NCBI RefSeq assembly: GCF_023276375.1
Contig: NZ_JALLPK010000001.1
Location: 992,001 to 1,056,000, forward strand
Length of the DNA stretch: 64,000 nt
From: Halocatena marina
GTDB lineage: Archaea; Halobacteriota; Halobacteria; Halobacteriales; Haloarculaceae
Direction of reading: 5' to 3'
A program made the translations under genes and the position numbers. This document shows positions 1-64,000 of the stretch, one piece after another. The stretch's first letter is position 1, and each line of letters opens with the position of its first letter. The notes under the pieces are model-generated. The model saw only the letters and a program-made list of their open reading frames with translations. It had not been told where the DNA came from and did no database searches.

Positions 1-2
1 GA

Positions 3-518
3 GAGCGACACTGTCACACAAATTGGGAGTACGAAATCCTCACCAGAAAGCCAACAAGGCAACTGGTCTACACGTATCGTCCTGCTGGAAGCGACTGCTG
101 GTCGATCCCACACCTCGCAACCTGCTATCTCGGTGACGGGCTGATCTGTGATGCAGAACGGCACGAGAATCAGTACGAATGGCGGTTGCTCATGTGTGAT
201 GATGCTCCTGCCACTGAACTCTACGAGGCACTCAACGAAGAACTCCGTACGGGACTGGAGCTCGAATTTCGGCAAGTTGGCGAGCCTTCTTACTGGATTG
301 ACGAAGCAATCGAGATTGCCGATCTACCTCATGAACAGCGTACTGCTGTCGAAGCTGCTGTTGAATACGGCTACTATCAGACGCCACGCAATATTTCACT
401 CACTGATCTCGCCGCAACGCTGGAGGTTCCCTTATCGACGCTCCAGTACCGACTCCAACAGGCTGAAGCGTGGATCATCCAGCGTTTCGTTACCCGGTCG
501 ACAACGGGGCGACTGTAG
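3..518 (+). CDS. HTH_10 (bacterio-opsin activator type) transcriptional regulator, 5' end missing
   Basis: The reading frame is open from base 3, so the gene begins left of the window; about 171 residues are visible. The last 55 residues form the HTH_10 domain seen at the C-terminus of haloarchaeal Bat-like regulators: a run resembling LPHEQRTAVEAAVEYGYY, then a helix-turn-helix with LTDLAATLEVPLSTLQYRL. The visible N-terminal part resembles the short sensory segment of such proteins but I cannot name a ligand. By family knowledge it binds DNA as an activator or repressor; its target is unknown. No partner gene lies within 200 bp downstream. Confidence 0.8.
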   Translation, partial: ERHCHTNWEYEILTRKPTRQLVYTYRPAGSDCWSIPHLATCYLGDGLICDAERHENQYEWRLLMCDDAPATELYEALNEELRTGLELEFRQVGEPSYWIDEAIEIADLPHEQRTAVEAAVEYGYYQTPRNISLTDLAATLEVPLSTLQYRLQQAEAWIIQRFVTRSTTGRL

Positions 519-734
519 ACGTACATATCGTAGCTGGTCTCTGGAATGTGTCTTTTTGAATGGAGTAATTCGCTCTATCTCACCAATTCAATCGGGCGTT
601 CCCCCGTCTTGTCTCTCAGGCTCCTCGTAGATGACTATTCAATTGATTGAAACTCTTATCAATAGGACAAACAGCAGATATTTTGCTAGCGAGATATCGA
701 TACCAATTCGTGGGAGTAACTAGAAGCTACCACT

Positions 735-1136
735 ATGGATAGCTCCTACCTTGATCCAGACATAGACGAAGAAACAGACGGTCTCAAAGGAACAACTTCG
801 ACGTATCCAGCCAATAATTCAGGAGACGAATCAGCTGAAGACCGGATTGACGAGCACACGACACCGCGGTGGCGTCGACTCACAGTTACACTGAGTGCGA
901 CGAGTGACGATGCACTGCCACAGATGGCAATCAGTGCAACACATCCATCGTACAGCGTGAGTGAGCTTCCAGTCGGCGAAGATGGCAGCTGTACGCTGTG
1001 GGTTCCAGAAATCGTGAACGATTTGGATTTCGTTCTCTCATTCCCCGATGCCGAACAGGACGATGTTTCGTTGACTGGTATCGCTGTTGGAAAACAGGAT
1101 ACGATCTCGATCCCGATCGTTGTTCTCTCGGGCTGA
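735..1136 (+). CDS. Hypothetical acidic protein, 133 aa
   Basis: I do not recognise a family. The N-terminal third is low-complexity and very acidic (many Asp, Glu, Ser, Thr), typical of haloarchaeal cytoplasmic proteins. The remaining 85 residues alternate hydrophobic and polar positions, as in a small beta-rich domain (RLTVTLSATSDD, CTLWVPEIVNDLDF, ISIPIVVLSG). There is no signal peptide or membrane segment. The ATG has no clear Shine-Dalgarno and may be leaderless. A long antisense frame covers it, but the acidic composition favours this strand. Confidence 0.55.
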   Translation: MDSSYLDPDIDEETDGLKGTTSTYPANNSGDESAEDRIDEHTTPRWRRLTVTLSATSDDALPQMAISATHPSYSVSELPVGEDGSCTLWVPEIVNDLDFVLSFPDAEQDDVSLTGIAVGKQDTISIPIVVLSG

Positions 1137-1320
1137 CTTCCCGAGCGCGGAACCGTCTCTCTGAACACGCCGTCAGTTGGAGAACGAGGTGTCGCGTCCA
1201 CGCACGCTCCCTCGTTTTCGCTCTCGATAAAATGAGTATCGATCTAGATACTGAACTGTCCGTACTGACGATACCGATCTGTTTGATAGCCGGTGATCGA
1301 GGCGGTGCTGCTCCAGTGTG

Positions 1321-1346
1321 AGAGAATTCAAATTTCGAATTCCTCT
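1321..1346. repeat. Inverted repeat, possible terminator hairpin
   Basis: Two GAATTC blocks (1324-1329 and 1337-1342) separated by AAATTTC, extended by AGA/TCT with one bulged C at 1343. It lies about 185 bp after the 735-1136 gene in a 361-bp gap (1137-1497) that otherwise shows nothing recognisable. No T-run follows, so terminator function is uncertain. Confidence 0.3.
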
Positions 1347-1497
1347 GTGTGATATACCCGAACGATTATTGAGATTGGTAAGTTGGTTCGATGTTCATTT
1401 GATGGCTTTTTCGAAATACGGTCACAATGTCAGTCGAAATATTATCAATCACAACCAAGATCAGAAAGGCTATAATAGATGAATTCAGACTGTCACT

Positions 1498-1833
1498 ATG
1501 GGTGTGCAGGTTCAACACGCGTTAGTCATCGGCCTTACTGTCGGATCAATCGTCGGCGTCTTGGTGTATCGCAACGCAATCGATCGGACCCTCACTCGTC
1601 CTTTTGGCCGGTCGTTCGCAACTGGGATGGCTTCTTGTGTTGGAATTGTCATCTCACTACAGTTGGGTGATCAGGTCGTTAATATCCTCTACGTCGGAGA
1701 CTCTGTCACCATCATATCCCCATGGGAAATTGCCTCAATAAAAGTCTTTGTCACTTTTTCAATTCTTGCACTGGTTTTCTTCAGTTATCATCTCTGCACT
1801 CGTGTTGGACCACTATCATCACAGGCAGGATAA
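1498..1833 (+). CDS. Small integral membrane protein, 111 aa
   Basis: The protein has three hydrophobic segments at roughly residues 5-24, 40-60 and 78-99, with Arg-containing loops, so it should sit in the cytoplasmic membrane. I recognise no domain. The ATG follows an AT-rich stretch containing CTATAATAG about 25 bp upstream, compatible with a leaderless transcript. A short lipoprotein gene follows 169 bp downstream on the same strand, but no functional link is visible. Confidence 0.6.
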   Translation: MGVQVQHALVIGLTVGSIVGVLVYRNAIDRTLTRPFGRSFATGMASCVGIVISLQLGDQVVNILYVGDSVTIISPWEIASIKVFVTFSILALVFFSYHLCTRVGPLSSQAG

Positions 1834-2002
1834 CTCTCGAATAATTAACGAGTATTGCCGAATTCGGTAGTCAGTACGGTCCGTAGTGGATCGTCGAATA
1901 CTGGCATCCACAAAGCGAACACAACGAAATTGAGCGAGAGTTGAGACCAATACTAGAGAGAATTCCCAAAATCAACATCTATGCCCACATCCAGTGAGAA
2001 AT

Positions 2003-2281
2003 ATGACACGCGTCGGTGACAGAGGACGGCGGACGTTCATGACCACGGCTGTAGCTCTCGCAGTCGGTGTGCTTGCAGGATGTACGAGTCCCGGTGGCGG
2101 AGATAGTAGTGAAGAAACGACCATGATGGACGACGATTCGATGGATGACGATTCCACAAAAACGGATTCGATGGGGAATGAGTCAATGACGGACGACGAG
2201 ATGATGAACGAGACTGATTCGATGGGGAACGAGTCACTGACGGATGATGAGATGATGAACGAGACAGAATCAGAACAGTAA
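2003..2281 (+). CDS. Tat-type lipoprotein with Met/Asp-rich tandem repeats, 92 aa
   Basis: Starting at ATG 2003 (a GTG at 1994 would add three residues), the protein shows a twin-arginine signal (GRRTFM), a hydrophobic core and the lipobox LAGC with the modified Cys at residue 26. The mature part is only about 66 residues and consists almost wholly of Asp, Glu, Met, Ser, Thr and Asn, including two near-identical 17-residue units. It should be anchored outside the cell membrane. The function is unknown; acidic Met-rich tails can bind metals such as copper, which is only a guess here. Confidence 0.7.
   Translation: MTRVGDRGRRTFMTTAVALAVGVLAGCTSPGGGDSSEETTMMDDDSMDDDSTKTDSMGNESMTDDEMMNETDSMGNESLTDDEMMNETESEQ
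2165..2266 (+). repeat. Two tandem 51-bp units inside the lipoprotein gene
   Basis: Units 2165-2215 and 2216-2266 differ at a few positions and each encodes a 17-residue unit of the form DSMGNES-M/L-TDDEMMNET. The unit length is a multiple of three, so copy-number change would keep the frame. Confidence 0.85.
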
Positions 2282-2524
2282 GCGGAAGCGGAAGTCTCTC
2301 GGAACGTCCGGAAACGTGCTCCGCGAGTATTCGCTGAGACGACAGTATCCCGATCGTAGGAGCAAGAATGGGAGAATACACTTACTGATCCGTATTCATT
2401 CCGTGGGGCACGGTAGTGTTGATGGTTGCCTTCAGTTATACGAATCTACAACGGAGGAGCCTCCGACTGATTGCTGATGGTCAGAAAACGGAATGGCTTC
2501 TACCACACAATCACAACGCCGGGT

Positions 2525-3616
2525 CTACCACTGAGGGACGCGTGTTTCCGTCACAGGAGACCGCATTTCCCGCAGCGCCTCGATCCGCGCTTCGGCGATT
2601 TCATCGGCGATTTCGCCAGTCGGTCGATCCTCTGTCCGCGAACGACGGCCGATCGTGAGCATTCGATCGTAGATTCGATTAACCATCTCCCGAGCACGCT
2701 CGTGATTGTACCCACCTGTTCGGAGTAGGTCTGTGTCGTCGATCGTTCGTCCTGCGTTGGCGAGATAGTCGGGGGCGTACAGGATTCCACGATTGTGAAG
2801 TTTCGAACCGTGGCGCTTCTCGTCCTCCAGCTGGTTGTTTGCTGCCCCACAAATGATATCACACTGTAATCTTGGAATCGTCTCATCGTTCAAAACGAAT
2901 CCCAGTGCTGAGGGCGCGAAAATATCACAATCGACGTCGTAGACGTTCTTGGGAGTAACCGTGTTGACTCCGTAGTGATCAACGAGTCGATCGATTGATG
3001 CCGTATCAGGATCGGCGACTGTGACGTCGGCACCCTCATCATTGAGGTATCGGACGATACTGGTGCCCATCTCTCCGACACCCTGTACGACAACGTGCAG
3101 ATCACCGAGTGATCGATCATCGTACACGAGATCAGAACACGCCTCCATCGCTCTGATCACCCCGAGGCCGCCGCCATGATATCCCGACGGATGATCGAAT
3201 TGTTCGGGCAAGCCAACGACGTAGTCGGTTTCCATACCAATCCAGCGAAGCTCCCGAACGTCTGTTCCGATATCCCCGCCAGTGACGAACCGTCCATCGA
3301 AGCTATCAACTATTCGACCGTACGATCGATAGAGCTCTTCCGAATGCTCGTCTTCGTCGATCCAGATGATTGCCTTCGCCCCGCCCATGTTCACACCTGC
3401 GAGGGCGTATTTGTAGGTCATCGCCCGCGAGAGCCTGAGTACGTCCTCGATGGCGTCGGCCTCGGATTCGAACGCGTATCTGCGGGTCCCGCCACCGGCA
3501 GGACCGAGTGTTGTATCATGAATTCCAACAAACCCCTTGAGTCCGGTCGCCTCGTCACGAAACGCCTTGAGTTCTGTGTGGCCGTTGTTCGCCATTCGAT
3601 CGAGCAAGTCAGTCAC
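2525..3616 (-). CDS. Glu/Leu/Phe/Val dehydrogenase family protein (leucine dehydrogenase-like)
   Basis: The 363-residue protein matches the amino-acid dehydrogenase family that deaminates branched-chain or aromatic amino acids to 2-oxo acids with NAD(P). Near the N-terminus it has the dimer/substrate region GIHDTTLGPAGGGTRRY, the catalytic-lysine region MTYKYALAGVNMGGAK (about residues 66-81), GGDIGTD, and a Rossmann segment VVQGVGEMGTSIVRYL around residue 176. Length fits leucine/phenylalanine dehydrogenases (350-370 aa). The start chosen is GTG at 3616, because the preceding residues LLDRM match the N-terminus of leucine dehydrogenases; ATG at 3595 is an alternative. It stands alone, convergent with no neighbour. 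Confidence 0.85.
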   Translation of the reverse strand: MTDLLDRMANNGHTELKAFRDEATGLKGFVGIHDTTLGPAGGGTRRYAFESEADAIEDVLRLSRAMTYKYALAGVNMGGAKAIIWIDEDEHSEELYRSYGRIVDSFDGRFVTGGDIGTDVRELRWIGMETDYVVGLPEQFDHPSGYHGGGLGVIRAMEACSDLVYDDRSLGDLHVVVQGVGEMGTSIVRYLNDEGADVTVADPDTASIDRLVDHYGVNTVTPKNVYDVDCDIFAPSALGFVLNDETIPRLQCDIICGAANNQLEDEKRHGSKLHNRGILYAPDYLANAGRTIDDTDLLRTGGYNHERAREMVNRIYDRMLTIGRRSRTEDRPTGEIADEIAEARIEALREMRSPVTETRVPQW

Positions 3617-3880
3617 GACGTGGTGCTTGCTGGCAATGCACTTATAGATTCGGCACTGACTGAGTTACTGTCCGAGTCAGTTGCAATCGCTGCCCAGGAA
3701 GCGTTGCGAAACTGAATGGCTCTGTAAAATGCGACTCGCTGTGAAGATTCCGTTGGCTGGAAACCAAGAAAGAGTGAAGCTGTGAGTCGTTTGCTAGCAA
3801 CGAGGGGTGGACAGTGATGACAGAATGAATGTTTCCTCCAGAATGACTCTTATTATTCGTGCGTGTTGTTCCTTCAAACG

Positions 3881-4576
3881 ATGGCTGAATTGGTAGACAC
3901 CGTTCTTTTTGATATCGATGATACGCTCTGTGAGTACCGCCGTTCGGGAGCGGAACTGCTCGCACTCGCATTCGATCGCGAGGGAATAGAGCCGTTTTTC
4001 GAGGTTGATGAGTACTACGCTCAATACGATACGTTCATCGAGACAACCGATTCCGTCGAGGTTCTCCGTGCTGAGTGCTTTGCTGGCATTGCCGAGGAAC
4101 ACGGTCGTGATCCTGAACTCGGTCGCGCTGTTGCCAGCGCCTACGCCACCGAACGTAATCACCGAAACGTTCGTCCGTTGCCAGGATCGCGCGAGGCGGT
4201 CACATCTCTGTCTCACGATCACCGATTGGGTGTCGTGACGAACGGACCCCCCGACACGCAAGCTAAGAAACTCGACGAAATCGGGGTCGCGGATGCGTTC
4301 GAAGTCGTGATCCACGCGGGATACGATGCGCCTGCAAAGCCCGATCCCGAACCATTCCATCGGGCGCTCTCAGCGCTCGATGCCACGCCAGACTCGACTG
4401 TTCACGTCGGTAACTCACTCGCTTCGGACGTGGCCGGTGCGCAGGCAGCCGGACTCAAAGCGGTGTGGCTCTCGAACGGTACCGATCTGTGTGTTGATTC
4501 TGATTGTGTTCCTGAATACACTCTCGACTCCCTTTCGGATCTTACCGAACACCCGTGGAACCCGAGCGTAGAATAA
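3881..4576 (+). CDS. HAD superfamily hydrolase
   Basis: The 231-residue protein carries the four HAD motifs: motif I VLFDIDDTLCEY with the nucleophile and general-acid Asp near residue 10-12, motif II VVTNGP, motif III Lys in PAKPDPEPF, and motif IV GNSLASDVAGAQ. It resembles haloarchaeal phosphoglycolate-phosphatase-like and haloacid dehalogenase-like enzymes; the true phosphoester substrate cannot be read from sequence. ATG 3881 is preferred over an upstream in-frame start at 3863 because it sits just before motif I as in homologues. Confidence 0.85.
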   Translation: MAELVDTVLFDIDDTLCEYRRSGAELLALAFDREGIEPFFEVDEYYAQYDTFIETTDSVEVLRAECFAGIAEEHGRDPELGRAVASAYATERNHRNVRPLPGSREAVTSLSHDHRLGVVTNGPPDTQAKKLDEIGVADAFEVVIHAGYDAPAKPDPEPFHRALSALDATPDSTVHVGNSLASDVAGAQAAGLKAVWLSNGTDLCVDSDCVPEYTLDSLSDLTEHPWNPSVE

Positions 4577-4638
4577 TATAGTAACTATTGTATCAATCTA
4601 TAGGTCTGAATAAGCATCTATGGATAGACACATCACCG

Positions 4639-4776
4639 AGGGCTGGGATGTCTCGCTCTCACAGCAGTACCATGGCAGTGGGATTGAGCCAGCCCTGCGG
4701 CGAGTGGCCCACCAGAGCGTTTGGAAGGTGACTAGTATCACCAACTCCGTTCACTCTGACAGGCCACGGTACTGCT
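4639..4776 (+). ncRNA. Candidate structured RNA or mobile-element remnant
   Basis: Within AT-rich DNA this GC-richer patch has dense self-complementarity. AGGGCTGG (4639-4646) pairs perfectly with CCAGCCCT (4689-4696). AGCAGTACCATGG (4663-4675) pairs with 4764-4776 with one mismatch. GTGGCC (4704-4709) pairs with GGCCAC (4762-4767), and GGTGA (4727-4731) with TCACC (4738-4742). The second and third helices compete, and the first two would form a pseudoknot, so two alternative folds exist. Strand is unproven. I recognise no known RNA family (no RNase P or SRP core motifs). Confidence 0.35.
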
Positions 4777-4937
4777 AATGGACAGCTATCGTAAAATTGT
4801 ATGGGATCGTCAAACATCGATGTGAACGGTTCACTCACCGAATGGTGGGTGGTTTTGTATAGTAATCATTACATGATGTTAGTTGACTATTAGTCCGTTT
4901 CGATGTCGTATCCGCTGTGCTGTGGGATAGTATCTAT

Positions 4938-4979
4938 GTACGAATAAATTAGATCCTGCTATCTAATCTCTGTACGTAC
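4938..4979. repeat. Inverted repeat upstream of the deacetylase
   Basis: ATTAGAT (4948-4954) and ATCTAAT (4961-4967) are perfect arms around a 6-base loop, flanked by outer arms GTACG (4938-4942) and CGTAC (4975-4979). It may be a hairpin or regulator site; no T-run supports termination. Confidence 0.35.
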
Positions 4980-5154
4980 CACTGCACGTCAGATAGATCT
5001 TGTAATACCATTCTCACAACTGCAGGTTGTATCTACGAACTAAAAATTGCAGAATTTAATATCCTTGGTCAGGAAATATAATTTGAATAGTAATAAATGA
5101 TTCGTATCATGCGCAAAACGTATATCGGATTCTATTTGGAGATTATAACAACGC

Positions 5155-6444
5155 ATGAAGGAACAATCAACACGTCGAAAATTTCTCACAGCGATAGGAG
5201 TCACAGGAATATCCCCGCTTGCCGGTTGTTCGAGCATCCCCGGGCTAGGAAATGCACCGATGAACTCCCAGATGAATGGTAGTGGAACGACGTCGCCAGA
5301 TATAGATGGGAAAAACGGGACCAAGAACGCTACGAATGAACCGTATTCCCGGGGGACAGTGGTTGATGATTTTGAAGGTGATGTCGACTCCCGGTGGGGA
5401 ATTAACGACGGCAAGTACAAAACGACGACACACGATGTGTTTCAAGGAACGCAGTCGCTCGTCGTCGAGCCCGGGACGTCAGCGAAACAACCCGTTGCCA
5501 AGATTTTCAAGTCGTTCTATCCAGATACACTGGATCTCAGCAAACACGATCTCTCGCTCGCGGTGAAGGTGAACAAGCCCGAGGATATCAAGATCTCTGC
5601 AGAGATCATCGCCCCTGCGAAAAGTTCCATGCTCACGTCGACCCGCTATATTCCCCTTGAACTGGACGGATGGGTTCGCTTCGATCTTGGATACACCGGT
5701 AAGACGGGCGAGCCGACCATGGACAGTGTCTCTGAGATTCGTCTTCAGATTGGACCAATTGACAATCAATTTCAGGTACTAATCGATGATCTCCGTAAAA
5801 TCCCAAAGGCCACGAAGGGCAAAGTGATGTTCCAGTTCGACGATGGTCACATTACTGCCTACGAAGAGGCCTACCCGATTCTAGACGAGAAAGGATGGCC
5901 CGGTTCGATTGCAGTCGTTCCTGATGCCGTCAACGGTAACGATCGTGTGACTGATCAAATGATGCAAGAGATGGGTAACGAAGGCTGGGATATGATCGGT
6001 CACGCGAGTGAACTGCTTCCGAAGCGTTCGGAGCCAAAACAGCGTCGAATTCTCCAGCAAGCACAGCAGTATCTCAGCGTGAAGGGATTCAAAAATGGGG
6101 CACGCCATTTTGTTGCTCCATACAGCCGCGTAAATCAAACGACGCTCAATCTCATTGATGAAATCTTCGAGACGGGCTATCTGTTCGGTGGATGTCCCAA
6201 CAACGCACAGCACCCGAGCAATCCGAGCTTCATTTCCCGTGTTCAGGGTTCTGATGTTCAGGGAGCTCAACATGTCCTCGACGTTGCCGACGAACTCAAT
6301 CAATTGGTCGTTATCTCCTATCACGTTCTCGGTAGTGGTGACGATGCGATTCCAACGAGCGCACTCGAACAGATCGTTGATCACGTCGAAAAGAAAGATA
6401 TGGACATTATCACGCCTTCACAACTCATCGATGGGAGCGAATGA
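5155..6444 (+). CDS. Exported polysaccharide deacetylase family lipoprotein
   Basis: The N-terminus TRRKFLTAIGV is a Tat signal, followed by a lipobox LAGC around residue 23-26, so the mature protein is expected outside the cell, lipid-anchored. Residues about 30-65 are a Ser/Thr/Asn/Gly linker. Residues 65-215 (VVDDFEGDVDSRWG ... QVLIDDLRKI) look like a carbohydrate-binding jelly-roll module. From residue 220 a NodB-like domain starts with FQFDDGHITAYEEAYPIL, where FDDG supplies the metal-binding Asp pair; GHASE and FVAPYSR are plausible later motifs. Such enzymes remove N- or O-acetyl groups from polysaccharides. It is a single gene with no glycan genes beside it. Confidence 0.8.
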   Translation: MKEQSTRRKFLTAIGVTGISPLAGCSSIPGLGNAPMNSQMNGSGTTSPDIDGKNGTKNATNEPYSRGTVVDDFEGDVDSRWGINDGKYKTTTHDVFQGTQSLVVEPGTSAKQPVAKIFKSFYPDTLDLSKHDLSLAVKVNKPEDIKISAEIIAPAKSSMLTSTRYIPLELDGWVRFDLGYTGKTGEPTMDSVSEIRLQIGPIDNQFQVLIDDLRKIPKATKGKVMFQFDDGHITAYEEAYPILDEKGWPGSIAVVPDAVNGNDRVTDQMMQEMGNEGWDMIGHASELLPKRSEPKQRRILQQAQQYLSVKGFKNGARHFVAPYSRVNQTTLNLIDEIFETGYLFGGCPNNAQHPSNPSFISRVQGSDVQGAQHVLDVADELNQLVVISYHVLGSGDDAIPTSALEQIVDHVEKKDMDIITPSQLIDGSE

Positions 6445-6619
6445 GAGGGAAGATCGGCCTTATCAAACACCTGTTAGTTTGACATTCTCCCGCTGGGACA
6501 GCCATCGAATAGATGGACGAATCGTTCGGACACACGGGGACGAACGTTGAGCAAGCCTTCACAGCAGAAATCGGAGTGTGAACTCAGAAACGTCTCACTT
6601 GGTTTGTCTCCCCACTCGG

Positions 6620-7348
6620 TCACGATTCGGAGCTCGACGCTCGGATACACAAGAATGTCGGTTGTTTCATTCGTTTCTCGTAAGACTCTGGCTTTCTATC
6701 TTTGAATGTCTCTTTTGGTCTCGGCTCAACTAGTTCATCCAGTCGGAATCCAGTTTCGATGAGTGGATTGATGACATCAGCAAATGGCCGACGGTAGAAC
6801 GGAACATCGATTTCTTCACCAGAGGCAGACCACGTCATACGTTTTTGTTCAGTTTCGAAGTAGTTCTCTGCCTCGAACGCGATATACTCATCAACCGGAT
6901 GGTGTGCCGAAAATACGAGGAATCCACCCGGTTGGAGGATGCGAGCAAACTCTGTGAAAGCCTGTCGCCAATCTTCAACGTAATGAAGAGAGAGGCCACA
7001 AATGATACCATCGAACTCACTGTCGGCTGCGAACTCGAGCGGCTCTGTGATATCGGCTCTCCGAACTTCTGCTCGGTCGCCGATTCGTCGTTTCGCCTGT
7101 TCGAGCATCTTGATACTCTTATCAGCGGCGAGAACATCTGCTTCCCTCTCAATCAACCACTCTGCGTACCGGCCACATCCACAACCTGCATCAAGGACTC
7201 GTTTTCTCGCTGGATTTGGAATGAGTTCTGTCATTGCAGGAAATTCCAAGTCTGCGCAGTACGGGTCCTCTTCTTGCGTCTGGTACGTCTGCGCCAATTT
7301 GTTGTATGCGTTTTCGACGGTAGGGCTCTCATCAGGCGGCATGAACAC
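6620..7348 (-). CDS. Class I SAM-dependent methyltransferase
   Basis: The 242-residue protein has the Rossmann methyltransferase pattern: motif I VLDAGCGCGRYAEWL (about residues 51-65), acidic residue ending strand 2 in VLAADKS, motif II around RRADITEPL, then GIICGLSLHYVEDW and the motif LQPGGFLVFSAHHP. It belongs to the UbiE/Coq5-like group of small-molecule methyltransferases, but the acceptor is unknown. A downstream ATG six bases into the frame is an alternative start. No co-directional neighbour is close. Confidence 0.8.
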   Translation of the reverse strand: MFMPPDESPTVENAYNKLAQTYQTQEEDPYCADLEFPAMTELIPNPARKRVLDAGCGCGRYAEWLIEREADVLAADKSIKMLEQAKRRIGDRAEVRRADITEPLEFAADSEFDGIICGLSLHYVEDWRQAFTEFARILQPGGFLVFSAHHPVDEYIAFEAENYFETEQKRMTWSASGEEIDVPFYRRPFADVINPLIETGFRLDELVEPRPKETFKDRKPESYEKRMKQPTFLCIRASSSES

Positions 7349-7869
7349 GATCGTGTGTCACTCTTCGAATTAATCGTTGTGATTCCGATTTTGAGCCATT
7401 ATTCATTCGTTACTGTTATTGGAAAACAGCTATGTTGAATCAGACGGAATGAATGAGACCACCGCTGTGTCTTCTGATTAGTGTGATCGGGCACGGTTGT
7501 GAGTGAAACAGAAAAGGGACCATTTCGTCGGAATTCCGTGTGATGAACACTGGCGAAATTTCATATTGCGCTTTCTGGTTATTCGCACGTACAAACCAAC
7601 GATGACATTAGTCATACCTCGTGTCGTGTCTATCTTCGATTGTGTCCAGATATCGTACTGTCTCCCTCCTGTGGCCGTGCTTTACCACTTTCTCAGCCAG
7701 AGATCACACACAGAAATGAGCCCCTATCGTCGATTGTCAACATCTACTCCCTGTTTCACTGTATTTGACCACTATATCCTATTAAAAAGGAGTGTTCTAG
7801 GATCTAGTAGCCCTATACAACAACTTATAGGAAAATTTTATCCAATCTACTGTACATTCGTTAATCGTA
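7349..7869. other. 521-bp intergenic region, no gene called
   Basis: AT-rich DNA between the divergent methyltransferase and zinc-finger genes. A plus-strand frame (7503-7955) is long but has non-haloarchaeal composition (rich in Cys, Tyr, Phe, Arg, few acids) and overlaps the zinc-finger gene in another frame. CTATTAAAAAGG near 7779-7790 resembles a TATA element. Nothing else was seen. Confidence 0.5.
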
Positions 7870-8001
7870 ATGTCTGTGAATACCAACCAAGATCGATCGG
7901 CCAGTGTTGTACTGTGTCAGTCCTGCCAGGAAGGAACGTTCTTCTGGGACGCTGAAACTGAGATGAGCCGTTGTTTCGCCTGTGGAAACAAGCATCCATA
8001 A
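7870..8001 (+). CDS. Zinc-finger micro-protein, 43 aa
   Basis: This short frame encodes 43 residues with two Cys pairs, CQSC (16-19) and CFAC (35-38), separated by 15 residues, plus a C-terminal GNKHP. It matches the pattern of small haloarchaeal double CxxC zinc-finger proteins, which often act as small regulators of metabolism or motility; that role is from family knowledge, not shown here. The composition is typical (QDRSAS, DAETEMS). Two further short genes follow on the same strand (8105 and 8404), possibly a micro-protein cluster. Confidence 0.75.
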   Translation: MSVNTNQDRSASVVLCQSCQEGTFFWDAETEMSRCFACGNKHP

Positions 8002-8104
8002 CCACTACCAAAATGTCAGGTTATACAATAAATGGCGATTCAAGAATGTCAATCAGTTATTCCTCAACTCATATCGGCGAGATGTACAGTCCGGAGGGCA
8101 GTTC

Positions 8105-8344
8105 ATGAGCACATCAGAATGTCCACCACTGAATGAAGAGGAGTGGACTCTCGTCCAAGACTTTAACAAAGACAAGCACGGCGTTGGTCGATCAAAATTC
8201 GAGGCAAAGGCAGTTACAGACGTCTCGAAACAGTACATCGATGATGAGATCGTCATCGTCAAAAAAACGGCACCGATGGGTGGAGAACGCACATACATCC
8301 TCCCACAACGGGTAATCAAGGAAACAGCCCGCCGACTTCGATAG
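8105..8344 (+). CDS. Conserved-looking small hypothetical protein, 79 aa
   Basis: I choose ATG 8105 (MSTSECPPLNEEEW); the frame extends upstream to 7982 but that part is basic and overlaps the zinc-finger gene. The protein has a highly charged central helix (VQDFNKDKHGVGRSKFEAKAV) and a C-terminal segment with a probable strand-turn-strand and RVIKETARRLR helix. No family is recognised. It lies 103 bp after the zinc-finger gene and 59 bp before the next gene on the same strand. Confidence 0.6.
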   Translation: MSTSECPPLNEEEWTLVQDFNKDKHGVGRSKFEAKAVTDVSKQYIDDEIVIVKKTAPMGGERTYILPQRVIKETARRLR

Positions 8345-8403
8345 ATTGTGTATGATCCGTACAACGCTACTATCGATAGTCCGCCATTGGGGTGTAATTA
8401 CAC

Positions 8404-8685
8404 ATGAGCAAAACGTCTGGAATACAAAAAATAACCGTTAGCGAACACGCACTCGAACGCTGGTTTCAACGATCAGCCACACCTGGGAGCGATCCAGCGC
8501 TTGCTTGGGACGACGCAATAGAGATCTACGGTCACTGTCTTGAAGGTGATGAGGTTCGCTATCACGCTCTCAGCGAAACTGTTCTTATCCGCAAAACTGA
8601 TACTCTCGTCACTGTCATCGCTGTGACAGACGCAAAGTGGACTGTTCGTATTGCTGTCTCTCATCTAGATGAGATGGCTATGTGA
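8404..8685 (+). CDS. Small hypothetical protein with HALERWFQR segment, 93 aa
   Basis: The N-terminal KITVSEHALERWFQR followed by a compact beta-rich segment (RYHALSETVLIRKTDTLVTVIAV) recalls small DUF4258/RelE-like folds in which a His and Arg near the N-terminus and several antiparallel strands are kept. The resemblance is weak, so toxin-like activity should not be assumed. It lies 59 bp after the 8105 gene on the same strand and may be co-transcribed with it. Confidence 0.55.
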   Translation: MSKTSGIQKITVSEHALERWFQRSATPGSDPALAWDDAIEIYGHCLEGDEVRYHALSETVLIRKTDTLVTVIAVTDAKWTVRIAVSHLDEMAM

Positions 8686-8760
8686 CTTGATTTTAAGTTT
8701 AACTTTCTCTTCGACAATAGTTCGTGAGAACACCCACTGAGCAGGCTAGTCAAGTATCGA

Positions 8761-9213
8761 TTATTCGATCGTTGGAGTGTCCCTCCTGTTGAGTGAGAGT
8801 GGTTTACCTTTCCACGTGATCTCAAGTCGGTGGCGAGAGAGATAAGGAGCGATGGAGTCACGAGTGACAAGTCCTTTGTAGGTCGTATCGTCGTCGACAA
8901 CGACGAGGAGCGTTATTCCCGCTTCGCGCATCTGATCAGCGGCGCGTCTAACTGGTGTGGACGGAGTCGTCGTCATAACAGGACGAGACATGAATGATTC
9001 GATTGATCGGTCGCCACCGCATTCAGCAACGACAGCGACGATATCTGACTCGGTCACGACTCCGATGATGGTCTTCTCTGTATTGCAGACGACTAACGCT
9101 GGTGTGTTGGGCTGTCGAAGCCGCGATGCTGCCTCGACAATCGAAGTCTCTGGCGGTACGCTCGGTGTCGGTTTGGTCATAACAGAGGAGACTGGAACGT
9201 CGATCATACTCAT
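8761..9213 (-). CDS. Tandem CBS-domain protein
   Basis: The 150-residue protein consists of two CBS motifs: the first covers about residues 6-66 (PVSSVMTKPTPSV ... GVVTESDIVAVV), the second about residues 73-128 (SFMSRPVMTTTPSTPV ... LLVVVDDDTTYKGLVTRDSI). CBS pairs bind adenosine nucleotides such as AMP or ATP and act as energy sensors. There is no attached catalytic domain. The next gene leftwards in transcription is unrelated; on the right lies a TrkA-N channel-like protein on the same strand 333 bp away. Confidence 0.85.
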   Translation of the reverse strand: MSMIDVPVSSVMTKPTPSVPPETSIVEAASRLRQPNTPALVVCNTEKTIIGVVTESDIVAVVAECGGDRSIESFMSRPVMTTTPSTPVRRAADQMREAGITLLVVVDDDTTYKGLVTRDSIAPYLSRHRLEITWKGKPLSLNRRDTPTIE

Positions 9214-9545
9214 AGAGGTACGATGGCGACACTTAACGATATTGGGTATACATCCACTAATTCCTTATACTATACTGATATCGATCGATGTCCTCGATAA
9301 ATACTGGAGTATAGGAAAATGATCTGCCATATTTGTGTGGTTTCACAATCTGATCGAGAATGCAATACGTGCTATTTTCCACGCAGCTACTCGATTGGAG
9401 ATCCATTTGGGTGATGGCAGTACAACTCAGACTGTCGATTTCTATCGGATCCTTCAATCGCTCGTCTTACCAATCTCGCTTTGAGCTCGAGTACTAAGTT
9501 ATGACATCTCTATCACGATCCGTCTGAGTTGTCAGGTGTGACCGA

Positions 9546-10301
9546 TCACAGACTCGTACATACTTGCTCTCCACTCACGACTTCTGGAATGATGACTTCG
9601 TCGGCACCAACCCGGCGAGCAAGTACCTCGTCCTGACGATCCTCGGCTCGAACGATGAGGGTGACTGTTGTAGCTAGCTGGCTAGCTACGATAGCAATCT
9701 GAATGTTCGCATTAGTGTCATCGATAGCGCCGATGACTGTCGATGCCCGCTTGACGGTAGCATCGGTGAGTATCTCTTCGCTGCGGGCATCTCCATTAAC
9801 TGCAAGGAGGCCATCGTCGATTGCCCGCTGGTACTGTGTCTCTTGTTTTTCAATGATGACTACTGTACGATCTCTTTCACAGAGGCGAGCGGCGATGGTT
9901 TTACCGAATGTTCCATAGCCACAGATGATGATGTGGTTCTCAAGTTCACTAATGGTTTGTTCAATTTGCATATGTTGTAACTCCGCTCGTATTTGTCCAC
10001 CGAACATCGCCGAAAACAGCGTCTCGCCGATCCAAAGACCGGCAACGACTAATCCAGAGAAAATCACAACGGCGTAGCCTTTAACGAGCGTTGCTGGTCC
10101 ATCGTGACTCTGGAAATGAAGTTCGATACTGGTGGGATCTATCAACCAAAACAGCGCTTCTACGATGCGAATCTCACTGAGTATACTAAACCCAGCTAGT
10201 CCCGCGATCACAATTCCCGCGAATGCTACGACTGGCCGTACCATTCGGCGCAACAGTGGCCGCTGAACGAATGCTCGAACACGAATGCCTAACCAGCTCA
10301 T
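9546..10301 (-). CDS. Ion-channel protein with TrkA-N (RCK) NAD-binding domain, atypical pore
   Basis: The 251-residue protein has a membrane helix at about residues 22-44, a pore-like stretch ALFWLIDPTSIELHF (49-63) and a second helix at 74-98, followed by an RCK/TrkA-N Rossmann domain beginning HIIICGYGTFGKTIAARL (about 122-139) with the acidic residue VVIIEKQ. The K+ channel filter TVGYG is absent; the DPT/S pore sequence is more like CASTOR/POLLUX-type channels. It probably gates ion flow in response to nucleotide or ions. It is 121 bp downstream of the NAD synthetase gene on the same strand. Confidence 0.75.
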   Translation of the reverse strand: MSWLGIRVRAFVQRPLLRRMVRPVVAFAGIVIAGLAGFSILSEIRIVEALFWLIDPTSIELHFQSHDGPATLVKGYAVVIFSGLVVAGLWIGETLFSAMFGGQIRAELQHMQIEQTISELENHIIICGYGTFGKTIAARLCERDRTVVIIEKQETQYQRAIDDGLLAVNGDARSEEILTDATVKRASTVIGAIDDTNANIQIAIVASQLATTVTLIVRAEDRQDEVLARRVGADEVIIPEVVSGEQVCTSL

Positions 10302-10422
10302 AACGAAGTTTTGTGATGGAATCTGCTGACGGTGCGGTAGTGAGACACGAGTTGTAGTACAGAGCTATCGCTTCTCACACCGCGAGTAATCTCCGTGCTC
10401 GGGTCATCCCAATATGATCCCA

Positions 10423-12147
10423 TCATTCGAATTTCATCTCGAGTTCGTGGAAACACGCAGGAGAGGTGTCCATTTTCTGCATTGCTGGTGACGGAGGATA
10501 TCGCCGCTTGTGATGTGTCTGGATATGTGTGTGCGCATACTGCTTGACTCTCTCAACATCAAGCCCGCATTCTTCAGCGGCGTATTCGACATCAGCGTTG
10601 GCATCCACGAGACACCAGAGCAGCTTGTCGAGGACATCGTACGTCATTCCAAAATCGGTTTCATCGGACTGGTTAGCACGGACGCCAGCCGTGGGTGTTT
10701 TCTCACAGATTTCCGTCGGTACACCCATCTTTCGGGCTAACTGTCGTACATCTGTCTTATAGAGGCCGATCAACGGTTGGAGATCTACTCCTCCATCGCC
10801 ATACTTTGTGAAATAACCCAGCAACCACTCGCTCCGAGTGGTCGTACCGAGCACTAGTCGTGACATCGTATTGGCCGCATAGTACGCACACAGCATCCGG
10901 AGGCGAGCCACCAAATTTCCGTGGGTGCGGGTCGTCGCCGCTTCTGTGAGATTCGATGGAAGTGTCTCTTCGACGAGTTTCACCACGGGATGGAGCTGCA
11001 TCATCGTATGATCAATACCAAGCGTTTCAGCGAGTCCCACTGCGTCGAACGTCGCGGCTTCCGTCGCTTTTCCACACGGAAGGATGATCCCGTATACGCG
11101 ATCTGGCCCGAGTGCCTCGACAGCGAGCATCGCAACGACGCTTGAATCGATGCCGCCACTCATGTTGATCACCACTCCCTCAGCATCGGCGTCGTCGACT
11201 GCGTTCTCGATGAACGTCGTCAGTCTCTCACGAATCTGTGAATGCGTCCTTTTTCCTGTTATAACCGATGCTGTCGTAGCGGTATTGCTGGCTCTGGTCA
11301 TCATCTGAGTGATTGAGCGGCGAGACAGAGCTGTCGGGGGAGCCCGCTTGTGTGCAGTCTGAACACTCCGATTCATATACTGTCGGATGTCGGCTGGTTC
11401 GAGATGGAGTGCTGCTGCGATAGTAGTGACGTCTCGTTGTGTGTCGACTAACTGATGGAACACTGGATCAAGGACCTGATAAGATGCGCCCAACTCGTTC
11501 TTGTCGGTCTGGCCAGCCCAAAGCCCGCCAGTGGGAGGCTTTTCAATAATTGCGGTTGGCACTCCTACAAGCCGCGCGAGTCGACGGACATCGGTCTTAT
11601 AGCAATCACCGAGCGGGAGAAGGTCTGTCCCCCCATCACCATACTTTGTGAAATACCCAAGCAGGCGTTCGGTCCGATTACTGGTGCCGACAACGAGAGA
11701 GGACGTCGTGTTAGCGGCGTAGTAGGCACACGCCATTCGCAGTCGAGCCGCGACGTTTCCGATCGCCGTCCGATCTCCGTGTGGTGAAATTCTGGGAGCG
11801 AGACTATCCTCGAACATATCGAGGATCGGCTGGATTTCGATCGTGTCATATGCGATTCCCAGATTGTCTGCAACCATCTGTGCGTCTTGCATATTCTCGT
11901 CTGTGCTAGCAAGCGTCGGCATGCACAGTCCGTGGACATCGGTAGCTCCGACCGCTTCGACAGCGAGAGCAGCCGTTGTCGAGGAATCGATCCCACCACT
12001 GAGATTCACAACGATACCGTCAGCATCCGCTTTCGTCATCATGTCTTCGATGAGTGAAATACCCTCATCGCAGCGATCAGCGGGTGAAAGAGACGTACCG
12101 TTACGGGCCGCTAATAGCCCGGTGGTCATAGAATGTGTAGACGACAC
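10423..12147 (-). CDS. nadE: Fused tandem NAD+ synthetase (two NadE domains)
   Basis: One uninterrupted frame of 574 residues contains two NadE (N-type ATP pyrophosphatase) domains. Domain 1 (about 25-275) has SGGIDSS at 50-56, GTSNRTERLLGYFTKYGDGG and LWAGQTDKNELG; domain 2 (about 303-553) has SGGIDSS at 330-336, GTTTRSEWLLGYFTKYGDGG and VRANQSDETDFG. The repeat offset is 280 residues. NadE converts deamido-NAD to NAD using ATP and ammonia or glutamine; no glutaminase domain is present, so ammonia is expected. Usual archaeal NadE is a homodimer of about 260-residue subunits, so this is probably a covalent dimer. Domain 2 lacks the usual GQTDE-type sequence, suggesting specialisation. Confidence 0.85.
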   Translation of the reverse strand: MSSTHSMTTGLLAARNGTSLSPADRCDEGISLIEDMMTKADADGIVVNLSGGIDSSTTAALAVEAVGATDVHGLCMPTLASTDENMQDAQMVADNLGIAYDTIEIQPILDMFEDSLAPRISPHGDRTAIGNVAARLRMACAYYAANTTSSLVVGTSNRTERLLGYFTKYGDGGTDLLPLGDCYKTDVRRLARLVGVPTAIIEKPPTGGLWAGQTDKNELGASYQVLDPVFHQLVDTQRDVTTIAAALHLEPADIRQYMNRSVQTAHKRAPPTALSRRSITQMMTRASNTATTASVITGKRTHSQIRERLTTFIENAVDDADAEGVVINMSGGIDSSVVAMLAVEALGPDRVYGIILPCGKATEAATFDAVGLAETLGIDHTMMQLHPVVKLVEETLPSNLTEAATTRTHGNLVARLRMLCAYYAANTMSRLVLGTTTRSEWLLGYFTKYGDGGVDLQPLIGLYKTDVRQLARKMGVPTEICEKTPTAGVRANQSDETDFGMTYDVLDKLLWCLVDANADVEYAAEECGLDVERVKQYAHTHIQTHHKRRYPPSPAMQKMDTSPACFHELEMKFE

Positions 12148-12639
12148 TGTTAGTTGCCCTCTTTTTGTCCATCGACTGCCGGTGTTGGCATGGACACGTG
12201 CTGATGAGTCGCTCCCAACGTTATATCGAGTGACCGACCAGCAGAAGAGATTGATGTGGATATGAGATCTCTTTTTGTGATAATGGTGTTATTGATCTCT
12301 AAACTTTGCATATCGTTAATTCTTTCGCGTTTTAACAATTGATATTCTAGTATATCTTTAGTATTCTGTAGTTTCATACAGTTCATACACGTAGCGAACT
12401 TCCTCGTTTGATAAGAATCTTCTGTAATATGTGCTAGTACACCTCTGTTTCATCTAGTGTTCAAGTACTGATTCAGTCTATTTCTGTAGATTATTCTTTT
12501 TCATTCGAGTTAGATAGTCGAATGTGTTGTGTACCATGTCCGAAGTATAGTTCAGAGCATGGAATTTAGGGTCAAAATACTGTCACTCTCTGTATGGGAG
12601 TATTATGTACCGATAGAATCGGAGTGGTGTTGATCAGCA

Positions 12640-12800
12640 CGAAGTGAGGAACCGACGACTGGCTGTCGAAGACACAACAACCAACAAAACGATACTCCTC
12701 GGAAGGGCTCAGCGCCCGGGTCCGAAATGGTCGATAGAGGGCGAAGATGTTGGTGACGGGCTACTATCAAGCCAACCGACAGATCGTCGCCCGATCTTCC
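12640..12800 (-). ncRNA. Candidate small structured RNA on the minus strand
   Basis: Two hairpins are visible. Hairpin I: CGGA (12700-12703) with TCCG (12721-12724) enclosing GGGC (12705-12708) with GCCC (12714-12717). Hairpin II: GGGCGA (12739-12744) with TCGCCC (12787-12792) enclosing GTTGG (12749-12753) with CCAAC (12772-12776). A TTTATATA box on the minus strand (12823-12830) lies about 30 bp before hairpin II, the spacing expected of a haloarchaeal promoter. The 3' end is unknown. No RNA family is recognised. Confidence 0.35.
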
Positions 12801-12822
12801 AACAGGAATTCCAATTACTGGG

Positions 12823-12830
12823 TATATAAA
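12823..12830 (-). promoter_or_regulatory. TATA box, minus strand
   Basis: TTTATATA read on the minus strand is a strong haloarchaeal TATA box. It would start transcription near 12800, at the edge of the candidate structured RNA. The palindromic character means it could also serve the plus strand, where no gene follows. Confidence 0.4.
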
Positions 12831-12919
12831 AGATGTTCGGGAGTATTCAATCCCGATTTGATGCCGTGCTTCCAGCGTGCGGTACGTCTTCCGGCAGCAA
12901 TTGGGTTTGGTGAGATCTC

Positions 12920-13837
12920 TTAGTAGGTCTCACTCGTCACAAGTGTCCCTGAATCGTCGTTGACTGAGACGGTGTCGCCACCGTTGTTCCAGATTGCTCC
13001 AGATGCTCCCCAATAGCGATCACTGGTTGTGTCAGAGCCACTCCCCGTATGAAGTGTGACGGTCTCACCAGCGGCGAGTGATGCGCCACTCGGGAACGTA
13101 TACGTATGGCCGGCCTCATCGGAAACCGTCCATCCGGAGAGATCGAGCGTGCTCGATCCAGTATTCTCGAAGACGACGTACTCGTCGTTGAGGTTGTCGT
13201 TGTCGTTGCCAGCGGCGTCAGCGTTAATCTGTGCGATAGATAACCCACCACTGCCGCTCGGATTGCGGCAGTGCCAGAGACCGCGCTCGGCTGCTTGGGC
13301 GTCGGATTCAGCTGCGTAGAAGCGGTCACTCTGTGAGAAGGTACTGTCGTAAACGCGTGCATGACCTGTTTGGACGAGGTCATAGTTGAGATTGCGCCCG
13401 TCGTCGTGGACGTACGCAAGCAGCCGTCCGTAGTCTCCGCGCCCGTCGGACTGCGAATCAAGTTCAAGCGTGATCTGTTCTCCCTGCTGTAATGCGTCCT
13501 TCGTGTAGGCGCTCGCGCTTTCACCAGCCTCGTGCAAACACTGGCTGCCTGCCTCAGTGTCTGGTACACCTTCGAACTCTGTGGGGTCGTTTTCACCGTA
13601 CACCTCGGGTGTGTCGACTCCCAGCATTCGAACTGTGTCGGTGGTCCCGTTCTCGTATTCGATGTCAACTGTATCACCGTCAGCGACGTCCGTAACTGTC
13701 GCTGTGAGCGATGTGCTCGTCGTCTCGGCGGGAGCAGCAGCCCCGAGCGCGCCCGCCGAAATCACAACGGCGAGGAGTGTTACTATAACAAGTGACTGGT
13801 TCGTTCGTGTCACAGGTAAAATACCGAAGATAAACAT
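12920..13837 (-). CDS. Secreted thermonuclease-like protein with lamin-tail domain
   Basis: The 305-residue protein starts with a hydrophobic signal segment (residues 17-36). Residues 44-190 form a staphylococcal-nuclease domain: VADGDTVDIEY, then VRMLGVDTPE with Arg70 and Glu78, and DYGRLLAYV with Arg138, matching the catalytic Arg-Glu-Arg set. Residues 200-305 form a lamin-tail/immunoglobulin-like domain (LNDEYVVFENTGSSTLDLSGW, then YTFPSGASLAAGETVTLHTG). Such proteins are exported and cleave nucleic acids with calcium; scavenging extracellular DNA is a plausible role. The fusion nuclease-LTD is common in haloarchaea. Confidence 0.85.
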   Translation of the reverse strand: MFIFGILPVTRTNQSLVIVTLLAVVISAGALGAAAPAETTSTSLTATVTDVADGDTVDIEYENGTTDTVRMLGVDTPEVYGENDPTEFEGVPDTEAGSQCLHEAGESASAYTKDALQQGEQITLELDSQSDGRGDYGRLLAYVHDDGRNLNYDLVQTGHARVYDSTFSQSDRFYAAESDAQAAERGLWHCRNPSGSGGLSIAQINADAAGNDNDNLNDEYVVFENTGSSTLDLSGWTVSDEAGHTYTFPSGASLAAGETVTLHTGSGSDTTSDRYWGASGAIWNNGGDTVSVNDDSGTLVTSETY

Positions 13838-14796
13838 TTTAATTTTTTATATTATTGTTATATATTATTATATATCTATGCAGCTATCTATACCTACATC
13901 TATACGATGGCTGCAACATCTGGAGTAGTATCTCGCGTGTCGGTCGTGCTCGACTATCGTCGGGTCCGTCCTGTCACAACGTTGCTTGTGCGACTACGTA
14001 GCGTTGTGCGGCTATACACCACTGAGCCAGCTACTACTGAAGCAGTCATTACACAGCTTTGAGTGTAGATTCTCTGTAGACGGAATCGTTCACTTTTCTG
14101 GACGCATCTCGGTGTTTCTCTCAGTGATGACGTGAATCATTCTGCGTCGCTTCTCGCAATCACAAATAGTTCGGAGCCTGGTAACGGATTTTGAAAGGAT
14201 CAATATCATTCATGGCCTATTGTGTGATCCCTCAAGATCAAAAGTAAAGACTCGTATATAATGAACAATCTGTGTAATATATCATCTATTTTTAATTTCT
14301 GGACTGTGTTTATTCCTCTTCGGAGGCTCCCGTACACCATGCACTATACAGTATTACCGTTGAACTCATTTTTGCAGAACACCGAGCAATAACCACTGAT
14401 CTAACCACTATGCTAGTGTTATACAATTCATTTTGAATTTTTCCAGACGTCTAACTGTAGTAATCGTATGGATAGATGATATTTATCAGATCAATCTCAC
14501 TATTGGTACGGGAAGTTTAGAAAGATGGTGGAATACGATTTCTTGGATTATATCTGGATATAGTACAATAGCCAAATAAGAATCTACTTTTACTGTCTCA
14601 GTCTATACGAGATAAGCACTGTACCAATTGATCATGGTGGGTAACGCATTAGTGAATTGTACTAGTAAAACATTGTGTGTTATCGCCAAGACAGTGTGCT
14701 ACACGTACCCGTAACTGTACGTCACCCATCGTCGTCACCAATCACACTTGAGTATTCATCAGTGCCGATAGGACGACGAAACGGAGTCTATTGTTC

Positions 14797-14817
14797 CCAT
14801 CCCGTATGATGGGATGG
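14797..14817. repeat. Perfect inverted repeat containing an operator-like core
   Basis: CCATCCC (14797-14803) and GGGATGG (14811-14817) are perfect 7-base arms around GTATGAT. The inner part, CCCGTATGATGGG (14801-14813), resembles the palindrome in front of the IclR gene. Confidence 0.5.
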
Positions 14818-15227
14818 CCAGTGAGCAACCGGATCTCTACGAATGGCTATATTTCACTCGCTCTTCTCCGTCCGTCCGCTGCGAGCCGAATTTGCATTAC
14901 AACCGTACTACTGTAACCATGACTTTAAAGATCAACGCTGCGATGACGTTTGAATTCCACATGGTGGGATGACTGGAGATCTGGCACTCTGTTACTCTGT
15001 CCATCGCGCTTCCGAATCGCAGCCAGTATCACAGTCTGAGTTGGTGAGCTATGGGATACTACTCTAACAAATCATTCGAACGACTGTCGCGACAATCGTT
15101 CGGAAGAACCAATTTGTGATCTCGAGCCAAATTCATATCCCGTATTATGAAATCGGAAGATTTCAATATTCCTTCTCAGTAGATGGCTCCTCGACAGCGA
15201 TCATGATCAAACACGCACACACACTAT

Positions 15228-15240
15228 CCCGTAATACGGG
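15228..15240. promoter_or_regulatory. Palindromic operator candidate in front of the IclR gene
   Basis: CCCGTA and TACGGG flank a single central A, giving a perfect 13-bp palindrome that ends 32 bp before the ATG of the IclR regulator. A half-like copy CCCGTATTATG lies at 15139-15149. IclR proteins bind short palindromes and often repress their own gene, so autoregulation is likely; the assignment is inference. Confidence 0.5.
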
Positions 15241-15272
15241 ACATTAAATGGGTGTACATCATACAGGTGAGT

Positions 15273-16034
15273 ATGACCGAATACAACGGAACGATCGCCT
15301 CGGTTGACAAGGCGTTTGATACACTGGAGTATCTCCGAGAAAACGGGAAATCTAGTCTTTCGACGATTGCAACCGATCTTGGATTCACGAAAAGCACAGC
15401 CCACAGACACCTCAAGACGCTCGAAAGCCGCGAGTACGTTGTCAGCGACGACGGGAGCTATCGATTGAGTCTTCGATTTCTCGACTTCGGCGAGTTTACG
15501 CGGCGACGGCACACAGAGTATCAACTCATCAGAGAGAAGGTAGAGGCGCTGGCCGAACAGACCGATGAGCGAGTTCAGTTCATGGTCGAAGAACACGGGC
15601 GAGCCGTGTACGTCTTCCAACAATCGGGACAACACGCAGTTGAGGCCGACACCTATCCTGGAAAGCGAGTCCCGATCCACGCTAGTGCGGCGGGGCTTGC
15701 TATTCTCTCTAAGGTGGGCTCTGATGCCGTCGACGAAATCGTTTCCCGACACGGTCTGGTTCGACTCACCCCGAAAACAATCGCCGATCGAGAAACTCTC
15801 GATGAGGAATTGCACAAAGCGCGCGAGCGAGGTTACAGTATCAACGACCAAGGCGTCATCGAGGGACTCCGGGCTATCGGTGCACCGGTGACCGGGCCGA
15901 ACGATGAGGTAATTGGTGGATTGAGCATCTCTGGTCCGCTCAACCGAATGGAAGGCGAGCGATTCGAGAACGACCTCCCGTCGCTCCTCCTCGGCGTGAC
16001 CAACGAGCTAGAACTTAATATCGCCTACCAGTAA
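15273..16034 (+). CDS. IclR family transcriptional regulator
   Basis: The 253-residue protein has an N-terminal winged helix (about residues 8-66: SVDKAFDTLEYLRENGKSSL, then DLGFTKSTAHRHLKTLESREYV) and a C-terminal IclR effector domain (about 80-250) with RVPIHASAAGLAILS and GLRAIGAPVTGPNDEVIGGLSISGP, the usual effector-pocket motifs. ATG 15273 is chosen; an in-frame start at 15252 overlaps the operator region. It opens the catabolic island, 41 bp before the cyclase gene, and very likely regulates that island in response to a small acid or heterocycle. Confidence 0.9.
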   Translation: MTEYNGTIASVDKAFDTLEYLRENGKSSLSTIATDLGFTKSTAHRHLKTLESREYVVSDDGSYRLSLRFLDFGEFTRRRHTEYQLIREKVEALAEQTDERVQFMVEEHGRAVYVFQQSGQHAVEADTYPGKRVPIHASAAGLAILSKVGSDAVDEIVSRHGLVRLTPKTIADRETLDEELHKARERGYSINDQGVIEGLRAIGAPVTGPNDEVIGGLSISGPLNRMEGERFENDLPSLLLGVTNELELNIAYQ

Positions 16035-16075
16035 ACGAACGGGTTTTTGTATATTGACTTCGAGTGGTGAAGTGC

Positions 16076-16840
16076 ATGTTGGACGGCTATGAAATGTACG
16101 ACCTGACGCAGCCGTGGTCTCAGGACACCCCGGCTTGGCCGACGTACGACAACCCCAAAGTATGGTACGAGAAGAGTCTCGACACCGAAAAGGTGAACGG
16201 ACAGAAGATCGAGTTCATGAACCATACAGGGACCCACCTGGACGGCGAGAAGCACTTCGTTGGAAGCGGCCGTGACATCGAGAGTATGCCGCTGGACGAA
16301 CTCGTCGGCGATGCCGTCATCGCAGACATCTCTGATGTTGTCGGTGATTACGACATCTACACGAGCGAGATGATCGAGGATGTCGTTGACGTTCGAGAGG
16401 GTGATATCCTCTTCATCCATACCGGCTTTCAGGAGTACGCGTGGCACCGTGAGGACGCTGACCCGCACCGATTCTTCTGTACACATCCAGGACCAAACCA
16501 AGAGTTCGCCGACTGGTGTCTTGAGAAGAACCTCAACTATCTCATCCTCGATTGTGGGAGCGCAGACCACCCAATGAACACGGTCGTCCGCGATGTTCGA
16601 CCAGAGCTCGCTGAAGAGGCAGCCGACCACCTCGGTGTCGACGACCTTGATGAAATCTTCCCGCCAGAGGGATATCAGTTGATGCACACCGACCTGTTCC
16701 CCGAGGGTATCGTCCACGTGGAGAATGCGGAGGTTCCCGAAGAACTACTCAACGAACGCGTCCAGATCGGAACGTTCCCATGGCGCTTCCGCGGTGGCGA
16801 GAGCAGTGTCTGTCGCTGTGTCGCATTCAAGGAAGCCTAA
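16076..16840 (+). CDS. Cyclase family metal-dependent hydrolase (kynurenine formamidase-like)
   Basis: The 254-residue protein belongs to the cyclase/formamidase superfamily, defined by HxGTHxDxxxH. Here the metal-binding set is His50, His54, Asp56 and His60 in HTGTHLDGEKH. Members hydrolyse amide or lactam bonds, such as N-formylkynurenine or isatin. ATG 16076 is preceded by GTGGTGA, a good Shine-Dalgarno; GTG 16064 is an alternative. It follows the IclR gene directly and likely belongs to its regulon. In the proposed pathway it could open or hydrolyse a ureido or imide product; a second, shorter paralogue lies at 35250-35927. Confidence 0.85.
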   Translation: MLDGYEMYDLTQPWSQDTPAWPTYDNPKVWYEKSLDTEKVNGQKIEFMNHTGTHLDGEKHFVGSGRDIESMPLDELVGDAVIADISDVVGDYDIYTSEMIEDVVDVREGDILFIHTGFQEYAWHREDADPHRFFCTHPGPNQEFADWCLEKNLNYLILDCGSADHPMNTVVRDVRPELAEEAADHLGVDDLDEIFPPEGYQLMHTDLFPEGIVHVENAEVPEELLNERVQIGTFPWRFRGGESSVCRCVAFKEA

Positions 16841-17232
16841 TCTCCTTTTGGACTGGGACTTCGTTTCCGCTTTGGTACATTCAACTCCCACTCAGTAACG
16901 ACGGTTGTCCATCCTGGTGGACGGGATCTGTGACCTGCTGTTCTCTTCTCAGCTCATAGACCTTCTCGCTGTCGCATACCAATAATCTGCTATTGCGGTC
17001 ATACAACCCGTCTGATTAACTCCTACCATAAATAACAATTAAATTATGTAATGAAAATTCTATTATGCGAAATGGTTATAGTACTGTGCCCGTTGGTAGG
17101 TACATCGGAGTATTCGAGAGAACGACGGATGTGGTTTCGATCCCGGAACGACAATCGTAACGTTCCAAGCATCCTCCGTGGATGATCTCGAGTCGCACGC
17201 TCCGACAACTAACGGTTACACACAACGACCCA
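16841..17232. other. 392-bp intergenic region
   Basis: AT-rich towards 17030-17080, which probably holds the promoter of the small 17233 gene. No convincing gene, repeat or RNA was seen. Confidence 0.4.
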
Positions 17233-17379
17233 ATGACTGACGCTACATCGGACTTGGACACAGATCACTCCGGCCAGTACGCTAGCATCGAAACTGGGAG
17301 AAACTGTATCCTCGTCTACGACCTTGAAAATCCGAACGCTTGGCTCAAGTCAAACGGATCGGTCCCCGTTCGAGAGTAG
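17233..17379 (+). CDS. Haloarchaeal micro-protein, 48 aa (DUF7331-like)
   Basis: The frame starting at ATG 17233 encodes an acidic 48-residue protein with QYASIETGRNCILVYDLENP followed by NAWLKSNGSVPV. This pattern (a short strand pair, then YD-EN-AW-S) matches small haloarchaeal proteins I know as a DUF7331-type family; the function is unknown. An upstream in-frame start at 17182 is less likely because the added residues are basic. It lies alone between the cyclase and CoA-transferase genes. Confidence 0.65.
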   Translation: MTDATSDLDTDHSGQYASIETGRNCILVYDLENPNAWLKSNGSVPVRE

Positions 17380-17554
17380 CTCACTGGTGCATCTATCCAG
17401 AGTGTGGATGCCATCAGTGGGGAGCGCATAGCAACGTGCGGTAGTGACTTGCCCGGCGATCGGATGACGTGGGCGTGTCGTAGTAGAGATATCGGCATCT
17501 AATGACAGTCCAAAACTGCCCGGATGTTCGGGTGCGGTGAGCAACCGTCCCGCC

Positions 17555-17576
17555 GTCGTGTGTCAGATAACACGAC
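17555..17576. repeat. Inverted repeat GTCGTGT / ACACGAC
   Basis: Perfect 7-base arms (17555-17561 and 17570-17576) around an 8-base loop, about 107 bp before the CoA-transferase start. It could be a terminator of the preceding small gene or a regulator site. Confidence 0.35.
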
Positions 17577-17620
17577 CGTGTCTGCCTGATTTCTGTAGCA
17601 TGCTATGTCATTATCACGTC

Positions 17621-17635
17621 ATACAGCGGCTGTAT
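17621..17635. promoter_or_regulatory. Palindrome upstream of the CoA-transferase promoter
   Basis: ATACAGC and GCTGTAT flank a central G, forming a perfect 15-bp palindrome that ends 48 bp before the ATG, just upstream of a TATA-like CATTTTTTAC. This is where an activator would bind in haloarchaea. It does not resemble the CCCGTA sites near the IclR gene. Confidence 0.4.
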
Positions 17636-17683
17636 CATGCGATGGGGTAACATTTTTTACGTCACGGCGCACGAGATATTTCT

Positions 17684-18895
17684 ATGGAACGCGGTGGATA
17701 CATACTCGATGGTGTGCGCATCCTTGATCTCTCAACATTTGTGACTGGTGGTTTTTGCTCGCTGATGCTGGCCAATCAGGGAGCTGACGTAATAAAGATC
17801 GAGCGTCCCGGAACCGGTGATGACATTCGTCAGTCCGGACCGCCGTTTGTTGATGGCGAATCACCATACTATTGGACAGTGAACTACGATAAGCGAAGCG
17901 TTGAATTGAACTTGAAATCGGAAGAGGCACTCGCGGCACTGTATGATCTTGCTGCCGAAGCCGACGTGTTCATCCAGAACTTTCGACCAGGGACTGCTGA
18001 ACGACTCGGAGTCGACTACGACCGTATCGTGGCTGAGAACGAGGATATCGTCTATTGCGATATCTCTGCATTCGGACAGTCGGGGCCGTGGCGACAGCGA
18101 CCGGGATACGACCTGCTGGTGCAAGGTCTAAGCGGTATCATGGATGTGACCGGTGAGCCAGATGGTCAGCCGGCGAAAGTTGGTCTTCCAATGACCGATC
18201 TCGTAACCGGAATGTGGGCTGCGTTTGGCATCGTCTCGGCACTGTACCAGCGCAGACAGACTGGTGAAGGAGATTACATCGACCTCGGGATGCTCGATGC
18301 AACCGTACCGTGGCTCACCAAACAAGCGGGGAAGGTGTTCGCCGACGATCGTCCACAACGAATGGGAACGAAGGATCCAGTACTCGCACCGTACCAAATG
18401 TTCCAGACAGCAGACGGACACATCAACGTTGCTTGTCTCAACCGAAAGCTCTGGCGAGCGTTCTGTATGGCCATCGAACGCGAGGATCTAATCGAGGACG
18501 AGCGGTTCGTTACGAATGCTGACCGCGTCGAATCGATGGCAATTCTAGAAGACGAAATCGAACAGACACTGACCAAGTGGACGACCAACGAGTGGCTGGA
18601 AATCTTTGTCGAGGCCGGCGTTCCGGCCGCGCCTGTGCAAGGCGTAGAAGACGCACTGTACAACGAACAAACCGAAGCACGGGACGTTATGACGACCCTT
18701 TCAGACGGCGAACGTGAAATTCCTGCTATCGAACATCCACTCAACTTCCAACACGCAACGAGTGGTTTCCGATCCCCACCACCCCGTCTGGGAGAACACA
18801 CGCGAGACGTGTTCCGTGAACTCGGCTACGAGGAGGCGGCTATTGAACGACTATTCGAAGTAGGAGCAATTGGTCGCACCAATCAGTCAGACTGA
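17684..18895 (+). CDS. Family III CoA transferase (CaiB/BaiF type)
   Basis: The 403-residue protein has the typical N-terminus GVRILDLSTFVTGGFCSLML, the CoA-contacting NYDKRSVELNL, GYDLLVQGLSGIMDVTGEP, and the segment GLPMTDLVTGMWAA whose Asp172 fits the catalytic aspartate that forms the acyl anhydride with the acid substrate. Members move CoA between carboxylic acids such as formate/oxalate, succinate, or malonate derivatives. In this island it would activate the acid released by ring degradation. It precedes the molybdenum hydroxylase genes on the same strand with an 86-bp gap. Confidence 0.9.
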   Translation: MERGGYILDGVRILDLSTFVTGGFCSLMLANQGADVIKIERPGTGDDIRQSGPPFVDGESPYYWTVNYDKRSVELNLKSEEALAALYDLAAEADVFIQNFRPGTAERLGVDYDRIVAENEDIVYCDISAFGQSGPWRQRPGYDLLVQGLSGIMDVTGEPDGQPAKVGLPMTDLVTGMWAAFGIVSALYQRRQTGEGDYIDLGMLDATVPWLTKQAGKVFADDRPQRMGTKDPVLAPYQMFQTADGHINVACLNRKLWRAFCMAIEREDLIEDERFVTNADRVESMAILEDEIEQTLTKWTTNEWLEIFVEAGVPAAPVQGVEDALYNEQTEARDVMTTLSDGEREIPAIEHPLNFQHATSGFRSPPPRLGEHTRDVFRELGYEEAAIERLFEVGAIGRTNQSD

Positions 18896-18981
18896 ATCTG
18901 TTTGTTGACTCGGTTGGGACCACCATCTCCCGAAGCCTGCGGAAACTTTTATCATGGTAAACACCCTCACTCGGAATACGC

Positions 18982-19497
18982 ATGAGCATAGAAACGTCCG
19001 AGAGTGATTCGGAACGACCAGTACGAGAGATTTCGCTGACGGTAAACGGCGAAACAGTCTCCGCAGAAGTCGAACCGCGTCTGAAGCTTTCGGATTTCCT
19101 CCGAAACTATCGTGACCTCCGCAGTGTCCGCGTCGGCTGTGAACACGGTGTCTGTGGTGCGTGTACTGTCAGTATGGATGATGCGGTCGTAAAGAGCTGT
19201 CTCGTCTATGCGGTTCAGGCCGACGGAAGTGACCTCCTCACTGTCGAAGGACTCGCCGATGACGGTGAACTCGGTCCAGTTCAGCAGGCGTTTCACGAAG
19301 AACACGCCCTCCAGTGTGGCTTCTGCACGAGTGGATTCGTGATGGCGACGCGAAGCCTGCTCAAAGAAACTGATCATCCGACGGACGAAGCGATCCAAGC
19401 GGGACTGGCTGACAACATCTGTCGCTGCACCGGTTATCAGAACATCTACGACGCCGTCCATCGAGCAGCCGAATACACACAAGAGGATGAGGACTGA
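18982..19497 (+). CDS. Molybdenum hydroxylase small subunit, two [2Fe-2S] clusters
   Basis: The 171-residue protein is the CoxS/XdhC-type electron-transfer subunit. The plant-ferredoxin cluster uses Cys53, 58, 61 and 73 (VGCEHGVCGACTV ... KSC); the second cluster uses Cys112, 115, 147 and 149 (QCGFCTSGF ... ICRCTGY). It passes electrons from the molybdenum centre to FAD on the medium subunit. The stop codon overlaps the start of the large subunit (base 19497 shared), showing co-translation. A TATA-like CTTTTATC lies about 30 bp upstream. Confidence 0.93.
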   Translation: MSIETSESDSERPVREISLTVNGETVSAEVEPRLKLSDFLRNYRDLRSVRVGCEHGVCGACTVSMDDAVVKSCLVYAVQADGSDLLTVEGLADDGELGPVQQAFHEEHALQCGFCTSGFVMATRSLLKETDHPTDEAIQAGLADNICRCTGYQNIYDAVHRAAEYTQEDED

Positions 19498-21983
19498 TGT
19501 CGGGAACAGGAACTGATGCTCGTCCCGAGTCACATCCGGATGCGGGCGACGAAGGAGAGACGTTCACTGGCACCGGACTCGAACGGATCGAGGACCGTCG
19601 CATCCTCACTGGAGAGGCCCAGTACATCCACGACATCACGCCAGAGGACTGCCTCCACATGGCGCTATTGCGGACGACACACGCTCACGCGAGAATCGAA
19701 TCGATCGATACGAGCGCTGCTGAGAATCACCCGGATTGTGAACTCGTCCTCACCAGCGAGGACCTGCAGGCCGAGTACCATCCAATGCCCTGTGGATTAA
19801 AGGGATTCGAAGAATGGTCACTCGCGGTCGATACGGTACGATTCGTCGGTGAGCCTGTGGCAGCCGTCGTTGCAACTGATCGGTACGTTGCCGAAGACAT
19901 CATCGACGAGATCGACGTGGCGTATGAAACGCTCGATCCTGTCGTCGATCCCTTGGACGCTCTCGAAGACGAAACGATCATCCACGACGATATTGGAACG
20001 AACGTTCCCGACGGTGAGGAGTTCGTCTTCGGTGCTGTTGATGAGGCATTCTCTGAGGCCGACACCGTCATCGAACGGGAGTACTCGTGGGGGCGCATCT
20101 CGGGAGTCCCACTGGAGACAGCGGGCGTCGTTGCCGAGTACGACCCTGATGCCGATTCGTTCCACATCGACTGCAACATCCAACTGCACACGCTGGTTGA
20201 TGACACCGTATATGAGACACTCGGGTACCCCCCAGAGCGAGTCGTGCTCGACGTGCCTGCAGATGTCGGTGGAAGTTTCGGAACGAAGATTGCTATCCAC
20301 CGATACTGCAGCTTGGCAGCAATGGCCAGTCAGCAGCTCGACGGACGACCGGTGAAGTTCGTCGAAGACCGCGTCGAGAACCTGCAAGGAGGGGACATGC
20401 ATTCGACCCAGCGCGAGTATTCGGTTCGGCTGGCGTGTGACGACGACGGGACCATTCGTGGGCTCGACGTACAATTCGTCGATGATTTCGGCGCGTGGCC
20501 GCGGTATCCAGTGAATCAGACACTCAAGCCACTCTCTGTACTCACAGACTCATACGATATTCAGGACGTTCGCTATCGCTACGATCTGGTGATGACGAAC
20601 AAGACATCCCAGACGGCCTACCGTGGCTTCGGCGTTCCACCGCATCTGTACGCGATCGAGATGATCGTCGATGAAGCGGCTCGTGAGCTTGGCATCGATC
20701 CCGTCTCGTTCCGACAGCAGAATCTTATCGAGCCAGATGCGATGCCGTACGAGATCCCATCGCACAACATCTACGACTCGGGAGATTACCCAGCGGCACT
20801 CAATCATCTCCGCGACCACGTCGAAGCAACTGAGCGCGTTGATGGTGGCCTACTCGATCCCGAGACCATCGAAGCACAGCGTGCAGACGGGCGTTACAGA
20901 GGTGTCAGCTACACGCTTCACATCGAACCGGGTGTGAGTGGCTCCGACTGGACTGACCGTCAGCGAAGCGACCGGGAGGCGCTGGCAACGCGCGACCGCG
21001 ATGCAGTGAATGAACTACCAGAGCATCTACGCGCGGAAATCACCGAAGATGGCACCGTTCGAGCGTTTCTCGCGGCTGACTCCTCGGGGCAGGGCCATCA
21101 GACGCTTGTCACACAGTTACTCGCCGACGAACTGGAGATCCTCCCGAGTGATATCGAGGTTGAGTACCTCGACAGTGGCGCTGCTCCGACGGTATACGGC
21201 AGCGCTGCCTCACGAATGGCGGTGATGCTCTCTGGTGCAACACAGGGACTCGGTGAGAGGATGCAGTCGAACCTTTGTCAGCTAGCGGCCGAGGAGTGGG
21301 ATCTCGATCTCGATACGGTCAGCTATCGTGACGGTGCTGTCGAACGAATCGACACCAACGAACGCCTTGCGCTCTCTGATCTCGTTGCTATCGACGTTGC
21401 GAATCGCAGCGAGGGCGAGCGACTCACCCGTGCGAGGTACGACTACGACCATCCAGCGACAACACGCGAGGCGTTCGATACGGCACTGACAGCGAAATAC
21501 CCAGTTTATCCGACGGCAGCGTTCGCGGTCAACGCACCAATCGTCGAAGTCGATACAAAGACCGGCGAAGTGGATATTCTGAAGTTCTACACGCTCCGTG
21601 ACTGTGGCACCCAGCTGAATCCTGTCATTGTAGAGGGACAAGCCCACGGTGGGATTGCACAGGGAATCGGCGCTGCGCTCATGGAAGAGTTTGGCTACGA
21701 TGAATCAGGACAGCCACAGGCAGTGACGTTCTTCGATTACCTCCTCCCCTCGATTAAGAACGTCCCCAACATCGAGATGCAACACTCCGAGACACCATCA
21801 CCGTTCACTGCGACAGGCGCAAAAGGAACCGGCGAAGGGGGAATGATCGATGCTCCTGCTAGCATTGCCTCTTCGATCAATCAGGCCCTCGAACCGCTCG
21901 ATGTCGTTGCCGACCGTATCCCGATGACGCCGAACCGTCTCCGACGGCGCATCCGTGAAGCTGAAGCAACGAACGATCAGTAA
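19497..21983 (+). CDS. Molybdenum hydroxylase large subunit (xanthine dehydrogenase family)
   Basis: The 828-residue protein binds the molybdopterin-cytosine-dinucleotide cofactor. An aldehyde oxidase/xanthine dehydrogenase a/b hammerhead covers about residues 30-140, and the molybdenum domain the rest. Active-site landmarks are GGSFGTK near 260, AYRGFG at 374-379, and KGTGEGG with the catalytic Glu780. The form-I CO dehydrogenase loop AYxCSFR is absent, so this is an N-heterocycle or aldehyde hydroxylase rather than CO dehydrogenase. Its setting among cytosine and dihydropyrimidine enzymes points to hydroxylation of a pyrimidine or purine ring. FAD and CoxG subunits are encoded convergently just downstream. 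Confidence 0.93.
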   Translation: MSGTGTDARPESHPDAGDEGETFTGTGLERIEDRRILTGEAQYIHDITPEDCLHMALLRTTHAHARIESIDTSAAENHPDCELVLTSEDLQAEYHPMPCGLKGFEEWSLAVDTVRFVGEPVAAVVATDRYVAEDIIDEIDVAYETLDPVVDPLDALEDETIIHDDIGTNVPDGEEFVFGAVDEAFSEADTVIEREYSWGRISGVPLETAGVVAEYDPDADSFHIDCNIQLHTLVDDTVYETLGYPPERVVLDVPADVGGSFGTKIAIHRYCSLAAMASQQLDGRPVKFVEDRVENLQGGDMHSTQREYSVRLACDDDGTIRGLDVQFVDDFGAWPRYPVNQTLKPLSVLTDSYDIQDVRYRYDLVMTNKTSQTAYRGFGVPPHLYAIEMIVDEAARELGIDPVSFRQQNLIEPDAMPYEIPSHNIYDSGDYPAALNHLRDHVEATERVDGGLLDPETIEAQRADGRYRGVSYTLHIEPGVSGSDWTDRQRSDREALATRDRDAVNELPEHLRAEITEDGTVRAFLAADSSGQGHQTLVTQLLADELEILPSDIEVEYLDSGAAPTVYGSAASRMAVMLSGATQGLGERMQSNLCQLAAEEWDLDLDTVSYRDGAVERIDTNERLALSDLVAIDVANRSEGERLTRARYDYDHPATTREAFDTALTAKYPVYPTAAFAVNAPIVEVDTKTGEVDILKFYTLRDCGTQLNPVIVEGQAHGGIAQGIGAALMEEFGYDESGQPQAVTFFDYLLPSIKNVPNIEMQHSETPSPFTATGAKGTGEGGMIDAPASIASSINQALEPLDVVADRIPMTPNRLRRRIREAEATNDQ

Positions 21984-22039
21984 TCAGGTTCGTTATATTT
22001 GATTCTATTCTGTGCGCTTCGTCACGATTGCTGGCTGCG

Positions 22040-22543
22040 TTAGTCGTCTATCGACGCTTCGGCTCCTTCCTTGGCTTGGAGCTGTGACTCCGCAGAAACA
22101 CCCTCATCAGCCTTTGCTTCGAGATCCTCGAAGAAATTGTTCACGAGGCGCGTCGAGACGCTGCCGAGTGCGCGCTGTCCCATGCTTGCGATGAGACCCG
22201 ATACGTTCGTTTGCGCACTCCAGTGCGCTGTGGTCGTATCGTCGCCATTGCTGTGGAGATTCATCTCTGCAACAGCGTCGAAGGAGTTACGAGTAGCATT
22301 ACCACCAACCTCCATTCTCAGCGTTTCCGGCTCATCCGCCTGTGTGACGACCATGTCGACATCGAATGTCGGCTTAACGCTGCCAACACCAACGGAGATG
22401 ACTGCCGCAAGTTCTGAGGGTGACTCCATTACGATTTCGTCACACCCAGGGGCACAGGCCGTCAGAATATCGGGGTCTGTGAAATAGTTCCAAAGCTCTT
22501 CGCGCGAATGGTTCGACGTAAATTCACCTTCGAATTCCATCAT
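22040..22543 (-). CDS. CoxG/SRPBCC-family protein of the molybdenum hydroxylase cluster
   Basis: The 167-residue protein opens with MEFEGEFTSNHSREELWNYF, the start of the CoxG/polyketide-cyclase fold, and continues with DPDILTACAPGCDEI and GQRALGSVSTRLVNNFFEDL, all usual in CoxG proteins of molybdenum hydroxylase operons. CoxG members help to recruit or assemble the enzyme at the membrane, by family knowledge. Its start overlaps the stop of the FAD subunit gene by four bases (ATGA), so they are translationally coupled. It faces the large subunit gene tail-to-tail with a 56-bp gap. Confidence 0.88.
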   Translation of the reverse strand: MMEFEGEFTSNHSREELWNYFTDPDILTACAPGCDEIVMESPSELAAVISVGVGSVKPTFDVDMVVTQADEPETLRMEVGGNATRNSFDAVAEMNLHSNGDDTTTAHWSAQTNVSGLIASMGQRALGSVSTRLVNNFFEDLEAKADEGVSAESQLQAKEGAEASIDD

Positions 22544-23445
22544 TGGTCAGTTTGAGTAGTAGTGGCACGTTCGTAGGACGTTTCGAGCGAGCGTCGAGTG
22601 TACTCGCCGGCCAGTTCTCGTTTGTACTCCGCATCAGCGTGCATCTCACCCTCTGGTTGGGCGGCGTCGATAGCGGCGCCAGCAGCAGCTGATAAACTCT
22701 CATCGGTCAGCGGCTCGCCTTGAATAGACGCTTCAGCTTCTGTGACACGGAGCGGAATGTCTGCGGCGTTCGCCAGTGCAACACGAGCTTCTTCGACGAC
22801 CGGCTCGGACGCTTTCGGATTGTCGACTCGAATCGCAGTTGCCGCGCTAATCGTCGGCCACGTCTGGGCGGCTGCTTTCTGTTCGAGAAACGCCATCCCC
22901 GTTCTGTCGGCTGGAAACGGGTCTCGTCCAATGGAGACACCGGTGATGAGTTCATCTTCGCCGAGGTCAGTGAACATATACGCAATGAAATACTCCGTGG
23001 CTGGAACGGTTCTGCTGCCGTCAACAGAGGTGACGTGAAGGTCGCCATCGAGCGCTGTGAGAACCGTTGGATAGTTACCTGCTGGGTCAGCTTCACCGAT
23101 GCTCCCCCCGAGCGTTCCACGGTTGCGGACGCTCGGCCCGGCGATTTGCTCCGCTGCTTGCGGAAACAGCGGCAACGTCGCTTTGAGTTCGGCCGAATTC
23201 TCGATCGTTCGGTGGCGCACCAAAGATCCGATCTCGACTGACGACTCAGTTACGTCGATGTACTCGATCTCTTCGAGATCATTAATATCGATAATATGAT
23301 TCGGCGTCGCGAGCCGGTTTGCCATGATGATGCCAAGTGATTGATTACCCGCCATCAACTCGGCGTCGTGCCGGTGCGTCTCGAGGAGTGTTGTCGTTTC
23401 CTCGATAGTAGTGGGCCGGTGATACTGGAAGGGAGCGGGCTTCAT
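22540..23445 (-). CDS. Molybdenum hydroxylase FAD-binding medium subunit
   Basis: The 301-residue protein is a CoxM/XdhB-type subunit. FAD-binding motifs are AGNQSLGIIMANRL (32-45) and TLGGSIGEADPAGNYP (111-126); a CO-dehydrogenase flavoprotein C-terminal domain follows (about 180-285). It takes electrons from the iron-sulphur subunit and hands them to NAD or another acceptor. It is on the opposite strand to the small and large subunits, an uncommon arrangement; the usual order is medium-small-large on one strand. It lies 174 bp downstream of codA, and may form the unit codA-coxM-coxG. Confidence 0.93.
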   Translation of the reverse strand: MKPAPFQYHRPTTIEETTTLLETHRHDAELMAGNQSLGIIMANRLATPNHIIDINDLEEIEYIDVTESSVEIGSLVRHRTIENSAELKATLPLFPQAAEQIAGPSVRNRGTLGGSIGEADPAGNYPTVLTALDGDLHVTSVDGSRTVPATEYFIAYMFTDLGEDELITGVSIGRDPFPADRTGMAFLEQKAAAQTWPTISAATAIRVDNPKASEPVVEEARVALANAADIPLRVTEAEASIQGEPLTDESLSAAAGAAIDAAQPEGEMHADAEYKRELAGEYTRRSLETSYERATTTQTDQ

Positions 23446-23619
23446 CGGCTTCTCCCTCTACTGCTTTCCGAACGAAATACCCCAGTCCAATTGATAGCGT
23501 TACTCATGCGGACACAACGTCACGATAGTTTCACCGCGGATATAAGTGTTGCCGTAAATTGCTGGATCGACTGATCCAGTTGGGTGGTATTGATGTACCA
23601 GATGGGACGATACTGATTA

Positions 23620-24906
23620 TCATTCACGCGTAAAATTGACAGTTCGATCGCCGCTCTCACGGATGACCGTCGTCGTTGCGGGATCAGTACGAGAGATAGG
23701 TCGCCCACGGTTGAGAACGAGTGTTCGGGGAGCACGTCGACGGAGCGCATCGAACGGATCGAGAGCGTCGTAGACGACCAGTGACCCTTCACAGCCCGGT
23801 GTTACTCCATAATCATCAACACCGACTATTTCGGCGTTCGCAGCAGTTAGCATTTCCCAGAGTGAGGAGACATCGGCATGGCCACTCATATGAGCGTAGT
23901 GGAGCAAGACGTACGCAGCATCGAGTTGATCACCAACGCCGTAGTGATACCACGGGTCCATGACCGAGTCGTGACCGATTCCAACGGTCACCCCGGCGTC
24001 CCGCAACTGATCGATGCGAGTGTGTCCCCGACGTCGTGGGTAATCGTCGTGTCGTCCCTGCAACACTGCGTTGTCCGGCGGATTAGTGAGGACGCTCACA
24101 CCGCTCTCGGCCAGCAGCGAGATGAGTTTGTCGGCGTACGCGTTCGAGTACGAGTGCATAGCCGTCGCATGACTGGCGGTCGTTCGGTCACCGATGTCGC
24201 GCTTGAGTGCCTCGCTAGCGAGCACCTCTGTGAAGCGAGACTGCGGATCGTCGGTCTCGTCGATGTGAAGATCGAGCGGCAGATCGTAGCGTTCGGCGGC
24301 TTCGACGGCTATCTCAACAGAGGTAACGCCATCCTCGCGGGTGTACTCGTTGTGCGGGATTGCACCGATGACATCGACGCCCATTTCGACAGCGTCTCGG
24401 AACAGATCTTCGTGTTCCTCACGCGTGAGGAGTCCGTCCTGTGGGAAGGCGACTACCTGAAGATCAACTACGTCAGATACCTCCTCGCGCAGTTCTAACA
24501 GCGCCTCGACGCCGGTCAGCGTCTCCTCGGTGGTGTCTGCGTGGGTACGGACACGGGTGATGCCATGGCTTGCCAGCCACTCGACCGTCCGTTCTGCGCG
24601 CGCTTTCACGCCGTCGATGGTGAGCGACTCCTTGCGATCGGCCCAAACTGCGATCCCCTCGGAGAGTGTTCCTGATTCGTTCCACGACGGAGTGCCAGCG
24701 GTGAGCGTCGCATCGAGATGGATGTGTGGCTCGGTCAGTGACGGAGTGACGAGACGTCCTCCCGCATCGTGGCGTCGATCAGCTGCGTAGGCGCTGGTAT
24801 CGGCCGTTCCCGCGGGCCGAACCGACGCAATACGCCCGTTCTCGATCGCCACATCGATCCGGTCACCGTTTAGCCGAACCGCGTCTGTAACGAGATAGCG
24901 TGCCAT
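23620..24906 (-). CDS. codA: Cytosine deaminase family amidohydrolase
   Basis: The 428-residue protein aligns colinearly, without numbering shift as far as I can judge, with E. coli cytosine deaminase: metal ligands His61, His63, His214 and Asp313, catalytic Glu217 and His246, and Gln156 in FPQDG. It removes the amino group of cytosine or a relative, giving uracil or a relative. The residue after Asp313 is Ser314, where the E. coli enzyme has Asp314, a known specificity position, so a 5-substituted cytosine or other heterocycle may be preferred. The cytosine permease gene is divergent, 88 bp away. Confidence 0.88.
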   Translation of the reverse strand: MARYLVTDAVRLNGDRIDVAIENGRIASVRPAGTADTSAYAADRRHDAGGRLVTPSLTEPHIHLDATLTAGTPSWNESGTLSEGIAVWADRKESLTIDGVKARAERTVEWLASHGITRVRTHADTTEETLTGVEALLELREEVSDVVDLQVVAFPQDGLLTREEHEDLFRDAVEMGVDVIGAIPHNEYTREDGVTSVEIAVEAAERYDLPLDLHIDETDDPQSRFTEVLASEALKRDIGDRTTASHATAMHSYSNAYADKLISLLAESGVSVLTNPPDNAVLQGRHDDYPRRRGHTRIDQLRDAGVTVGIGHDSVMDPWYHYGVGDQLDAAYVLLHYAHMSGHADVSSLWEMLTAANAEIVGVDDYGVTPGCEGSLVVYDALDPFDALRRRAPRTLVLNRGRPISRTDPATTTVIRESGDRTVNFTRE

Positions 24907-24994
24907 ATCTCACGCAGTTGGGCAACCCATTTAGTGGTACTGCTGGGGCCTCCGGTAGATTTATGTCACACGCAAAATGTGTACTTTCTACATC

Positions 24995-26386
24995 ATGAGT
25001 TCAAGTACCAAGGGCCTCATTCGTCAACTCGTCTTCGGTGACGAGGGATTGGCGGATCCGGACTGGCCAGTTGATCACGTTCCAAGAAGCGAACGCAAAA
25101 GTCTTCTGAGTATTTCGGCGGTGCTGTTAGGATTCGTCTTTTTCGCCGGAACGCTCTGGGCTGGCGCCGACGTAGGGGCTGCACTGGGTCTTTCGACGAC
25201 ACTCGCCGCGATGGGTGTCGGCTACGCCATTCTCGCTGTCTACGTCGCGGTCCTTTGTGCAATCGCGGCAAAAGCGGGGTTGACGACGGTACTGCTTGCA
25301 CGCTATACGTTCGGTCGGCGCGGTGCGAAGTGGGCGGATCTGTTGCTTGGTGGAACACAAATCGGGTGGTTCGGGGTGACGATTCCGATGGTCGCCATCC
25401 CGACCGCGAAGTTCTTCGGTGTCAACGCACCGCAGTGGGTTGCTTTCCTTACGCTCGTATGGGGAACACTCCATCTTGCGACTGCGTACGTCGGTTACGA
25501 CGGCATGGAACTCCTCTCGATGATCGCCGTCCCAGCACTCGTGTGCATCGGGTTGCTCTCAATGGGGATTGCTGTACAAGACTCCGGTGGAATCGACGGT
25601 CTATTCGCTGGTGGATCGACAGAGATGACCTTCGGCGCGGCTGTTACCGTCGTCATTGGCACCTTCATCAGTGGTGGAACACAGGCACCCAACTGGGCGC
25701 GATTCGCGGCGAACAAACGGGTCGCATTCTGGGCTGGTCTCATTGCTTTCTTGCTCGGAAATGGATTTCTGTTCGTCAGCGGTGCGGTCGGCGGTGCAGC
25801 GTACAGCGTTACGCCGGCTGGTGATCTTTACGAAGTCCTTGCTGCACAGGGGCTTGCAGGGGTTGGACTCGTGGCGCTCGTACTCAACATTTGGACGACC
25901 AACGACAACGCTGCATACGCGTTCGGAGTTGCGGGCAGCGAAGCGTTCGAATACGAACGGAAACGACCGTTCGTGCTCGCGGGAGGCATCATCGGTATTG
26001 CTCTCGCACTCCTCGGTGTCGCTGATGCACTCATTCCTTATTTGTCGCTCCTCGGACAGTACATTCCGCCCCTTGGTGGGGTTATCATCGCTGATTTCTT
26101 GTTCTGTTGGCGGATGAAGATTCCTCGAATGGAGGATGTCGAGTTCACGAATCTCCGAACGAGTGCCGTCACCGCCTATCTCTTCGGGTGTGGTATCGCT
26201 ATGGTTACGGCTGGCTCGCTTCTCCCCGGTGTTGCTGTCCCACAACTGTTACCCGGAATGAGCTCACTCAACGGTCTTCTCGCTGGGGCAATTCTTCACG
26301 TCCTCTTCTTCTCCCTCTTCGAGGGGCGCGGCCTTGTTGCGAGCCACACTGTCGACAGCGACGCCAACTACTGCGAAAGCGAATAA
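24995..26386 (+). CDS. codB: NCS1-family cytosine/purine permease (CodB-like)
   Basis: The 463-residue protein has about 12 membrane segments and NCS1 landmarks: GFVFFAGTLWAGADVGAALG in the first helix, YTFGRRGAKWADLLLGGTQIGW, and NWARFAANKRVAF with the cation-binding helix region, then NIWTTNDNAAYAFGVAG. It imports a nucleobase together with a cation. ATG 24995 is chosen over an upstream 24977 start. It is divergent from the cytosine deaminase and shares a short intergenic promoter region with it. Confidence 0.9.
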   Translation: MSSSTKGLIRQLVFGDEGLADPDWPVDHVPRSERKSLLSISAVLLGFVFFAGTLWAGADVGAALGLSTTLAAMGVGYAILAVYVAVLCAIAAKAGLTTVLLARYTFGRRGAKWADLLLGGTQIGWFGVTIPMVAIPTAKFFGVNAPQWVAFLTLVWGTLHLATAYVGYDGMELLSMIAVPALVCIGLLSMGIAVQDSGGIDGLFAGGSTEMTFGAAVTVVIGTFISGGTQAPNWARFAANKRVAFWAGLIAFLLGNGFLFVSGAVGGAAYSVTPAGDLYEVLAAQGLAGVGLVALVLNIWTTNDNAAYAFGVAGSEAFEYERKRPFVLAGGIIGIALALLGVADALIPYLSLLGQYIPPLGGVIIADFLFCWRMKIPRMEDVEFTNLRTSAVTAYLFGCGIAMVTAGSLLPGVAVPQLLPGMSSLNGLLAGAILHVLFFSLFEGRGLVASHTVDSDANYCESE

Positions 26387-26416
26387 TTCGATTCTGCGGA
26401 CCGTTTCAGTCGTTGC

Positions 26417-28306
26417 TCAGACTTCTCGCACTGGGAGTTCGATCTGGGTCGGATGATCGGCGTTGTGGTGGACCGTATTGGTCGCAGCACGATACTCTCT
26501 GTCTCCGTAGAGTGGGCCTCCCGTATTGTGGTTCACGTCGAATCGGGGGAAGTTTGACGAGGAGATGTCGAGTCGGATGCGGTGGCCGGGTTCGAACACG
26601 TTCGCAGTTGGATACGGCTCCATGTAGAATTCGTACACTTCGCCAGGGGTGATGAAATCCGGCTCATCACGGTAGCCGCGATAACGGGCACGACAAATCG
26701 TGTCAGAGAGGTTGAGCGCAAACCCGTTCGGGAACGCCTGATTTGGTGGATATTCGTCGATCAGTTTAGCCGTGAAATCCGTGTCCGGTGCGTCCGTCGC
26801 ACCGTATACGCTGACTCGGATGGGTCCGGTGATCTCCACACGATCCGTTAGCGGTGGTGTCCGAAAGACGAGCACATCGTCGCGCTGCTCTAGTGGGCCG
26901 TAGGGCTCGTTTGCACCAAATGTGTCCTCCCGAGTGCGTTGGTCGTATCCGCCCCGTCCAGTGATGTCGAAGAGTTTCCGTTCTGACAGCGGATATTCGA
27001 GGAGATTCTCTTCACGCGGCTCGTACGTAATGTACGACGAGCAGTTGCCACCGATCGTCGGCACTGGATTTTTCGGATCGAACTCGTAGCTCGTCGTGCC
27101 TCCGCTCTCGGACGGCTTGTCGGTCGATAGCGTTCCGTCGTGGTGTGCGTAGTACGTCGTGTACTCGACATCGCTTGGAGGCCACTCGTCGGCAGCGTCC
27201 CACTCCCCGCCGTGGAAGAGTTGGTTGTTGCCAGTCTGTCGGCCATCACCGGTTCCCATTCGGAAATACTGAACTGTCGGCTGGTCGCTCCACGTCCCTT
27301 TCCCTTTCAGGTAGTGATCGAAAAAGCGGAGTCGAGTCTCTTGATAATCGCGTACTGCTTTCTCCCCGAATGCCACCTCGCCGGAGTACGATTTGTTCCA
27401 CGACGGGAGCGGGTACGAGTTCCATCCGTGAGTCCACGGCCCCATCAGAAGGAACTGATCGGCGCTCTTTCGACCAGAGAGAGAGTCAAAGTTGTCACAG
27501 GTCGCCTTGGTGTACGAGTCGTACCACGCTCCGCTGTAGACGGTCGGAACGTCGGCCAGTTCGTCGTAGTATCGCTCGAAATTGATACCAGCGGACTGCC
27601 AGAGTTCGTCGCTTGCCGAACCGCTGGTCATGATATCGAACACCCACTCCTCGTAGTTCGGGATGTGACGAAGTGGCGATTGGCCGGGGCGGATGGGACT
27701 GTCCGCGAGCACGTCGCGGACATCGACATTGGCGAGGAGCTGTTGGATATCTTCATTCTCGAGCGCGCGTTTGGCGAATCCACCCCCGAGCGTCAACGCC
27801 CAACAGAGCCACCTGAGTTCGAACGCACCGTTGTGTCTAAACGTTGCGTGTCGACCATTAGCAGCTCCCTGATTGATGAACATCGCTTCGAGATGGGGCG
27901 GATCCTGCGTTGCGAGTGCGCTCTGGACCCACGCTCCGTAGGAGGTACCGAAGGTACCGACCTGTCCATCACAGTAATCGCGGTCAGCGAGCCATTCGAC
28001 CGTGTCGTAGCCGTCCTCGGCTTCGTCTATGAAAATATAATACTCCCCCTCGCTCTCGAAGCGACCGCGACAGTCCTGAATTGCGACGACGTATCCTCGT
28101 TTGGCGTACCACTCCCCGTGTCGCTCCAGTCTGCCACGCTTGTTGTAGGGCGTCCGGTCTAACAGTGCCGGCTTCGGTGTATCGATCGGCTCGCCAGTCT
28201 CTCGATCAGCCGGTCGATAGATGTCTGTTGCGAGTCGCGTTCCATCGCGCATCTCGACAGGTACGTTCAGTTCGGCACGAACACCATAGCTCGACTCCGT
28301 GCTCAT
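26417..28306 (-). CDS. CocE/NonD family (S15-type) alpha/beta hydrolase
   Basis: The 629-residue protein shows the X-Pro dipeptidyl-peptidase/cocaine-esterase architecture: an N-terminal alpha/beta hydrolase domain with VEMRDGTRLATDIYRPAD, the nucleophile elbow GTFGTSYGAW, MGPWTHGW region carrying the catalytic His, and a C-terminal jelly-roll PepX_C domain (about residues 390-625). It hydrolyses ester or amide bonds; the substrate is unknown. It sits convergent to codB and divergent from the NCS2 permease, so its place in the island suggests an amide substrate from ring cleavage, which is inference. Confidence 0.85.
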   Translation of the reverse strand: MSTESSYGVRAELNVPVEMRDGTRLATDIYRPADRETGEPIDTPKPALLDRTPYNKRGRLERHGEWYAKRGYVVAIQDCRGRFESEGEYYIFIDEAEDGYDTVEWLADRDYCDGQVGTFGTSYGAWVQSALATQDPPHLEAMFINQGAANGRHATFRHNGAFELRWLCWALTLGGGFAKRALENEDIQQLLANVDVRDVLADSPIRPGQSPLRHIPNYEEWVFDIMTSGSASDELWQSAGINFERYYDELADVPTVYSGAWYDSYTKATCDNFDSLSGRKSADQFLLMGPWTHGWNSYPLPSWNKSYSGEVAFGEKAVRDYQETRLRFFDHYLKGKGTWSDQPTVQYFRMGTGDGRQTGNNQLFHGGEWDAADEWPPSDVEYTTYYAHHDGTLSTDKPSESGGTTSYEFDPKNPVPTIGGNCSSYITYEPREENLLEYPLSERKLFDITGRGGYDQRTREDTFGANEPYGPLEQRDDVLVFRTPPLTDRVEITGPIRVSVYGATDAPDTDFTAKLIDEYPPNQAFPNGFALNLSDTICRARYRGYRDEPDFITPGEVYEFYMEPYPTANVFEPGHRIRLDISSSNFPRFDVNHNTGGPLYGDREYRAATNTVHHNADHPTQIELPVREV

Positions 28307-28487
28307 ACAGCATGCAGCCTGACAACCGGCAAAAAGGTTCCCCTCCGTCTCGTTTAATGAACGTTATTTGGAACACAAAATTTGCGGTACGTTTATCTCG
28401 TCGTTCTCCTACTGTGGTGGTAGGCGTGGTTGTCACCGTCACACATATCACGGCACGACAGGACGCATACTTTCAGAGGAGATAAGA

Positions 28488-30128
28488 ATGGATGATAATG
28501 GACAACACAATGAGGATGACACAGTAGACACGGATTCTTCGGATGATGATGCAATCGGTCCGATAGAGGAGTCAGAGTTCGTCGAGTATGGTATTGAGGA
28601 CAAGCCACCGCTGGCAGAATCGATATTCCTCGGTTTCCAGCATTACCTGACGATGATTGGCGCGACGGTAGCGATCCCGCTTGCACTCGCGGGTGCATTG
28701 GGAATGTTGGAGGCTGCTCCGGAACAGGTCGGGCGCCTCATTGGTACGTTCTTTATTGTTTCGGGAATCGCAACGCTCGGTCAGACGATCCTCGGTAATC
28801 GATACCCAATCGTACAGGGCGGAACGTTCTCGATGCTCGCACCGGCTCTCGCAATCATCGGCGTCCTTGGAACACAGGGCGCTGACTGGCAGACAATGCT
28901 CCTCTATTTACAGGGGGCAGTTATTGTCGCTGGCCTCACGGAGATCGTAATCGGATACACTGGCGTCATGGGATGGATAAAACAGCACATGGGTCCAGTC
29001 GTCATTGCCCCGGTTATTGCGCTCATCGGACTCTCGCTGTTCAACGCGCCACAGATCGTAGATCCAAACTTCAGTGCCCCCGGAACGGGACAGAACTGGT
29101 GGCTTCTCGGGCTGACGCTGGCGCTTATCATCCTGTTCTCGCAGTATCTCGATCAGTACTCGCGTGCGTTTCGACTGTTCCCGGTTCTCCTCGGCATCTC
29201 TGCTGCGTGGATTATCGCTACAGTCCTTTCGGTGGGTGGCGTTTTCTCGGCTGATTCGACGAGCTTCGTCGATCTTGGATCAGTGCTGTCTGCGTCGCTC
29301 ATCCAGCCGGTGTATCCCTTCCAATGGGGAGTTCCCCGGTTCGAATTGGCGTTTGCCATCGGTATGATCGCAGGAATGCTGGCCTCCGTGATCGAGTCGT
29401 TCGGTGATTATCACTCCGTTGCGCGCATGGCCGGTCGCGGCGCACCGAGTCCCCGGAGGATCGATTACGGCATCGGAATGGAAGGAATCGGAAACACCCT
29501 CGCTGGTGTCATGGGAACAGGAAACGGTTCCACCTCGTACACCGAGAACGTCGGTGCGATCGGTATCACGGGCGTTGCCTCGCGCTATGTCGTTCAGATT
29601 GGAGCCATCGTCATGATCATTGTTGGCTACCTGGGCCCGGTTGGACAACTGTTTGCGACCATCCCTGCCCCCATTATTGGCGGACTGTACATCGTCATGT
29701 TCGGTCAAATTGCGGCTGTCGGTCTCTCACAGTTGAAGTACGTTGACCTCGACAACAATCGCAACGTATTCATCATCGGATTTGCTCTCTTCTCTGGACT
29801 CGCTGTTCCGGCATACATGAGTAATATCGGTCAGGGTGTCGACGCTGGCGCATCGACCGTGTTCCAACAAGGACTGAGTCAGGTTGCACTCATCGGACCA
29901 ATTCTCGGATCAGACGTCATCGCAACCACACTCTTCGTTATCGGATCGACTGGAATGGCCGTCGGTGGCATTGTTGCGTTCTTCCTCGACAACACTATCG
30001 ATGGTACCCGTGAGGAACGTGGTCTCGCCGAATGGGAGAAGATCACCGAAGACGACAGCGAGTTCCAATCGTTCTTGCAGCGATGGCGCAGCAGCGATGA
30101 TGAGACCACCCCGACAGGAGCAGACTGA
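28488..30128 (+). CDS. NCS2 (uracil/xanthine permease) family transporter
   Basis: The 546-residue protein has an acidic N-terminal tail of about 35 residues, then roughly 13-14 membrane segments. Landmarks: FLGFQHYLTMIGATVAIPLAL, QGGTFSMLAPALAI, ESFGDYHSVARMAG and the NCS2 segment GNGSTSYTENVGAIGITGVAS. Members import uracil, xanthine or uric acid with protons. ATG 28488 follows AGAGGAGATAAGA, a rare clear Shine-Dalgarno here; the frame runs further upstream but with non-membrane basic residues. A TATA region lies in the AT-rich stretch near 28370-28390. Confidence 0.9.
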   Translation: MDDNGQHNEDDTVDTDSSDDDAIGPIEESEFVEYGIEDKPPLAESIFLGFQHYLTMIGATVAIPLALAGALGMLEAAPEQVGRLIGTFFIVSGIATLGQTILGNRYPIVQGGTFSMLAPALAIIGVLGTQGADWQTMLLYLQGAVIVAGLTEIVIGYTGVMGWIKQHMGPVVIAPVIALIGLSLFNAPQIVDPNFSAPGTGQNWWLLGLTLALIILFSQYLDQYSRAFRLFPVLLGISAAWIIATVLSVGGVFSADSTSFVDLGSVLSASLIQPVYPFQWGVPRFELAFAIGMIAGMLASVIESFGDYHSVARMAGRGAPSPRRIDYGIGMEGIGNTLAGVMGTGNGSTSYTENVGAIGITGVASRYVVQIGAIVMIIVGYLGPVGQLFATIPAPIIGGLYIVMFGQIAAVGLSQLKYVDLDNNRNVFIIGFALFSGLAVPAYMSNIGQGVDAGASTVFQQGLSQVALIGPILGSDVIATTLFVIGSTGMAVGGIVAFFLDNTIDGTREERGLAEWEKITEDDSEFQSFLQRWRSSDDETTPTGAD

Positions 30129-30210
30129 CTCTCGTCGCTCGAAACTGTTTGGGTGTTGGGCAAACGCCTCCCCGCAACAATGAGGTACATTCGGTTCATC
30201 TCTTCTTTGT

Positions 30211-30627
30211 ATGCCAGTGACGACGCGGCGGGACCAACTTGAGTATCATACCGACCTCCGTTCTGGAGGCTGGCTCGGTATCGACGATGATGCACTTGTC
30301 ATTGTCCGCGAGTCAGAAGAGCCACTCTCCGTCCCGCTCGATGATATTGCTGAGGTTACCGCTCAAGATATCGATCTGTTTCTGGTGGTTATGAGCGTTA
30401 CACTCGTTGGATTTGGTCTGTGGGCAACGTCACGGAACGTCGTCGGAGGACTCGTATTTGCGACGATTGGACTCGGGAGTCTCTATCTCACCTACCGGAA
30501 GCGCAATCGCTTGACGATCTCTGTCGCCGGTCGGCCAAAGCCGCTTCAGTACTATCCCGTTGACGCCGAATCGACCTACGCGGCAATCAACGACGCACTC
30601 CATGAGGGTGTGTCAGAACATTCATAG
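30211..30627 (+). CDS. Small membrane protein with PH-like N-terminus, 138 aa
   Basis: The first 55 residues (GGWLGIDDDALVIVRESEEPLSVPLDDIAEV) look like the strand-rich start of a bacterial-type PH domain. Two adjacent membrane helices follow at about residues 58-77 and 80-95, then a positively charged loop (YRKRNR) and a soluble tail. No enzymatic motif is visible. It lies between the NCS2 permease and the amidohydrolase on the same strand and may be part of their transcription unit. Confidence 0.65.
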   Translation: MPVTTRRDQLEYHTDLRSGGWLGIDDDALVIVRESEEPLSVPLDDIAEVTAQDIDLFLVVMSVTLVGFGLWATSRNVVGGLVFATIGLGSLYLTYRKRNRLTISVAGRPKPLQYYPVDAESTYAAINDALHEGVSEHS

Positions 30628-30695
30628 AAAATATGATTCACTACTATGCCAGCTCAACTGGTACTATTAAGTATGATTAGGTGGAGTACTGCTGT

Positions 30696-32123
30696 ATGGC
30701 GGACCAAGCAGATCTGCGTGTAGTTAACGCACGAGTCGTTACGCCGAGTGGCACCCAGTTTGGAGGCGTCGCTGCGCGCGACGGAGTGATCACTGGCGTT
30801 GGAACTGACGAATCACTCCCCGATGCAGAGCGAGAGATCGACGCTGCCGGGAACTATCTCATTCCGGGCTTCATCGATCCACACGTCCACTGGGGTCTCT
30901 CACGATACGAATTCGAGGACTATCACGAAGGACTTGCTCACGACTTCGAAACCGAGACGCGGGGCGCAGTCCACGGCGGAGTGACGACTGTTGTCAACTT
31001 CCTACTCCAGCGGGAACCATACCTTCCAGATATGGAGTTCTTCCGGGACGTCGGAAGCGAGAACTCCTACATCGATTTTGCGTATCACGCAATCGTCCAT
31101 CAAGACCACCACGTCGAAGAGATTGAAGGGCTCGTCGATGCGGGTATTCGATCGTTCAAGGTGTTCTTTAACTGGTATAAACACGCATCGCCAGAGCTTG
31201 GCATCGACCACTCGGACGCCGGGCGGGTGTATCGAGTGCTCGATACCGTCTCTGATGTCACGAACGGAGTCGTCATGTTCCATGCAGAGAATGAGGATCT
31301 CGCGTACGAACGTCGTCAAGAGCTTCAGGAAGCGGAGCGAAACGATCTCGAAGCGTGGACCGAAGCAGCACCGAACATCTGTGAGGCAATGCAGATCGAG
31401 CAGATTGGTCAGCTAACCGAATACACCGACTCTCGAGCGTACATCGTTCACATGAGCACCGCCGAGGGTGTCGATATCTGTGAGCGCTTTCAGGAGCAGG
31501 GTGTCAATCTCCACGCCGAGACGCTCCCGGCGTTTCTTGCCCACACGAATACAGACGACCTCGGCGTTTGGGGTAAGATTTCTCCACCGCTGCGAACCGA
31601 GCAAAGCAAAGAACGCCTCTGGGAAGGACTGCGTAACGGTGTCGTCGATTATCTTGGCACCGATCACTGCCCGCACAAAATCGAGTTCAAGGAGAAAGGT
31701 GAAGGAAAATACGGCGATATCTGGGATGCGATTCCGGGGGACAACAACGGTATCGAATATTTCCTTCCTGTGATGATGAGCGAAGGAGTCAACAAGAACC
31801 GACTGAGCATGGAACGCGTCGTAGAGGTCTGTGCAGAGAACAACGCAAAGCGGTGGGGTCTCTATCCGCGCAAAGGCGCGCTTGTCGAGGGATCTGACGC
31901 GGATATGGTTATCGTCGATCTCGATAAAAGCCGCGTTGTCGACGACTCGTTCTATCACACGATGGAGCCTCGCTATTCTACGTTCCACGGACAAGAACTC
32001 ACAGGCCTTCCGACACACACGATCGTCGATGGTAGAGTGGTCGTTGAGGACGACGAGCTGCAAGTCGATCCCGGTGGTCGCTCTTTCCTCCCACGACACG
32101 AAAACGGTGTGCCAAAACGCTGA
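30696..32123 (+). CDS. Dihydropyrimidinase/hydantoinase/dihydroorotase-family amidohydrolase
   Basis: The 475-residue protein has the binuclear amidohydrolase set: His63 and His65 in DPHVHWG, the carboxylated Lys155 in SFKVFFNW, His196, His252 and Asp323 in GTDHCPH. This layout belongs to cyclic amidases acting on dihydropyrimidines, hydantoins, dihydroorotate or allantoin. Exact substrate cannot be read; beside pyrimidine genes, hydrolysis of a dihydropyrimidine or an oxidised pyrimidine ring is most likely. ATG 30696 is preferred over 30681. It is the last gene of the nucleobase island. Confidence 0.88.
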   Translation: MADQADLRVVNARVVTPSGTQFGGVAARDGVITGVGTDESLPDAEREIDAAGNYLIPGFIDPHVHWGLSRYEFEDYHEGLAHDFETETRGAVHGGVTTVVNFLLQREPYLPDMEFFRDVGSENSYIDFAYHAIVHQDHHVEEIEGLVDAGIRSFKVFFNWYKHASPELGIDHSDAGRVYRVLDTVSDVTNGVVMFHAENEDLAYERRQELQEAERNDLEAWTEAAPNICEAMQIEQIGQLTEYTDSRAYIVHMSTAEGVDICERFQEQGVNLHAETLPAFLAHTNTDDLGVWGKISPPLRTEQSKERLWEGLRNGVVDYLGTDHCPHKIEFKEKGEGKYGDIWDAIPGDNNGIEYFLPVMMSEGVNKNRLSMERVVEVCAENNAKRWGLYPRKGALVEGSDADMVIVDLDKSRVVDDSFYHTMEPRYSTFHGQELTGLPTHTIVDGRVVVEDDELQVDPGGRSFLPRHENGVPKR

Positions 32124-32328
32124 GGCACTCTGTGGCTGCGTTCTAACGCGCTCGTTTCAAAAACCGAGACGAACATCAACGGAGGTTGTGGTCTGTGAAA
32201 CCAGCCACAAATTTCGCAGTAGCTGCCGGTGCAGTGCTTTCTGTGTTGGCTCAGTGGGTCGGCGACGCAATCAAACGAAAGAGTGCGTTCCTGATCGATT
32301 CGTGTATTAATCTTCGAATCGACAACCG

Positions 32329-33993
32329 TCACGGTGTGATCGTTATTGTTTCGCCATCAAATGTTGTGAGTGTAAACCCGTCGAATGAATCACGAAGGTT
32401 CGATAGTTTTCCTCGCCCGTTGAGAAGGCTGATTGCGACCTGTTCGCCGAGTTTGAGTCCGTACGTTTTATCACTTCGATAATGGATACCGGCCCAGTTT
32501 CGGGCATTCGCTATGTTCGCTGCGAGTTTATTGAGCTCACCCCGCACAGTCAGTTCTTCGTTCACGTCAGAGAGCAGTTCGGTTCCGTCTGCAGACGGGC
32601 GCATCGGCTCTTTGAATGTGTGTGATTCATCGAAGTACGCTTTCAGAATCGTCACGGAAGCGCCTGCAACAGTCGAGTGGCCAGCCACGTAGGACGGATG
32701 CAGAGGACACCCCTCTGGGTATGCCTGTGGTAGCAAATAATTACAGTACGTATCGTATATCCGATCGAGCACCGGTGAATCGAGCAGTTCCTCGTGGATC
32801 GGATAGGACGCATTTCCAGTACAGTGGTTGTGGACACGTCCACCGAATGCTTCGGGACGGAGGCGTTTGTGGACGATCCATTTTTGATACCACGCAGCAC
32901 TCTGTGCAACGTCGAAGCAGCTATTTGTGGCGTCGAGTGCGTCCCAAAATCCGAAGTTGAGCAAGGGTGTGACCGGATCGTCCTCATCGTATGGTATGTT
33001 CGGGTCCAGTGAGACGCCATTGCCAACCAGAATCGATGCGGCGTTTAACATCGCTGCTGCGGCTTCATACGCCTGATTTGGCAAATCATTGTGAACGTAC
33101 GTTGCAAGCGCACGTCCGTTATGGATGTAGCGGCGCGTTTCCTGATATGTTTGCTCTCTTTTAGGATCCGCCCCCCGCTGGCTCGCGAGCCATTCATCAT
33201 ACTCGGTGAGGTAATCTAGTCCCGGCGAGGCTGATTTGACTTTCTGTGCGATTTCGAGGGCACCGTGGGGAATGGGTTGGCAGAGAAACTGCGAAAGGTA
33301 CGGTCCGGTTCTGTTTCCGGCTGGGACCCCCCGGAAAATGACATCTGATGTGACTGCTCCGTTTTTTGTTGGTCCATCGTAATCAGAGAAGGTGGACAAA
33401 TCTTCAGCCGCAGCCGCTATGAGCTCGTTTTCTTCGTATTGGTAAAACGGAACGTCACGACAAAGAGCCATCCAATACAGCTCAGCAACTTCAGCTGCAC
33501 TCCGAGCGCTCGCAAACGAGGGCGCTGGTGGCGCTGTTCCCTGATGAGAGTCAATCCCAACCAGTTCGTAAGCGTATGCCGCTTGTGGTTCGACGAGTTT
33601 TTGCTCTCCTTTGCCGAGAGGAATTTGTTTGAAATCCTGTGGTCGCCCCGTCTTAAGTGCGTGCTGGAGAGCGGCATACGCGTCGAGATCGACCTCCCCT
33701 AACCGGTTGTGAGGAAGTCCTTTCGTGAAGTCTGCGATTTTCTTATCGTACCGTTTGTGATCGCCGTTTGGGGTCTGTTCTGGAAGTCCTTTACTCGGGG
33801 CCAACACTTCATGAGCGATCTCTTTCCGTAGCTCGTAGGCTTTTTCAAGCCGATCTTGGGTGGAACTCCGACGCTCAGTGGAGAACGTCGGTACTGCACT
33901 CGCAGTTTGGGATCCTATCGCAGTTGTCCCAAGCCCTGCTAAAACTGTTCGGCGTGTTATGTCTTTGTCTAATACTTGCTTAATATATTCCAT
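32329..33993 (-). CDS. Tat-exported vanadium-dependent haloperoxidase homologue
   Basis: The 554-residue protein has a Tat signal (DITRRTVLAGLGTTAIG) and a C-terminal PAP2/haloperoxidase domain. Vanadate-site equivalents are Lys371 and Arg379 (KWIVHKRLRPE, the 8-residue spacing of algal and bacterial enzymes), AGH at 437-439 in HPSYVAGHSTVAGA, and Arg498 and His504 in NARNWAGIHYRSD. The Ser of the usual SGH triplet is Ala here. Family members oxidise halides with hydrogen peroxide; in a halide-saturated habitat this is plausible. ATG 33993 is chosen instead of an upstream TTG. Confidence 0.83.
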   Translation of the reverse strand: MEYIKQVLDKDITRRTVLAGLGTTAIGSQTASAVPTFSTERRSSTQDRLEKAYELRKEIAHEVLAPSKGLPEQTPNGDHKRYDKKIADFTKGLPHNRLGEVDLDAYAALQHALKTGRPQDFKQIPLGKGEQKLVEPQAAYAYELVGIDSHQGTAPPAPSFASARSAAEVAELYWMALCRDVPFYQYEENELIAAAAEDLSTFSDYDGPTKNGAVTSDVIFRGVPAGNRTGPYLSQFLCQPIPHGALEIAQKVKSASPGLDYLTEYDEWLASQRGADPKREQTYQETRRYIHNGRALATYVHNDLPNQAYEAAAAMLNAASILVGNGVSLDPNIPYDEDDPVTPLLNFGFWDALDATNSCFDVAQSAAWYQKWIVHKRLRPEAFGGRVHNHCTGNASYPIHEELLDSPVLDRIYDTYCNYLLPQAYPEGCPLHPSYVAGHSTVAGASVTILKAYFDESHTFKEPMRPSADGTELLSDVNEELTVRGELNKLAANIANARNWAGIHYRSDKTYGLKLGEQVAISLLNGRGKLSNLRDSFDGFTLTTFDGETITITP

Positions 33994-34171
33994 GGCTCCC
34001 AAGTATGAATTAATGACTTCAGAGATTGTTATGGGGTTATTAGAGGATGTATATGAGGTTATTACGGTATTCAGCCTTTCACTAAAAAATTAGTCTGTAC
34101 ATAATGTAACTTCATTTGGAACGTCGAAAATACACTGCACGGTACGGGTTTTGCACAAATATACAAGCCGA

Positions 34172-35149
34172 TTATCGGATTTCTGGCGTCCAAACCTGTG
34201 AACACAGGGAAATACTTCCCTCGCGGAATGTAACCCACTGCACAACAGCAATTGTTCCAATACAAATTGCACCGACTCCAATGAGTCCCGCTTCCGGTCC
34301 GAACGCTCCACCAGTCAACAGTTGAGGACCAGCCTGTTCGGTCGCAATAACCGTCACGGGGAGTTGCAATCCACTGACAGAGAATCCATAGACGGTTGTT
34401 TGGAAGAAATTCCACGAGATATGCAGTCCGATCGGTATTCCCAGTTCGCCTGTCAGCACGTAGCCAGACGCGAGCATGATTCCCCCGAGTGTGATCACAA
34501 ACGTGCTCGTCGGTGTCGCATTCGGATTGGCAATGTGACCGATACCAAAGATAGCCGAAGAACTGATCACAGCAGCCCCAACAGCCACTTTTGGGGTTAT
34601 CCACCGAAACCAGCGGAATCCTTCAGCGAGATTCGTCAACAGGTAACCGCGTAGTAGCAGTTCCTCGCTAATCCCAACGAAGACAAAGAGAAGCGCCGAA
34701 ACGAGGAAGGCACTGGCAAAGGGGATTTCTGATATGGTTTGAAAGTAGCCGGTTATTCGAATCCAGCCAGCCGCGAGCTCAACCACGAATATCGACGTCA
34801 TGAGCAACCAACCGAGAACGAGACCGAATCCGAGATCGAGCCACCACGCACGCGAGAGATGGAAACCAAAATCCGAGAACATACGTCGATCGACAAACCG
34901 ACCAACGACGTAAGCAAATATAAAAAATTGGAAGAGTTGCACAAACTGAAGGAGTAGTAGACGGCCGACTCGTCCGAATGGTTCAAGATGTAAACCAACG
35001 AAGACAGGGAGTAAGAACGGTTGAATCAAAAGTTGTGTCCCGAATGTGAGGATTCCGAACACAACTATGGCAGCGAGTAGTCGCCATGGCAACCGAAGTC
35101 GCCGCTCCGTCCTATTCCAGACGATTGACTTTACTGGATAGGTCATCAT
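34172..35149 (-). CDS. CPBP family intramembrane glutamic protease
   Basis: The 325-residue protein has about eight membrane segments and the three Abi/CPBP motifs: EELLLRGYLL (motif 1, catalytic Glu pair plus Arg), FGIGHIANP (motif 2, His), and GLHISWNFFQ (motif 3, His and Asn). It belongs to the family of Rce1-like prenyl proteases and bacteriocin-immunity proteins; substrates in archaea are largely unknown. It stands alone in front of the haloperoxidase gene on the same strand, with a 178-bp gap. Confidence 0.88.
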   Translation of the reverse strand: MMTYPVKSIVWNRTERRLRLPWRLLAAIVVFGILTFGTQLLIQPFLLPVFVGLHLEPFGRVGRLLLLQFVQLFQFFIFAYVVGRFVDRRMFSDFGFHLSRAWWLDLGFGLVLGWLLMTSIFVVELAAGWIRITGYFQTISEIPFASAFLVSALLFVFVGISEELLLRGYLLTNLAEGFRWFRWITPKVAVGAAVISSSAIFGIGHIANPNATPTSTFVITLGGIMLASGYVLTGELGIPIGLHISWNFFQTTVYGFSVSGLQLPVTVIATEQAGPQLLTGGAFGPEAGLIGVGAICIGTIAVVQWVTFREGSISLCSQVWTPEIR

Positions 35150-35249
35150 TCAGACTATTCCACGATATCGGTATTAACTCTCTGGTTCGAAATGTCAATC
35201 TCGAATGGATAGATGTCGAGCGTTGATAGCGATGGCTCATCTGATCGAA

Positions 35250-35927
35250 TCAGTCACAGCGTGCGACGGCACGGACTGGACTCCCATCGCCGTCAGGAAT
35301 AGCCAGTGGAAACGCGAGAAGTTCGAACTCACGAGCGAGCGCGGTGAGATTAGTGAGATTTTCGACAATCCGGCGGTCGGTAGCGAAGAGAGCATCGTGT
35401 GCTGGATAGCCATCAGGCTCGCTGTCGCTCTCACGGGTTTTGTCTACGCTCGGCGTTGGATCGGGGCTGAAACAGTCAATACCGACACTGTAGCCGTGGT
35501 CAGCACACCACGTAGCAGCGTCTTTATCGAGGTACGGATGATCCCGGTACGCGTCAGTTCCCCAGTGTTTGCTCCATCCCGTATGAAGGACGAGTAGGTC
35601 GTTGTCGCTGGGTTCTGGAAGGTCTGCAACGGTGATTGGCTCGCGGGAAGCTTTCCCGGTGCAATCGACAATCAATGCGTCAAATGTAAACAAAGAGACA
35701 TCGAACGCATCGAGGGTTCGACCGTCTGCAATCATGTGGCTGGGAACGTCGATATGAGTCCCTGCGTGGGTCTCCATCTGGAGGTTGGTGACGTGAGCAC
35801 CATCACGCTCGACAGTCGCAGACGGTTGGACTGAGACGGAGTCACTCCCGGGATAGACCGGCATCCCGGTTTCGATTCGATGAGAACAGTCTATAAGAGG
35901 CACGCGAGGTGAAATGCCTCGGTCCAC
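35250..35927 (-). CDS. Cyclase family metal-dependent hydrolase, paralogue
   Basis: The 225-residue protein has the signature HAGTHIDVPSH with His54, His58, Asp60 and His64 as metal ligands, plus LIDCSHRIETGMPVYPG at the N-terminus and VLHTGWSKHW, which are typical of kynurenine formamidase-like cyclases. It is shorter and clearly diverged from the 16076-16840 protein, so it is not a recent duplicate. It hydrolyses an amide or lactam; the substrate is unknown. It lies 100 bp downstream of nothing on its strand and precedes the CPBP protease. Confidence 0.85.
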   Translation of the reverse strand: MDRGISPRVPLIDCSHRIETGMPVYPGSDSVSVQPSATVERDGAHVTNLQMETHAGTHIDVPSHMIADGRTLDAFDVSLFTFDALIVDCTGKASREPITVADLPEPSDNDLLVLHTGWSKHWGTDAYRDHPYLDKDAATWCADHGYSVGIDCFSPDPTPSVDKTRESDSEPDGYPAHDALFATDRRIVENLTNLTALAREFELLAFPLAIPDGDGSPVRAVARCD

Positions 35928-36380
35928 AATAGCGATAACGATTTGTTTGTAGTGAGTAACTAGTTATGAATAGTACCGAGTGACATTCTTCGTGATGATC
36001 TCACACTAACTATTTAACGATGAGGTGAACTCTCTGTATGATATATACGATCATATGGATAAATATCGTTATTGCTCTGGCTTTTCCGAATAGAGACGAA
36101 AATCATTAAACTTTCTGAAGACTGAAGAACGAAGATTGAATCACGCGGTGATTAAGAGTAGACGGCTGGAATTCGTTCGAATCCTGCAAGTTTGTTATAT
36201 TCCATTCTTGATTCTAAAGAGAACTAGGGTGTGATTTGAATTATTTGAAAAGGTACATTTTTCACGAATTATATAGTGACGGAATTACAGCCATAGAGAC
36301 GGCCATATTCATCGATAGACATTTAGAGCACTTTTATTTCCGATACCGTTATACGATTACGAAACATCTCACCATTTGGT
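35928..36380. other. 453-bp intergenic region
   Basis: AT-rich DNA between divergent genes, holding the promoters of both. GTTCGAATC near 36168-36176 looks like a tRNA T-loop but no acceptor or anticodon stem surrounds it. Nothing else was seen. Confidence 0.45.
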
Positions 36381-37139
36381 ATGTCTGTAAACATTACTGG
36401 TGTGATATCAGAAGGATTGAGACGAACAGTGAGCCGGAATGGGCTCATGCTCATCGGAATTTTGATCGTATTCGCTCTCTTCAATAGTCTCATTTCGATT
36501 GGTGCGAGACAAACCCCAATCCTTGTTGCTCTCGTTTCTCTTGTGTTCGGTCTCGTAAACATCATCGTATCTATTGGGGCCATTCGGCTGTTCGTGAGCG
36601 ACGAGACTGAAGAACTTCCACGCGAATACTTCAGCGACGACATTGGATGGCCGCTACTCAATTACATTGTTGGAGCAATTGTCTTCTTAATCGCCGTCTT
36701 TATTGGAACCTTGTTGTTTGTGATTCCTGGAATCTTTCTGCTCGTCGCTCTGACGTTCTGGTCCGTTTACGTCGCTGCAGAAAATGAAAGCTTCATCACT
36801 GGGTTTCAGAAGAGTTGGGAGCTGACTAGTGGCCACCGTTTCAATCTCTTTGGTCTCGGGATTATTGTCGTAATCCTCTGGGGAATCATTGGAGGCATTC
36901 TTGGGGCTATCGCTGGACTCGTTGGTGGTCTCCTGGGTGCTGTAATCGGTCTTGACCCTGCACAGTTCGGTGGTGCTCTCGGTAGTGCTGCTAGTGGACC
37001 TGTTGGATCGATTTTTGCGCTTGCGGCGCTTGCAACAGCCTACAACCAGCTTCGAGAGCAGGAAGATGACGCGAGTGCTTCCTCCGATAATGCGCTCGAA
37101 TCGGATGTGTCATCGGATACGAGCGCTGACAGCGTCTGA
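36381..37139 (+). CDS. Multi-pass membrane protein of unknown function, 252 aa
   Basis: It has about six hydrophobic segments (near 20-40, 46-68, 90-112, 114-135, 155-185 rich in Gly, and 200-220) and a C-terminal acidic, Ser-rich tail. The pattern FWSVYVAAENESFITGFQKSWELTSGHRFNLFGL resembles the haloarchaeal DUF7847-type and YciC-like membrane proteins in which a conserved Ser-W-x-L-T-x-G loop links two helices. No catalytic residue is evident; a role in membrane organisation is possible. Confidence 0.7.
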   Translation: MSVNITGVISEGLRRTVSRNGLMLIGILIVFALFNSLISIGARQTPILVALVSLVFGLVNIIVSIGAIRLFVSDETEELPREYFSDDIGWPLLNYIVGAIVFLIAVFIGTLLFVIPGIFLLVALTFWSVYVAAENESFITGFQKSWELTSGHRFNLFGLGIIVVILWGIIGGILGAIAGLVGGLLGAVIGLDPAQFGGALGSAASGPVGSIFALAALATAYNQLREQEDDASASSDNALESDVSSDTSADSV

Positions 37140-37397
37140 TTTGATCGATCGGGAATCTCTCTCTCTCGAGACGGATTTTCAGAATCGTGCTGCTGGATCG
37201 AATCACATTCACGAAATTCGAATAGTTAATCCATCGATCGCTGTTGATTGTGGGTCATAATTCCATGAATAGCTCACCAGACTAGCGACAAAACACGCAC
37301 CAAGAACGGTGATACATCCGATCACCCGTAATCGTCGACGAAGCAGTTGAGTATGCCGCTAGTCATCTTTTTCTGTATCTTTGACCTAGATACGATT

Positions 37398-37781
37398 ATG
37401 CTTCAGAAAACATTCGTAGCGATCGGTGTGATCGAGATTCTTTCACCGGAACGACTCATCGATGCCACAGAACAACTTGCACTCGAAAACCCTGATGACT
37501 GTGAGACAAAACAGTGGGTCATCCCCGCTGCACGACTTGAGGGAATCGTCTATCTGTTACTTGCATGCTGTTGTGGTAGATCTCAGTCGGCGTTCAAGAC
37601 GCTGCTCGGCGTCATTGGACTGCCTGCCCTGCTCTACCCGAGAGACCTCATCGACTACACAACCGAAATTGCCTACACTGACGCGGAGGCTTGTGAATGG
37701 AAACCGTGGATCTATCCATTCACGCGCCTCCTTGGGGCCGTCTACGTCATCATCGCTCTCAACGAGATCCGAAACAGGTGA
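37398..37781 (+). CDS. Small membrane protein, 127 aa
   Basis: From ATG 37398 the protein shows hydrophobic stretches at about 2-14, 45-60, 66-80 and 105-122, separated by acidic loops. Two internal parts look alike (VIEILSPERLIDATEQLALENPDDCETKQWVIP against LPALLYPRDLIDYTTEIAYT), suggesting an ancient internal duplication. No family is recognised. The frame extends upstream (ATG 37353) but the first helix fits better with the later start. Confidence 0.6.
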   Translation: MLQKTFVAIGVIEILSPERLIDATEQLALENPDDCETKQWVIPAARLEGIVYLLLACCCGRSQSAFKTLLGVIGLPALLYPRDLIDYTTEIAYTDAEACEWKPWIYPFTRLLGAVYVIIALNEIRNR

Positions 37782-38014
37782 CCGGGGCACAGACCAATAG
37801 TCGAACGTACATGTTCTTAGAATCTCATTCTTCTGACTCGATCGAACGAGAGTCATTCTCGGGTTCATCGTGGTATACGTTCGCTACAGTGTCGCTAGTC
37901 TCTCACTATCAAATTACTGTAGTGGTTGTCTCTCGTTGCCGGATCTTGGGACAAACGTGCCTTCATTTCGATCAGTAACAACAGATTTTTGTCACTGCAT
38001 ACCGGTCGCTCGCT

Positions 38015-38596
38015 ATGCAAGTTATTACGAACAGCGGCTGGGTGGAGGTCATCACCGGCTGTATGTTCTCGGGAAAGACCGAGGAACTCCTGCGACGACT
38101 CCGTCGCGCCGAGATCGCGGGCCAGTCGGTCGCTGTCTTTACACCAGCTCTCGATGACCGCTACGGCGAGACTGCCATTGGGACCCACACAGGAGCGACG
38201 TGGAAGGCCACGGTCGTCGATGAAGATCATCCTCAACAGATCACCACATCGCTCGACGGTGAGACGGTCGTTGCCATCGATGAAGCAAATTTCTTCTCTA
38301 CGGAACTCGTCCCGGTCTGCAAGCGCCTTGCGGATACCGGCCATCGAGTTGTTATCAGTGGCACCGATCAAACGTTCCGTGCCGAACCGTTCGAACCACT
38401 CTCACAGCTCATGGCACTCGCTGAATACGTCGATAAGCTTCAGGCCATTTGCACACAGTGTGGTGAACCTGCCTCACGCAACCAGCGGCTCATCGACGGT
38501 GAACCCGCTCACTACGACGACCCGACGATCATGGTGGGAGCTGAAGAATCCTACGAGGCACGCTGTCGGAACTGCCACGTCATTCGCAGCGACTGA
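38015..38596 (+). CDS. tdk: Thymidine kinase
   Basis: The 193-residue protein is a type-II thymidine kinase: P-loop GCMFSGKTEELL at 15-26, the DEANFF Walker-B/active-site element, and zinc-ribbon cysteines CTQCG and CRNCH. It phosphorylates thymidine (and often deoxyuridine) for nucleotide salvage. Length is as in bacterial and archaeal enzymes (190-205 aa). It stands alone but fits the nucleobase theme of the region. Confidence 0.93.
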   Translation: MQVITNSGWVEVITGCMFSGKTEELLRRLRRAEIAGQSVAVFTPALDDRYGETAIGTHTGATWKATVVDEDHPQQITTSLDGETVVAIDEANFFSTELVPVCKRLADTGHRVVISGTDQTFRAEPFEPLSQLMALAEYVDKLQAICTQCGEPASRNQRLIDGEPAHYDDPTIMVGAEESYEARCRNCHVIRSD

Positions 38597-38631
38597 CCGC
38601 CGCATGTGATCAGCTGTTCGGAATTCGTTTC

Positions 38632-39132
38632 TTATTCTTCTTCCTGCGATCGTTCGACTCCCTTCGATCGAATTGATTTGCGTCGTTCGATCATACCCAG
38701 TAGAGTCAGTGAAATTATGAGCTCATCGTTCTGGTTAACTCCTGTGATCTTTACGTGCACTTCACCCAGTTCTGGGTTGCCTTCGAGTGGAAGCGTCTCT
38801 ATGATCTCTATTTGAACAGACAGCACGTCACCAGGTCGGATTGGTGCATACCATCGAAGTTCGTCGACACCGCGTCCACCGGCACTCGCCATGTCCTTGA
38901 GTGCGCCATCGACGAACAGTCGCATACAGATTGCGGCCGTCTGCCAGCCGCTTGCGATGATCCCTCCGAACATGGAATCTTTGGCCGCGCTCTCGTCAGT
39001 ATGGAATGGTTGTGGGTCGTATTTCGTGGCGAATTCGGTGATCTCCTCCTCTGTTACTGTGTAGCTACCCAACGCTGTTGTCTGGCCAATCTCACAGTCT
39101 TCATAGTATCGTGGGAATACGTTCGAAGGCAT
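38632..39132 (-). CDS. MaoC family hot-dog dehydratase
   Basis: The 166-residue protein is a single hot-dog domain of the MaoC type. Visible elements are FPRYYEDCEIGQTTALGSYTVTEEEI, the hydratase-2-like motif FATKYDPQPFHTDE containing the active-site Asp and His, and FGGIIASGWQTAAICMRL. Members hydrate enoyl-CoA or serve as mesaconyl/crotonyl-CoA hydratases; no CoA genes lie adjacent. The terminator side faces the thymidine kinase gene 35 bp away. Confidence 0.85.
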   Translation of the reverse strand: MPSNVFPRYYEDCEIGQTTALGSYTVTEEEITEFATKYDPQPFHTDESAAKDSMFGGIIASGWQTAAICMRLFVDGALKDMASAGGRGVDELRWYAPIRPGDVLSVQIEIIETLPLEGNPELGEVHVKITGVNQNDELIISLTLLGMIERRKSIRSKGVERSQEEE

Positions 39133-39273
39133 TCTTAATCCATCATACGTGGAGTACGTGGTGTTGTCAGTGTATCCACCGGGAAATTCCGCGATTGATG
39201 GAATAGTCCGGACCTCAAACTGTTCGTTAGTAGTGTTGAAACCATATCGAATGATGGCTCTCTTAATCAGCGA

Positions 39274-40059
39274 TCAGGTAGAGACTCGATCGGACCGTCG
39301 TTTGTAGTGGTCGAATTTCGCTTTTGCCCACCGGATGCTCTCTGCGGTGTCATTGATTACAAGGCCACTTGTGTGTCCCTCCTCATCGAGTTCAATACAG
39401 ATCTCGCTGGCGCTCGAAGAAGCGACAAGAAGGAGCGTAAACGGGAACTCAGTGTTCGTCTGCCAAAGCGAAGTGTCACTCGCAGTACGGATGCCATCGA
39501 ATGCAGTTGGATACTCCTGATGTAGGTGCGTCATGATCTCTTCGGTGAGGAGTAGCTCTGCCATGAGCCCATCATCGACAATTCGCTGGTGAAGAATCGA
39601 TATGTATCGCGGTGAGACTGCTGGCGAGAATCCGTGGACGACGGTGGCTTCCTGTAATATTGTTTCTACGCGGGTGAAATGGCGATCGACCGCGTGGTTG
39701 TCTGGTGTGACGATTTCAGCCCCGACGAGTGCCGAGGGATCGATTGCGTTGCGGGGGAGACGTGAAAGTAGATCCCCGAGATCGGCGATTCGTGCCAGTT
39801 CGTCGTACTGCCGGAGGGCTACAATCCCGAACAGCGTCGGTTGGAGCTCTTCTCGAGTTAACTCGATGAGTCCTAGTTCCCGGAGCTGAGTGACGCCTTT
39901 GTAGACAGTCGATTTGGACGCATCAAGGCGGTCGACGAGAATGTGTCGTTCCTTCGGAGCGTCGATGAGTGATCGGAGAATATCCTGTCTCCGTGACAGT
40001 AAATCAATTAGTTCGTCCGCATCGGTGAGGCTCGCACCCGCCGGTGTATCATCGGACAT
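39274..40059 (-). CDS. Winged-helix regulator with FilR1-type domain (copy 1)
   Basis: The 261-residue protein has an N-terminal winged helix (about residues 22-80; DRLDASKSTVYKGVTQLRELGLIEL is the recognition part) and a C-terminal FilR1/DUF1724-like domain (about 115-255) that senses an unknown ligand and includes IVDDGLMAELLLTEEIM. Such regulators are numerous in haloarchaea. It is divergent from a paralogue that starts 215 bp away, so the two may share an operator region and cross-regulate. Confidence 0.85.
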   Translation of the reverse strand: MSDDTPAGASLTDADELIDLLSRRQDILRSLIDAPKERHILVDRLDASKSTVYKGVTQLRELGLIELTREELQPTLFGIVALRQYDELARIADLGDLLSRLPRNAIDPSALVGAEIVTPDNHAVDRHFTRVETILQEATVVHGFSPAVSPRYISILHQRIVDDGLMAELLLTEEIMTHLHQEYPTAFDGIRTASDTSLWQTNTEFPFTLLLVASSSASEICIELDEEGHTSGLVINDTAESIRWAKAKFDHYKRRSDRVST

Positions 40060-40273
40060 CTGTGGATTAACCCTCTTGAAAAAGCGATATGAACGGGCTT
40101 AATCTTATTTAGCGATTGTTTCGGTGATGATCGGACCTTCCTCGACGTGATTGTCATCGTTAGACGTATATTCACACGTTTGAGGAGACAGCAAATCGAT
40201 TCCCATTAGATCCATTCTACTCTTTCGCTGGGACAGCTATATGTGGATCTCTGGTGAGGTATTGCGTACACAA

Positions 40274-41056
40274 ATGGACGAGGTGTTAGAAATTATCTCG
40301 GTGCTATCCGGCTCGCGACACCGTCTCCCGATACTGCAGTATCTTGATGACGAGCCAGCTGGTGTCTCGGATATTAGCTCAGATCTAGACATCCCACGCA
40401 CGACGGTCAAACACAACCTCACGCGGCTAGAGGAGACAGAACTGATACAGTCGGTCGGAACGAGCTACTCCGTCACAACATTCGGTACGTACGTCTGTGA
40501 GGATGTCACCAACTGTCTGCATCGGATCGCTGTCTCGACAGATCTACTCCCGTTTCTCGAAGTTGTTCCCCGCTCAACGCTCGATCTGGATATTTCGACC
40601 TTCCAACATTCGAATGTGACAGCCGTTTCCTCGACGAATCCACACGCACCTGTCGAGCGACTACTTGAACTCGTACAGGACGCAACGTACCTACGGGTGG
40701 CGACGCCGGTGATCCTGCCGCGCCTCGTCGATGCTTTCCATGAAGCGGTCGTCGAACGCGGGATTCACCTCGATCTGATCGTCCCTGCCGAGACGTTGGA
40801 GATGGTGCAATCGGAGTTCGCAAGCGAGTACCGAGCGGCCATCGAAAGTGAGCGGCTAATCGTCGGTGTCTCTCCTGATGATATTCCATTCGGGCTGTTC
40901 CTGTTCGAGGAACAGCTCGCACTTGTCGGTCACGACGGAATGAATCTTCCCCGTTGTCTTGTCGAAAACGATGCTGAGGCTGCGTTGCAGTGGGCAAACG
41001 AAGCGTTTCGGGATTTCGAACGTCGTGCCGATACCTACGTTTGGTATGACGACTGA
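40274..41056 (+). CDS. Winged-helix regulator with FilR1-type domain (copy 2)
   Basis: From ATG 40274 the 260-residue protein has a winged helix (about residues 6-65; DISSDLDIPRTTVKHNLTRL) and a FilR1/DUF1724-like effector domain (AVVERGIHLDLIVPAETLEMV, VGVSPDDIPFGLFLFEEQLALVG). It is clearly related to, but diverged from, the neighbouring minus-strand gene. Head-to-head placement suggests coordinated or mutual control. Its targets are unknown. Confidence 0.85.
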   Translation: MDEVLEIISVLSGSRHRLPILQYLDDEPAGVSDISSDLDIPRTTVKHNLTRLEETELIQSVGTSYSVTTFGTYVCEDVTNCLHRIAVSTDLLPFLEVVPRSTLDLDISTFQHSNVTAVSSTNPHAPVERLLELVQDATYLRVATPVILPRLVDAFHEAVVERGIHLDLIVPAETLEMVQSEFASEYRAAIESERLIVGVSPDDIPFGLFLFEEQLALVGHDGMNLPRCLVENDAEAALQWANEAFRDFERRADTYVWYDD

Positions 41057-41204
41057 ACAGTACACACGAGGGTGGGATGGCAAAGCCATACAACAGCCCC
41101 TTCGCATTCGACGAACTCGTAATTAATATAGAAATTTTCAATTTCGATGCTGTGTTCAGATATGAATTCTCAATCGTATTGGAGTGGTTTTTGTGCTATG
41201 ACGT

Positions 41205-42923
41205 CTACTCGTGGAAGCTCTCCGAAGCTCGTGAGGGTTCGTCGTCGATCACAATTTCGAACCGCGCACCTCCATTTTCGCTGTCTGTAACCGACACGTC
41301 ACCTCCGTGGGCGTTGGCGATCGATTTGACGATAGCGAGACCGAGTCCAGTACCAGAGGAGGATCGGGTGTAGCCCGATTCGAACACGTGCTCGCGTACG
41401 GATGGTGGAATACCGGGACCATCGTCTTCGATGTAAAAACCCGTCTCTTCTTCCAACGGGCCGACTCGAATGGTGACATCGGGACCAGCGTGCTCGACTG
41501 CGTTTTTGAATAGGTTCTCGAACAGTTGCTGGAGTCGTCCCGGATCCGCTTTCACCGTGTAGGCCTCCGATTCGATCTCGACCGTCATTTCATCATGATC
41601 GGCCGAGAGTGTCGCATTCACCACGGTGTCGAGCGGAACAACTTCTGTTTCGCCAACCATCTGCCCTTCGCGCGCAAGGGTGAGGAGATCATCGATGAGT
41701 GCCTCCATCTCGTCGTGTGCCGTCGAAATCCGATCAACGTGTTCGCTTTCACACTCATCGTGAACCAATCCCAAATAGCCTTGTGCAATACTCAATGGGC
41801 CCTGAAGATCGTGTGAAACAATACTAGCGAACTGTTCGAGGTGATCGTTCTGTCGCTTCAGCTGGTCGTTCTGCTGTTTCAGTCGCCGGCGCTGTTCTTC
41901 TTCGATCGTGGTATCTCGAATGATCACGACCCGCCCCCGGCGTTCGCCAGTGTGGCTCTGTAGTGGTGAAATCCGTAGATTGAGAACGCGTTGCTTGCCG
42001 TCGATGTCGACGACAATATTCTCAGACCCTTCGTACACGTCCCGATAGCGATCGACGTAACACGAATTGAATACTTCCGTGGCAGAGAGCCCAACGACTA
42101 CCTCAGGATCAATTCCAAGCAACGACTCGGTGGCGGAGTTGATATCGACGATGTAATTGTCGGAATCGAGAACGATAATTCCGTCGTGCATCTCGTCGAT
42201 GATGGTGTCCCGTGCGATCGGCACGAGGTCCAACAACCGAAATCGAAAGAGTGCCGCGATGAACAGCCCCCCTGAAATCACGAAGAGGAACGGCGTCGGA
42301 TCCATAACCATCGAGAACGCTTGGGAAATCTTAATCGCATTTCCAGCCCACGGAATGACGACTGCTGCGACCATCATCGCCACCTGACGGCGATAAATTT
42401 GCTGTGAGACAGCGATTGAGCGAAGAAAAATGATGGTTCCGGCTCCCAACAGGAGATACGAGTGGACCGTGTGTACCCAAAACCACGGTCCATACGACGA
42501 AATACTCAACAACTGAGTTGAATCGACAATCAGCAGTCCCTCGATTCGCCAGAACAGCTCGTGAACGCTATTCGTCCAGATGACGAACTGGGTCGTTATT
42601 GGAATCGCGAGAAGGGCCGCTACGGTTTCTCGCGTTATCCAAGCTTCTTTACCAGCGTACTCTAGTGAAAGAACGATCCAAGCGACTGGGACGAGACTGA
42701 TTCCGAGATATCCGATATTCGTCGCTAACAGGTTCCCTGTGTACGTCATGGCCAATTGTGTGTGAATCGAGCCAATTGCCCAGATCGTAGCGGCTCCCAT
42801 CAGTGCTGCCAACGAGCGCGCACCACGCTTTGGACGTAGTCTCCACGAAACGCCTCCGATGATCATGAGCATGATAGTCGCGACTCCGAGAACGAGAATT
42901 CGAGGCTGAAACAATGTGGCCAT
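41205..42923 (-). CDS. Sensor histidine kinase with 7TM N-terminus and PAS domain
   Basis: The 572-residue protein begins with a seven-helix membrane domain of the 7TM histidine-kinase type (about residues 5-230), then a PAS domain (about 240-345), a short coiled coil rich in Gln/Arg (345-364), HisKA with phospho-acceptor His371 in SIVSHDLQGPLSIA, and HATPase_c with N-box FENLFKNAVEHA, G1 IEDDGPGIP and G2 GTGLGLAIV. It should autophosphorylate on a membrane or light/energy signal. A REC-PAS response regulator lies 87 bp upstream on the same strand and is a likely partner. Confidence 0.9.
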   Translation of the reverse strand: MATLFQPRILVLGVATIMLMIIGGVSWRLRPKRGARSLAALMGAATIWAIGSIHTQLAMTYTGNLLATNIGYLGISLVPVAWIVLSLEYAGKEAWITRETVAALLAIPITTQFVIWTNSVHELFWRIEGLLIVDSTQLLSISSYGPWFWVHTVHSYLLLGAGTIIFLRSIAVSQQIYRRQVAMMVAAVVIPWAGNAIKISQAFSMVMDPTPFLFVISGGLFIAALFRFRLLDLVPIARDTIIDEMHDGIIVLDSDNYIVDINSATESLLGIDPEVVVGLSATEVFNSCYVDRYRDVYEGSENIVVDIDGKQRVLNLRISPLQSHTGERRGRVVIIRDTTIEEEQRRRLKQQNDQLKRQNDHLEQFASIVSHDLQGPLSIAQGYLGLVHDECESEHVDRISTAHDEMEALIDDLLTLAREGQMVGETEVVPLDTVVNATLSADHDEMTVEIESEAYTVKADPGRLQQLFENLFKNAVEHAGPDVTIRVGPLEEETGFYIEDDGPGIPPSVREHVFESGYTRSSSGTGLGLAIVKSIANAHGGDVSVTDSENGGARFEIVIDDEPSRASESFHE

Positions 42924-43010
42924 TTTATGACTGGTAATCTGAACGTCCGATGGTGTCGAGATAAACGCTCCGACTGAGTTAAACAGGTCCTTGGACTTCC
43001 TGCTTTTCTC

Positions 43011-43760
43011 CTATGTGACTGAAGATGATCCTTCGTTGTCTGGCCTGAGGATCAGCACTAATAAGTGATCCTCGTCTGGATAGATCCGAATACTGTGTTC
43101 AACACTGCTGGATTTAAATTTTCCTTCGGCAACGATCATCGTTTCTTCATCCAGAGCTCGGCGTAATTCTGCTTCGAGCGCAGATTTTTTTGGCAGATGA
43201 TCCACAACCGCCGCTCCGAGGAGCGACTCTGAAGAGCCATCGAGGAACTGTTCTGCTCCCTCGTTGAGGTAGGTGATACAGAGATCAGTGTCGAGAGTGA
43301 GTAATGGATCAGCGACGCGATCGAGGAGATTCTGAAACCGTCTCATCTCCTTGCGATCTCTCCGTGAGGAGCGAAACCGCACAACAGCGTTGCAGATACG
43401 ACTGCCTAGCATCTTGTACTGTTTTGAACCGGAAGGTTTCTGGACATAGTCGGTGACTCCCATCCGGATGGCTTCACTTGCGACTTTCTCGTTTCCTTTC
43501 CCGGTGAGGAGAATAAAAGGGAGAATGGGATACTCTTCACGGACAGTCGCAAGGACATCGAGTCCGTCGATATCTGGCATGTCGTAATCACAGACGATAC
43601 AGTCCACACTAGATCGCTCGATGATCTCTGTGACCTCTGTTGGATCCGTGGTGATGATCGTCGAAAGTGACGCTTCGATTATCTTTTCGAGATACATCTT
43701 CTGTAGATCTGCGTACGCCGCTTCGTCGTCGACATGCAGGATAGTTATGTCACCAGTCAT
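43011..43760 (-). CDS. Response regulator receiver with PAS domain
   Basis: The 249-residue protein has a receiver domain (1-120) with the acidic pair Asp11/Asp12, phospho-acceptor Asp58 in CIVCDYDMPDIDG, Thr86 and Lys108, and a PAS domain (about 140-240; DRVADPLLTLDTDLCITYLNEGAEQF). No DNA-binding or kinase domain is attached; such REC-PAS proteins are common in haloarchaea and relay signals to other kinases or regulators. It is upstream of the histidine kinase gene in the same direction and may be co-transcribed. Confidence 0.88.
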   Translation of the reverse strand: MTGDITILHVDDEAAYADLQKMYLEKIIEASLSTIITTDPTEVTEIIERSSVDCIVCDYDMPDIDGLDVLATVREEYPILPFILLTGKGNEKVASEAIRMGVTDYVQKPSGSKQYKMLGSRICNAVVRFRSSRRDRKEMRRFQNLLDRVADPLLTLDTDLCITYLNEGAEQFLDGSSESLLGAAVVDHLPKKSALEAELRRALDEETMIVAEGKFKSSSVEHSIRIYPDEDHLLVLILRPDNEGSSSVT

Positions 43761-44317
43761 TTCATTTCTTTAATTGCGAGTGCCGATAGATTGTACATTC
43801 TATTACTATCATACGTGCCATCAAAAAACATTCTGTGGTGGCGCTAAAGATAGAATGCGTCTCCCGGTGTTGGGCGCTATCCACAGAATCATTGGAGGGA
43901 CCCCGATAGACTGATCTCGTAGTTTTGTGTGAGTTAGAAACTTCAAGTTGTGTTATTCACATAATAGTTCTAATATTGGTTGGAAGAGTGACCATCGATT
44001 TGTTGGTCGTGGAATGTCTGAGTGAATACTTTTAAACAATTAAATCAAATAGAATTGATTTATTCGGCTATCAACGCAAAGCAGTAACCACGATGCCCGG
44101 TTAGCGTGACGAGCGTCGTCTTCTACATTGAACAGCGGTGAACAGATTGATCGGAGTGCTAGAAACCACCGTGAGGTCGAGATCGCGTCTATAACGGAGA
44201 CGCGTGGTGCTTCCACTAGCGAAATCAAGTATCGTGGTCGTTTGGTGACTGCCAGCAGCCATCCAAAAAGCTATGGTCTGCCAGTACTGAACGCCGTGGA
44301 CAGAGGATCATCAACAG
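43761..44317. other. 557-bp divergent intergenic region
   Basis: Separates the response regulator (minus) from UspA (plus). The left half contains a hairpin at 43849-43881. The frame 44128-44493 on the plus strand overlaps UspA and is rejected. The stretch 44090-44317 is GC-richer than usual intergenic DNA but shows no recognisable gene. Confidence 0.4.
43849..43881. repeat. Composite hairpin upstream of the response regulator
   Basis: GATA pairs with TATC, GCG with CGC and CCC with GGG around a 6-base loop, with unpaired GAAT and TCT bulges only on the left side. It could be an RNA hairpin in the leader of the response-regulator transcript or a regulator site. Confidence 0.3.
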
Positions 44318-44782
44318 ATGTACGACCACATCCTCATCCCAGCCGATGGAAGCGACGAGGCAAAAAAAGCAGCCAAACACGGCATCGAACTTGCGGCAGC
44401 ACTCGATGCGACAATACACGCGCTGTACGTCATGGATCTCCCGGGGGCTCCCCGAGCTCTTTCAATCAGGGACGACGAAGAACAGGTCCGTGAAGAGTAC
44501 AAGCAGTACGGTCAGAACGTCACCAGTAAGATTTGTGAGATGGCGGACGAATCCGATGTCGAATGCATTGCCACGACCAGAAGCGGTGCAGTTCACGAAG
44601 AGGTCGTCAAATACGCCGACGAAGAGGCTGTCGACGTGATCGTGATGGGTACTGGATATCAGGGGCGATTTGGTGCGCTGCTTGGAACTGTCACTGAAAA
44701 AGTAGTTCGGACGTCGACTGTTCCGGTCATTTCGACCAAAATGGCCGAGTCCGAATCACGTCCGCATAGTTCAGATCAGTAA
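44318..44782 (+). CDS. Universal stress protein (UspA family)
   Basis: The 154-residue protein is a single Usp domain: MYDHILIPADGSDEAKKAAKH at the start, a middle HALYVMDLPGAP strand, and the ATP-binding signature GTGYQGRFGALLGTVTEKVV followed by TSTVPVIST. It binds ATP and supports stress survival; the partner process is unknown. It is an isolated gene facing a small membrane-protein gene. Confidence 0.9.
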   Translation: MYDHILIPADGSDEAKKAAKHGIELAAALDATIHALYVMDLPGAPRALSIRDDEEQVREEYKQYGQNVTSKICEMADESDVECIATTRSGAVHEEVVKYADEEAVDVIVMGTGYQGRFGALLGTVTEKVVRTSTVPVISTKMAESESRPHSSDQ

Positions 44783-44984
44783 TCCGGTAGTGATCCCTTC
44801 GACGATCTCGCTGAATGCCCATTCCGAAGTGATGCGTAGAACGGATAAATCCGGCCCAGAATCTATGGAATGGAGTAGTGGGGAACAAGATTGTTTGCTA
44901 TACAACTCGATAGACCGTATGCTGGTGGCAAAATGTATACTAATCGTCGTTTGAGCGATGGCGAGCGAGGAGACAGGAGACGCT

Positions 44985-45134
44985 CTATATCCGTTTTTCG
45001 CGAAGATAAATCACAATGCTTGCGCTCAAAAACAAGGCTCCGGCTATTCCAAACTCGCTCGATGCCATGAACAGCGCTCCAGCCAGCATCAGCAGGAGGG
45101 CTGCGATCGCCAGAACCAGTGCGAGTACGTTCAT
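44985..45134 (-). CDS. Membrane micro-protein, 49 aa
   Basis: The frame from 45134 encodes 49 residues with two hydrophobic stretches (NVLALVLAIAALLLMLAGAL at 2-21 and IAGALFLSASIVIYL at 30-44) and a basic end REKRI. GGGGGAG lies 4 bases before the ATG, a strong Shine-Dalgarno. The Ala/Leu-rich helices and tail charge distribution are typical of genuine small membrane proteins; function is unknown. It is convergent with UspA and upstream of nothing on its strand. Confidence 0.65.
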   Translation of the reverse strand: MNVLALVLAIAALLLMLAGALFMASSEFGIAGALFLSASIVIYLREKRI

Positions 45135-45363
45135 TAGGCTCCCCCATCTCCTGTTGTATTCGGCGTATCTACCAGAAAACTATAGTATTTCATACATGCG
45201 TTGAAGAATATTAGGACGAACCGAATAAGAACTTGATGTGTGTTGGATCACTGAGCATGACTAGCTGCGCTGTAAATGTTTACTCCAAAGTAATTGTTGA
45301 ATGACTCCGATCCAATGTGTCCTCGAGAACGATGAACGAAACGATGCTACGACTGACAGAGAG

Positions 45364-47127
45364 TTAGTCGTTGGAGGCTGTATCACCACCCTCCGTGACG
45401 TTTGTCACCATGTCTCCACCAGATGACGTTACGACCATGTCGTCGCGATCGCTAATTTCCTGTATCTGCTCTCTGAACGCTTCTGATTCGAGGATCTGGT
45501 ACTCGTTATCGAGACCAAGGTAGACCGTATAGCACATCAACAGGAGAACAGCGGCGAATGGTAGGCCAGTCGTGACGGCAGCCGTCTGGAGCGCACCGAG
45601 TCCGCCACCATACAGTAGTAGTGCCGCAACAGTTCCTTCGATGATTGCCCAGAAGATTCGTTGTGCTCTCGGGACATCGTGTTTGCCGCCCGATGTCAGA
45701 TGATCGATGACCAGTGAGCCCGAGTCAGAAGACGTAACGAAGAAGGTTACAACGAGCAACGTCGCGAGAATGCCCGACACAGCACCGAGTGGGAACTGAT
45801 TCAACATTGCGAACATGGCGATGGTACCGCCATTCGGTCCATCCATCGCCGAGATGACACCCCCAGCACCGTGCAGTTGGAGGTAAAGCGCCGATCCTCC
45901 GAACGTCGACAGCCAGAGGAATGAGAACAGGGATGGGAGGAACAGCACGCCGAGAACGAATTCTCTGACGGTCCGTCCCTTCGAGATGCGCGCGATGAAC
46001 ATTCCGACGAATGGCGACCACGCGATCCACCAGCCCCAGTAGAAAATGGTTGTTCCGATGGTGCTTCCACCATCAGCAAGAGTACCGGTAAAGAGACTCA
46101 GTCCGAGGAAGTTGTTCGTATAAGAGCCGACTGCCTCAACCATTCCACCCATGACGAAGAGACGTGGACCGACGAGGAGCAAGAATCCGAGCAACGCGAA
46201 CATGAGATAAAGGTTCAGCGTACTCAGACGCTTGACACCACCTTCGAGACCGGCTGCCACCGATGCGGTGGCGATCGCGGTAATCACCGCGATGAGGAAT
46301 ATCTGCGGTCCAACACCAGTCGGAAGGGTGGCGATCCCGAGAACGGCATCACCGGCTACGTACGCGAGACCGGTGTTGACCTGCGCAACCCCGAGACCGA
46401 GCGAGGTAGCGAGCCCGAACAGCGTTGCAAACACTGTTACAAGATCGATGATATGGCCCGGCCAACCGTAGATCCGTTCGCCCAATAAAGGCCAAAAGAC
46501 TGAGCGGAACGTTAGTGGCAGCCCACGGTTGAACGAGAAGAACGCCAATCCGAGCCCGACCAACCCGTAGATGGCCCACGGGGAGAATCCCCAGTGGAAA
46601 AAGGTTTGAGCCAGCGCAACGGTTCCTGCTGTCCCCGACTCCTGTGGAACATCGCCGAAGAATGCCGGTGGACTCTGAAAGTAACCCATCGGTTCGGTAA
46701 CGCTGTAAAACATGAGCCCGATGCCCATTCCAGCACTGAATAGCATGGCCATCCACGCAAAATCACTGAATTCTTTTTCAGCCTCGACACCACCGATCCT
46801 GATGTTGCCGTACTTGCCGACGGCAAAATACACGATAGTGACGATGAAAATGTTCACTGCTAAGATATAGAACCACCCAAAGGTGTCGTTAACGGTGTTA
46901 AACAACCGCTCGTAGGCAGACGATGCTTGATTGCCCATGAGGACAGTGACTGCTACAAATAACGTGATGATAATCAGCGCGACGGGAAAGACGATCGGAT
47001 GGATGTCGAACCATCCTCCCATCAACTCCTTGTTGGTATCTCCGGGCTCCCGGTCCGAGTCCGGATGAAAGAGTTCTACTTGGAGCCCATCGGACATCTC
47101 GCCTGTTGTCTCATCGGAGTCAGTCAT
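45364..47127 (-). CDS. BCCT family betaine/carnitine/choline transporter
   Basis: The 587-residue protein has twelve membrane segments and BCCT landmarks: MFYSVTEPMGYFQSPP, FFHWGFSPWAIYGLVGL, the Gly-rich GLATSLGLGVAQVNTGL in the substrate/sodium region, and FYWGWWIAWSPFVGMFIAR. The acidic N- and C-terminal tails (about 40 and 35 residues) lie in the cytoplasm. It takes up glycine betaine or related osmolytes with sodium, serving osmoprotection. A mildly TATA-like AT stretch precedes the ATG. It stands alone next to a large gene-poor gap. Confidence 0.92.
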   Translation of the reverse strand: MTDSDETTGEMSDGLQVELFHPDSDREPGDTNKELMGGWFDIHPIVFPVALIIITLFVAVTVLMGNQASSAYERLFNTVNDTFGWFYILAVNIFIVTIVYFAVGKYGNIRIGGVEAEKEFSDFAWMAMLFSAGMGIGLMFYSVTEPMGYFQSPPAFFGDVPQESGTAGTVALAQTFFHWGFSPWAIYGLVGLGLAFFSFNRGLPLTFRSVFWPLLGERIYGWPGHIIDLVTVFATLFGLATSLGLGVAQVNTGLAYVAGDAVLGIATLPTGVGPQIFLIAVITAIATASVAAGLEGGVKRLSTLNLYLMFALLGFLLLVGPRLFVMGGMVEAVGSYTNNFLGLSLFTGTLADGGSTIGTTIFYWGWWIAWSPFVGMFIARISKGRTVREFVLGVLFLPSLFSFLWLSTFGGSALYLQLHGAGGVISAMDGPNGGTIAMFAMLNQFPLGAVSGILATLLVVTFFVTSSDSGSLVIDHLTSGGKHDVPRAQRIFWAIIEGTVAALLLYGGGLGALQTAAVTTGLPFAAVLLLMCYTVYLGLDNEYQILESEAFREQIQEISDRDDMVVTSSGGDMVTNVTEGGDTASND

Positions 47128-49310
47128 AGTTTGGGTCCTTGTTCTTGATCGATTTATTACTGTGTGCTATCATACGTCTGTGTACTGATTTGTGACTACA
47201 GCCTTTGTTTCGAAGGTGTTCTTCGCTTGATTCGTCGAGGTCCGGTGTCATTTCATACGGGGTCGATGTTGACTCGGTAACTATCGTCACCGAATTTTCT
47301 ATTGATAACTCGACTCACGGTGCGTGTTGGTATGTATCGGTATAACTCTTTCTGATCAAACTCTTATACGTTTATCTCGGAGAGTGTCCCCACTCGTATC
47401 TATCGGTGTCCTACTGTGGTACGGAGAGGGATCTGGCTTACGATATTCTGAATCGACTATCGATCTCTGTGTCGAATTATCTATCAGCTACACCGTAAGA
47501 GCACTCTCTTGGCTCACTGCAACTGTTCAAATAGAATACGGCTCACTGTCTTCGATCGACACCCCTTGATGCGTTATCCGAGCCAGTTGTGTATTGTCTA
47601 TTTACTGTTCTCCAAAGCACGTCTGAATGAGTCGCACCAGTGAATTCCGACAGCCACAGTAACAAATATCCGTAACGTAATTTGATGTGTCTGCATTAGA
47701 TAGAGGACGTTGGCAGACGAACATCTCGAGAATAACGATTCGATGTCACTAGTATCGCTTTCTGTTGGTTTCTCAAATAGCTGTGCATAGGTGACGTCTT
47801 GAATTCGGCTACTGTAAATGTGTCCCCGACGAATGCGCGCTGTTCTCCTGTTTGGGATTCCTACGAAAGACGGAGATCTCATCCGGTGGAGAAACGATGC
47901 TCGAATTTTTGTGTCTGCTTCTTTGTTGAGCTTCCTTCGGTGCTACGACGGGTGAATGATTAGATACGCAGGTGCTGACTGTCCGATTGGGCATGTGCCA
48001 GTAACCACTCGCTCGATCAAAATAACCACCATATGAGATATATGTTCTGGGAGTAGTCTGGCGTTATCACGGTGCAGTATTGCGTTCTTCATTCGGTAGC
48101 ATAGATTTATCAATTGTATACTTTCATGATATATCCCATTACGGTGGTACGGCTGTAATTCTTCTATACACACCTCTACAAAAACATGCAAATAGAGCAT
48201 ATTGAGTATGATCGCTATATTTCACAGGTGTTTATACCGGTGTCGTGATCGAATTATCTCGTTCACGTGAGGTTTTGAAGCTAAGAACGCCGAGTTCTTC
48301 ACTGATTTACGAGTCAGTCTTTTACCACACACATCATTTTCACATGGAACAGTGTAGAATGAGTGACGTAATGTGTTAAGCTGAGAGGCGTGAAGAGACG
48401 AATTACGACCACTGCAAAGTAATGCAGTCCTAACCACTAACGACAATAATTTACTCAGATATGTATTATCAGTTTGAAAAAGGTTATTCTAAATTGACCA
48501 TTCTATTTTATTTCGAATATATTAATATTCTCTACTAAATATTAATCCAGCGCTATATGTGGGGTAGTCTCCGTTTGTGCGATTTTTCAATAAATGCTTT
48601 GTGAACGATTCATTCATCGTGTCTCTTTACGTCTGTAGCATTGATGAACCCCGGACTTCATCTCTGTAACAACGGGACCGATACTGCTGCCGTTCTCGCT
48701 TAATTGGTTTCTCCAATATAGTGTATGTACAACGATATTAATTGCTGTTGCCAACGATGCTTTTTTACAAGCACAAGACGAGTCTGGGCTACCGTTTTAC
48801 AGAAAGTAATTCATAGAGACATTATTTCGAGTCTCTTCGAGTGTTATGCTGCAAAAGAAAAACCTCGTGATATCTCTGATGAACCTCTCGTTGGATCACC
48901 TGTATCTGCGAGTCATTGTCGAAGAGTGTGTTCGTATCGTCCGTGACTCGTCCCGGTAACACTGGAGAGCGGAGGAGACTCGTCACACCTGCAACCGAAC
49001 CAGAGCGAACGTTTCTTCTTTCTGAAATTTTCCCACAATTTAAGATGATAGATAAATGACATAAGTTGCACAACACACTCAAGAGGATGGGGCTCTGTCT
49101 GTTGTTTCAGTCGAGATACGACGCGAGAAATCCAAATGGTGACTCTGCGTCGATAGAGAGTTTGACAGCATTGCGTTGTTTGTCTGTCTTGTGATCACTG
49201 TGAATAATCTGATGTAACTAGGTTGATGTACACCCTCTCCGCGCCTCCAACCTGGTTGTGAGTACTCCAACATCGTGCGGTTTTTCTAATTATTACAGAG
49301 CTAGCTGTAG
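47128..49310. other. 2.2-kb gene-poor AT-rich region
   Basis: Only short frames without acidic composition or known families are present (for example 47324-47569 plus, 47598-47882 minus, 47943-48200 minus, 48725-48946 plus, 49079-49273 minus). The stretch 48440-48570 is extremely AT-rich with repeated ATATTAATATT-like motifs. I see no transposase signature, tRNA or Cdc6 gene nearby. It may be a decayed genomic remnant. Confidence 0.45.
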
Positions 49311-50327
49311 TTATTCTTTCCAATTTCCCTTGAGTCCAAACGGTCCCAAGATGCCGTATTCAACCCGAAGACTTGCGATCATTACTGAGCAATGACTTTC
49401 GACGAACGAGTCGACGCCACCAAGACGACCAGTCCATTTTTCCCGGACAGTATCAGCAGCCGTTTCGACGAGCGATTTCTCGAAGGCCAAAAAGAATGTA
49501 TACGAATTATCCGTTCCTACCCGCTTTGCTATCGGATCCAGTTCCACCATTTCAATCGCATTTTTCGACGCATCTTTGAGGTCGTTGATATATTCGCGTT
49601 GGGTTTTCACATCTTCACGCGTTCCGAGTCGGGTGAGGTGGCCTCCAACGAACGTTTCGAATTCGTACTCTAGAATCTGATCGTGAGCCTCTATGAATCC
49701 GAAGATATCCGTGACGTAGCCCAGTCGATGAAACGGTACCCATCCCGGGTACACGACATCAACAAACATGAGTGTCTCCTGAACGGGGGCGAAAACGAAT
49801 GTGTTGTCTGAACTATGGTTAGTTCCTTTGTGTGCCAGTTCTAGAACGTGCTCTCCAACTGCTACCGTGTGATTCTTTTCGAACGTTGTTGTCGGCGCGG
49901 GACGCGTTGGATCGTCGACCCGGGAGAGCAGTTCTGCCGTTCGCTCGTTGGCGACGTATTCGGCCGTTTCCGGATACAGGCTCGCTGCTCCAATGTGATC
50001 CGCGTGTGAATGACTGTAGATGACGTGCGTTATCGGATCGTCTGTCACCTCCGCGATTGCCTTCGTGATATCTCGTCCAATGGTCGGTGGTGCGTCGATA
50101 ACGATGACACCATCATTGGTGTCTAAAAACAACATCTGAAACGTTCCGTCGGTCACATAATACAGCCCTCCTCGAATTTCATTGACCAGATATCCCTTTG
50201 CTGGAATTGACGGCCCGCGCGCGATTTCTGGGATCGATCCAGAATCGCCCTGTGAATCGGCTTGTGAGTCAGTCTTTGTCGTTCGAGCTCGCTCATCCTC
50301 TCCTTGTTCAGTAGTTTCTCGTTTCAT
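49311..50327 (-). CDS. MBL-fold metallo-hydrolase
   Basis: The 338-residue protein has a charged N-terminal tail of about 30 residues and a metallo-beta-lactamase fold with the zinc motif YSHSHADHIGA (residues about 103-113), a later HKGTNHSSDNTFV and VDVVYPGW, and GGHLTRLGT. The Ser-His-Ala-Asp-His motif supports two metals. A C-terminal segment of about 100 residues, mostly helical, resembles that of the quinoprotein-relay SoxH-like MBL proteins. Hydrolytic substrate is unknown. Confidence 0.82.
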   Translation of the reverse strand: MKRETTEQGEDERARTTKTDSQADSQGDSGSIPEIARGPSIPAKGYLVNEIRGGLYYVTDGTFQMLFLDTNDGVIVIDAPPTIGRDITKAIAEVTDDPITHVIYSHSHADHIGAASLYPETAEYVANERTAELLSRVDDPTRPAPTTTFEKNHTVAVGEHVLELAHKGTNHSSDNTFVFAPVQETLMFVDVVYPGWVPFHRLGYVTDIFGFIEAHDQILEYEFETFVGGHLTRLGTREDVKTQREYINDLKDASKNAIEMVELDPIAKRVGTDNSYTFFLAFEKSLVETAADTVREKWTGRLGGVDSFVESHCSVMIASLRVEYGILGPFGLKGNWKE

Positions 50328-50578
50328 AATCCATCGTCACCTCCGAGGATTGTGATCCTCATCTGTGGGCTACGGCACTAATTGTGTTAATTGTTGGCTA
50401 TTCCCAAATATTCGGACGATGATGAATATATTCGGGGTAGACTGAGAAGAGTAGACAACTGTCTTATTATTCTAGATCTACTGTACATAGAATGTAGTAC
50501 ATGGGTAAAAATAGAATGTTCGCGTTCAAAATCTGCGATATAGAGAAATTTTTAATATATTGAACGGGTTGTACAGCC

Positions 50579-51175
50579 ATGGCTTTTACAATCAGACTTG
50601 CGACGGAGGATGATGCAGGACCTATTCAGGAGATTTATGCGCCCTACGTCCGCGATACAGTCATTTCGTTCGAGCGAGAGCCACCATCTGTTGAGGAGGT
50701 TCGTCACCGGATTCGCAGCACCCTCAAGGATTATCCATGGCTTGTCGGAGAGCTCGATGGCGAGGTTATTGGATACGCCTACGCAGGCAAACACCGCACA
50801 CGGGATGCCTACCAGTGGTCTGTCGACAGTTCTGTGTACGTTCGTCCCGATCATCATCGATCAGGTATCGCTCGGGGACTCTACGAGTCGTTGTTTGAAC
50901 TGCTCACATTGCAAGGCTTTTTCAACGTATACGCGGGAATTACGCTTCCAACCCCGGCCAGTGTTGGCTTCCACGAATCGATGGGCTATCAGCCGATTGG
51001 CGTCTACAAGAACGTCGGCCACAAACATGGTGCGTGGCATGATGTGAAGTGGTGGCATCGATCGCTTGGTGACCCAGCTCCCGATCCAGAACGCCCAACA
51101 AGCCTCCAGGAGGTACAGTCTCACGAGGGTTGGGATGATGCCATTGGGACCGGGGTACAAGCAGCTCAATTGTGA
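50579..51175 (+). CDS. GNAT N-acetyltransferase (phosphinothricin acetyltransferase-like)
   Basis: The 198-residue protein starts with FTIRLATEDDAGPIQEIYAPYV and carries VDSSVYVRPDHHRSGIARGLYESL, the acetyl-CoA binding motif A with the R/Q-x-x-G-x-G/A pattern, and FHESMGYQPIGVYKNVGHKHGAWHDVKWW, characteristic of the Pat/Bar/MddA group that acetylates phosphinothricin, methionine sulfone or similar amino-acid analogues. In haloarchaea it probably detoxifies or modifies a small amine. It is preceded by an AT-rich stretch with AATATATTGAACGG and is monocistronic. Confidence 0.88.
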   Translation: MAFTIRLATEDDAGPIQEIYAPYVRDTVISFEREPPSVEEVRHRIRSTLKDYPWLVGELDGEVIGYAYAGKHRTRDAYQWSVDSSVYVRPDHHRSGIARGLYESLFELLTLQGFFNVYAGITLPTPASVGFHESMGYQPIGVYKNVGHKHGAWHDVKWWHRSLGDPAPDPERPTSLQEVQSHEGWDDAIGTGVQAAQL

Positions 51176-51366
51176 ATTGTTGTTCGTCGGGCGTGCAAGA
51201 TACTGATGTGACAACAACGCTGTCTTGGCAGTTCTTCTAATCGTGTGATCATTCAACTTGGACAGCCCACAGACAGTGTAATATCTGTTCACAATGGAAA
51301 ATATCAATACTGGTATTTTACTAGAATCCAGAATGGATTAACATCATCTGAATGATTGTTGAGGGG

Positions 51367-51376
51367 TTTAATATAT
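51367..51376 (+). promoter_or_regulatory. TATA box in front of the structured element
   Basis: TTTAATATAT matches the haloarchaeal TATA consensus and lies about 30 bp before the first strong helix (GGCGG at 51398), the distance expected between a TATA box and a transcription start. Confidence 0.5.
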
Positions 51377-51396
51377 GATGATTGTCTACGGAACAT

Positions 51397-51636
51397 CGGC
51401 GGTGGCGGGGTGGGAAACTCTATGGGGTTAGTGGTCCAACCTTCTGCCGCCTGCCACACCCCTCGGCTACGAGCGCCATCCAACCGAGGGGCGCATACGC
51501 AGACTGCATAAACCACATGAGGCAATACCGATTCACCCGATTTCGGATTGTCCATCACCATCCTCACACCTCATGTGGGACGGCGTTCTCAAGGTCGACA
51601 CCGGCTTCCTCGGCGATCGGTGCTCTGAGGACGCAA
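51397..51636 (+). ncRNA. Candidate structured non-coding RNA (or omega-RNA-like IS tail)
   Basis: Several stems are visible. GGCGG (51398-51402) with CCGCC (51447-51451) encloses GGTT/AACC (51426-51441). CCCCTCGG (51459-51466) pairs with CCGAGGGG (51484-51491). CCACATGAGG (51513-51522) pairs with CCTCATGTGG (51569-51578) and encloses CAAT-a-CCGA (51523-51531) with TCGGATTG (51543-51550). GCGTTCTCA (51583-51591) pairs with TGAGGACGC (51626-51634) with one G-U, enclosing CACCG/CGGTG (51599-51622). A TATA box precedes it on the plus strand. It lacks RNase P and SRP core motifs. Minus-strand origin as a TnpB-element tail remains possible. Confidence 0.45.
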
Positions 51637-51984
51637 GTACTATCGAACTATTTCAAATTCGATCTTAATACGAATGTAGATATGATAGAACAATGATTAT
51701 TAATGTGATGTCTGAATGGTGATTTAGGTGGTGCAAATTAAGTTAATCATGGATAATGTTTGAGTAATATACGATATGATTTCAGTCGGAAATGAATCCC
51801 TCGAGATTTATCTCTTGTCTTTGTACAGAGTGGATCTACGAACATGAAACGGAACTCAGTAGTCACCCACACTATTTTATTACAACATTATATAAGTGAA
51901 CCTTTCCTACTTCGTGCCAATTTCTCTCTAGCATCGTTGATTGTCGTAGTAAGATTTAGTAATCGTCGTGAATATGGTGTGTAC

Positions 51985-52191
51985 ATGGAAACGTTCGAGA
52001 CACTCTCGACGGAGACATCGAAGTTGGTGTACTTGTACCTACGTGAATGTGGTTCGGCGACGGCCAAAGAACTGCGAGCAGCACTCGATATCCCTCTATT
52101 GAAACTCCTACCGGTGCTGGGGACACTGGAAGATATGTCTCTCGTACAACGAGAATCGGATTATTACACGCTGTCTGATCCAATCAACTAA
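51985..52191 (+). CDS. Small winged-helix protein, 68 aa
   Basis: From ATG 51985 the protein is a single helix-turn-helix domain: ETSKLVYLYLRECGSATAKELRAALDIPLLKLLPVLGTLEDMSLVQ and a short wing. The pattern is that of small TrmB/ArsR-like DNA-binding proteins common in haloarchaea. The frame continues upstream to 51844 but those residues look non-coding. It probably represses or activates a nearby gene, perhaps its own; the target is unknown. Confidence 0.7.
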   Translation: METFETLSTETSKLVYLYLRECGSATAKELRAALDIPLLKLLPVLGTLEDMSLVQRESDYYTLSDPIN

Positions 52192-52318
52192 GCGATTTCG
52201 ATCAAATTCGACAGCAGCCGGAGGGACGATCGATTTCGACATTCAACTTATTGGCAGATCGTTCATAGCTGAAGAGACGAAGAGTGATTGTGCAACGAAT
52301 TGGTTTTTCCACAGTGCA

Positions 52319-52660
52319 TCAGTCAGCGGGAGGAGCTGTCTGATGCTGTTCGATACGATCAGAAATGCAGTAGAGAAGCTCTTCGAGCTGTGAGCGTTCG
52401 ATCTCCCACCACATCGTAGAGTGATGATATTCGGCAAGGATCGTTTGCATCGCTTTGAGTTGGGCAATGGTGAAGACGGTCTTACCGGTATCGAGCGTCT
52501 CGAACGATTGGTACACCTCGATCGATGGTGGATCGACTCTCGTTGGTTCTTCGGCCATTGATTCGTGCTCGATCTGATCGAGGAGGACGTGATGGAGCGT
52601 CCAGTGTTGCTCACGCGACAACGAAAGCGTGATTTGTGGATTGTAGGATTTATCGGACAT
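52319..52660 (-). CDS. Conserved haloarchaeal hypothetical protein, 113 aa (DUF7853-like)
   Basis: The sequence ITLSLSREQHWTLHHVLLDQIEHESM followed by a helical C-terminal half (FTIAQLKAMQTILAEYHHSTMWWEIERSQLEELLYCI) resembles a family of haloarchaeal proteins with two helical hairpins (which I know as a DUF7853 type). No enzymatic motif is seen; a role as a small regulatory or adaptor protein is possible. It is divergent from the CobW gene by 373 bp. Confidence 0.65.
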   Translation of the reverse strand: MSDKSYNPQITLSLSREQHWTLHHVLLDQIEHESMAEEPTRVDPPSIEVYQSFETLDTGKTVFTIAQLKAMQTILAEYHHSTMWWEIERSQLEELLYCISDRIEQHQTAPPAD

Positions 52661-53033
52661 ATCCGTTGATTCTTCGGAGGGCCGTACAACCGATAGGCTA
52701 TCGACTATTGTTAACTATTATCATTGTAACAAACAGCCGATGATGCGATCATCACGTCATCAATAATTCCATCAGTAGCGATCGCATTTTCGACGAATCA
52801 CACTCGTTTGTTCGATCGCTCATCGTCTGTCGTCATTCGCATTCCTATGCCACCGCGGAGCTAAAAGACACTTCTGACGATTCTACAGTTACATTCAGGA
52901 TCAAAGCAATGAGAAATATTTATCCCATGGTTGAGATTATACAGAGTACACAGCTGAAATCATTGTAAGACACGATAAACGAACAGTAGATGGACGCATC
53001 CTTTACTAGTTCTCGGACACGAATACACGTGGT
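52661..53033. other. 373-bp intergenic region
   Basis: Carries the divergent promoters of the 52319 gene and CobW. AT-rich, with short imperfect repeats (GATGATGCGATCATCAC around 52741-52757). No gene or RNA is seen. Confidence 0.4.
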
Positions 53034-54143
53034 ATGAATGGGAGAGTTCCGGTCACAATCGTCAGCGGCTATCTCGGTGCAGGAAAAACAACTCTCGTAA
53101 ACCACATTCTATCGGATCCAAAGGGATTCGACATCGCCATTATTGTCAATGATATGGGTGAAATAAACATAGATGCCGACCTCATCGCGCGCGAAAGTGA
53201 CAAAGAGGGCATCGTTGATCTGTCGAACGGGTGTATCTGCTGTCGGCTGCAGGACGATCTACTATCTGAAGCACAGCATCTCGCTGAGACACGGGAGTTT
53301 GATTACCTGTTGGTCGAGTCATCCGGAATCTCGGAGCCGCTCCCTGTTGCGAAGGTTTTCACGGACGGTGCCGACAGTACTGACGTGGATCCTGAGGATT
53401 GGTTCCAATTGGACACGGTGGTCACCGTTCTCGACACCTACGGATTCTGGAAGGAGTTCGATGCGGGTGAAACGTTACCTACAGACAGTAAGCCGGATGA
53501 CCGTCCAATGGCTAACGTTCTCGTCGAACAGATCGAATTCTGTAATATCATCATTCTCAATAAGTGTGACATGGTTCCCGACGATGTTCTTGATGAGATC
53601 GAAACCGTCGTCGAGATGCTACAGCCACGCGCCGAGCGGATCCGGACCAGCTACTGCGAGGTGGACCCTGCTAGCGTCCTTGGGACCGAACTATTCGACT
53701 TTACGAGAACGAAGCGCTCACAGGGATGGAAACAGCATCTCACAGAAGGGTCACACGATCACAGCGAGGAGAGTCGCGGACAGCCCAGCGCCGCGAGACA
53801 AAGTGCCGCCGAGAGTCATGGTGTCTCATCATTTGTCTATCGAGAGGAGCGGCCATTTGTTCCCGAACACTTAGCAGACTGGCTGCGAGACTGGACTGAT
53901 TCGGTCGTTCGTGCGAAAGGTGTCTGCAACGTGGCTGGTCACGAGGAAGTGATTGGTGTCAGTCAGGCCGGTCCTGCAGTTCAGGCTGGTCCGATTGGTA
54001 AGTGGAGATCTGACGACCGCAAGACTCGCCTCGTGTTTATCGGCCGAGAGATGAACGAAGAGCAGATCCGGAGAGAACTCGATGGCTGCCTGATTGACAC
54101 CGGAGAGACCACGGATCGGTCAGCAGATCCATTCCCGCTGTGA
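53034..54143 (+). CDS. CobW/COG0523 family GTPase (metallochaperone)
   Basis: The 369-residue protein has the P-loop SGYLGAGKTTL (11-21), the metal-binding CxCC motif with Cys67, Cys69 and Cys70 in GCICC, the switch region ESSGISEPLPVA, and NKCD for guanine recognition. A hydrophilic His-containing linker (HDHSEESRG) precedes the C-terminal CobW_C domain (about 265-355). These GTPases deliver zinc or cobalt to client proteins. A tiny CxxC protein is encoded tail-to-tail 4 bp downstream and might be a client or partner. Confidence 0.9.
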   Translation: MNGRVPVTIVSGYLGAGKTTLVNHILSDPKGFDIAIIVNDMGEINIDADLIARESDKEGIVDLSNGCICCRLQDDLLSEAQHLAETREFDYLLVESSGISEPLPVAKVFTDGADSTDVDPEDWFQLDTVVTVLDTYGFWKEFDAGETLPTDSKPDDRPMANVLVEQIEFCNIIILNKCDMVPDDVLDEIETVVEMLQPRAERIRTSYCEVDPASVLGTELFDFTRTKRSQGWKQHLTEGSHDHSEESRGQPSAARQSAAESHGVSSFVYREERPFVPEHLADWLRDWTDSVVRAKGVCNVAGHEEVIGVSQAGPAVQAGPIGKWRSDDRKTRLVFIGREMNEEQIRRELDGCLIDTGETTDRSADPFPL

Positions 54144-54147
54144 TCGC

Positions 54148-54306
54148 TTACAGCTCAAGTTCTTCGCTGAGTTCGTCCCATGACTCGTGGAATCCATGCG
54201 TCGATTGTGCTGTCGTCTGATCTGAAAACGCGTTCTGATACACGTCATCGTACTCCAGCAACTGTGCCCAGCCATCCTGATAGGCGTAATTACAGTACTG
54301 GCACAT
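54148..54306 (-). CDS. CxxC micro-protein, 52 aa
   Basis: The frame from 54306 encodes 52 residues starting MCQYCNYAYQDGWAQ and ending with the acidic WDELSEELEL. The CQYC pair at the very N-terminus could hold a metal ion as a half-site, forming a dimeric zinc site. Composition and codon use are typical for haloarchaea, and a TAG stop four codons upstream fixes the start. It is convergent with CobW, ending 4 bp from its stop. No known family is claimed. Confidence 0.6.
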   Translation of the reverse strand: MCQYCNYAYQDGWAQLLEYDDVYQNAFSDQTTAQSTHGFHESWDELSEELEL

Positions 54307-54634
54307 TGGCTGATACTACATCCTCTATCATCTTACTCATTTCCCCGAACGACACACTGGCTCTATACCATTACCACGGGATTCGCAGGCCTCTCAGTGT
54401 CTGTGATGACAGCATTCGTTAACGGACGTTGGTATCTGTCGTTCAGCGACACAGATTGTAGATCTGAAACGCAACTCTCGACACAAACGCGTCGTGTTCT
54501 GACTCGGATCTCCGAATTCCAGTTCACCACACGGCGAGTGACATCAGCCACTAATCGAGCGATCCATCATTTGTCGAACGTAGCTGTGGAATCCATCTCG
54601 GAACGCGTTCGCAGTACTCTTCGTAGGCTGCACC
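54307..54634. other. 328-bp region upstream of the HTH_10 fragment
   Basis: An open frame (54397-54756 plus) in a different frame from the HTH_10 gene runs through it but shows no domain. It may be the frameshifted remnant of the N-terminal part of a Bat-like regulator. No other feature is visible. Confidence 0.35.
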
Positions 54635-54844
54635 ATGCTGACGCCCGTCTCCGGATTGAGCGATCGCCAACGAGCGGCGCTGTTGGCCGCGTTCGATCTT
54701 GGATACTACGAGCAACCACGACAAGCGACTCACAAGGACGTAGCCGCCCGACTTGACTGTGCACCCAATACCGCATCCGAGCACCTTCAAAAAGCCGAGA
54801 TGAAGGTCATCACGAACGTGCTCCAGTTCGAGTTCGAGCGGTGA
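54635..54844 (+). CDS. HTH_10 domain protein, short or truncated
   Basis: The 69 residues consist almost only of the HTH_10 domain: LSDRQRAALLAAFDLGYYEQPRQ, then HKDVAARLDCAPNTASEHLQKAEMKVI. Full Bat-like proteins carry a 100-200-residue N-terminal sensory part, which here is missing; the same frame has a TAG stop at 54581. It may be a genuine stand-alone regulator or the surviving C-terminus of a degraded gene. It resembles the partial protein at the left edge of the window only in this domain. Confidence 0.55.
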   Translation: MLTPVSGLSDRQRAALLAAFDLGYYEQPRQATHKDVAARLDCAPNTASEHLQKAEMKVITNVLQFEFER

Positions 54845-54961
54845 GAGGAGGTATCGTGCGTCGTCCGTCACTTTCTCATCTGCTGCCTGCGTACTGTCTC
54901 TGAACAAACAGCATCACTCGGAAACTGTCTGCTCACACTGTTAGCCTCACTGTTTGATGGA

Positions 54962-56260
54962 CTAATCCTCAGGAATTTCCCCCGTGTCGCTGACGTTCGT
55001 CGTGGCTGTAGAACCGGAGGTTACTGTTTCTTCGACTTGTGTGGCGACGAGGATCGCACCGACGGCCGCGAGTGCGGCCCCGAACGCGAATGGTGTGAGA
55101 AAGCCATACTGGATCAGGAATCCCGACGAGAGCGGCCCAAGCGCTGTGCCCAGTCCGAAAGCCATTGTCAACACCGCGAGTGTCGTTCCAGATTGACCAT
55201 CGGTCGCCAGATCGCCAGCCAGCGCAAGCGCGGGTGCAAACACGAACGCCGCGGCAATACCTTGGACTGCGCGTGCGGCGATCATCTGCCACGGGGCGAC
55301 CACCAATCCCTGTACGAACGTGGCCAGCACCAAGAGAGCGAGTCCCCAGACAATGAACGGTTTCCGACCGTGCCGGTCGCTCGCACTTCCAATCGGAACT
55401 TGTAACACGACCTGCACGAGGACGAAGACACCGAATTCGATCCCAAACAACGTCGGACCCTGATCAAGTCTCGTATTGACTGCTGGCTGGATCGTTGAAA
55501 TGAGTGCGATGCTGATCGCCATCACCAGCGTAGCGACACCGAGAGTGAACACCGAATCGAGCAGTTGCTCATCACCTGCGTCGGCTAACACTGAGACAGT
55601 GAGGTCATCACCCGCGTCAGCGTGCGTGCTCTCGGGATCGCTTACGAACAGCGTTACGAGCAGGAATCCACCGAGTGCCGTGATCGCCGCGATGAAGAAG
55701 GCGGCGTCGAAACCACTCAGTTGGACAGCCACATCGGCAATTGCGAGCCTGTACGGTCCGGTGCTGACGACTGCACCGGCGGCAATCGGCCCGGCCCCGA
55801 AGCCGAGGAGCCGGAACGTGTTGAAGACGCCCATCGATCCCCCGCGTGTGGCGGTCGTCGAGAGCTCGTTGACGAGTGCAAGCGTTGCAGGAATGGTAAA
55901 GGCAACACCGATGCCCTGTGCGATGCGAATAGCGAGCAGCGACAGTTCGCTACCGACGAACGCGAATGCCCCGTTGGTCACCGTAAGGATCGCCAACCCA
56001 ATCAGAACGAAAATCTTCCGCTTGCCCGCACGATCGGATGCTCGCCCGGCAAATGGTTGGACAACGCTGTTAAACAGCCCAAACATCGATAACACGAGTC
56101 CCGTAAGCAGCGCATCACTCACACTGAGCGTGCCGGGCGTGATCGCTTCACTAGCGATATACAGCGGCAAAACCACAATAAGAAACGAGTTCCCGACAGC
56201 ATCAACCATGCGAGCGAGCGCGAGCACGAGCACTTGACGGTCTATATCCGGTAGACTCAT
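54962..56260 (-). CDS. MFS transporter, 12-TM
   Basis: The 432-residue protein has twelve membrane segments in two six-helix halves. The conserved loop between helices 2 and 3 reads GRASDRAGKRKIFV, and its counterpart in the second half reads GSASDRHGRKPFIVWG; these are the family A-motifs. It resembles drug/sugar exporters of the DHA1 type, but substrate is unknown. An acidic tail follows. It is a single gene. Confidence 0.87.
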   Translation of the reverse strand: MSLPDIDRQVLVLALARMVDAVGNSFLIVVLPLYIASEAITPGTLSVSDALLTGLVLSMFGLFNSVVQPFAGRASDRAGKRKIFVLIGLAILTVTNGAFAFVGSELSLLAIRIAQGIGVAFTIPATLALVNELSTTATRGGSMGVFNTFRLLGFGAGPIAAGAVVSTGPYRLAIADVAVQLSGFDAAFFIAAITALGGFLLVTLFVSDPESTHADAGDDLTVSVLADAGDEQLLDSVFTLGVATLVMAISIALISTIQPAVNTRLDQGPTLFGIEFGVFVLVQVVLQVPIGSASDRHGRKPFIVWGLALLVLATFVQGLVVAPWQMIAARAVQGIAAAFVFAPALALAGDLATDGQSGTTLAVLTMAFGLGTALGPLSSGFLIQYGFLTPFAFGAALAAVGAILVATQVEETVTSGSTATTNVSDTGEIPED

Positions 56261-56646
56261 TGTCTTCCCGAGATCTTATCCAGGACATTCACTTTGATCA
56301 TCATGTTTCTGACTGGATCTCTGTGTCACAAGCCGCAAAGATCGACCGAAGCTCGATGTCCCCGTTCCATTTCCATCCTGCGATCAAGTGGAACACGCGT
56401 ATAACGCTCTCAGACCGTGAATCGACACGAATGGAATTGTTCACCATGCATGATGGAACGGGCGCCCAGTACTTGAGGCCTCGCTGACGCCGGTTATTGT
56501 AGCATTTCGGACTACTATCGCGGTTGGTCCGGTGGACGTTCTGCATCTCCCCTAGTGCTGAAACTATTCATCTACGCTCGACAGCGTCACCCCAATCGGA
56601 TATCGGTCCCCGTAATGTTCACATCGCTCCTCTACAAGCACCAATT
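56261..56646. other. 386-bp intergenic region
   Basis: Between the MFS gene (minus) and a small membrane protein (plus). It shows no gene, repeat or RNA that I can support; short frames here are shadows with non-haloarchaeal composition. Confidence 0.4.
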
Positions 56647-56886
56647 ATGCGCTTCCGGAAGCCACAGCAGGGATGGGCGAAGATGACACTCGGTATTTCA
56701 GTACTCTTTGCCATCGGTGTGTTCGTCAGTTTCGCGCTCACAGGATCACCACTGCGCGGTGCAGTCGGTGGAATCGTGATTATCGCGGCAGGTATCTGGG
56801 AATGGCGAACGAAGCGGAAAGACGAGATTCGGGCAGAACGACTAGAAGCTGAGGCCGAAGCAAACGAACAAAAACGACGACGATAG
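56647..56886 (+). CDS. Small membrane protein with charged tail, 79 aa
   Basis: From ATG 56647 the protein has a basic start (RFRKPQQGWAKM), two membrane helices at about 13-32 and 38-52 (LGISVLFAIGVFVSFALTG, GAVGGIVIIAAGIWEW), and a highly charged helical tail (KRKDEIRAERLEAEAEANEQKRRR). Such proteins are frequent in haloarchaea and function is unknown. It is convergent with the last gene of the peptide-transporter operon. Confidence 0.65.
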   Translation: MRFRKPQQGWAKMTLGISVLFAIGVFVSFALTGSPLRGAVGGIVIIAAGIWEWRTKRKDEIRAERLEAEAEANEQKRRR

Positions 56887-56933
56887 CGTTGCTCTCGTAC
56901 CGAATCGTGTACTGTCCGTATACTAAAAAACGC

Positions 56934-58055
56934 TCAGTCGGCGGAAGATCCTACTGCAGTGTCGTCCTCGCTGTCACTGGCACCACTCTCGTGTTCGATT
57001 GACTCCACCCTAGCGTACGGGTCGAATCCGTTCGCGCTCTCGTACAAGTGACACGCCACTTCCCGTCTGTCTTCGATGTCTGATTTCTGTTCGAGTGGCG
57101 GCACGACGGTATCACACACATCACCGATGTACTTTTCACAGCGATTTTTGAACCGGCACCCGGTCGGGATGTGGATCGCATCACCAACCTCGCCCTGCAG
57201 TTCGACCCGTGTACGATCCGCTGTCGGGTCAGGAACTGGGACAGCGTCGATGAGCGCACGAGTGTAGGGATGCTTTGGCTCCGTGAGTATCTCCTCGATC
57301 GGTCCTTGTTCGACAATCTTTCCCATGTACATGATCGCGAGCCGATCACACATATGACGGAGGAGCGAAAGGTCGTGACTGATGTAGACGACTGACAGAC
57401 CGAATTCTTCAGTCATTCGCTCTAGCAAGGAGAGGACCCCTGCTCGGAGACTCACATCAAGCATCGACACGGGTTCGTCTGCTACGATGAAGTCGGGATC
57501 GATGACCAACGCTCGGGCAATGGCGAGGCGCTGGCGCTGCCCGCCCGAGAGTTCGTGTGGATATCGATCAAAGTATGAGTCCGCTGGTACCAGCTCTGCG
57601 AACTCCAAGGCTCGCCGAACGCGTGCTCGTTGATTAGAGATACCATGAATGCGAAGCGGCTCGACCACGGTGTCGTACACCGTCATCCGGGGATTTAGAC
57701 TCTCGAACGGATCTTGAAAGATCATCTGCGCATTCTGTCTGAAATACTGTAGATCCTTGGAAGACGATCCATTCCCATTGGTGATCTCTCTGCCGTCGTA
57801 GTAGATACTGCCACCAGTCGGTTCGTACAGCTTCGTCAGGCACATCCCGGTCGTCGTCTTACCGCACCCGGACTCACCGGCAATACCGAATGTCTCCCCT
57901 TCTCGGAGTTCGAAGCTGACACCATCGATCGCGTGAACCACATCTTCTTTTTCACCCCGGATGCTGTTCAGAAAACTATTCACGAGACCACTTCGAACTG
58001 GGAAGTGCTTTTCGAGCCCTTCTACGCGAACGAGAGGGTCAGTATCATCACTCAT
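56934..58055 (-). CDS. dppF: Oligopeptide ABC transporter ATP-binding protein (DppF/OppF type)
   Basis: From ATG 58055 the 373-residue protein has Walker A GESGCGKTTTG, the LSGGQRQRLAIARAL signature, Walker B DFIVADEP, switch HDLSLLRHMC, and the OppD/F C-terminal extension with cysteines (PTGCRFKNRCEKYIGDVCD) that bind an iron-sulphur cluster in related proteins. It hydrolyses ATP to drive import. Its start overlaps the end of the upstream ATPase gene by eight bases, so they are coupled. The frame extends further upstream but without homology. Confidence 0.92.
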   Translation of the reverse strand: MSDDTDPLVRVEGLEKHFPVRSGLVNSFLNSIRGEKEDVVHAIDGVSFELREGETFGIAGESGCGKTTTGMCLTKLYEPTGGSIYYDGREITNGNGSSSKDLQYFRQNAQMIFQDPFESLNPRMTVYDTVVEPLRIHGISNQRARVRRALEFAELVPADSYFDRYPHELSGGQRQRLAIARALVIDPDFIVADEPVSMLDVSLRAGVLSLLERMTEEFGLSVVYISHDLSLLRHMCDRLAIMYMGKIVEQGPIEEILTEPKHPYTRALIDAVPVPDPTADRTRVELQGEVGDAIHIPTGCRFKNRCEKYIGDVCDTVVPPLEQKSDIEDRREVACHLYESANGFDPYARVESIEHESGASDSEDDTAVGSSAD

Positions 58056-59076
58056 TGGCTCCCTCCGCCACGTTCTGCCACGTTCGTGCCTTATCGGAAA
58101 CCGGGCGTAGCTCCGAGTCGATTCGGTCTGTGTGATGACACCTCGAACTGAGACCACCGTGTTCACGAATGGGCGGCACTGTCTCCCGACACACGTCGGT
58201 CGCCAGCGGACACCGTTCTGCGAACCGACAGCCACTCGGTGGGTTACTCAGATCTGGTGGATGCCCACCGATGCTCACGAGATCCTGCTCCGATCGACGG
58301 ATGTCCGGAAACGCACTTTTCAATCCGAGAGTGTACGGATGGTACGGCTTGCCGAAAATGTCCGATGCAGGCCCCTCCTCGGCGATTTCACCAGCGTACA
58401 TGACAACGATACGATCGCAGGTTTCTGCGACGACAGCGACATCGTGGGTGATGACCATCATCGCGGTGTCGCTCTCGCGTTGAATTTCGTTGACCCGTTT
58501 CAGAATCTGATCTTGCATGATGACATCGAGCGCCGTCGTCGGTTCGTCTGCGAGGATAAGCGATGGTTCGAGGACAAGTGACATTGCGATCATCGCGCGT
58601 TGTCGCATCCCACCAGAAAACTGGTGAGGGTAGTCCGTCTGGCGCTCACGGTCGAGACCGACGAGATCGAAGGCCTCATCGATTTTCTGCTGGCTCTCTG
58701 TCCGCCCCATCTTCGGGTAGTGGGCGTCGATCGCCTCCTGAATCTGTTCGCGGATGGTGTAGACCGGATCGAGGGCATTCATCGCTGACTGTGCGATGAG
58801 GGAGATCTCGTCCCACCGAAGCTCGCGCTGACGCCGCTCCGACATCGCAGTAAGAGTGTCGCCGTCGAACCGAACAGTCCCATCGTTTACGTATCCATTG
58901 CGCGGGAGAATTCCGATGAGTGCCTTCGCAAGCGTACTCTTTCCACAGCCGGATTCACCGACGATACCGACGGTTTCTCCGGCGTCGATGTCGAAGCTAA
59001 CGCCATCAACCGCCTTGATTGGGCCGTCTTCACTCTCATAATACACTTCGAGATCTTCGATTTCGAGAAGGGCCAC
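58048..59076 (-). CDS. dppD: Oligopeptide ABC transporter ATP-binding protein (DppD/OppD type)
   Basis: The 342-residue protein has Walker A GESGCGKSTLAK, signature FSGGMRQRAMIAMSLV, Walker B LILADEPTTALD, switch HDVAVVAETC and the C-terminal OppD/F cysteine motif PSGCRFAERCPLATDVC. With the DppF subunit it forms the ATPase pair of the importer. It follows the DppC permease gene with a 60-bp gap. Confidence 0.92.
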   Translation of the reverse strand: MALLEIEDLEVYYESEDGPIKAVDGVSFDIDAGETVGIVGESGCGKSTLAKALIGILPRNGYVNDGTVRFDGDTLTAMSERRQRELRWDEISLIAQSAMNALDPVYTIREQIQEAIDAHYPKMGRTESQQKIDEAFDLVGLDRERQTDYPHQFSGGMRQRAMIAMSLVLEPSLILADEPTTALDVIMQDQILKRVNEIQRESDTAMMVITHDVAVVAETCDRIVVMYAGEIAEEGPASDIFGKPYHPYTLGLKSAFPDIRRSEQDLVSIGGHPPDLSNPPSGCRFAERCPLATDVCRETVPPIREHGGLSSRCHHTDRIDSELRPVSDKARTWQNVAEGANE

Positions 59077-59136
59077 GCTAGCAATCCCCCGTTATCTGTC
59101 GATGTTCTCGGTGTTCGTGCGAATGCTTGTCTGTGT

Positions 59137-60126
59137 TCATCTTTGTATCTGTAGTTCTGGATTGACGATCTCTTCGTAGCCACGACCGATGAGAAAGCCA
59201 CTGATGACTACGAGCGCGATGCAGATCCCTGGTGGTACGAACCACCACCATGCGCCTTCGGTCATTGCGCTGTAGACCCGAGCGCTCTGGAGCATCACGC
59301 CCCACGAGACGCTACTCGGATCACCGAGACCGAGAAACGACACTCCTGCTTCGGTCAGTATCGCCCACGCGATGGCGAACGCGCCGTAGAGAAACGCCAT
59401 CGGGAGAACGTTTGGTGCGATGTGTCGTGAGATGATTCGCCAGTTGCTCGCACCGGACACCTTTGCAGCCTTGACGAACGAGCGCTCGCGCAACGATAGC
59501 ACGAGCGCCCGAATAACACGCGCTGATGTCCGCCACTGGAGGAGGACGAACGCGAAGATGATGTTTTCAAGTCCTGGCCCGAGAACCGTCACGAGCACGA
59601 TGACCGTCGGGAGAAGCGGGAGACCGTAGACGAAATCAACGAGACGCATGAGGATGTCATCAACGTAGCCACCGTAGTATCCCGCCGTGAGACCAACGAG
59701 CGTTCCGAGACCGACCGTCATCAACGCAGCGACAATCCCGACAACGAGAGCAGGACGTGCGCCGTACACCAACTGACTGAAGATATCGTATCCCTGTGCG
59801 GTTGTTCCGAGGAGGAAGCTTCCATCGCCGCCGAGGAACGTCGGTTTGATCCACTTTGCGATGAGCGCACCGCCGGTGAACACCCGTTCGGTTGGTGGAT
59901 GAGGGGCAATATACGGTGCAGCGAGTGCAACGAAGCCGAAAAAGGCGAGTGTGAGCATCGCGAGCAAGACCAACGAATCGTCGATCAGCATTCGGAACTG
60001 CTCTGTGATGGTCTCGCGCCACAGTCGGAGATTCCGTCGCCACGCACTGAACTGTTCGGGGTCGTCCTCTTCTCCTTCAATGTCTGCGAAGATCGACCGA
60101 TCTTGTTCTTGGCTCATCTCAGTCAT
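59137..60126 (-). CDS. dppC: Oligopeptide ABC transporter permease (DppC type)
   Basis: The 329-residue protein has six or so membrane segments and the ABC permease EAA-loop: VKAAKVSGASNWRIISRHIAPNVLP near residue 210. GTTAQGYDIFSQLVYGARPAL is the typical DppC N-terminal motif after the first helix. It overlaps the DppB gene by eight bases at its start. It forms the channel together with DppB. Confidence 0.92.
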   Translation of the reverse strand: MTEMSQEQDRSIFADIEGEEDDPEQFSAWRRNLRLWRETITEQFRMLIDDSLVLLAMLTLAFFGFVALAAPYIAPHPPTERVFTGGALIAKWIKPTFLGGDGSFLLGTTAQGYDIFSQLVYGARPALVVGIVAALMTVGLGTLVGLTAGYYGGYVDDILMRLVDFVYGLPLLPTVIVLVTVLGPGLENIIFAFVLLQWRTSARVIRALVLSLRERSFVKAAKVSGASNWRIISRHIAPNVLPMAFLYGAFAIAWAILTEAGVSFLGLGDPSSVSWGVMLQSARVYSAMTEGAWWWFVPPGICIALVVISGFLIGRGYEEIVNPELQIQR

Positions 60127-61096
60127 AGGTCACCCGTGGATCGAGAACGCCGTAGAGGAGATCAGCGACGAAGTTCATCAGGATAACCGACAACGCGAGA
60201 ACGAGAAACGTCCCCTGCGCAACCGGATAGTCTCGCCTGAGCACAGCCCGGATCATTTCACGCCCGATTCCCGGCCATCCGAACACCGTCTCGATGAGAA
60301 CGCTCCCACCGACAGCGTAACCGACCGCAATGGCTGCTGCGGTCAGCACAGGGAGAAACGCGTTGCGGGCCGCGTGTTTAAACATGATCGTTCGTTCGGT
60401 CAGGCCTTTTGCTCGACAGATATCGATGAAGTCCTCCGATAGGGTCTCCAGCATGCTGTTTCGCATGATGAGCAGCGGATATCCCATGTAGTAGAACGCA
60501 AGGACGACGACCGGAGCAACGAGGTGATGGAGGAAATCGAGAGAGAACACCATCTCCCAGAACCCGGTCGATCCGGAGCCGAGACTCGTCATCCCACTCA
60601 TTGGAATGATTCCGAGGTTCGTACCGAACACCCAGAGCACAAGAAGCCCAACCCAGAAGCTGGGAACGCTTCGACCGACGAGCGCAGTTACAACAGCGGA
60701 TTTCTCGAATCGGCTGCCCCGATACCACCCGGTGAACACGCCGAGCGTGATGCCGATAAAATAGGCGACGATAAACGCAGTCAACATCAGGACGAGTGTA
60801 TTCGGGAGATACGTTATGAGCACGTCGACGACTTGTTCGTTCGTTTTGAACGAGCGACCGAGATCGAGCGTCAGAAGGTTTTCGATGTAACGGAGATACT
60901 GCACCCACAGCGGATCGTTCAGTCCATAGCTTTCGACGAGCTGTTGTCTTACCTCCGGTGTCATTCCGGGCGAGATGACGTATGCCGTCGGATTTCCGGG
61001 CATGAGCCGAAACAGCATGAACAACGCGGTCGCGACGGCCCAGAGCGTCACACCCAACTGTAGAGCACGTCTGATGAAGAAATCTGATTTTCCCAT
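60119..61096 (-). CDS. dppB: Oligopeptide ABC transporter permease (DppB type)
   Basis: The 325-residue protein has six membrane segments with the DppB N-terminus RRALQLGVTLWAVATALFMLFRLMPGNP and the permease loop DFIDICRAKGLTERTIMFKHAARNAFLP. It pairs with DppC. It lies 21 bp after the binding-protein gene and overlaps the next gene by eight bases, showing a tight operon. Confidence 0.93.
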   Translation of the reverse strand: MGKSDFFIRRALQLGVTLWAVATALFMLFRLMPGNPTAYVISPGMTPEVRQQLVESYGLNDPLWVQYLRYIENLLTLDLGRSFKTNEQVVDVLITYLPNTLVLMLTAFIVAYFIGITLGVFTGWYRGSRFEKSAVVTALVGRSVPSFWVGLLVLWVFGTNLGIIPMSGMTSLGSGSTGFWEMVFSLDFLHHLVAPVVVLAFYYMGYPLLIMRNSMLETLSEDFIDICRAKGLTERTIMFKHAARNAFLPVLTAAAIAVGYAVGGSVLIETVFGWPGIGREMIRAVLRRDYPVAQGTFLVLALSVILMNFVADLLYGVLDPRVTYD

Positions 61097-61117
61097 TGAT
61101 GTGTGAGCGTGAGTGGC

Positions 61118-62785
61118 CTACTTGGACGACTGTTCGGGGAAGTGAACGGTTCCGTCGTTGTCGATGACGTATCCAGCATCTTCGAGGCGTTTCTTACCGG
61201 CCTCCACGCCGTTTTGTTTCTGATATTTCTTCACGTCCGGATTGCTGTACTTACCGAACGATTCACCGATGAGATTCCAGCCTTCTTTAGCGAATCCGTA
61301 CAGAATTTGCTTGTTGATGGCCGCCTTCGGAATCGCGTGGACAGCTGCCTGTCGGACCGCTCTGTCGTCGAGGCCCTTCTTTCGGAGATTTTGGCTAAAG
61401 TGCCACCATCCATCACCGGGCGTCGATTGGACGCCGATGTTACTCTTGCCCTTGTTATCTTTGAGCTGTTTGCCGATACGGGTGTATGGCAGGTAGTTTA
61501 GCTTCCCTTTTTTCAGGAGTGACCAAACTGTCGAACTTTCGGGGATGATGCGCCAAATCCGACGGTTGAATTTGACCGGTCGCCAGTGATCGCCGTACTT
61601 CTTCAGACTCAGCTCACTGCCTTTGTCCCAGTAATCAAACTGGAGCGGGCCACTTCCGACTGGCTTTTTGACCGATGCCTTCGCTGGATTGCTTCGGCTG
61701 TTCCACTTGTGCTTTGGCAGGATCGGAATCTGGTTGGAAAACAACTTGTGGACCGGTCCGATTGGATCTTTGAACGTCACCGTAATCCACTGACCATCTA
61801 CCGATACTGAGTCATATAGCTCCCACTGTGTGGAATAGAGTGGAATCTTATTCTTCTTGACGTAATCGAGGGTGAACTTCACGTCCTCGGGCGTGACGGC
61901 TTCACCGTCGTGCCACTTGTGGTCCTCCCGGAGCTTGTACTTGACCGTCGTATCGTCCGGGCGCTCCCATTTGGTCGCCAGACTGAGCTTCGGATCGGCT
62001 TCTAACTTCGAGTTGATGCGAACGAGCTTATCGTACAGCATCTCGAACTGGTGAATGAGCTTCGTCTCATTCTTGTAACCGAGGACGTTCATCGTCCCAA
62101 GTGTCTCAGCCCACGAGCCTCGTAGCTCCTTTTTGTCGTTTTTCACCTCCACGTTCGTCATCGGCTCGAAATGATAGTAGCCGACGATGTGGTCGGTCCA
62201 CCCACTGACCTGATTGTTGTTGTACGCCACGATGTTGGGCATCTGGACGATGGGGTGCATCGGAACGTCTTTGCCGAGTGTCGTCTGGATATCGTGGAGC
62301 ATCTGGATCCGCTTTTGCTCGTCTTTTTCCTGTAGCTGCTCCATCAACGTTGGATCGAGATCCTTGTTCGCGTAGCCAGTGAAATTTCCTTGATCGGCCG
62401 TAACGTTCGAGGAGTGGAACTGCTCGGGCATCCGGACGCCCGGATCGATACCGAGCCCGCGAGACCAGGTGGCGAATGAAAAGTCGTGCTCCTGAGTGAT
62501 CTTCGTGTACAGCGTCCCCCATTCGAACACCTGTACTTTCACATTGAGGCCCAGATTGTTGAGTTGTTCACCGACGAGATTGATCGCGTCGTGGCGAGCA
62601 GGGTTGTAATTGGCAGGATTATTCAGATACTTGTACTGTGGAAGCTCACTCCCCGCGTTTTCTGCACCTCCGCTACTACTTTCTAAACTACTGCATCCAG
62701 CGAGACTCGCCAATCCACCAAGCCCAGTTGCTGTGGTAAGCTTTAAAAATTCACGTCTATCAACATCATTGTTATCAATTAGCAT
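61118..62785 (-). CDS. dppA: Tat lipoprotein substrate-binding protein of the peptide transporter, circularly permuted
   Basis: The 555-residue protein has a Tat signal DRREFLKLTTAT and the lipobox LAGC with Cys31. Segments of an SBP_bac_5 protein are present, but their order is changed. Residues 50-205 (QYKYLNNPANYNPARHDAINL, FEWGTLYTKI, FATWSRGLG, GNFTGYANKDLDP) match the C-terminal part of ordinary DppA proteins. Residues 228-555 (LGTMNVLGY, YDKLVRINS, WHDGEAVTPEDVKF, PVGSGPLQFDYW, RAVRQAAVHAI, GKKRLEDAGY) match the N-terminal and middle part. Thus the fold appears circularly permuted, with the new ends inside the domain. It binds extracellular peptides; upstream is a TldD-like peptidase gene. 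Confidence 0.88.
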   Translation of the reverse strand: MLIDNNDVDRREFLKLTTATGLGGLASLAGCSSLESSSGGAENAGSELPQYKYLNNPANYNPARHDAINLVGEQLNNLGLNVKVQVFEWGTLYTKITQEHDFSFATWSRGLGIDPGVRMPEQFHSSNVTADQGNFTGYANKDLDPTLMEQLQEKDEQKRIQMLHDIQTTLGKDVPMHPIVQMPNIVAYNNNQVSGWTDHIVGYYHFEPMTNVEVKNDKKELRGSWAETLGTMNVLGYKNETKLIHQFEMLYDKLVRINSKLEADPKLSLATKWERPDDTTVKYKLREDHKWHDGEAVTPEDVKFTLDYVKKNKIPLYSTQWELYDSVSVDGQWITVTFKDPIGPVHKLFSNQIPILPKHKWNSRSNPAKASVKKPVGSGPLQFDYWDKGSELSLKKYGDHWRPVKFNRRIWRIIPESSTVWSLLKKGKLNYLPYTRIGKQLKDNKGKSNIGVQSTPGDGWWHFSQNLRKKGLDDRAVRQAAVHAIPKAAINKQILYGFAKEGWNLIGESFGKYSNPDVKKYQKQNGVEAGKKRLEDAGYVIDNDGTVHFPEQSSK

Positions 62786-62896
62786 CTGTACACAGGGTTC
62801 AACTGAACGGTAATAAATTGTAGGGAATAAGTGTTATACTATCACACTATTATATCCATGTTAGGTATATAACTAAAAATGAACTCGTAACATCAG

Positions 62897-64000
62897 CTAT
62901 TCCGGGGAAAGACGGGCAGTAAGTCGAATCGCCGGCGCTGTGATTGCGTATGGGACCGTCGAACGATGCTTTGTACACGTACCAGTTACTGTCTCGCGTC
63001 GGCTGCCGAGCATCGAAATGGACTGTATGTCGGACAGAGAGACAATGACAGTCCCATCGGTAAATGGCTGTGCTCGTTCTGCCCCGTCGATTGTATACCC
63101 AATCTGAATCGGGAACGCAAGGGTCTGGTTCGTGGCTTCGTCCGAGAACTCCGAAGGGGTAGTCTCGGCGATATCTTTCGCATACTGAACGCTCGGGGGC
63201 ATCGAGCTCTGGCGCTTTGTCTCTGTTGCATCGTTGAGTAGCCGTGCTGACTCAACCGACTCTATCCGCACCGCTGCTCCCGTACGGAGCGACGTGCGTG
63301 ATGTGTCTCCCGCTGTAACGGAGAGGTGCCGAGAGTGAATCCGCGGCGGACGTTCGTATCCGAGACTCGGGACAACCGTTCCCGCCGGGACCGTCTCCTC
63401 CTCAATAGCCGACGCGGTGTCGTGGAGATGGTTCCGAACGATTCCTTCAGACACGAGCGTTACAGGGGTTGTCGTTCTCCCTTCAGCGTCGAACGCCCGC
63501 GCTGTCCACGAGCCAGCACAGACACCGTCTTCGATCTGAAGCGAACGCGGTCCGATTCGGTCACCGACTGCGAACGGACTCGACCCGAAATACTTCATAT
63601 CGATCTCCAGATAATGGCAAACTTCGTGGAATAGTTCTGCTGCAGCACGCGGACCGAACACGATTTCAGTCGGACTATCGATGTCGGGCGGCGTTCGAAG
63701 ACATCTTGCCTCGCCATTTCTTCGCGCGTGTGATGCCACTTCCTCAAACTGTTTTTCGAGCGTATCGAGAAACGACATTCCGGCTGTGCTCCCGAAATGG
63801 CGCTGCATCTTCGGCGCGTTAGTCGGGTCAACAACTATCTCTACCGACGCGCGCTCAAGCGTCGAGCGGACGGTCGTTCCAGTCGTCGTCAGCAACGCCG
63901 ATTGAATGCGAGTATCGTGATACGATGCCCGTGCTCGTTCGAGGGAGAGACCGTCCATTGCATCTTCGAACGCCGATTGAACGATCTCGAGCTTCTCACT
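62897..64000 (-). CDS. TldD/PmbA family metallopeptidase, 5' end outside window
   Basis: At least 367 residues are visible, since the frame stays open to base 64000 (SEKLEIVQSAFEDAM precedes the first internal ATG). It resembles TldD: GPRAAAELFHEVCHYLEID in the position of the HEAVGHGLEGD zinc motif, SSPFAVGDRIGPRSLQIEDG, ARAFDAEGRTTTPVTLVSEG, and near the end GTCTKHRSTVPYAITAPAIRL with the conserved Cys. The zinc motif seems one residue shorter than usual. TldD-type enzymes cleave unfolded peptides. It lies 111 bp upstream of the dipeptide-transporter operon in the same direction. Confidence 0.8.
   Translation of the reverse strand, partial: SEKLEIVQSAFEDAMDGLSLERARASYHDTRIQSALLTTTGTTVRSTLERASVEIVVDPTNAPKMQRHFGSTAGMSFLDTLEKQFEEVASHARRNGEARCLRTPPDIDSPTEIVFGPRAAAELFHEVCHYLEIDMKYFGSSPFAVGDRIGPRSLQIEDGVCAGSWTARAFDAEGRTTTPVTLVSEGIVRNHLHDTASAIEEETVPAGTVVPSLGYERPPRIHSRHLSVTAGDTSRTSLRTGAAVRIESVESARLLNDATETKRQSSMPPSVQYAKDIAETTPSEFSDEATNQTLAFPIQIGYTIDGAERAQPFTDGTVIVSLSDIQSISMLGSRRETVTGTCTKHRSTVPYAITAPAIRLTARLSPE

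Follow-up and report, generated by a model that had tools for sequence, protein, structure and literature searches.

A circularly permuted cluster C solute-binding lipoprotein encoded beside a Dpp-type importer in Halocatena marina, with permuted relatives in haloarchaea and Alphaproteobacteria

We analyzed a 64,000-nucleotide stretch of the Halocatena marina genome (the window) and found that the gene at 61118-62785 (minus strand) encoded a family-5 (cluster C) solute-binding protein (SBP) with the segments of its chain in swapped order. It is highly probable that this protein is a working lipid-anchored cluster C SBP that is circularly permuted relative to DppA, OppA, and NikA, that it serves the DppBCDF-type importer encoded downstream, and that the permutation most likely arose a single time.

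The gene, which was located via its open reading frame (ORF) and its Pfam and PDB matches, was intact, started with ATG, and encoded 555 amino acids. Its 5' end (62693-62785, minus strand) specified a sequence that resembled a Tat-type signal, with RR at residues 10 and 11, followed by the lipobox LAGC at residues 28 to 31; the match to the Pfam TAT_signal model was weak and below its cut-off. The initial annotation had placed these elements at a new N-terminus and this held, as they now preceded a block that was once the C-terminal third of the protein. Specifically, residues 49 to 214 (62144-62641, minus strand) corresponded, in matches to SBP_bac_5, DppA, and 5u4o, to the later portion of lobe 2 together with the final lobe-1 segment. 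The native C-terminus was then fused, almost without a linker, to the native mature N-terminus at residues ~208 to 220 (62126-62164, minus strand), based on the DppA and NikA alignments. Residues 215 to 555 (61121-62143, minus strand) formed the N-terminal two-thirds block, which was defined by alignment and by its match to SBP_bac_5 positions 3 to 286 and which ended directly after the EAGY helix with a DxxGxLHfPE tail. The earlier description of residues 228 to 555 as the N-lobe was a loose one: the region did contain lobe 1 minus its last segment, but it also contained the first part of lobe 2.

The swapped order was apparent in both profile and structure comparisons. The PF00496 (SBP_bac_5) profile, which has 368 positions, matched the protein with an E value of 3.3e-57 (194.7 bits; cut-off, 32.4), and the match was divided into two stretches. 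When the two parts were scanned alone, as the initial annotation had suggested, residues 206 to 555 matched profile positions 3 to 286 (E 1.4e-51), and residues 1 to 205 produced a modest match to positions 280 to 363 (E 2.8e-5, below the curated cut-off). Thus, the separate parts matched the profile in the reverse order, and the colinear alignment to SBP_bac_5 that the initial annotation had named as evidence against a permutation did not appear. Similar results were obtained with phmmer searches of the PDB. Residues 247 to 540 and 62 to 207 aligned with residues 72 to 360 and 373 to 516 of 5u4o (i-E values of 2e-20 and 8e-10, respectively), residues 250 to 538 and 60 to 209 aligned with residues 32 to 339 and 357 to 504 of DppA (1dpe), and the 8efz alignment had the same swapped two-block picture. 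A profile built from nine permuted proteins again yielded two blocks in swapped order when it was searched against the PDB, and all of the listed matches in this search for a permuted structure consisted of one block or of two swapped blocks. These two-piece matches to Pfam and PDB members, which were also obtained with NCBIfam, supported the original proposal that a DppA-type SBP had been circularly permuted. The protein and the canonical family had the motifs WHDG, TxEDV, GSGP, and RQA in common. Because the C-terminal segment preceded the N-terminal segment, which is not the canonical order along the chain, the protein is, judged by its sequence, a permuted variant of SBP_bac_5/cluster C and not a standard member.

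The positions of the old and new chain ends could also be mapped. DppA residue 504 (of a 507-residue chain) aligned at residue 209 of the window SBP, and NikA residue 4 aligned at position 219 of the permuted profile; therefore, the native ends were joined with few residues between them, in agreement with the junction that had been proposed near residues 205 to 230. The new ends mapped between DppA residues 339 and 357, which is the loop from the EAGY helix to the next lobe-2 strand and is where the initial annotation had predicted that the chain was opened. In the solved structure of a cluster C protein, N-terminal, middle, and C-terminal segments together build domain I, and a single contiguous stretch makes up lobe 2 (PMC11192437). 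A junction of the native ends is sterically plausible because both termini are in domain I of lobe 1. Based on the homology of both blocks, the window SBP would fold into the usual two-lobed flytrap, and the lipid tether and the new N-terminus would be carried by lobe 2 rather than by lobe 1. An AlphaFold2 prediction that used only four close sequences (the window SBP and three orthologs) had a pLDDT of 36 and a pTM of 0.28.

As a control for segment order, the same two segment profiles were read on canonical members and on relatives of the window SBP. All 13 canonical members (seven from this genome and six from bacterial plasmids) had the N-segment followed by the C-segment. The C-segment preceded the N-segment in about 60 distinct proteins related to the window SBP. 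In comparisons with two Haladaptatus orthologs, in which synonymous sites were near saturation, dN/dS was about 0.03 to 0.08 in both blocks and in the fusion region. Both blocks and the fusion of the window SBP were under purifying selection.

The genes around the SBP gene were those of a Dpp-type importer. The SBP gene was separated by 21 bp from a codirectional gene for a DppB-type permease (60119-61096; ORF with BPD_transp_1 and BPD_transp_1_N matches), which was followed by genes for a DppC-type permease (59137-60126) and a DppD-type ATPase (58048-59076), both of which were recognized as ORFs and were conserved beside permuted SBPs. The next gene (56934-58055) encoded a DppF-type ATPase and was assigned a start at an internal ATG of a mechanical ORF that began at 58235. 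All four genes were on the minus strand. Hence the protein had both an export signal with a lipobox (RR and LAGC) and downstream permeases and ATPases, which are the marks of an importer's SBP partner. Upstream of the SBP gene and in the same direction, a TldD/PmbA-type metallopeptidase gene (62897-64000, minus strand; PmbA_TldD_3rd, E 2e-18) ran past the end of the window and encoded 495 amino acids in all (L125:8898-10385), and a divergent M28-type peptidase gene was located beyond it.

This arrangement was common beside permuted SBPs. Among 31 loci examined, two of which (L104 and L122) were the same place counted twice, 27 had genes of the two permease types and of one or more ATPase types near the permuted SBP; in L112, L114, L115, and L124, which carried divergent permuted members, the full ABC set was not recognized nearby with the small label set that was used. 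M28 peptidase genes were located beside many archaeal and bacterial permuted SBPs, and the recurrent neighbors also included genes for TldD, creatininase, M20 peptidase, Asp/Glu racemase, and hydantoinase B/oxoprolinase. The simplest reading of the locus is uptake of a peptide or peptide-like amide that is then hydrolyzed: the SBP would capture the solute outside the cell and deliver it to the transporter of the DppBCDF type, and the imported cargo would then be degraded by the neighboring TldD and M28 peptidases.

The ligand itself is probably not an ordinary dipeptide that is bound in the way DppA binds it, because the charged residues that anchor the dipeptide in DppA were not conserved. 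In DppA, the dipeptide ends are held by R383 and D436 of the precursor, which are R355 and D408 of the mature protein (PMC12136057). D408 aligned to Gly110 of the window SBP, and R355, which is just before the start of the aligned block, would fall at about Ala58. The protein also failed the DppA equivalog model NF043070 (81.1 bits, relative to a cut-off of 1005), and no NCBIfam model reached its cut-off. A loop of the G-x-P-x-R-x-DP type was observed in many permuted members of both domains near the place that is occupied by the peptide-amine Asp in canonical binders (residues ~105 to 118 of the window SBP); the subclade of the window SBP had a shorter loop without this motif.

These features are compatible with a broader hypothesis that we consider possible, though we favor it less than the importer assignment. 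In this hypothesis, one ancient permutation founded an undescribed cluster C subclass in haloarchaea and Alphaproteobacteria, the tether moved from lobe 1 to lobe 2, the pocket for the ligand ends was rebuilt, and the substrates may be end-capped or cyclic peptide-like compounds (pyroglutamyl, hydantoin, or D-amino-acid compounds). A rebuilt pocket would fit with the loss of the DppA Asp and Arg anchors and with the Arg-containing loop nearby in many members, and substrates of this type would fit with the peptidase, racemase, creatininase, and hydantoinase/oxoprolinase-type neighbors.

Permuted SBPs were found well beyond H. marina, across haloarchaea and in some bacteria of soil and sea. Of 195 genomes sampled from the order, 68 contained matches to the permuted profile with E values of ≤1e-60, a lower bound since few candidates were scored per genome. 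Nearly all of these rows were full-length; G222 was truncated and G283 was split, and the block order was checked in every fetched locus except the split one. The split ortholog (G283:C31:109569-111226) was divided between two frames close to the fusion point (profile positions 2 to 229 and 225 to 552), which could mean that the frame shifted recently, that a sequencing error is present, or that the protein is made as two chains. When more candidates were scored per genome, 19 of the 28 genomes in one family carried one to six permuted members, and among 295 genomes of the phylum, every match with an E value of ≤1e-70 was within the order of the window genome. This genome contained two permuted members beside more than 20 canonical ones. 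The second permuted protein has 637 amino acids (C1:1259812-1261632; L008:598-2508) and its own ABC genes near it; it was very different from the window SBP, and a CaiB-like CoA-transferase ORF, identified by eye, overlapped its gene or was just downstream.

A search of plasmids identified the permuted form in haloarchaea and in Nitratireductor, Microvirga, Neorhizobium, Ketogulonicigenium, Roseomonas, and Maritalea; this bacterial range was read from plasmids, and the order was checked in L062, L063, L066, L103, and L105. A scan of viral contigs revealed no further relatives. By eye, the alphaproteobacterial proteins L062, L063, L066, and L103 had plain signal peptides without a lipobox, and the archaeal proteins were Tat lipoproteins. 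The initial annotation had suggested a lineage-specific rearrangement; the rearrangement was confirmed, but its proposed range was too narrow because the same cut site was present across the haloarchaeal order and in permuted SBPs of several alphaproteobacterial families. The window SBP itself belonged to this permuted cluster C clade, since it had a colinear full-length match to the permuted profile and the same cut site.

To examine the origin of the permuted form, trees were built from 41 permuted and 13 canonical proteins after the order was restored in silico; the canonical sample was thus a small one. The full tree required two changes of state, and the only misfit was the canonical L013, which grouped weakly inside the permuted set (74/81) and had a terminal branch 2.8 changes per column long. 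When the two longest canonical rows (L013 and L011) were left out, the permuted set formed one side of a 100/99.8 branch. A tree of the N-block core with all rows again required two changes. The cut site and the DxxGxLHfPE tail were identical in archaeal and bacterial permuted members, and the G-x-P-x-R-x-DP-type loop was present in 26 of 60 permuted rows, both archaeal and bacterial, but in only one of 13 canonical rows, where it was at a different place. Because of the 100/99.8 branch and the common cut site, tail, and loop motif, the sequences favor a single origin, which is not proven because the canonical sample was small. The alphaproteobacterial L062, L105, L063, and L103 branched with the haloarchaeal L079 at 100/99, and this grouping suggests that the permuted SBP gene was transferred between domains. 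Within the haloarchaea, the window genome was in family f1 and the Haladaptatus-type genomes whose orthologs were 80% identical were in f17; this difference is a hint that the locus may have moved laterally. The permuted gene thus most likely arose once and would then have spread between haloarchaea and Alphaproteobacteria.

Several other explanations of the locus were considered. Apart from the oddity of the layout, nothing indicated that pieces of neighboring SBP genes had been joined by an assembly or sequencing artefact, and an artefact was excluded: separately sequenced genomes contained orthologs with the same layout that were 81, 80, and 65% identical, dozens more were found in other genera and in bacteria, dN/dS was low across the fusion, and the operon was conserved. 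It also seems very unlikely that the protein no longer imports and is instead a receptor or a degraded copy. The absence of both dipeptide-binding charges and the permuted members that lack nearby ABC genes would fit such a loss, but the gene is intact, is 21 bp upstream of a permease gene, and is under purifying selection, and the operon has been kept in archaea and bacteria.

As for how the order changed, repeated independent permutations at the same loop would account for the position of L013 in the fuller tree and for the two changes in the N-block core tree. We regard such repeats as improbable given the long L013 branch, the split obtained without L013 and L011, and the cut site, tail, and loop distribution described above. 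The simplest route to a single permutation would be a tandem duplication and fusion followed by loss of the outer pieces; no intermediate in the form of a duplicated or fused canonical gene was found, and the long open frames in some matches were unproven as such. A chimera of two family-5 paralogs, with the C-type and N-type blocks taken from different genes, would produce an identical block order. This origin is unlikely in our assessment, and its outcome would still be a permuted fold. No close canonical parent was found for either block (the best bacterial canonical N-block matches were ~25 to 30% identical), so the duplication and chimera routes were indistinguishable here, and the near-zero linker and clean cut fit either one.

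The window SBP can be compared with several known proteins. The canonical cluster C/SBP_bac_5 proteins (PF00496; DppA, OppA, AppA, NikA, and GsiB) are homologous to it over nearly the full length and are encoded in the same type of operon (Dpp), but in the window SBP the blocks are swapped and the lipid anchor is before the lobe-2 block. The pneumococcal oligopeptide-binding proteins AliD and AmiA (PMC11192437), the source of the domain map used here, are also cluster C lipoproteins; in contrast to the window SBP, they have the canonical order and a conserved Asp that holds the amine of the peptide. TpMglB-2 (Tp0684) of Treponema pallidum is a natural permuted importer SBP that was classified as Type Ic/Cluster Bc and has homologs in other treponemes and in Gram-positive bacteria (PMC4990184). 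Like the window SBP, TpMglB-2 is a membrane-tethered, circularly permuted SBP of an ABC importer, and it was shown to bind ligand and close. However, it is a sugar-binding cluster B protein with a different cut site and came from an unrelated event, and the listed PDB and Pfam matches of the window SBP were all of the family-5/cluster C type, which places it outside Cluster Bc.

In the open-access papers that were searched, we found no description of permuted DppA/OppA-type (cluster C) proteins; the only permuted case was TpMglB-2, which is of the other class. The permuted branch of cluster C is apparently old, widespread, and undescribed. Family-5 SBPs are among the commonest and best-studied transport proteins, and a large rearranged subclass seems to have been overlooked because the annotation reads just "ABC transporter substrate-binding protein." The proteins described here add a second example of a permuted importer SBP, independent of TpMglB-2, and provide a natural test of whether the positions of chain ends and tether matter for docking of the flytrap on the permease, and a natural guide for permuting SBPs into sensors. 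The tethering explanation that was offered for TpMglB-2 cannot fully account for these proteins, because the signals of the alphaproteobacterial members are of the Sec type and lack a lipobox.

A few other features of these loci were observed. In L114 (G224) and L115 (G196), two divergent permuted SBP genes were codirectional and near each other; within ~7 kb, neither an ABC permease nor an ABC ATPase was recognized, and Pfam identified no ABC component among the ORFs tried. In Halomarina sp. BND7, an inserted transposase gene (L064:9556-10833) separated the permease genes of the permuted operon from its ATPase genes. The window also contained a CobW/G3E-type GTPase-like ORF (53034-54143, plus strand; GYLGAGKTT and CICC by eye), which probably encodes a metal chaperone.
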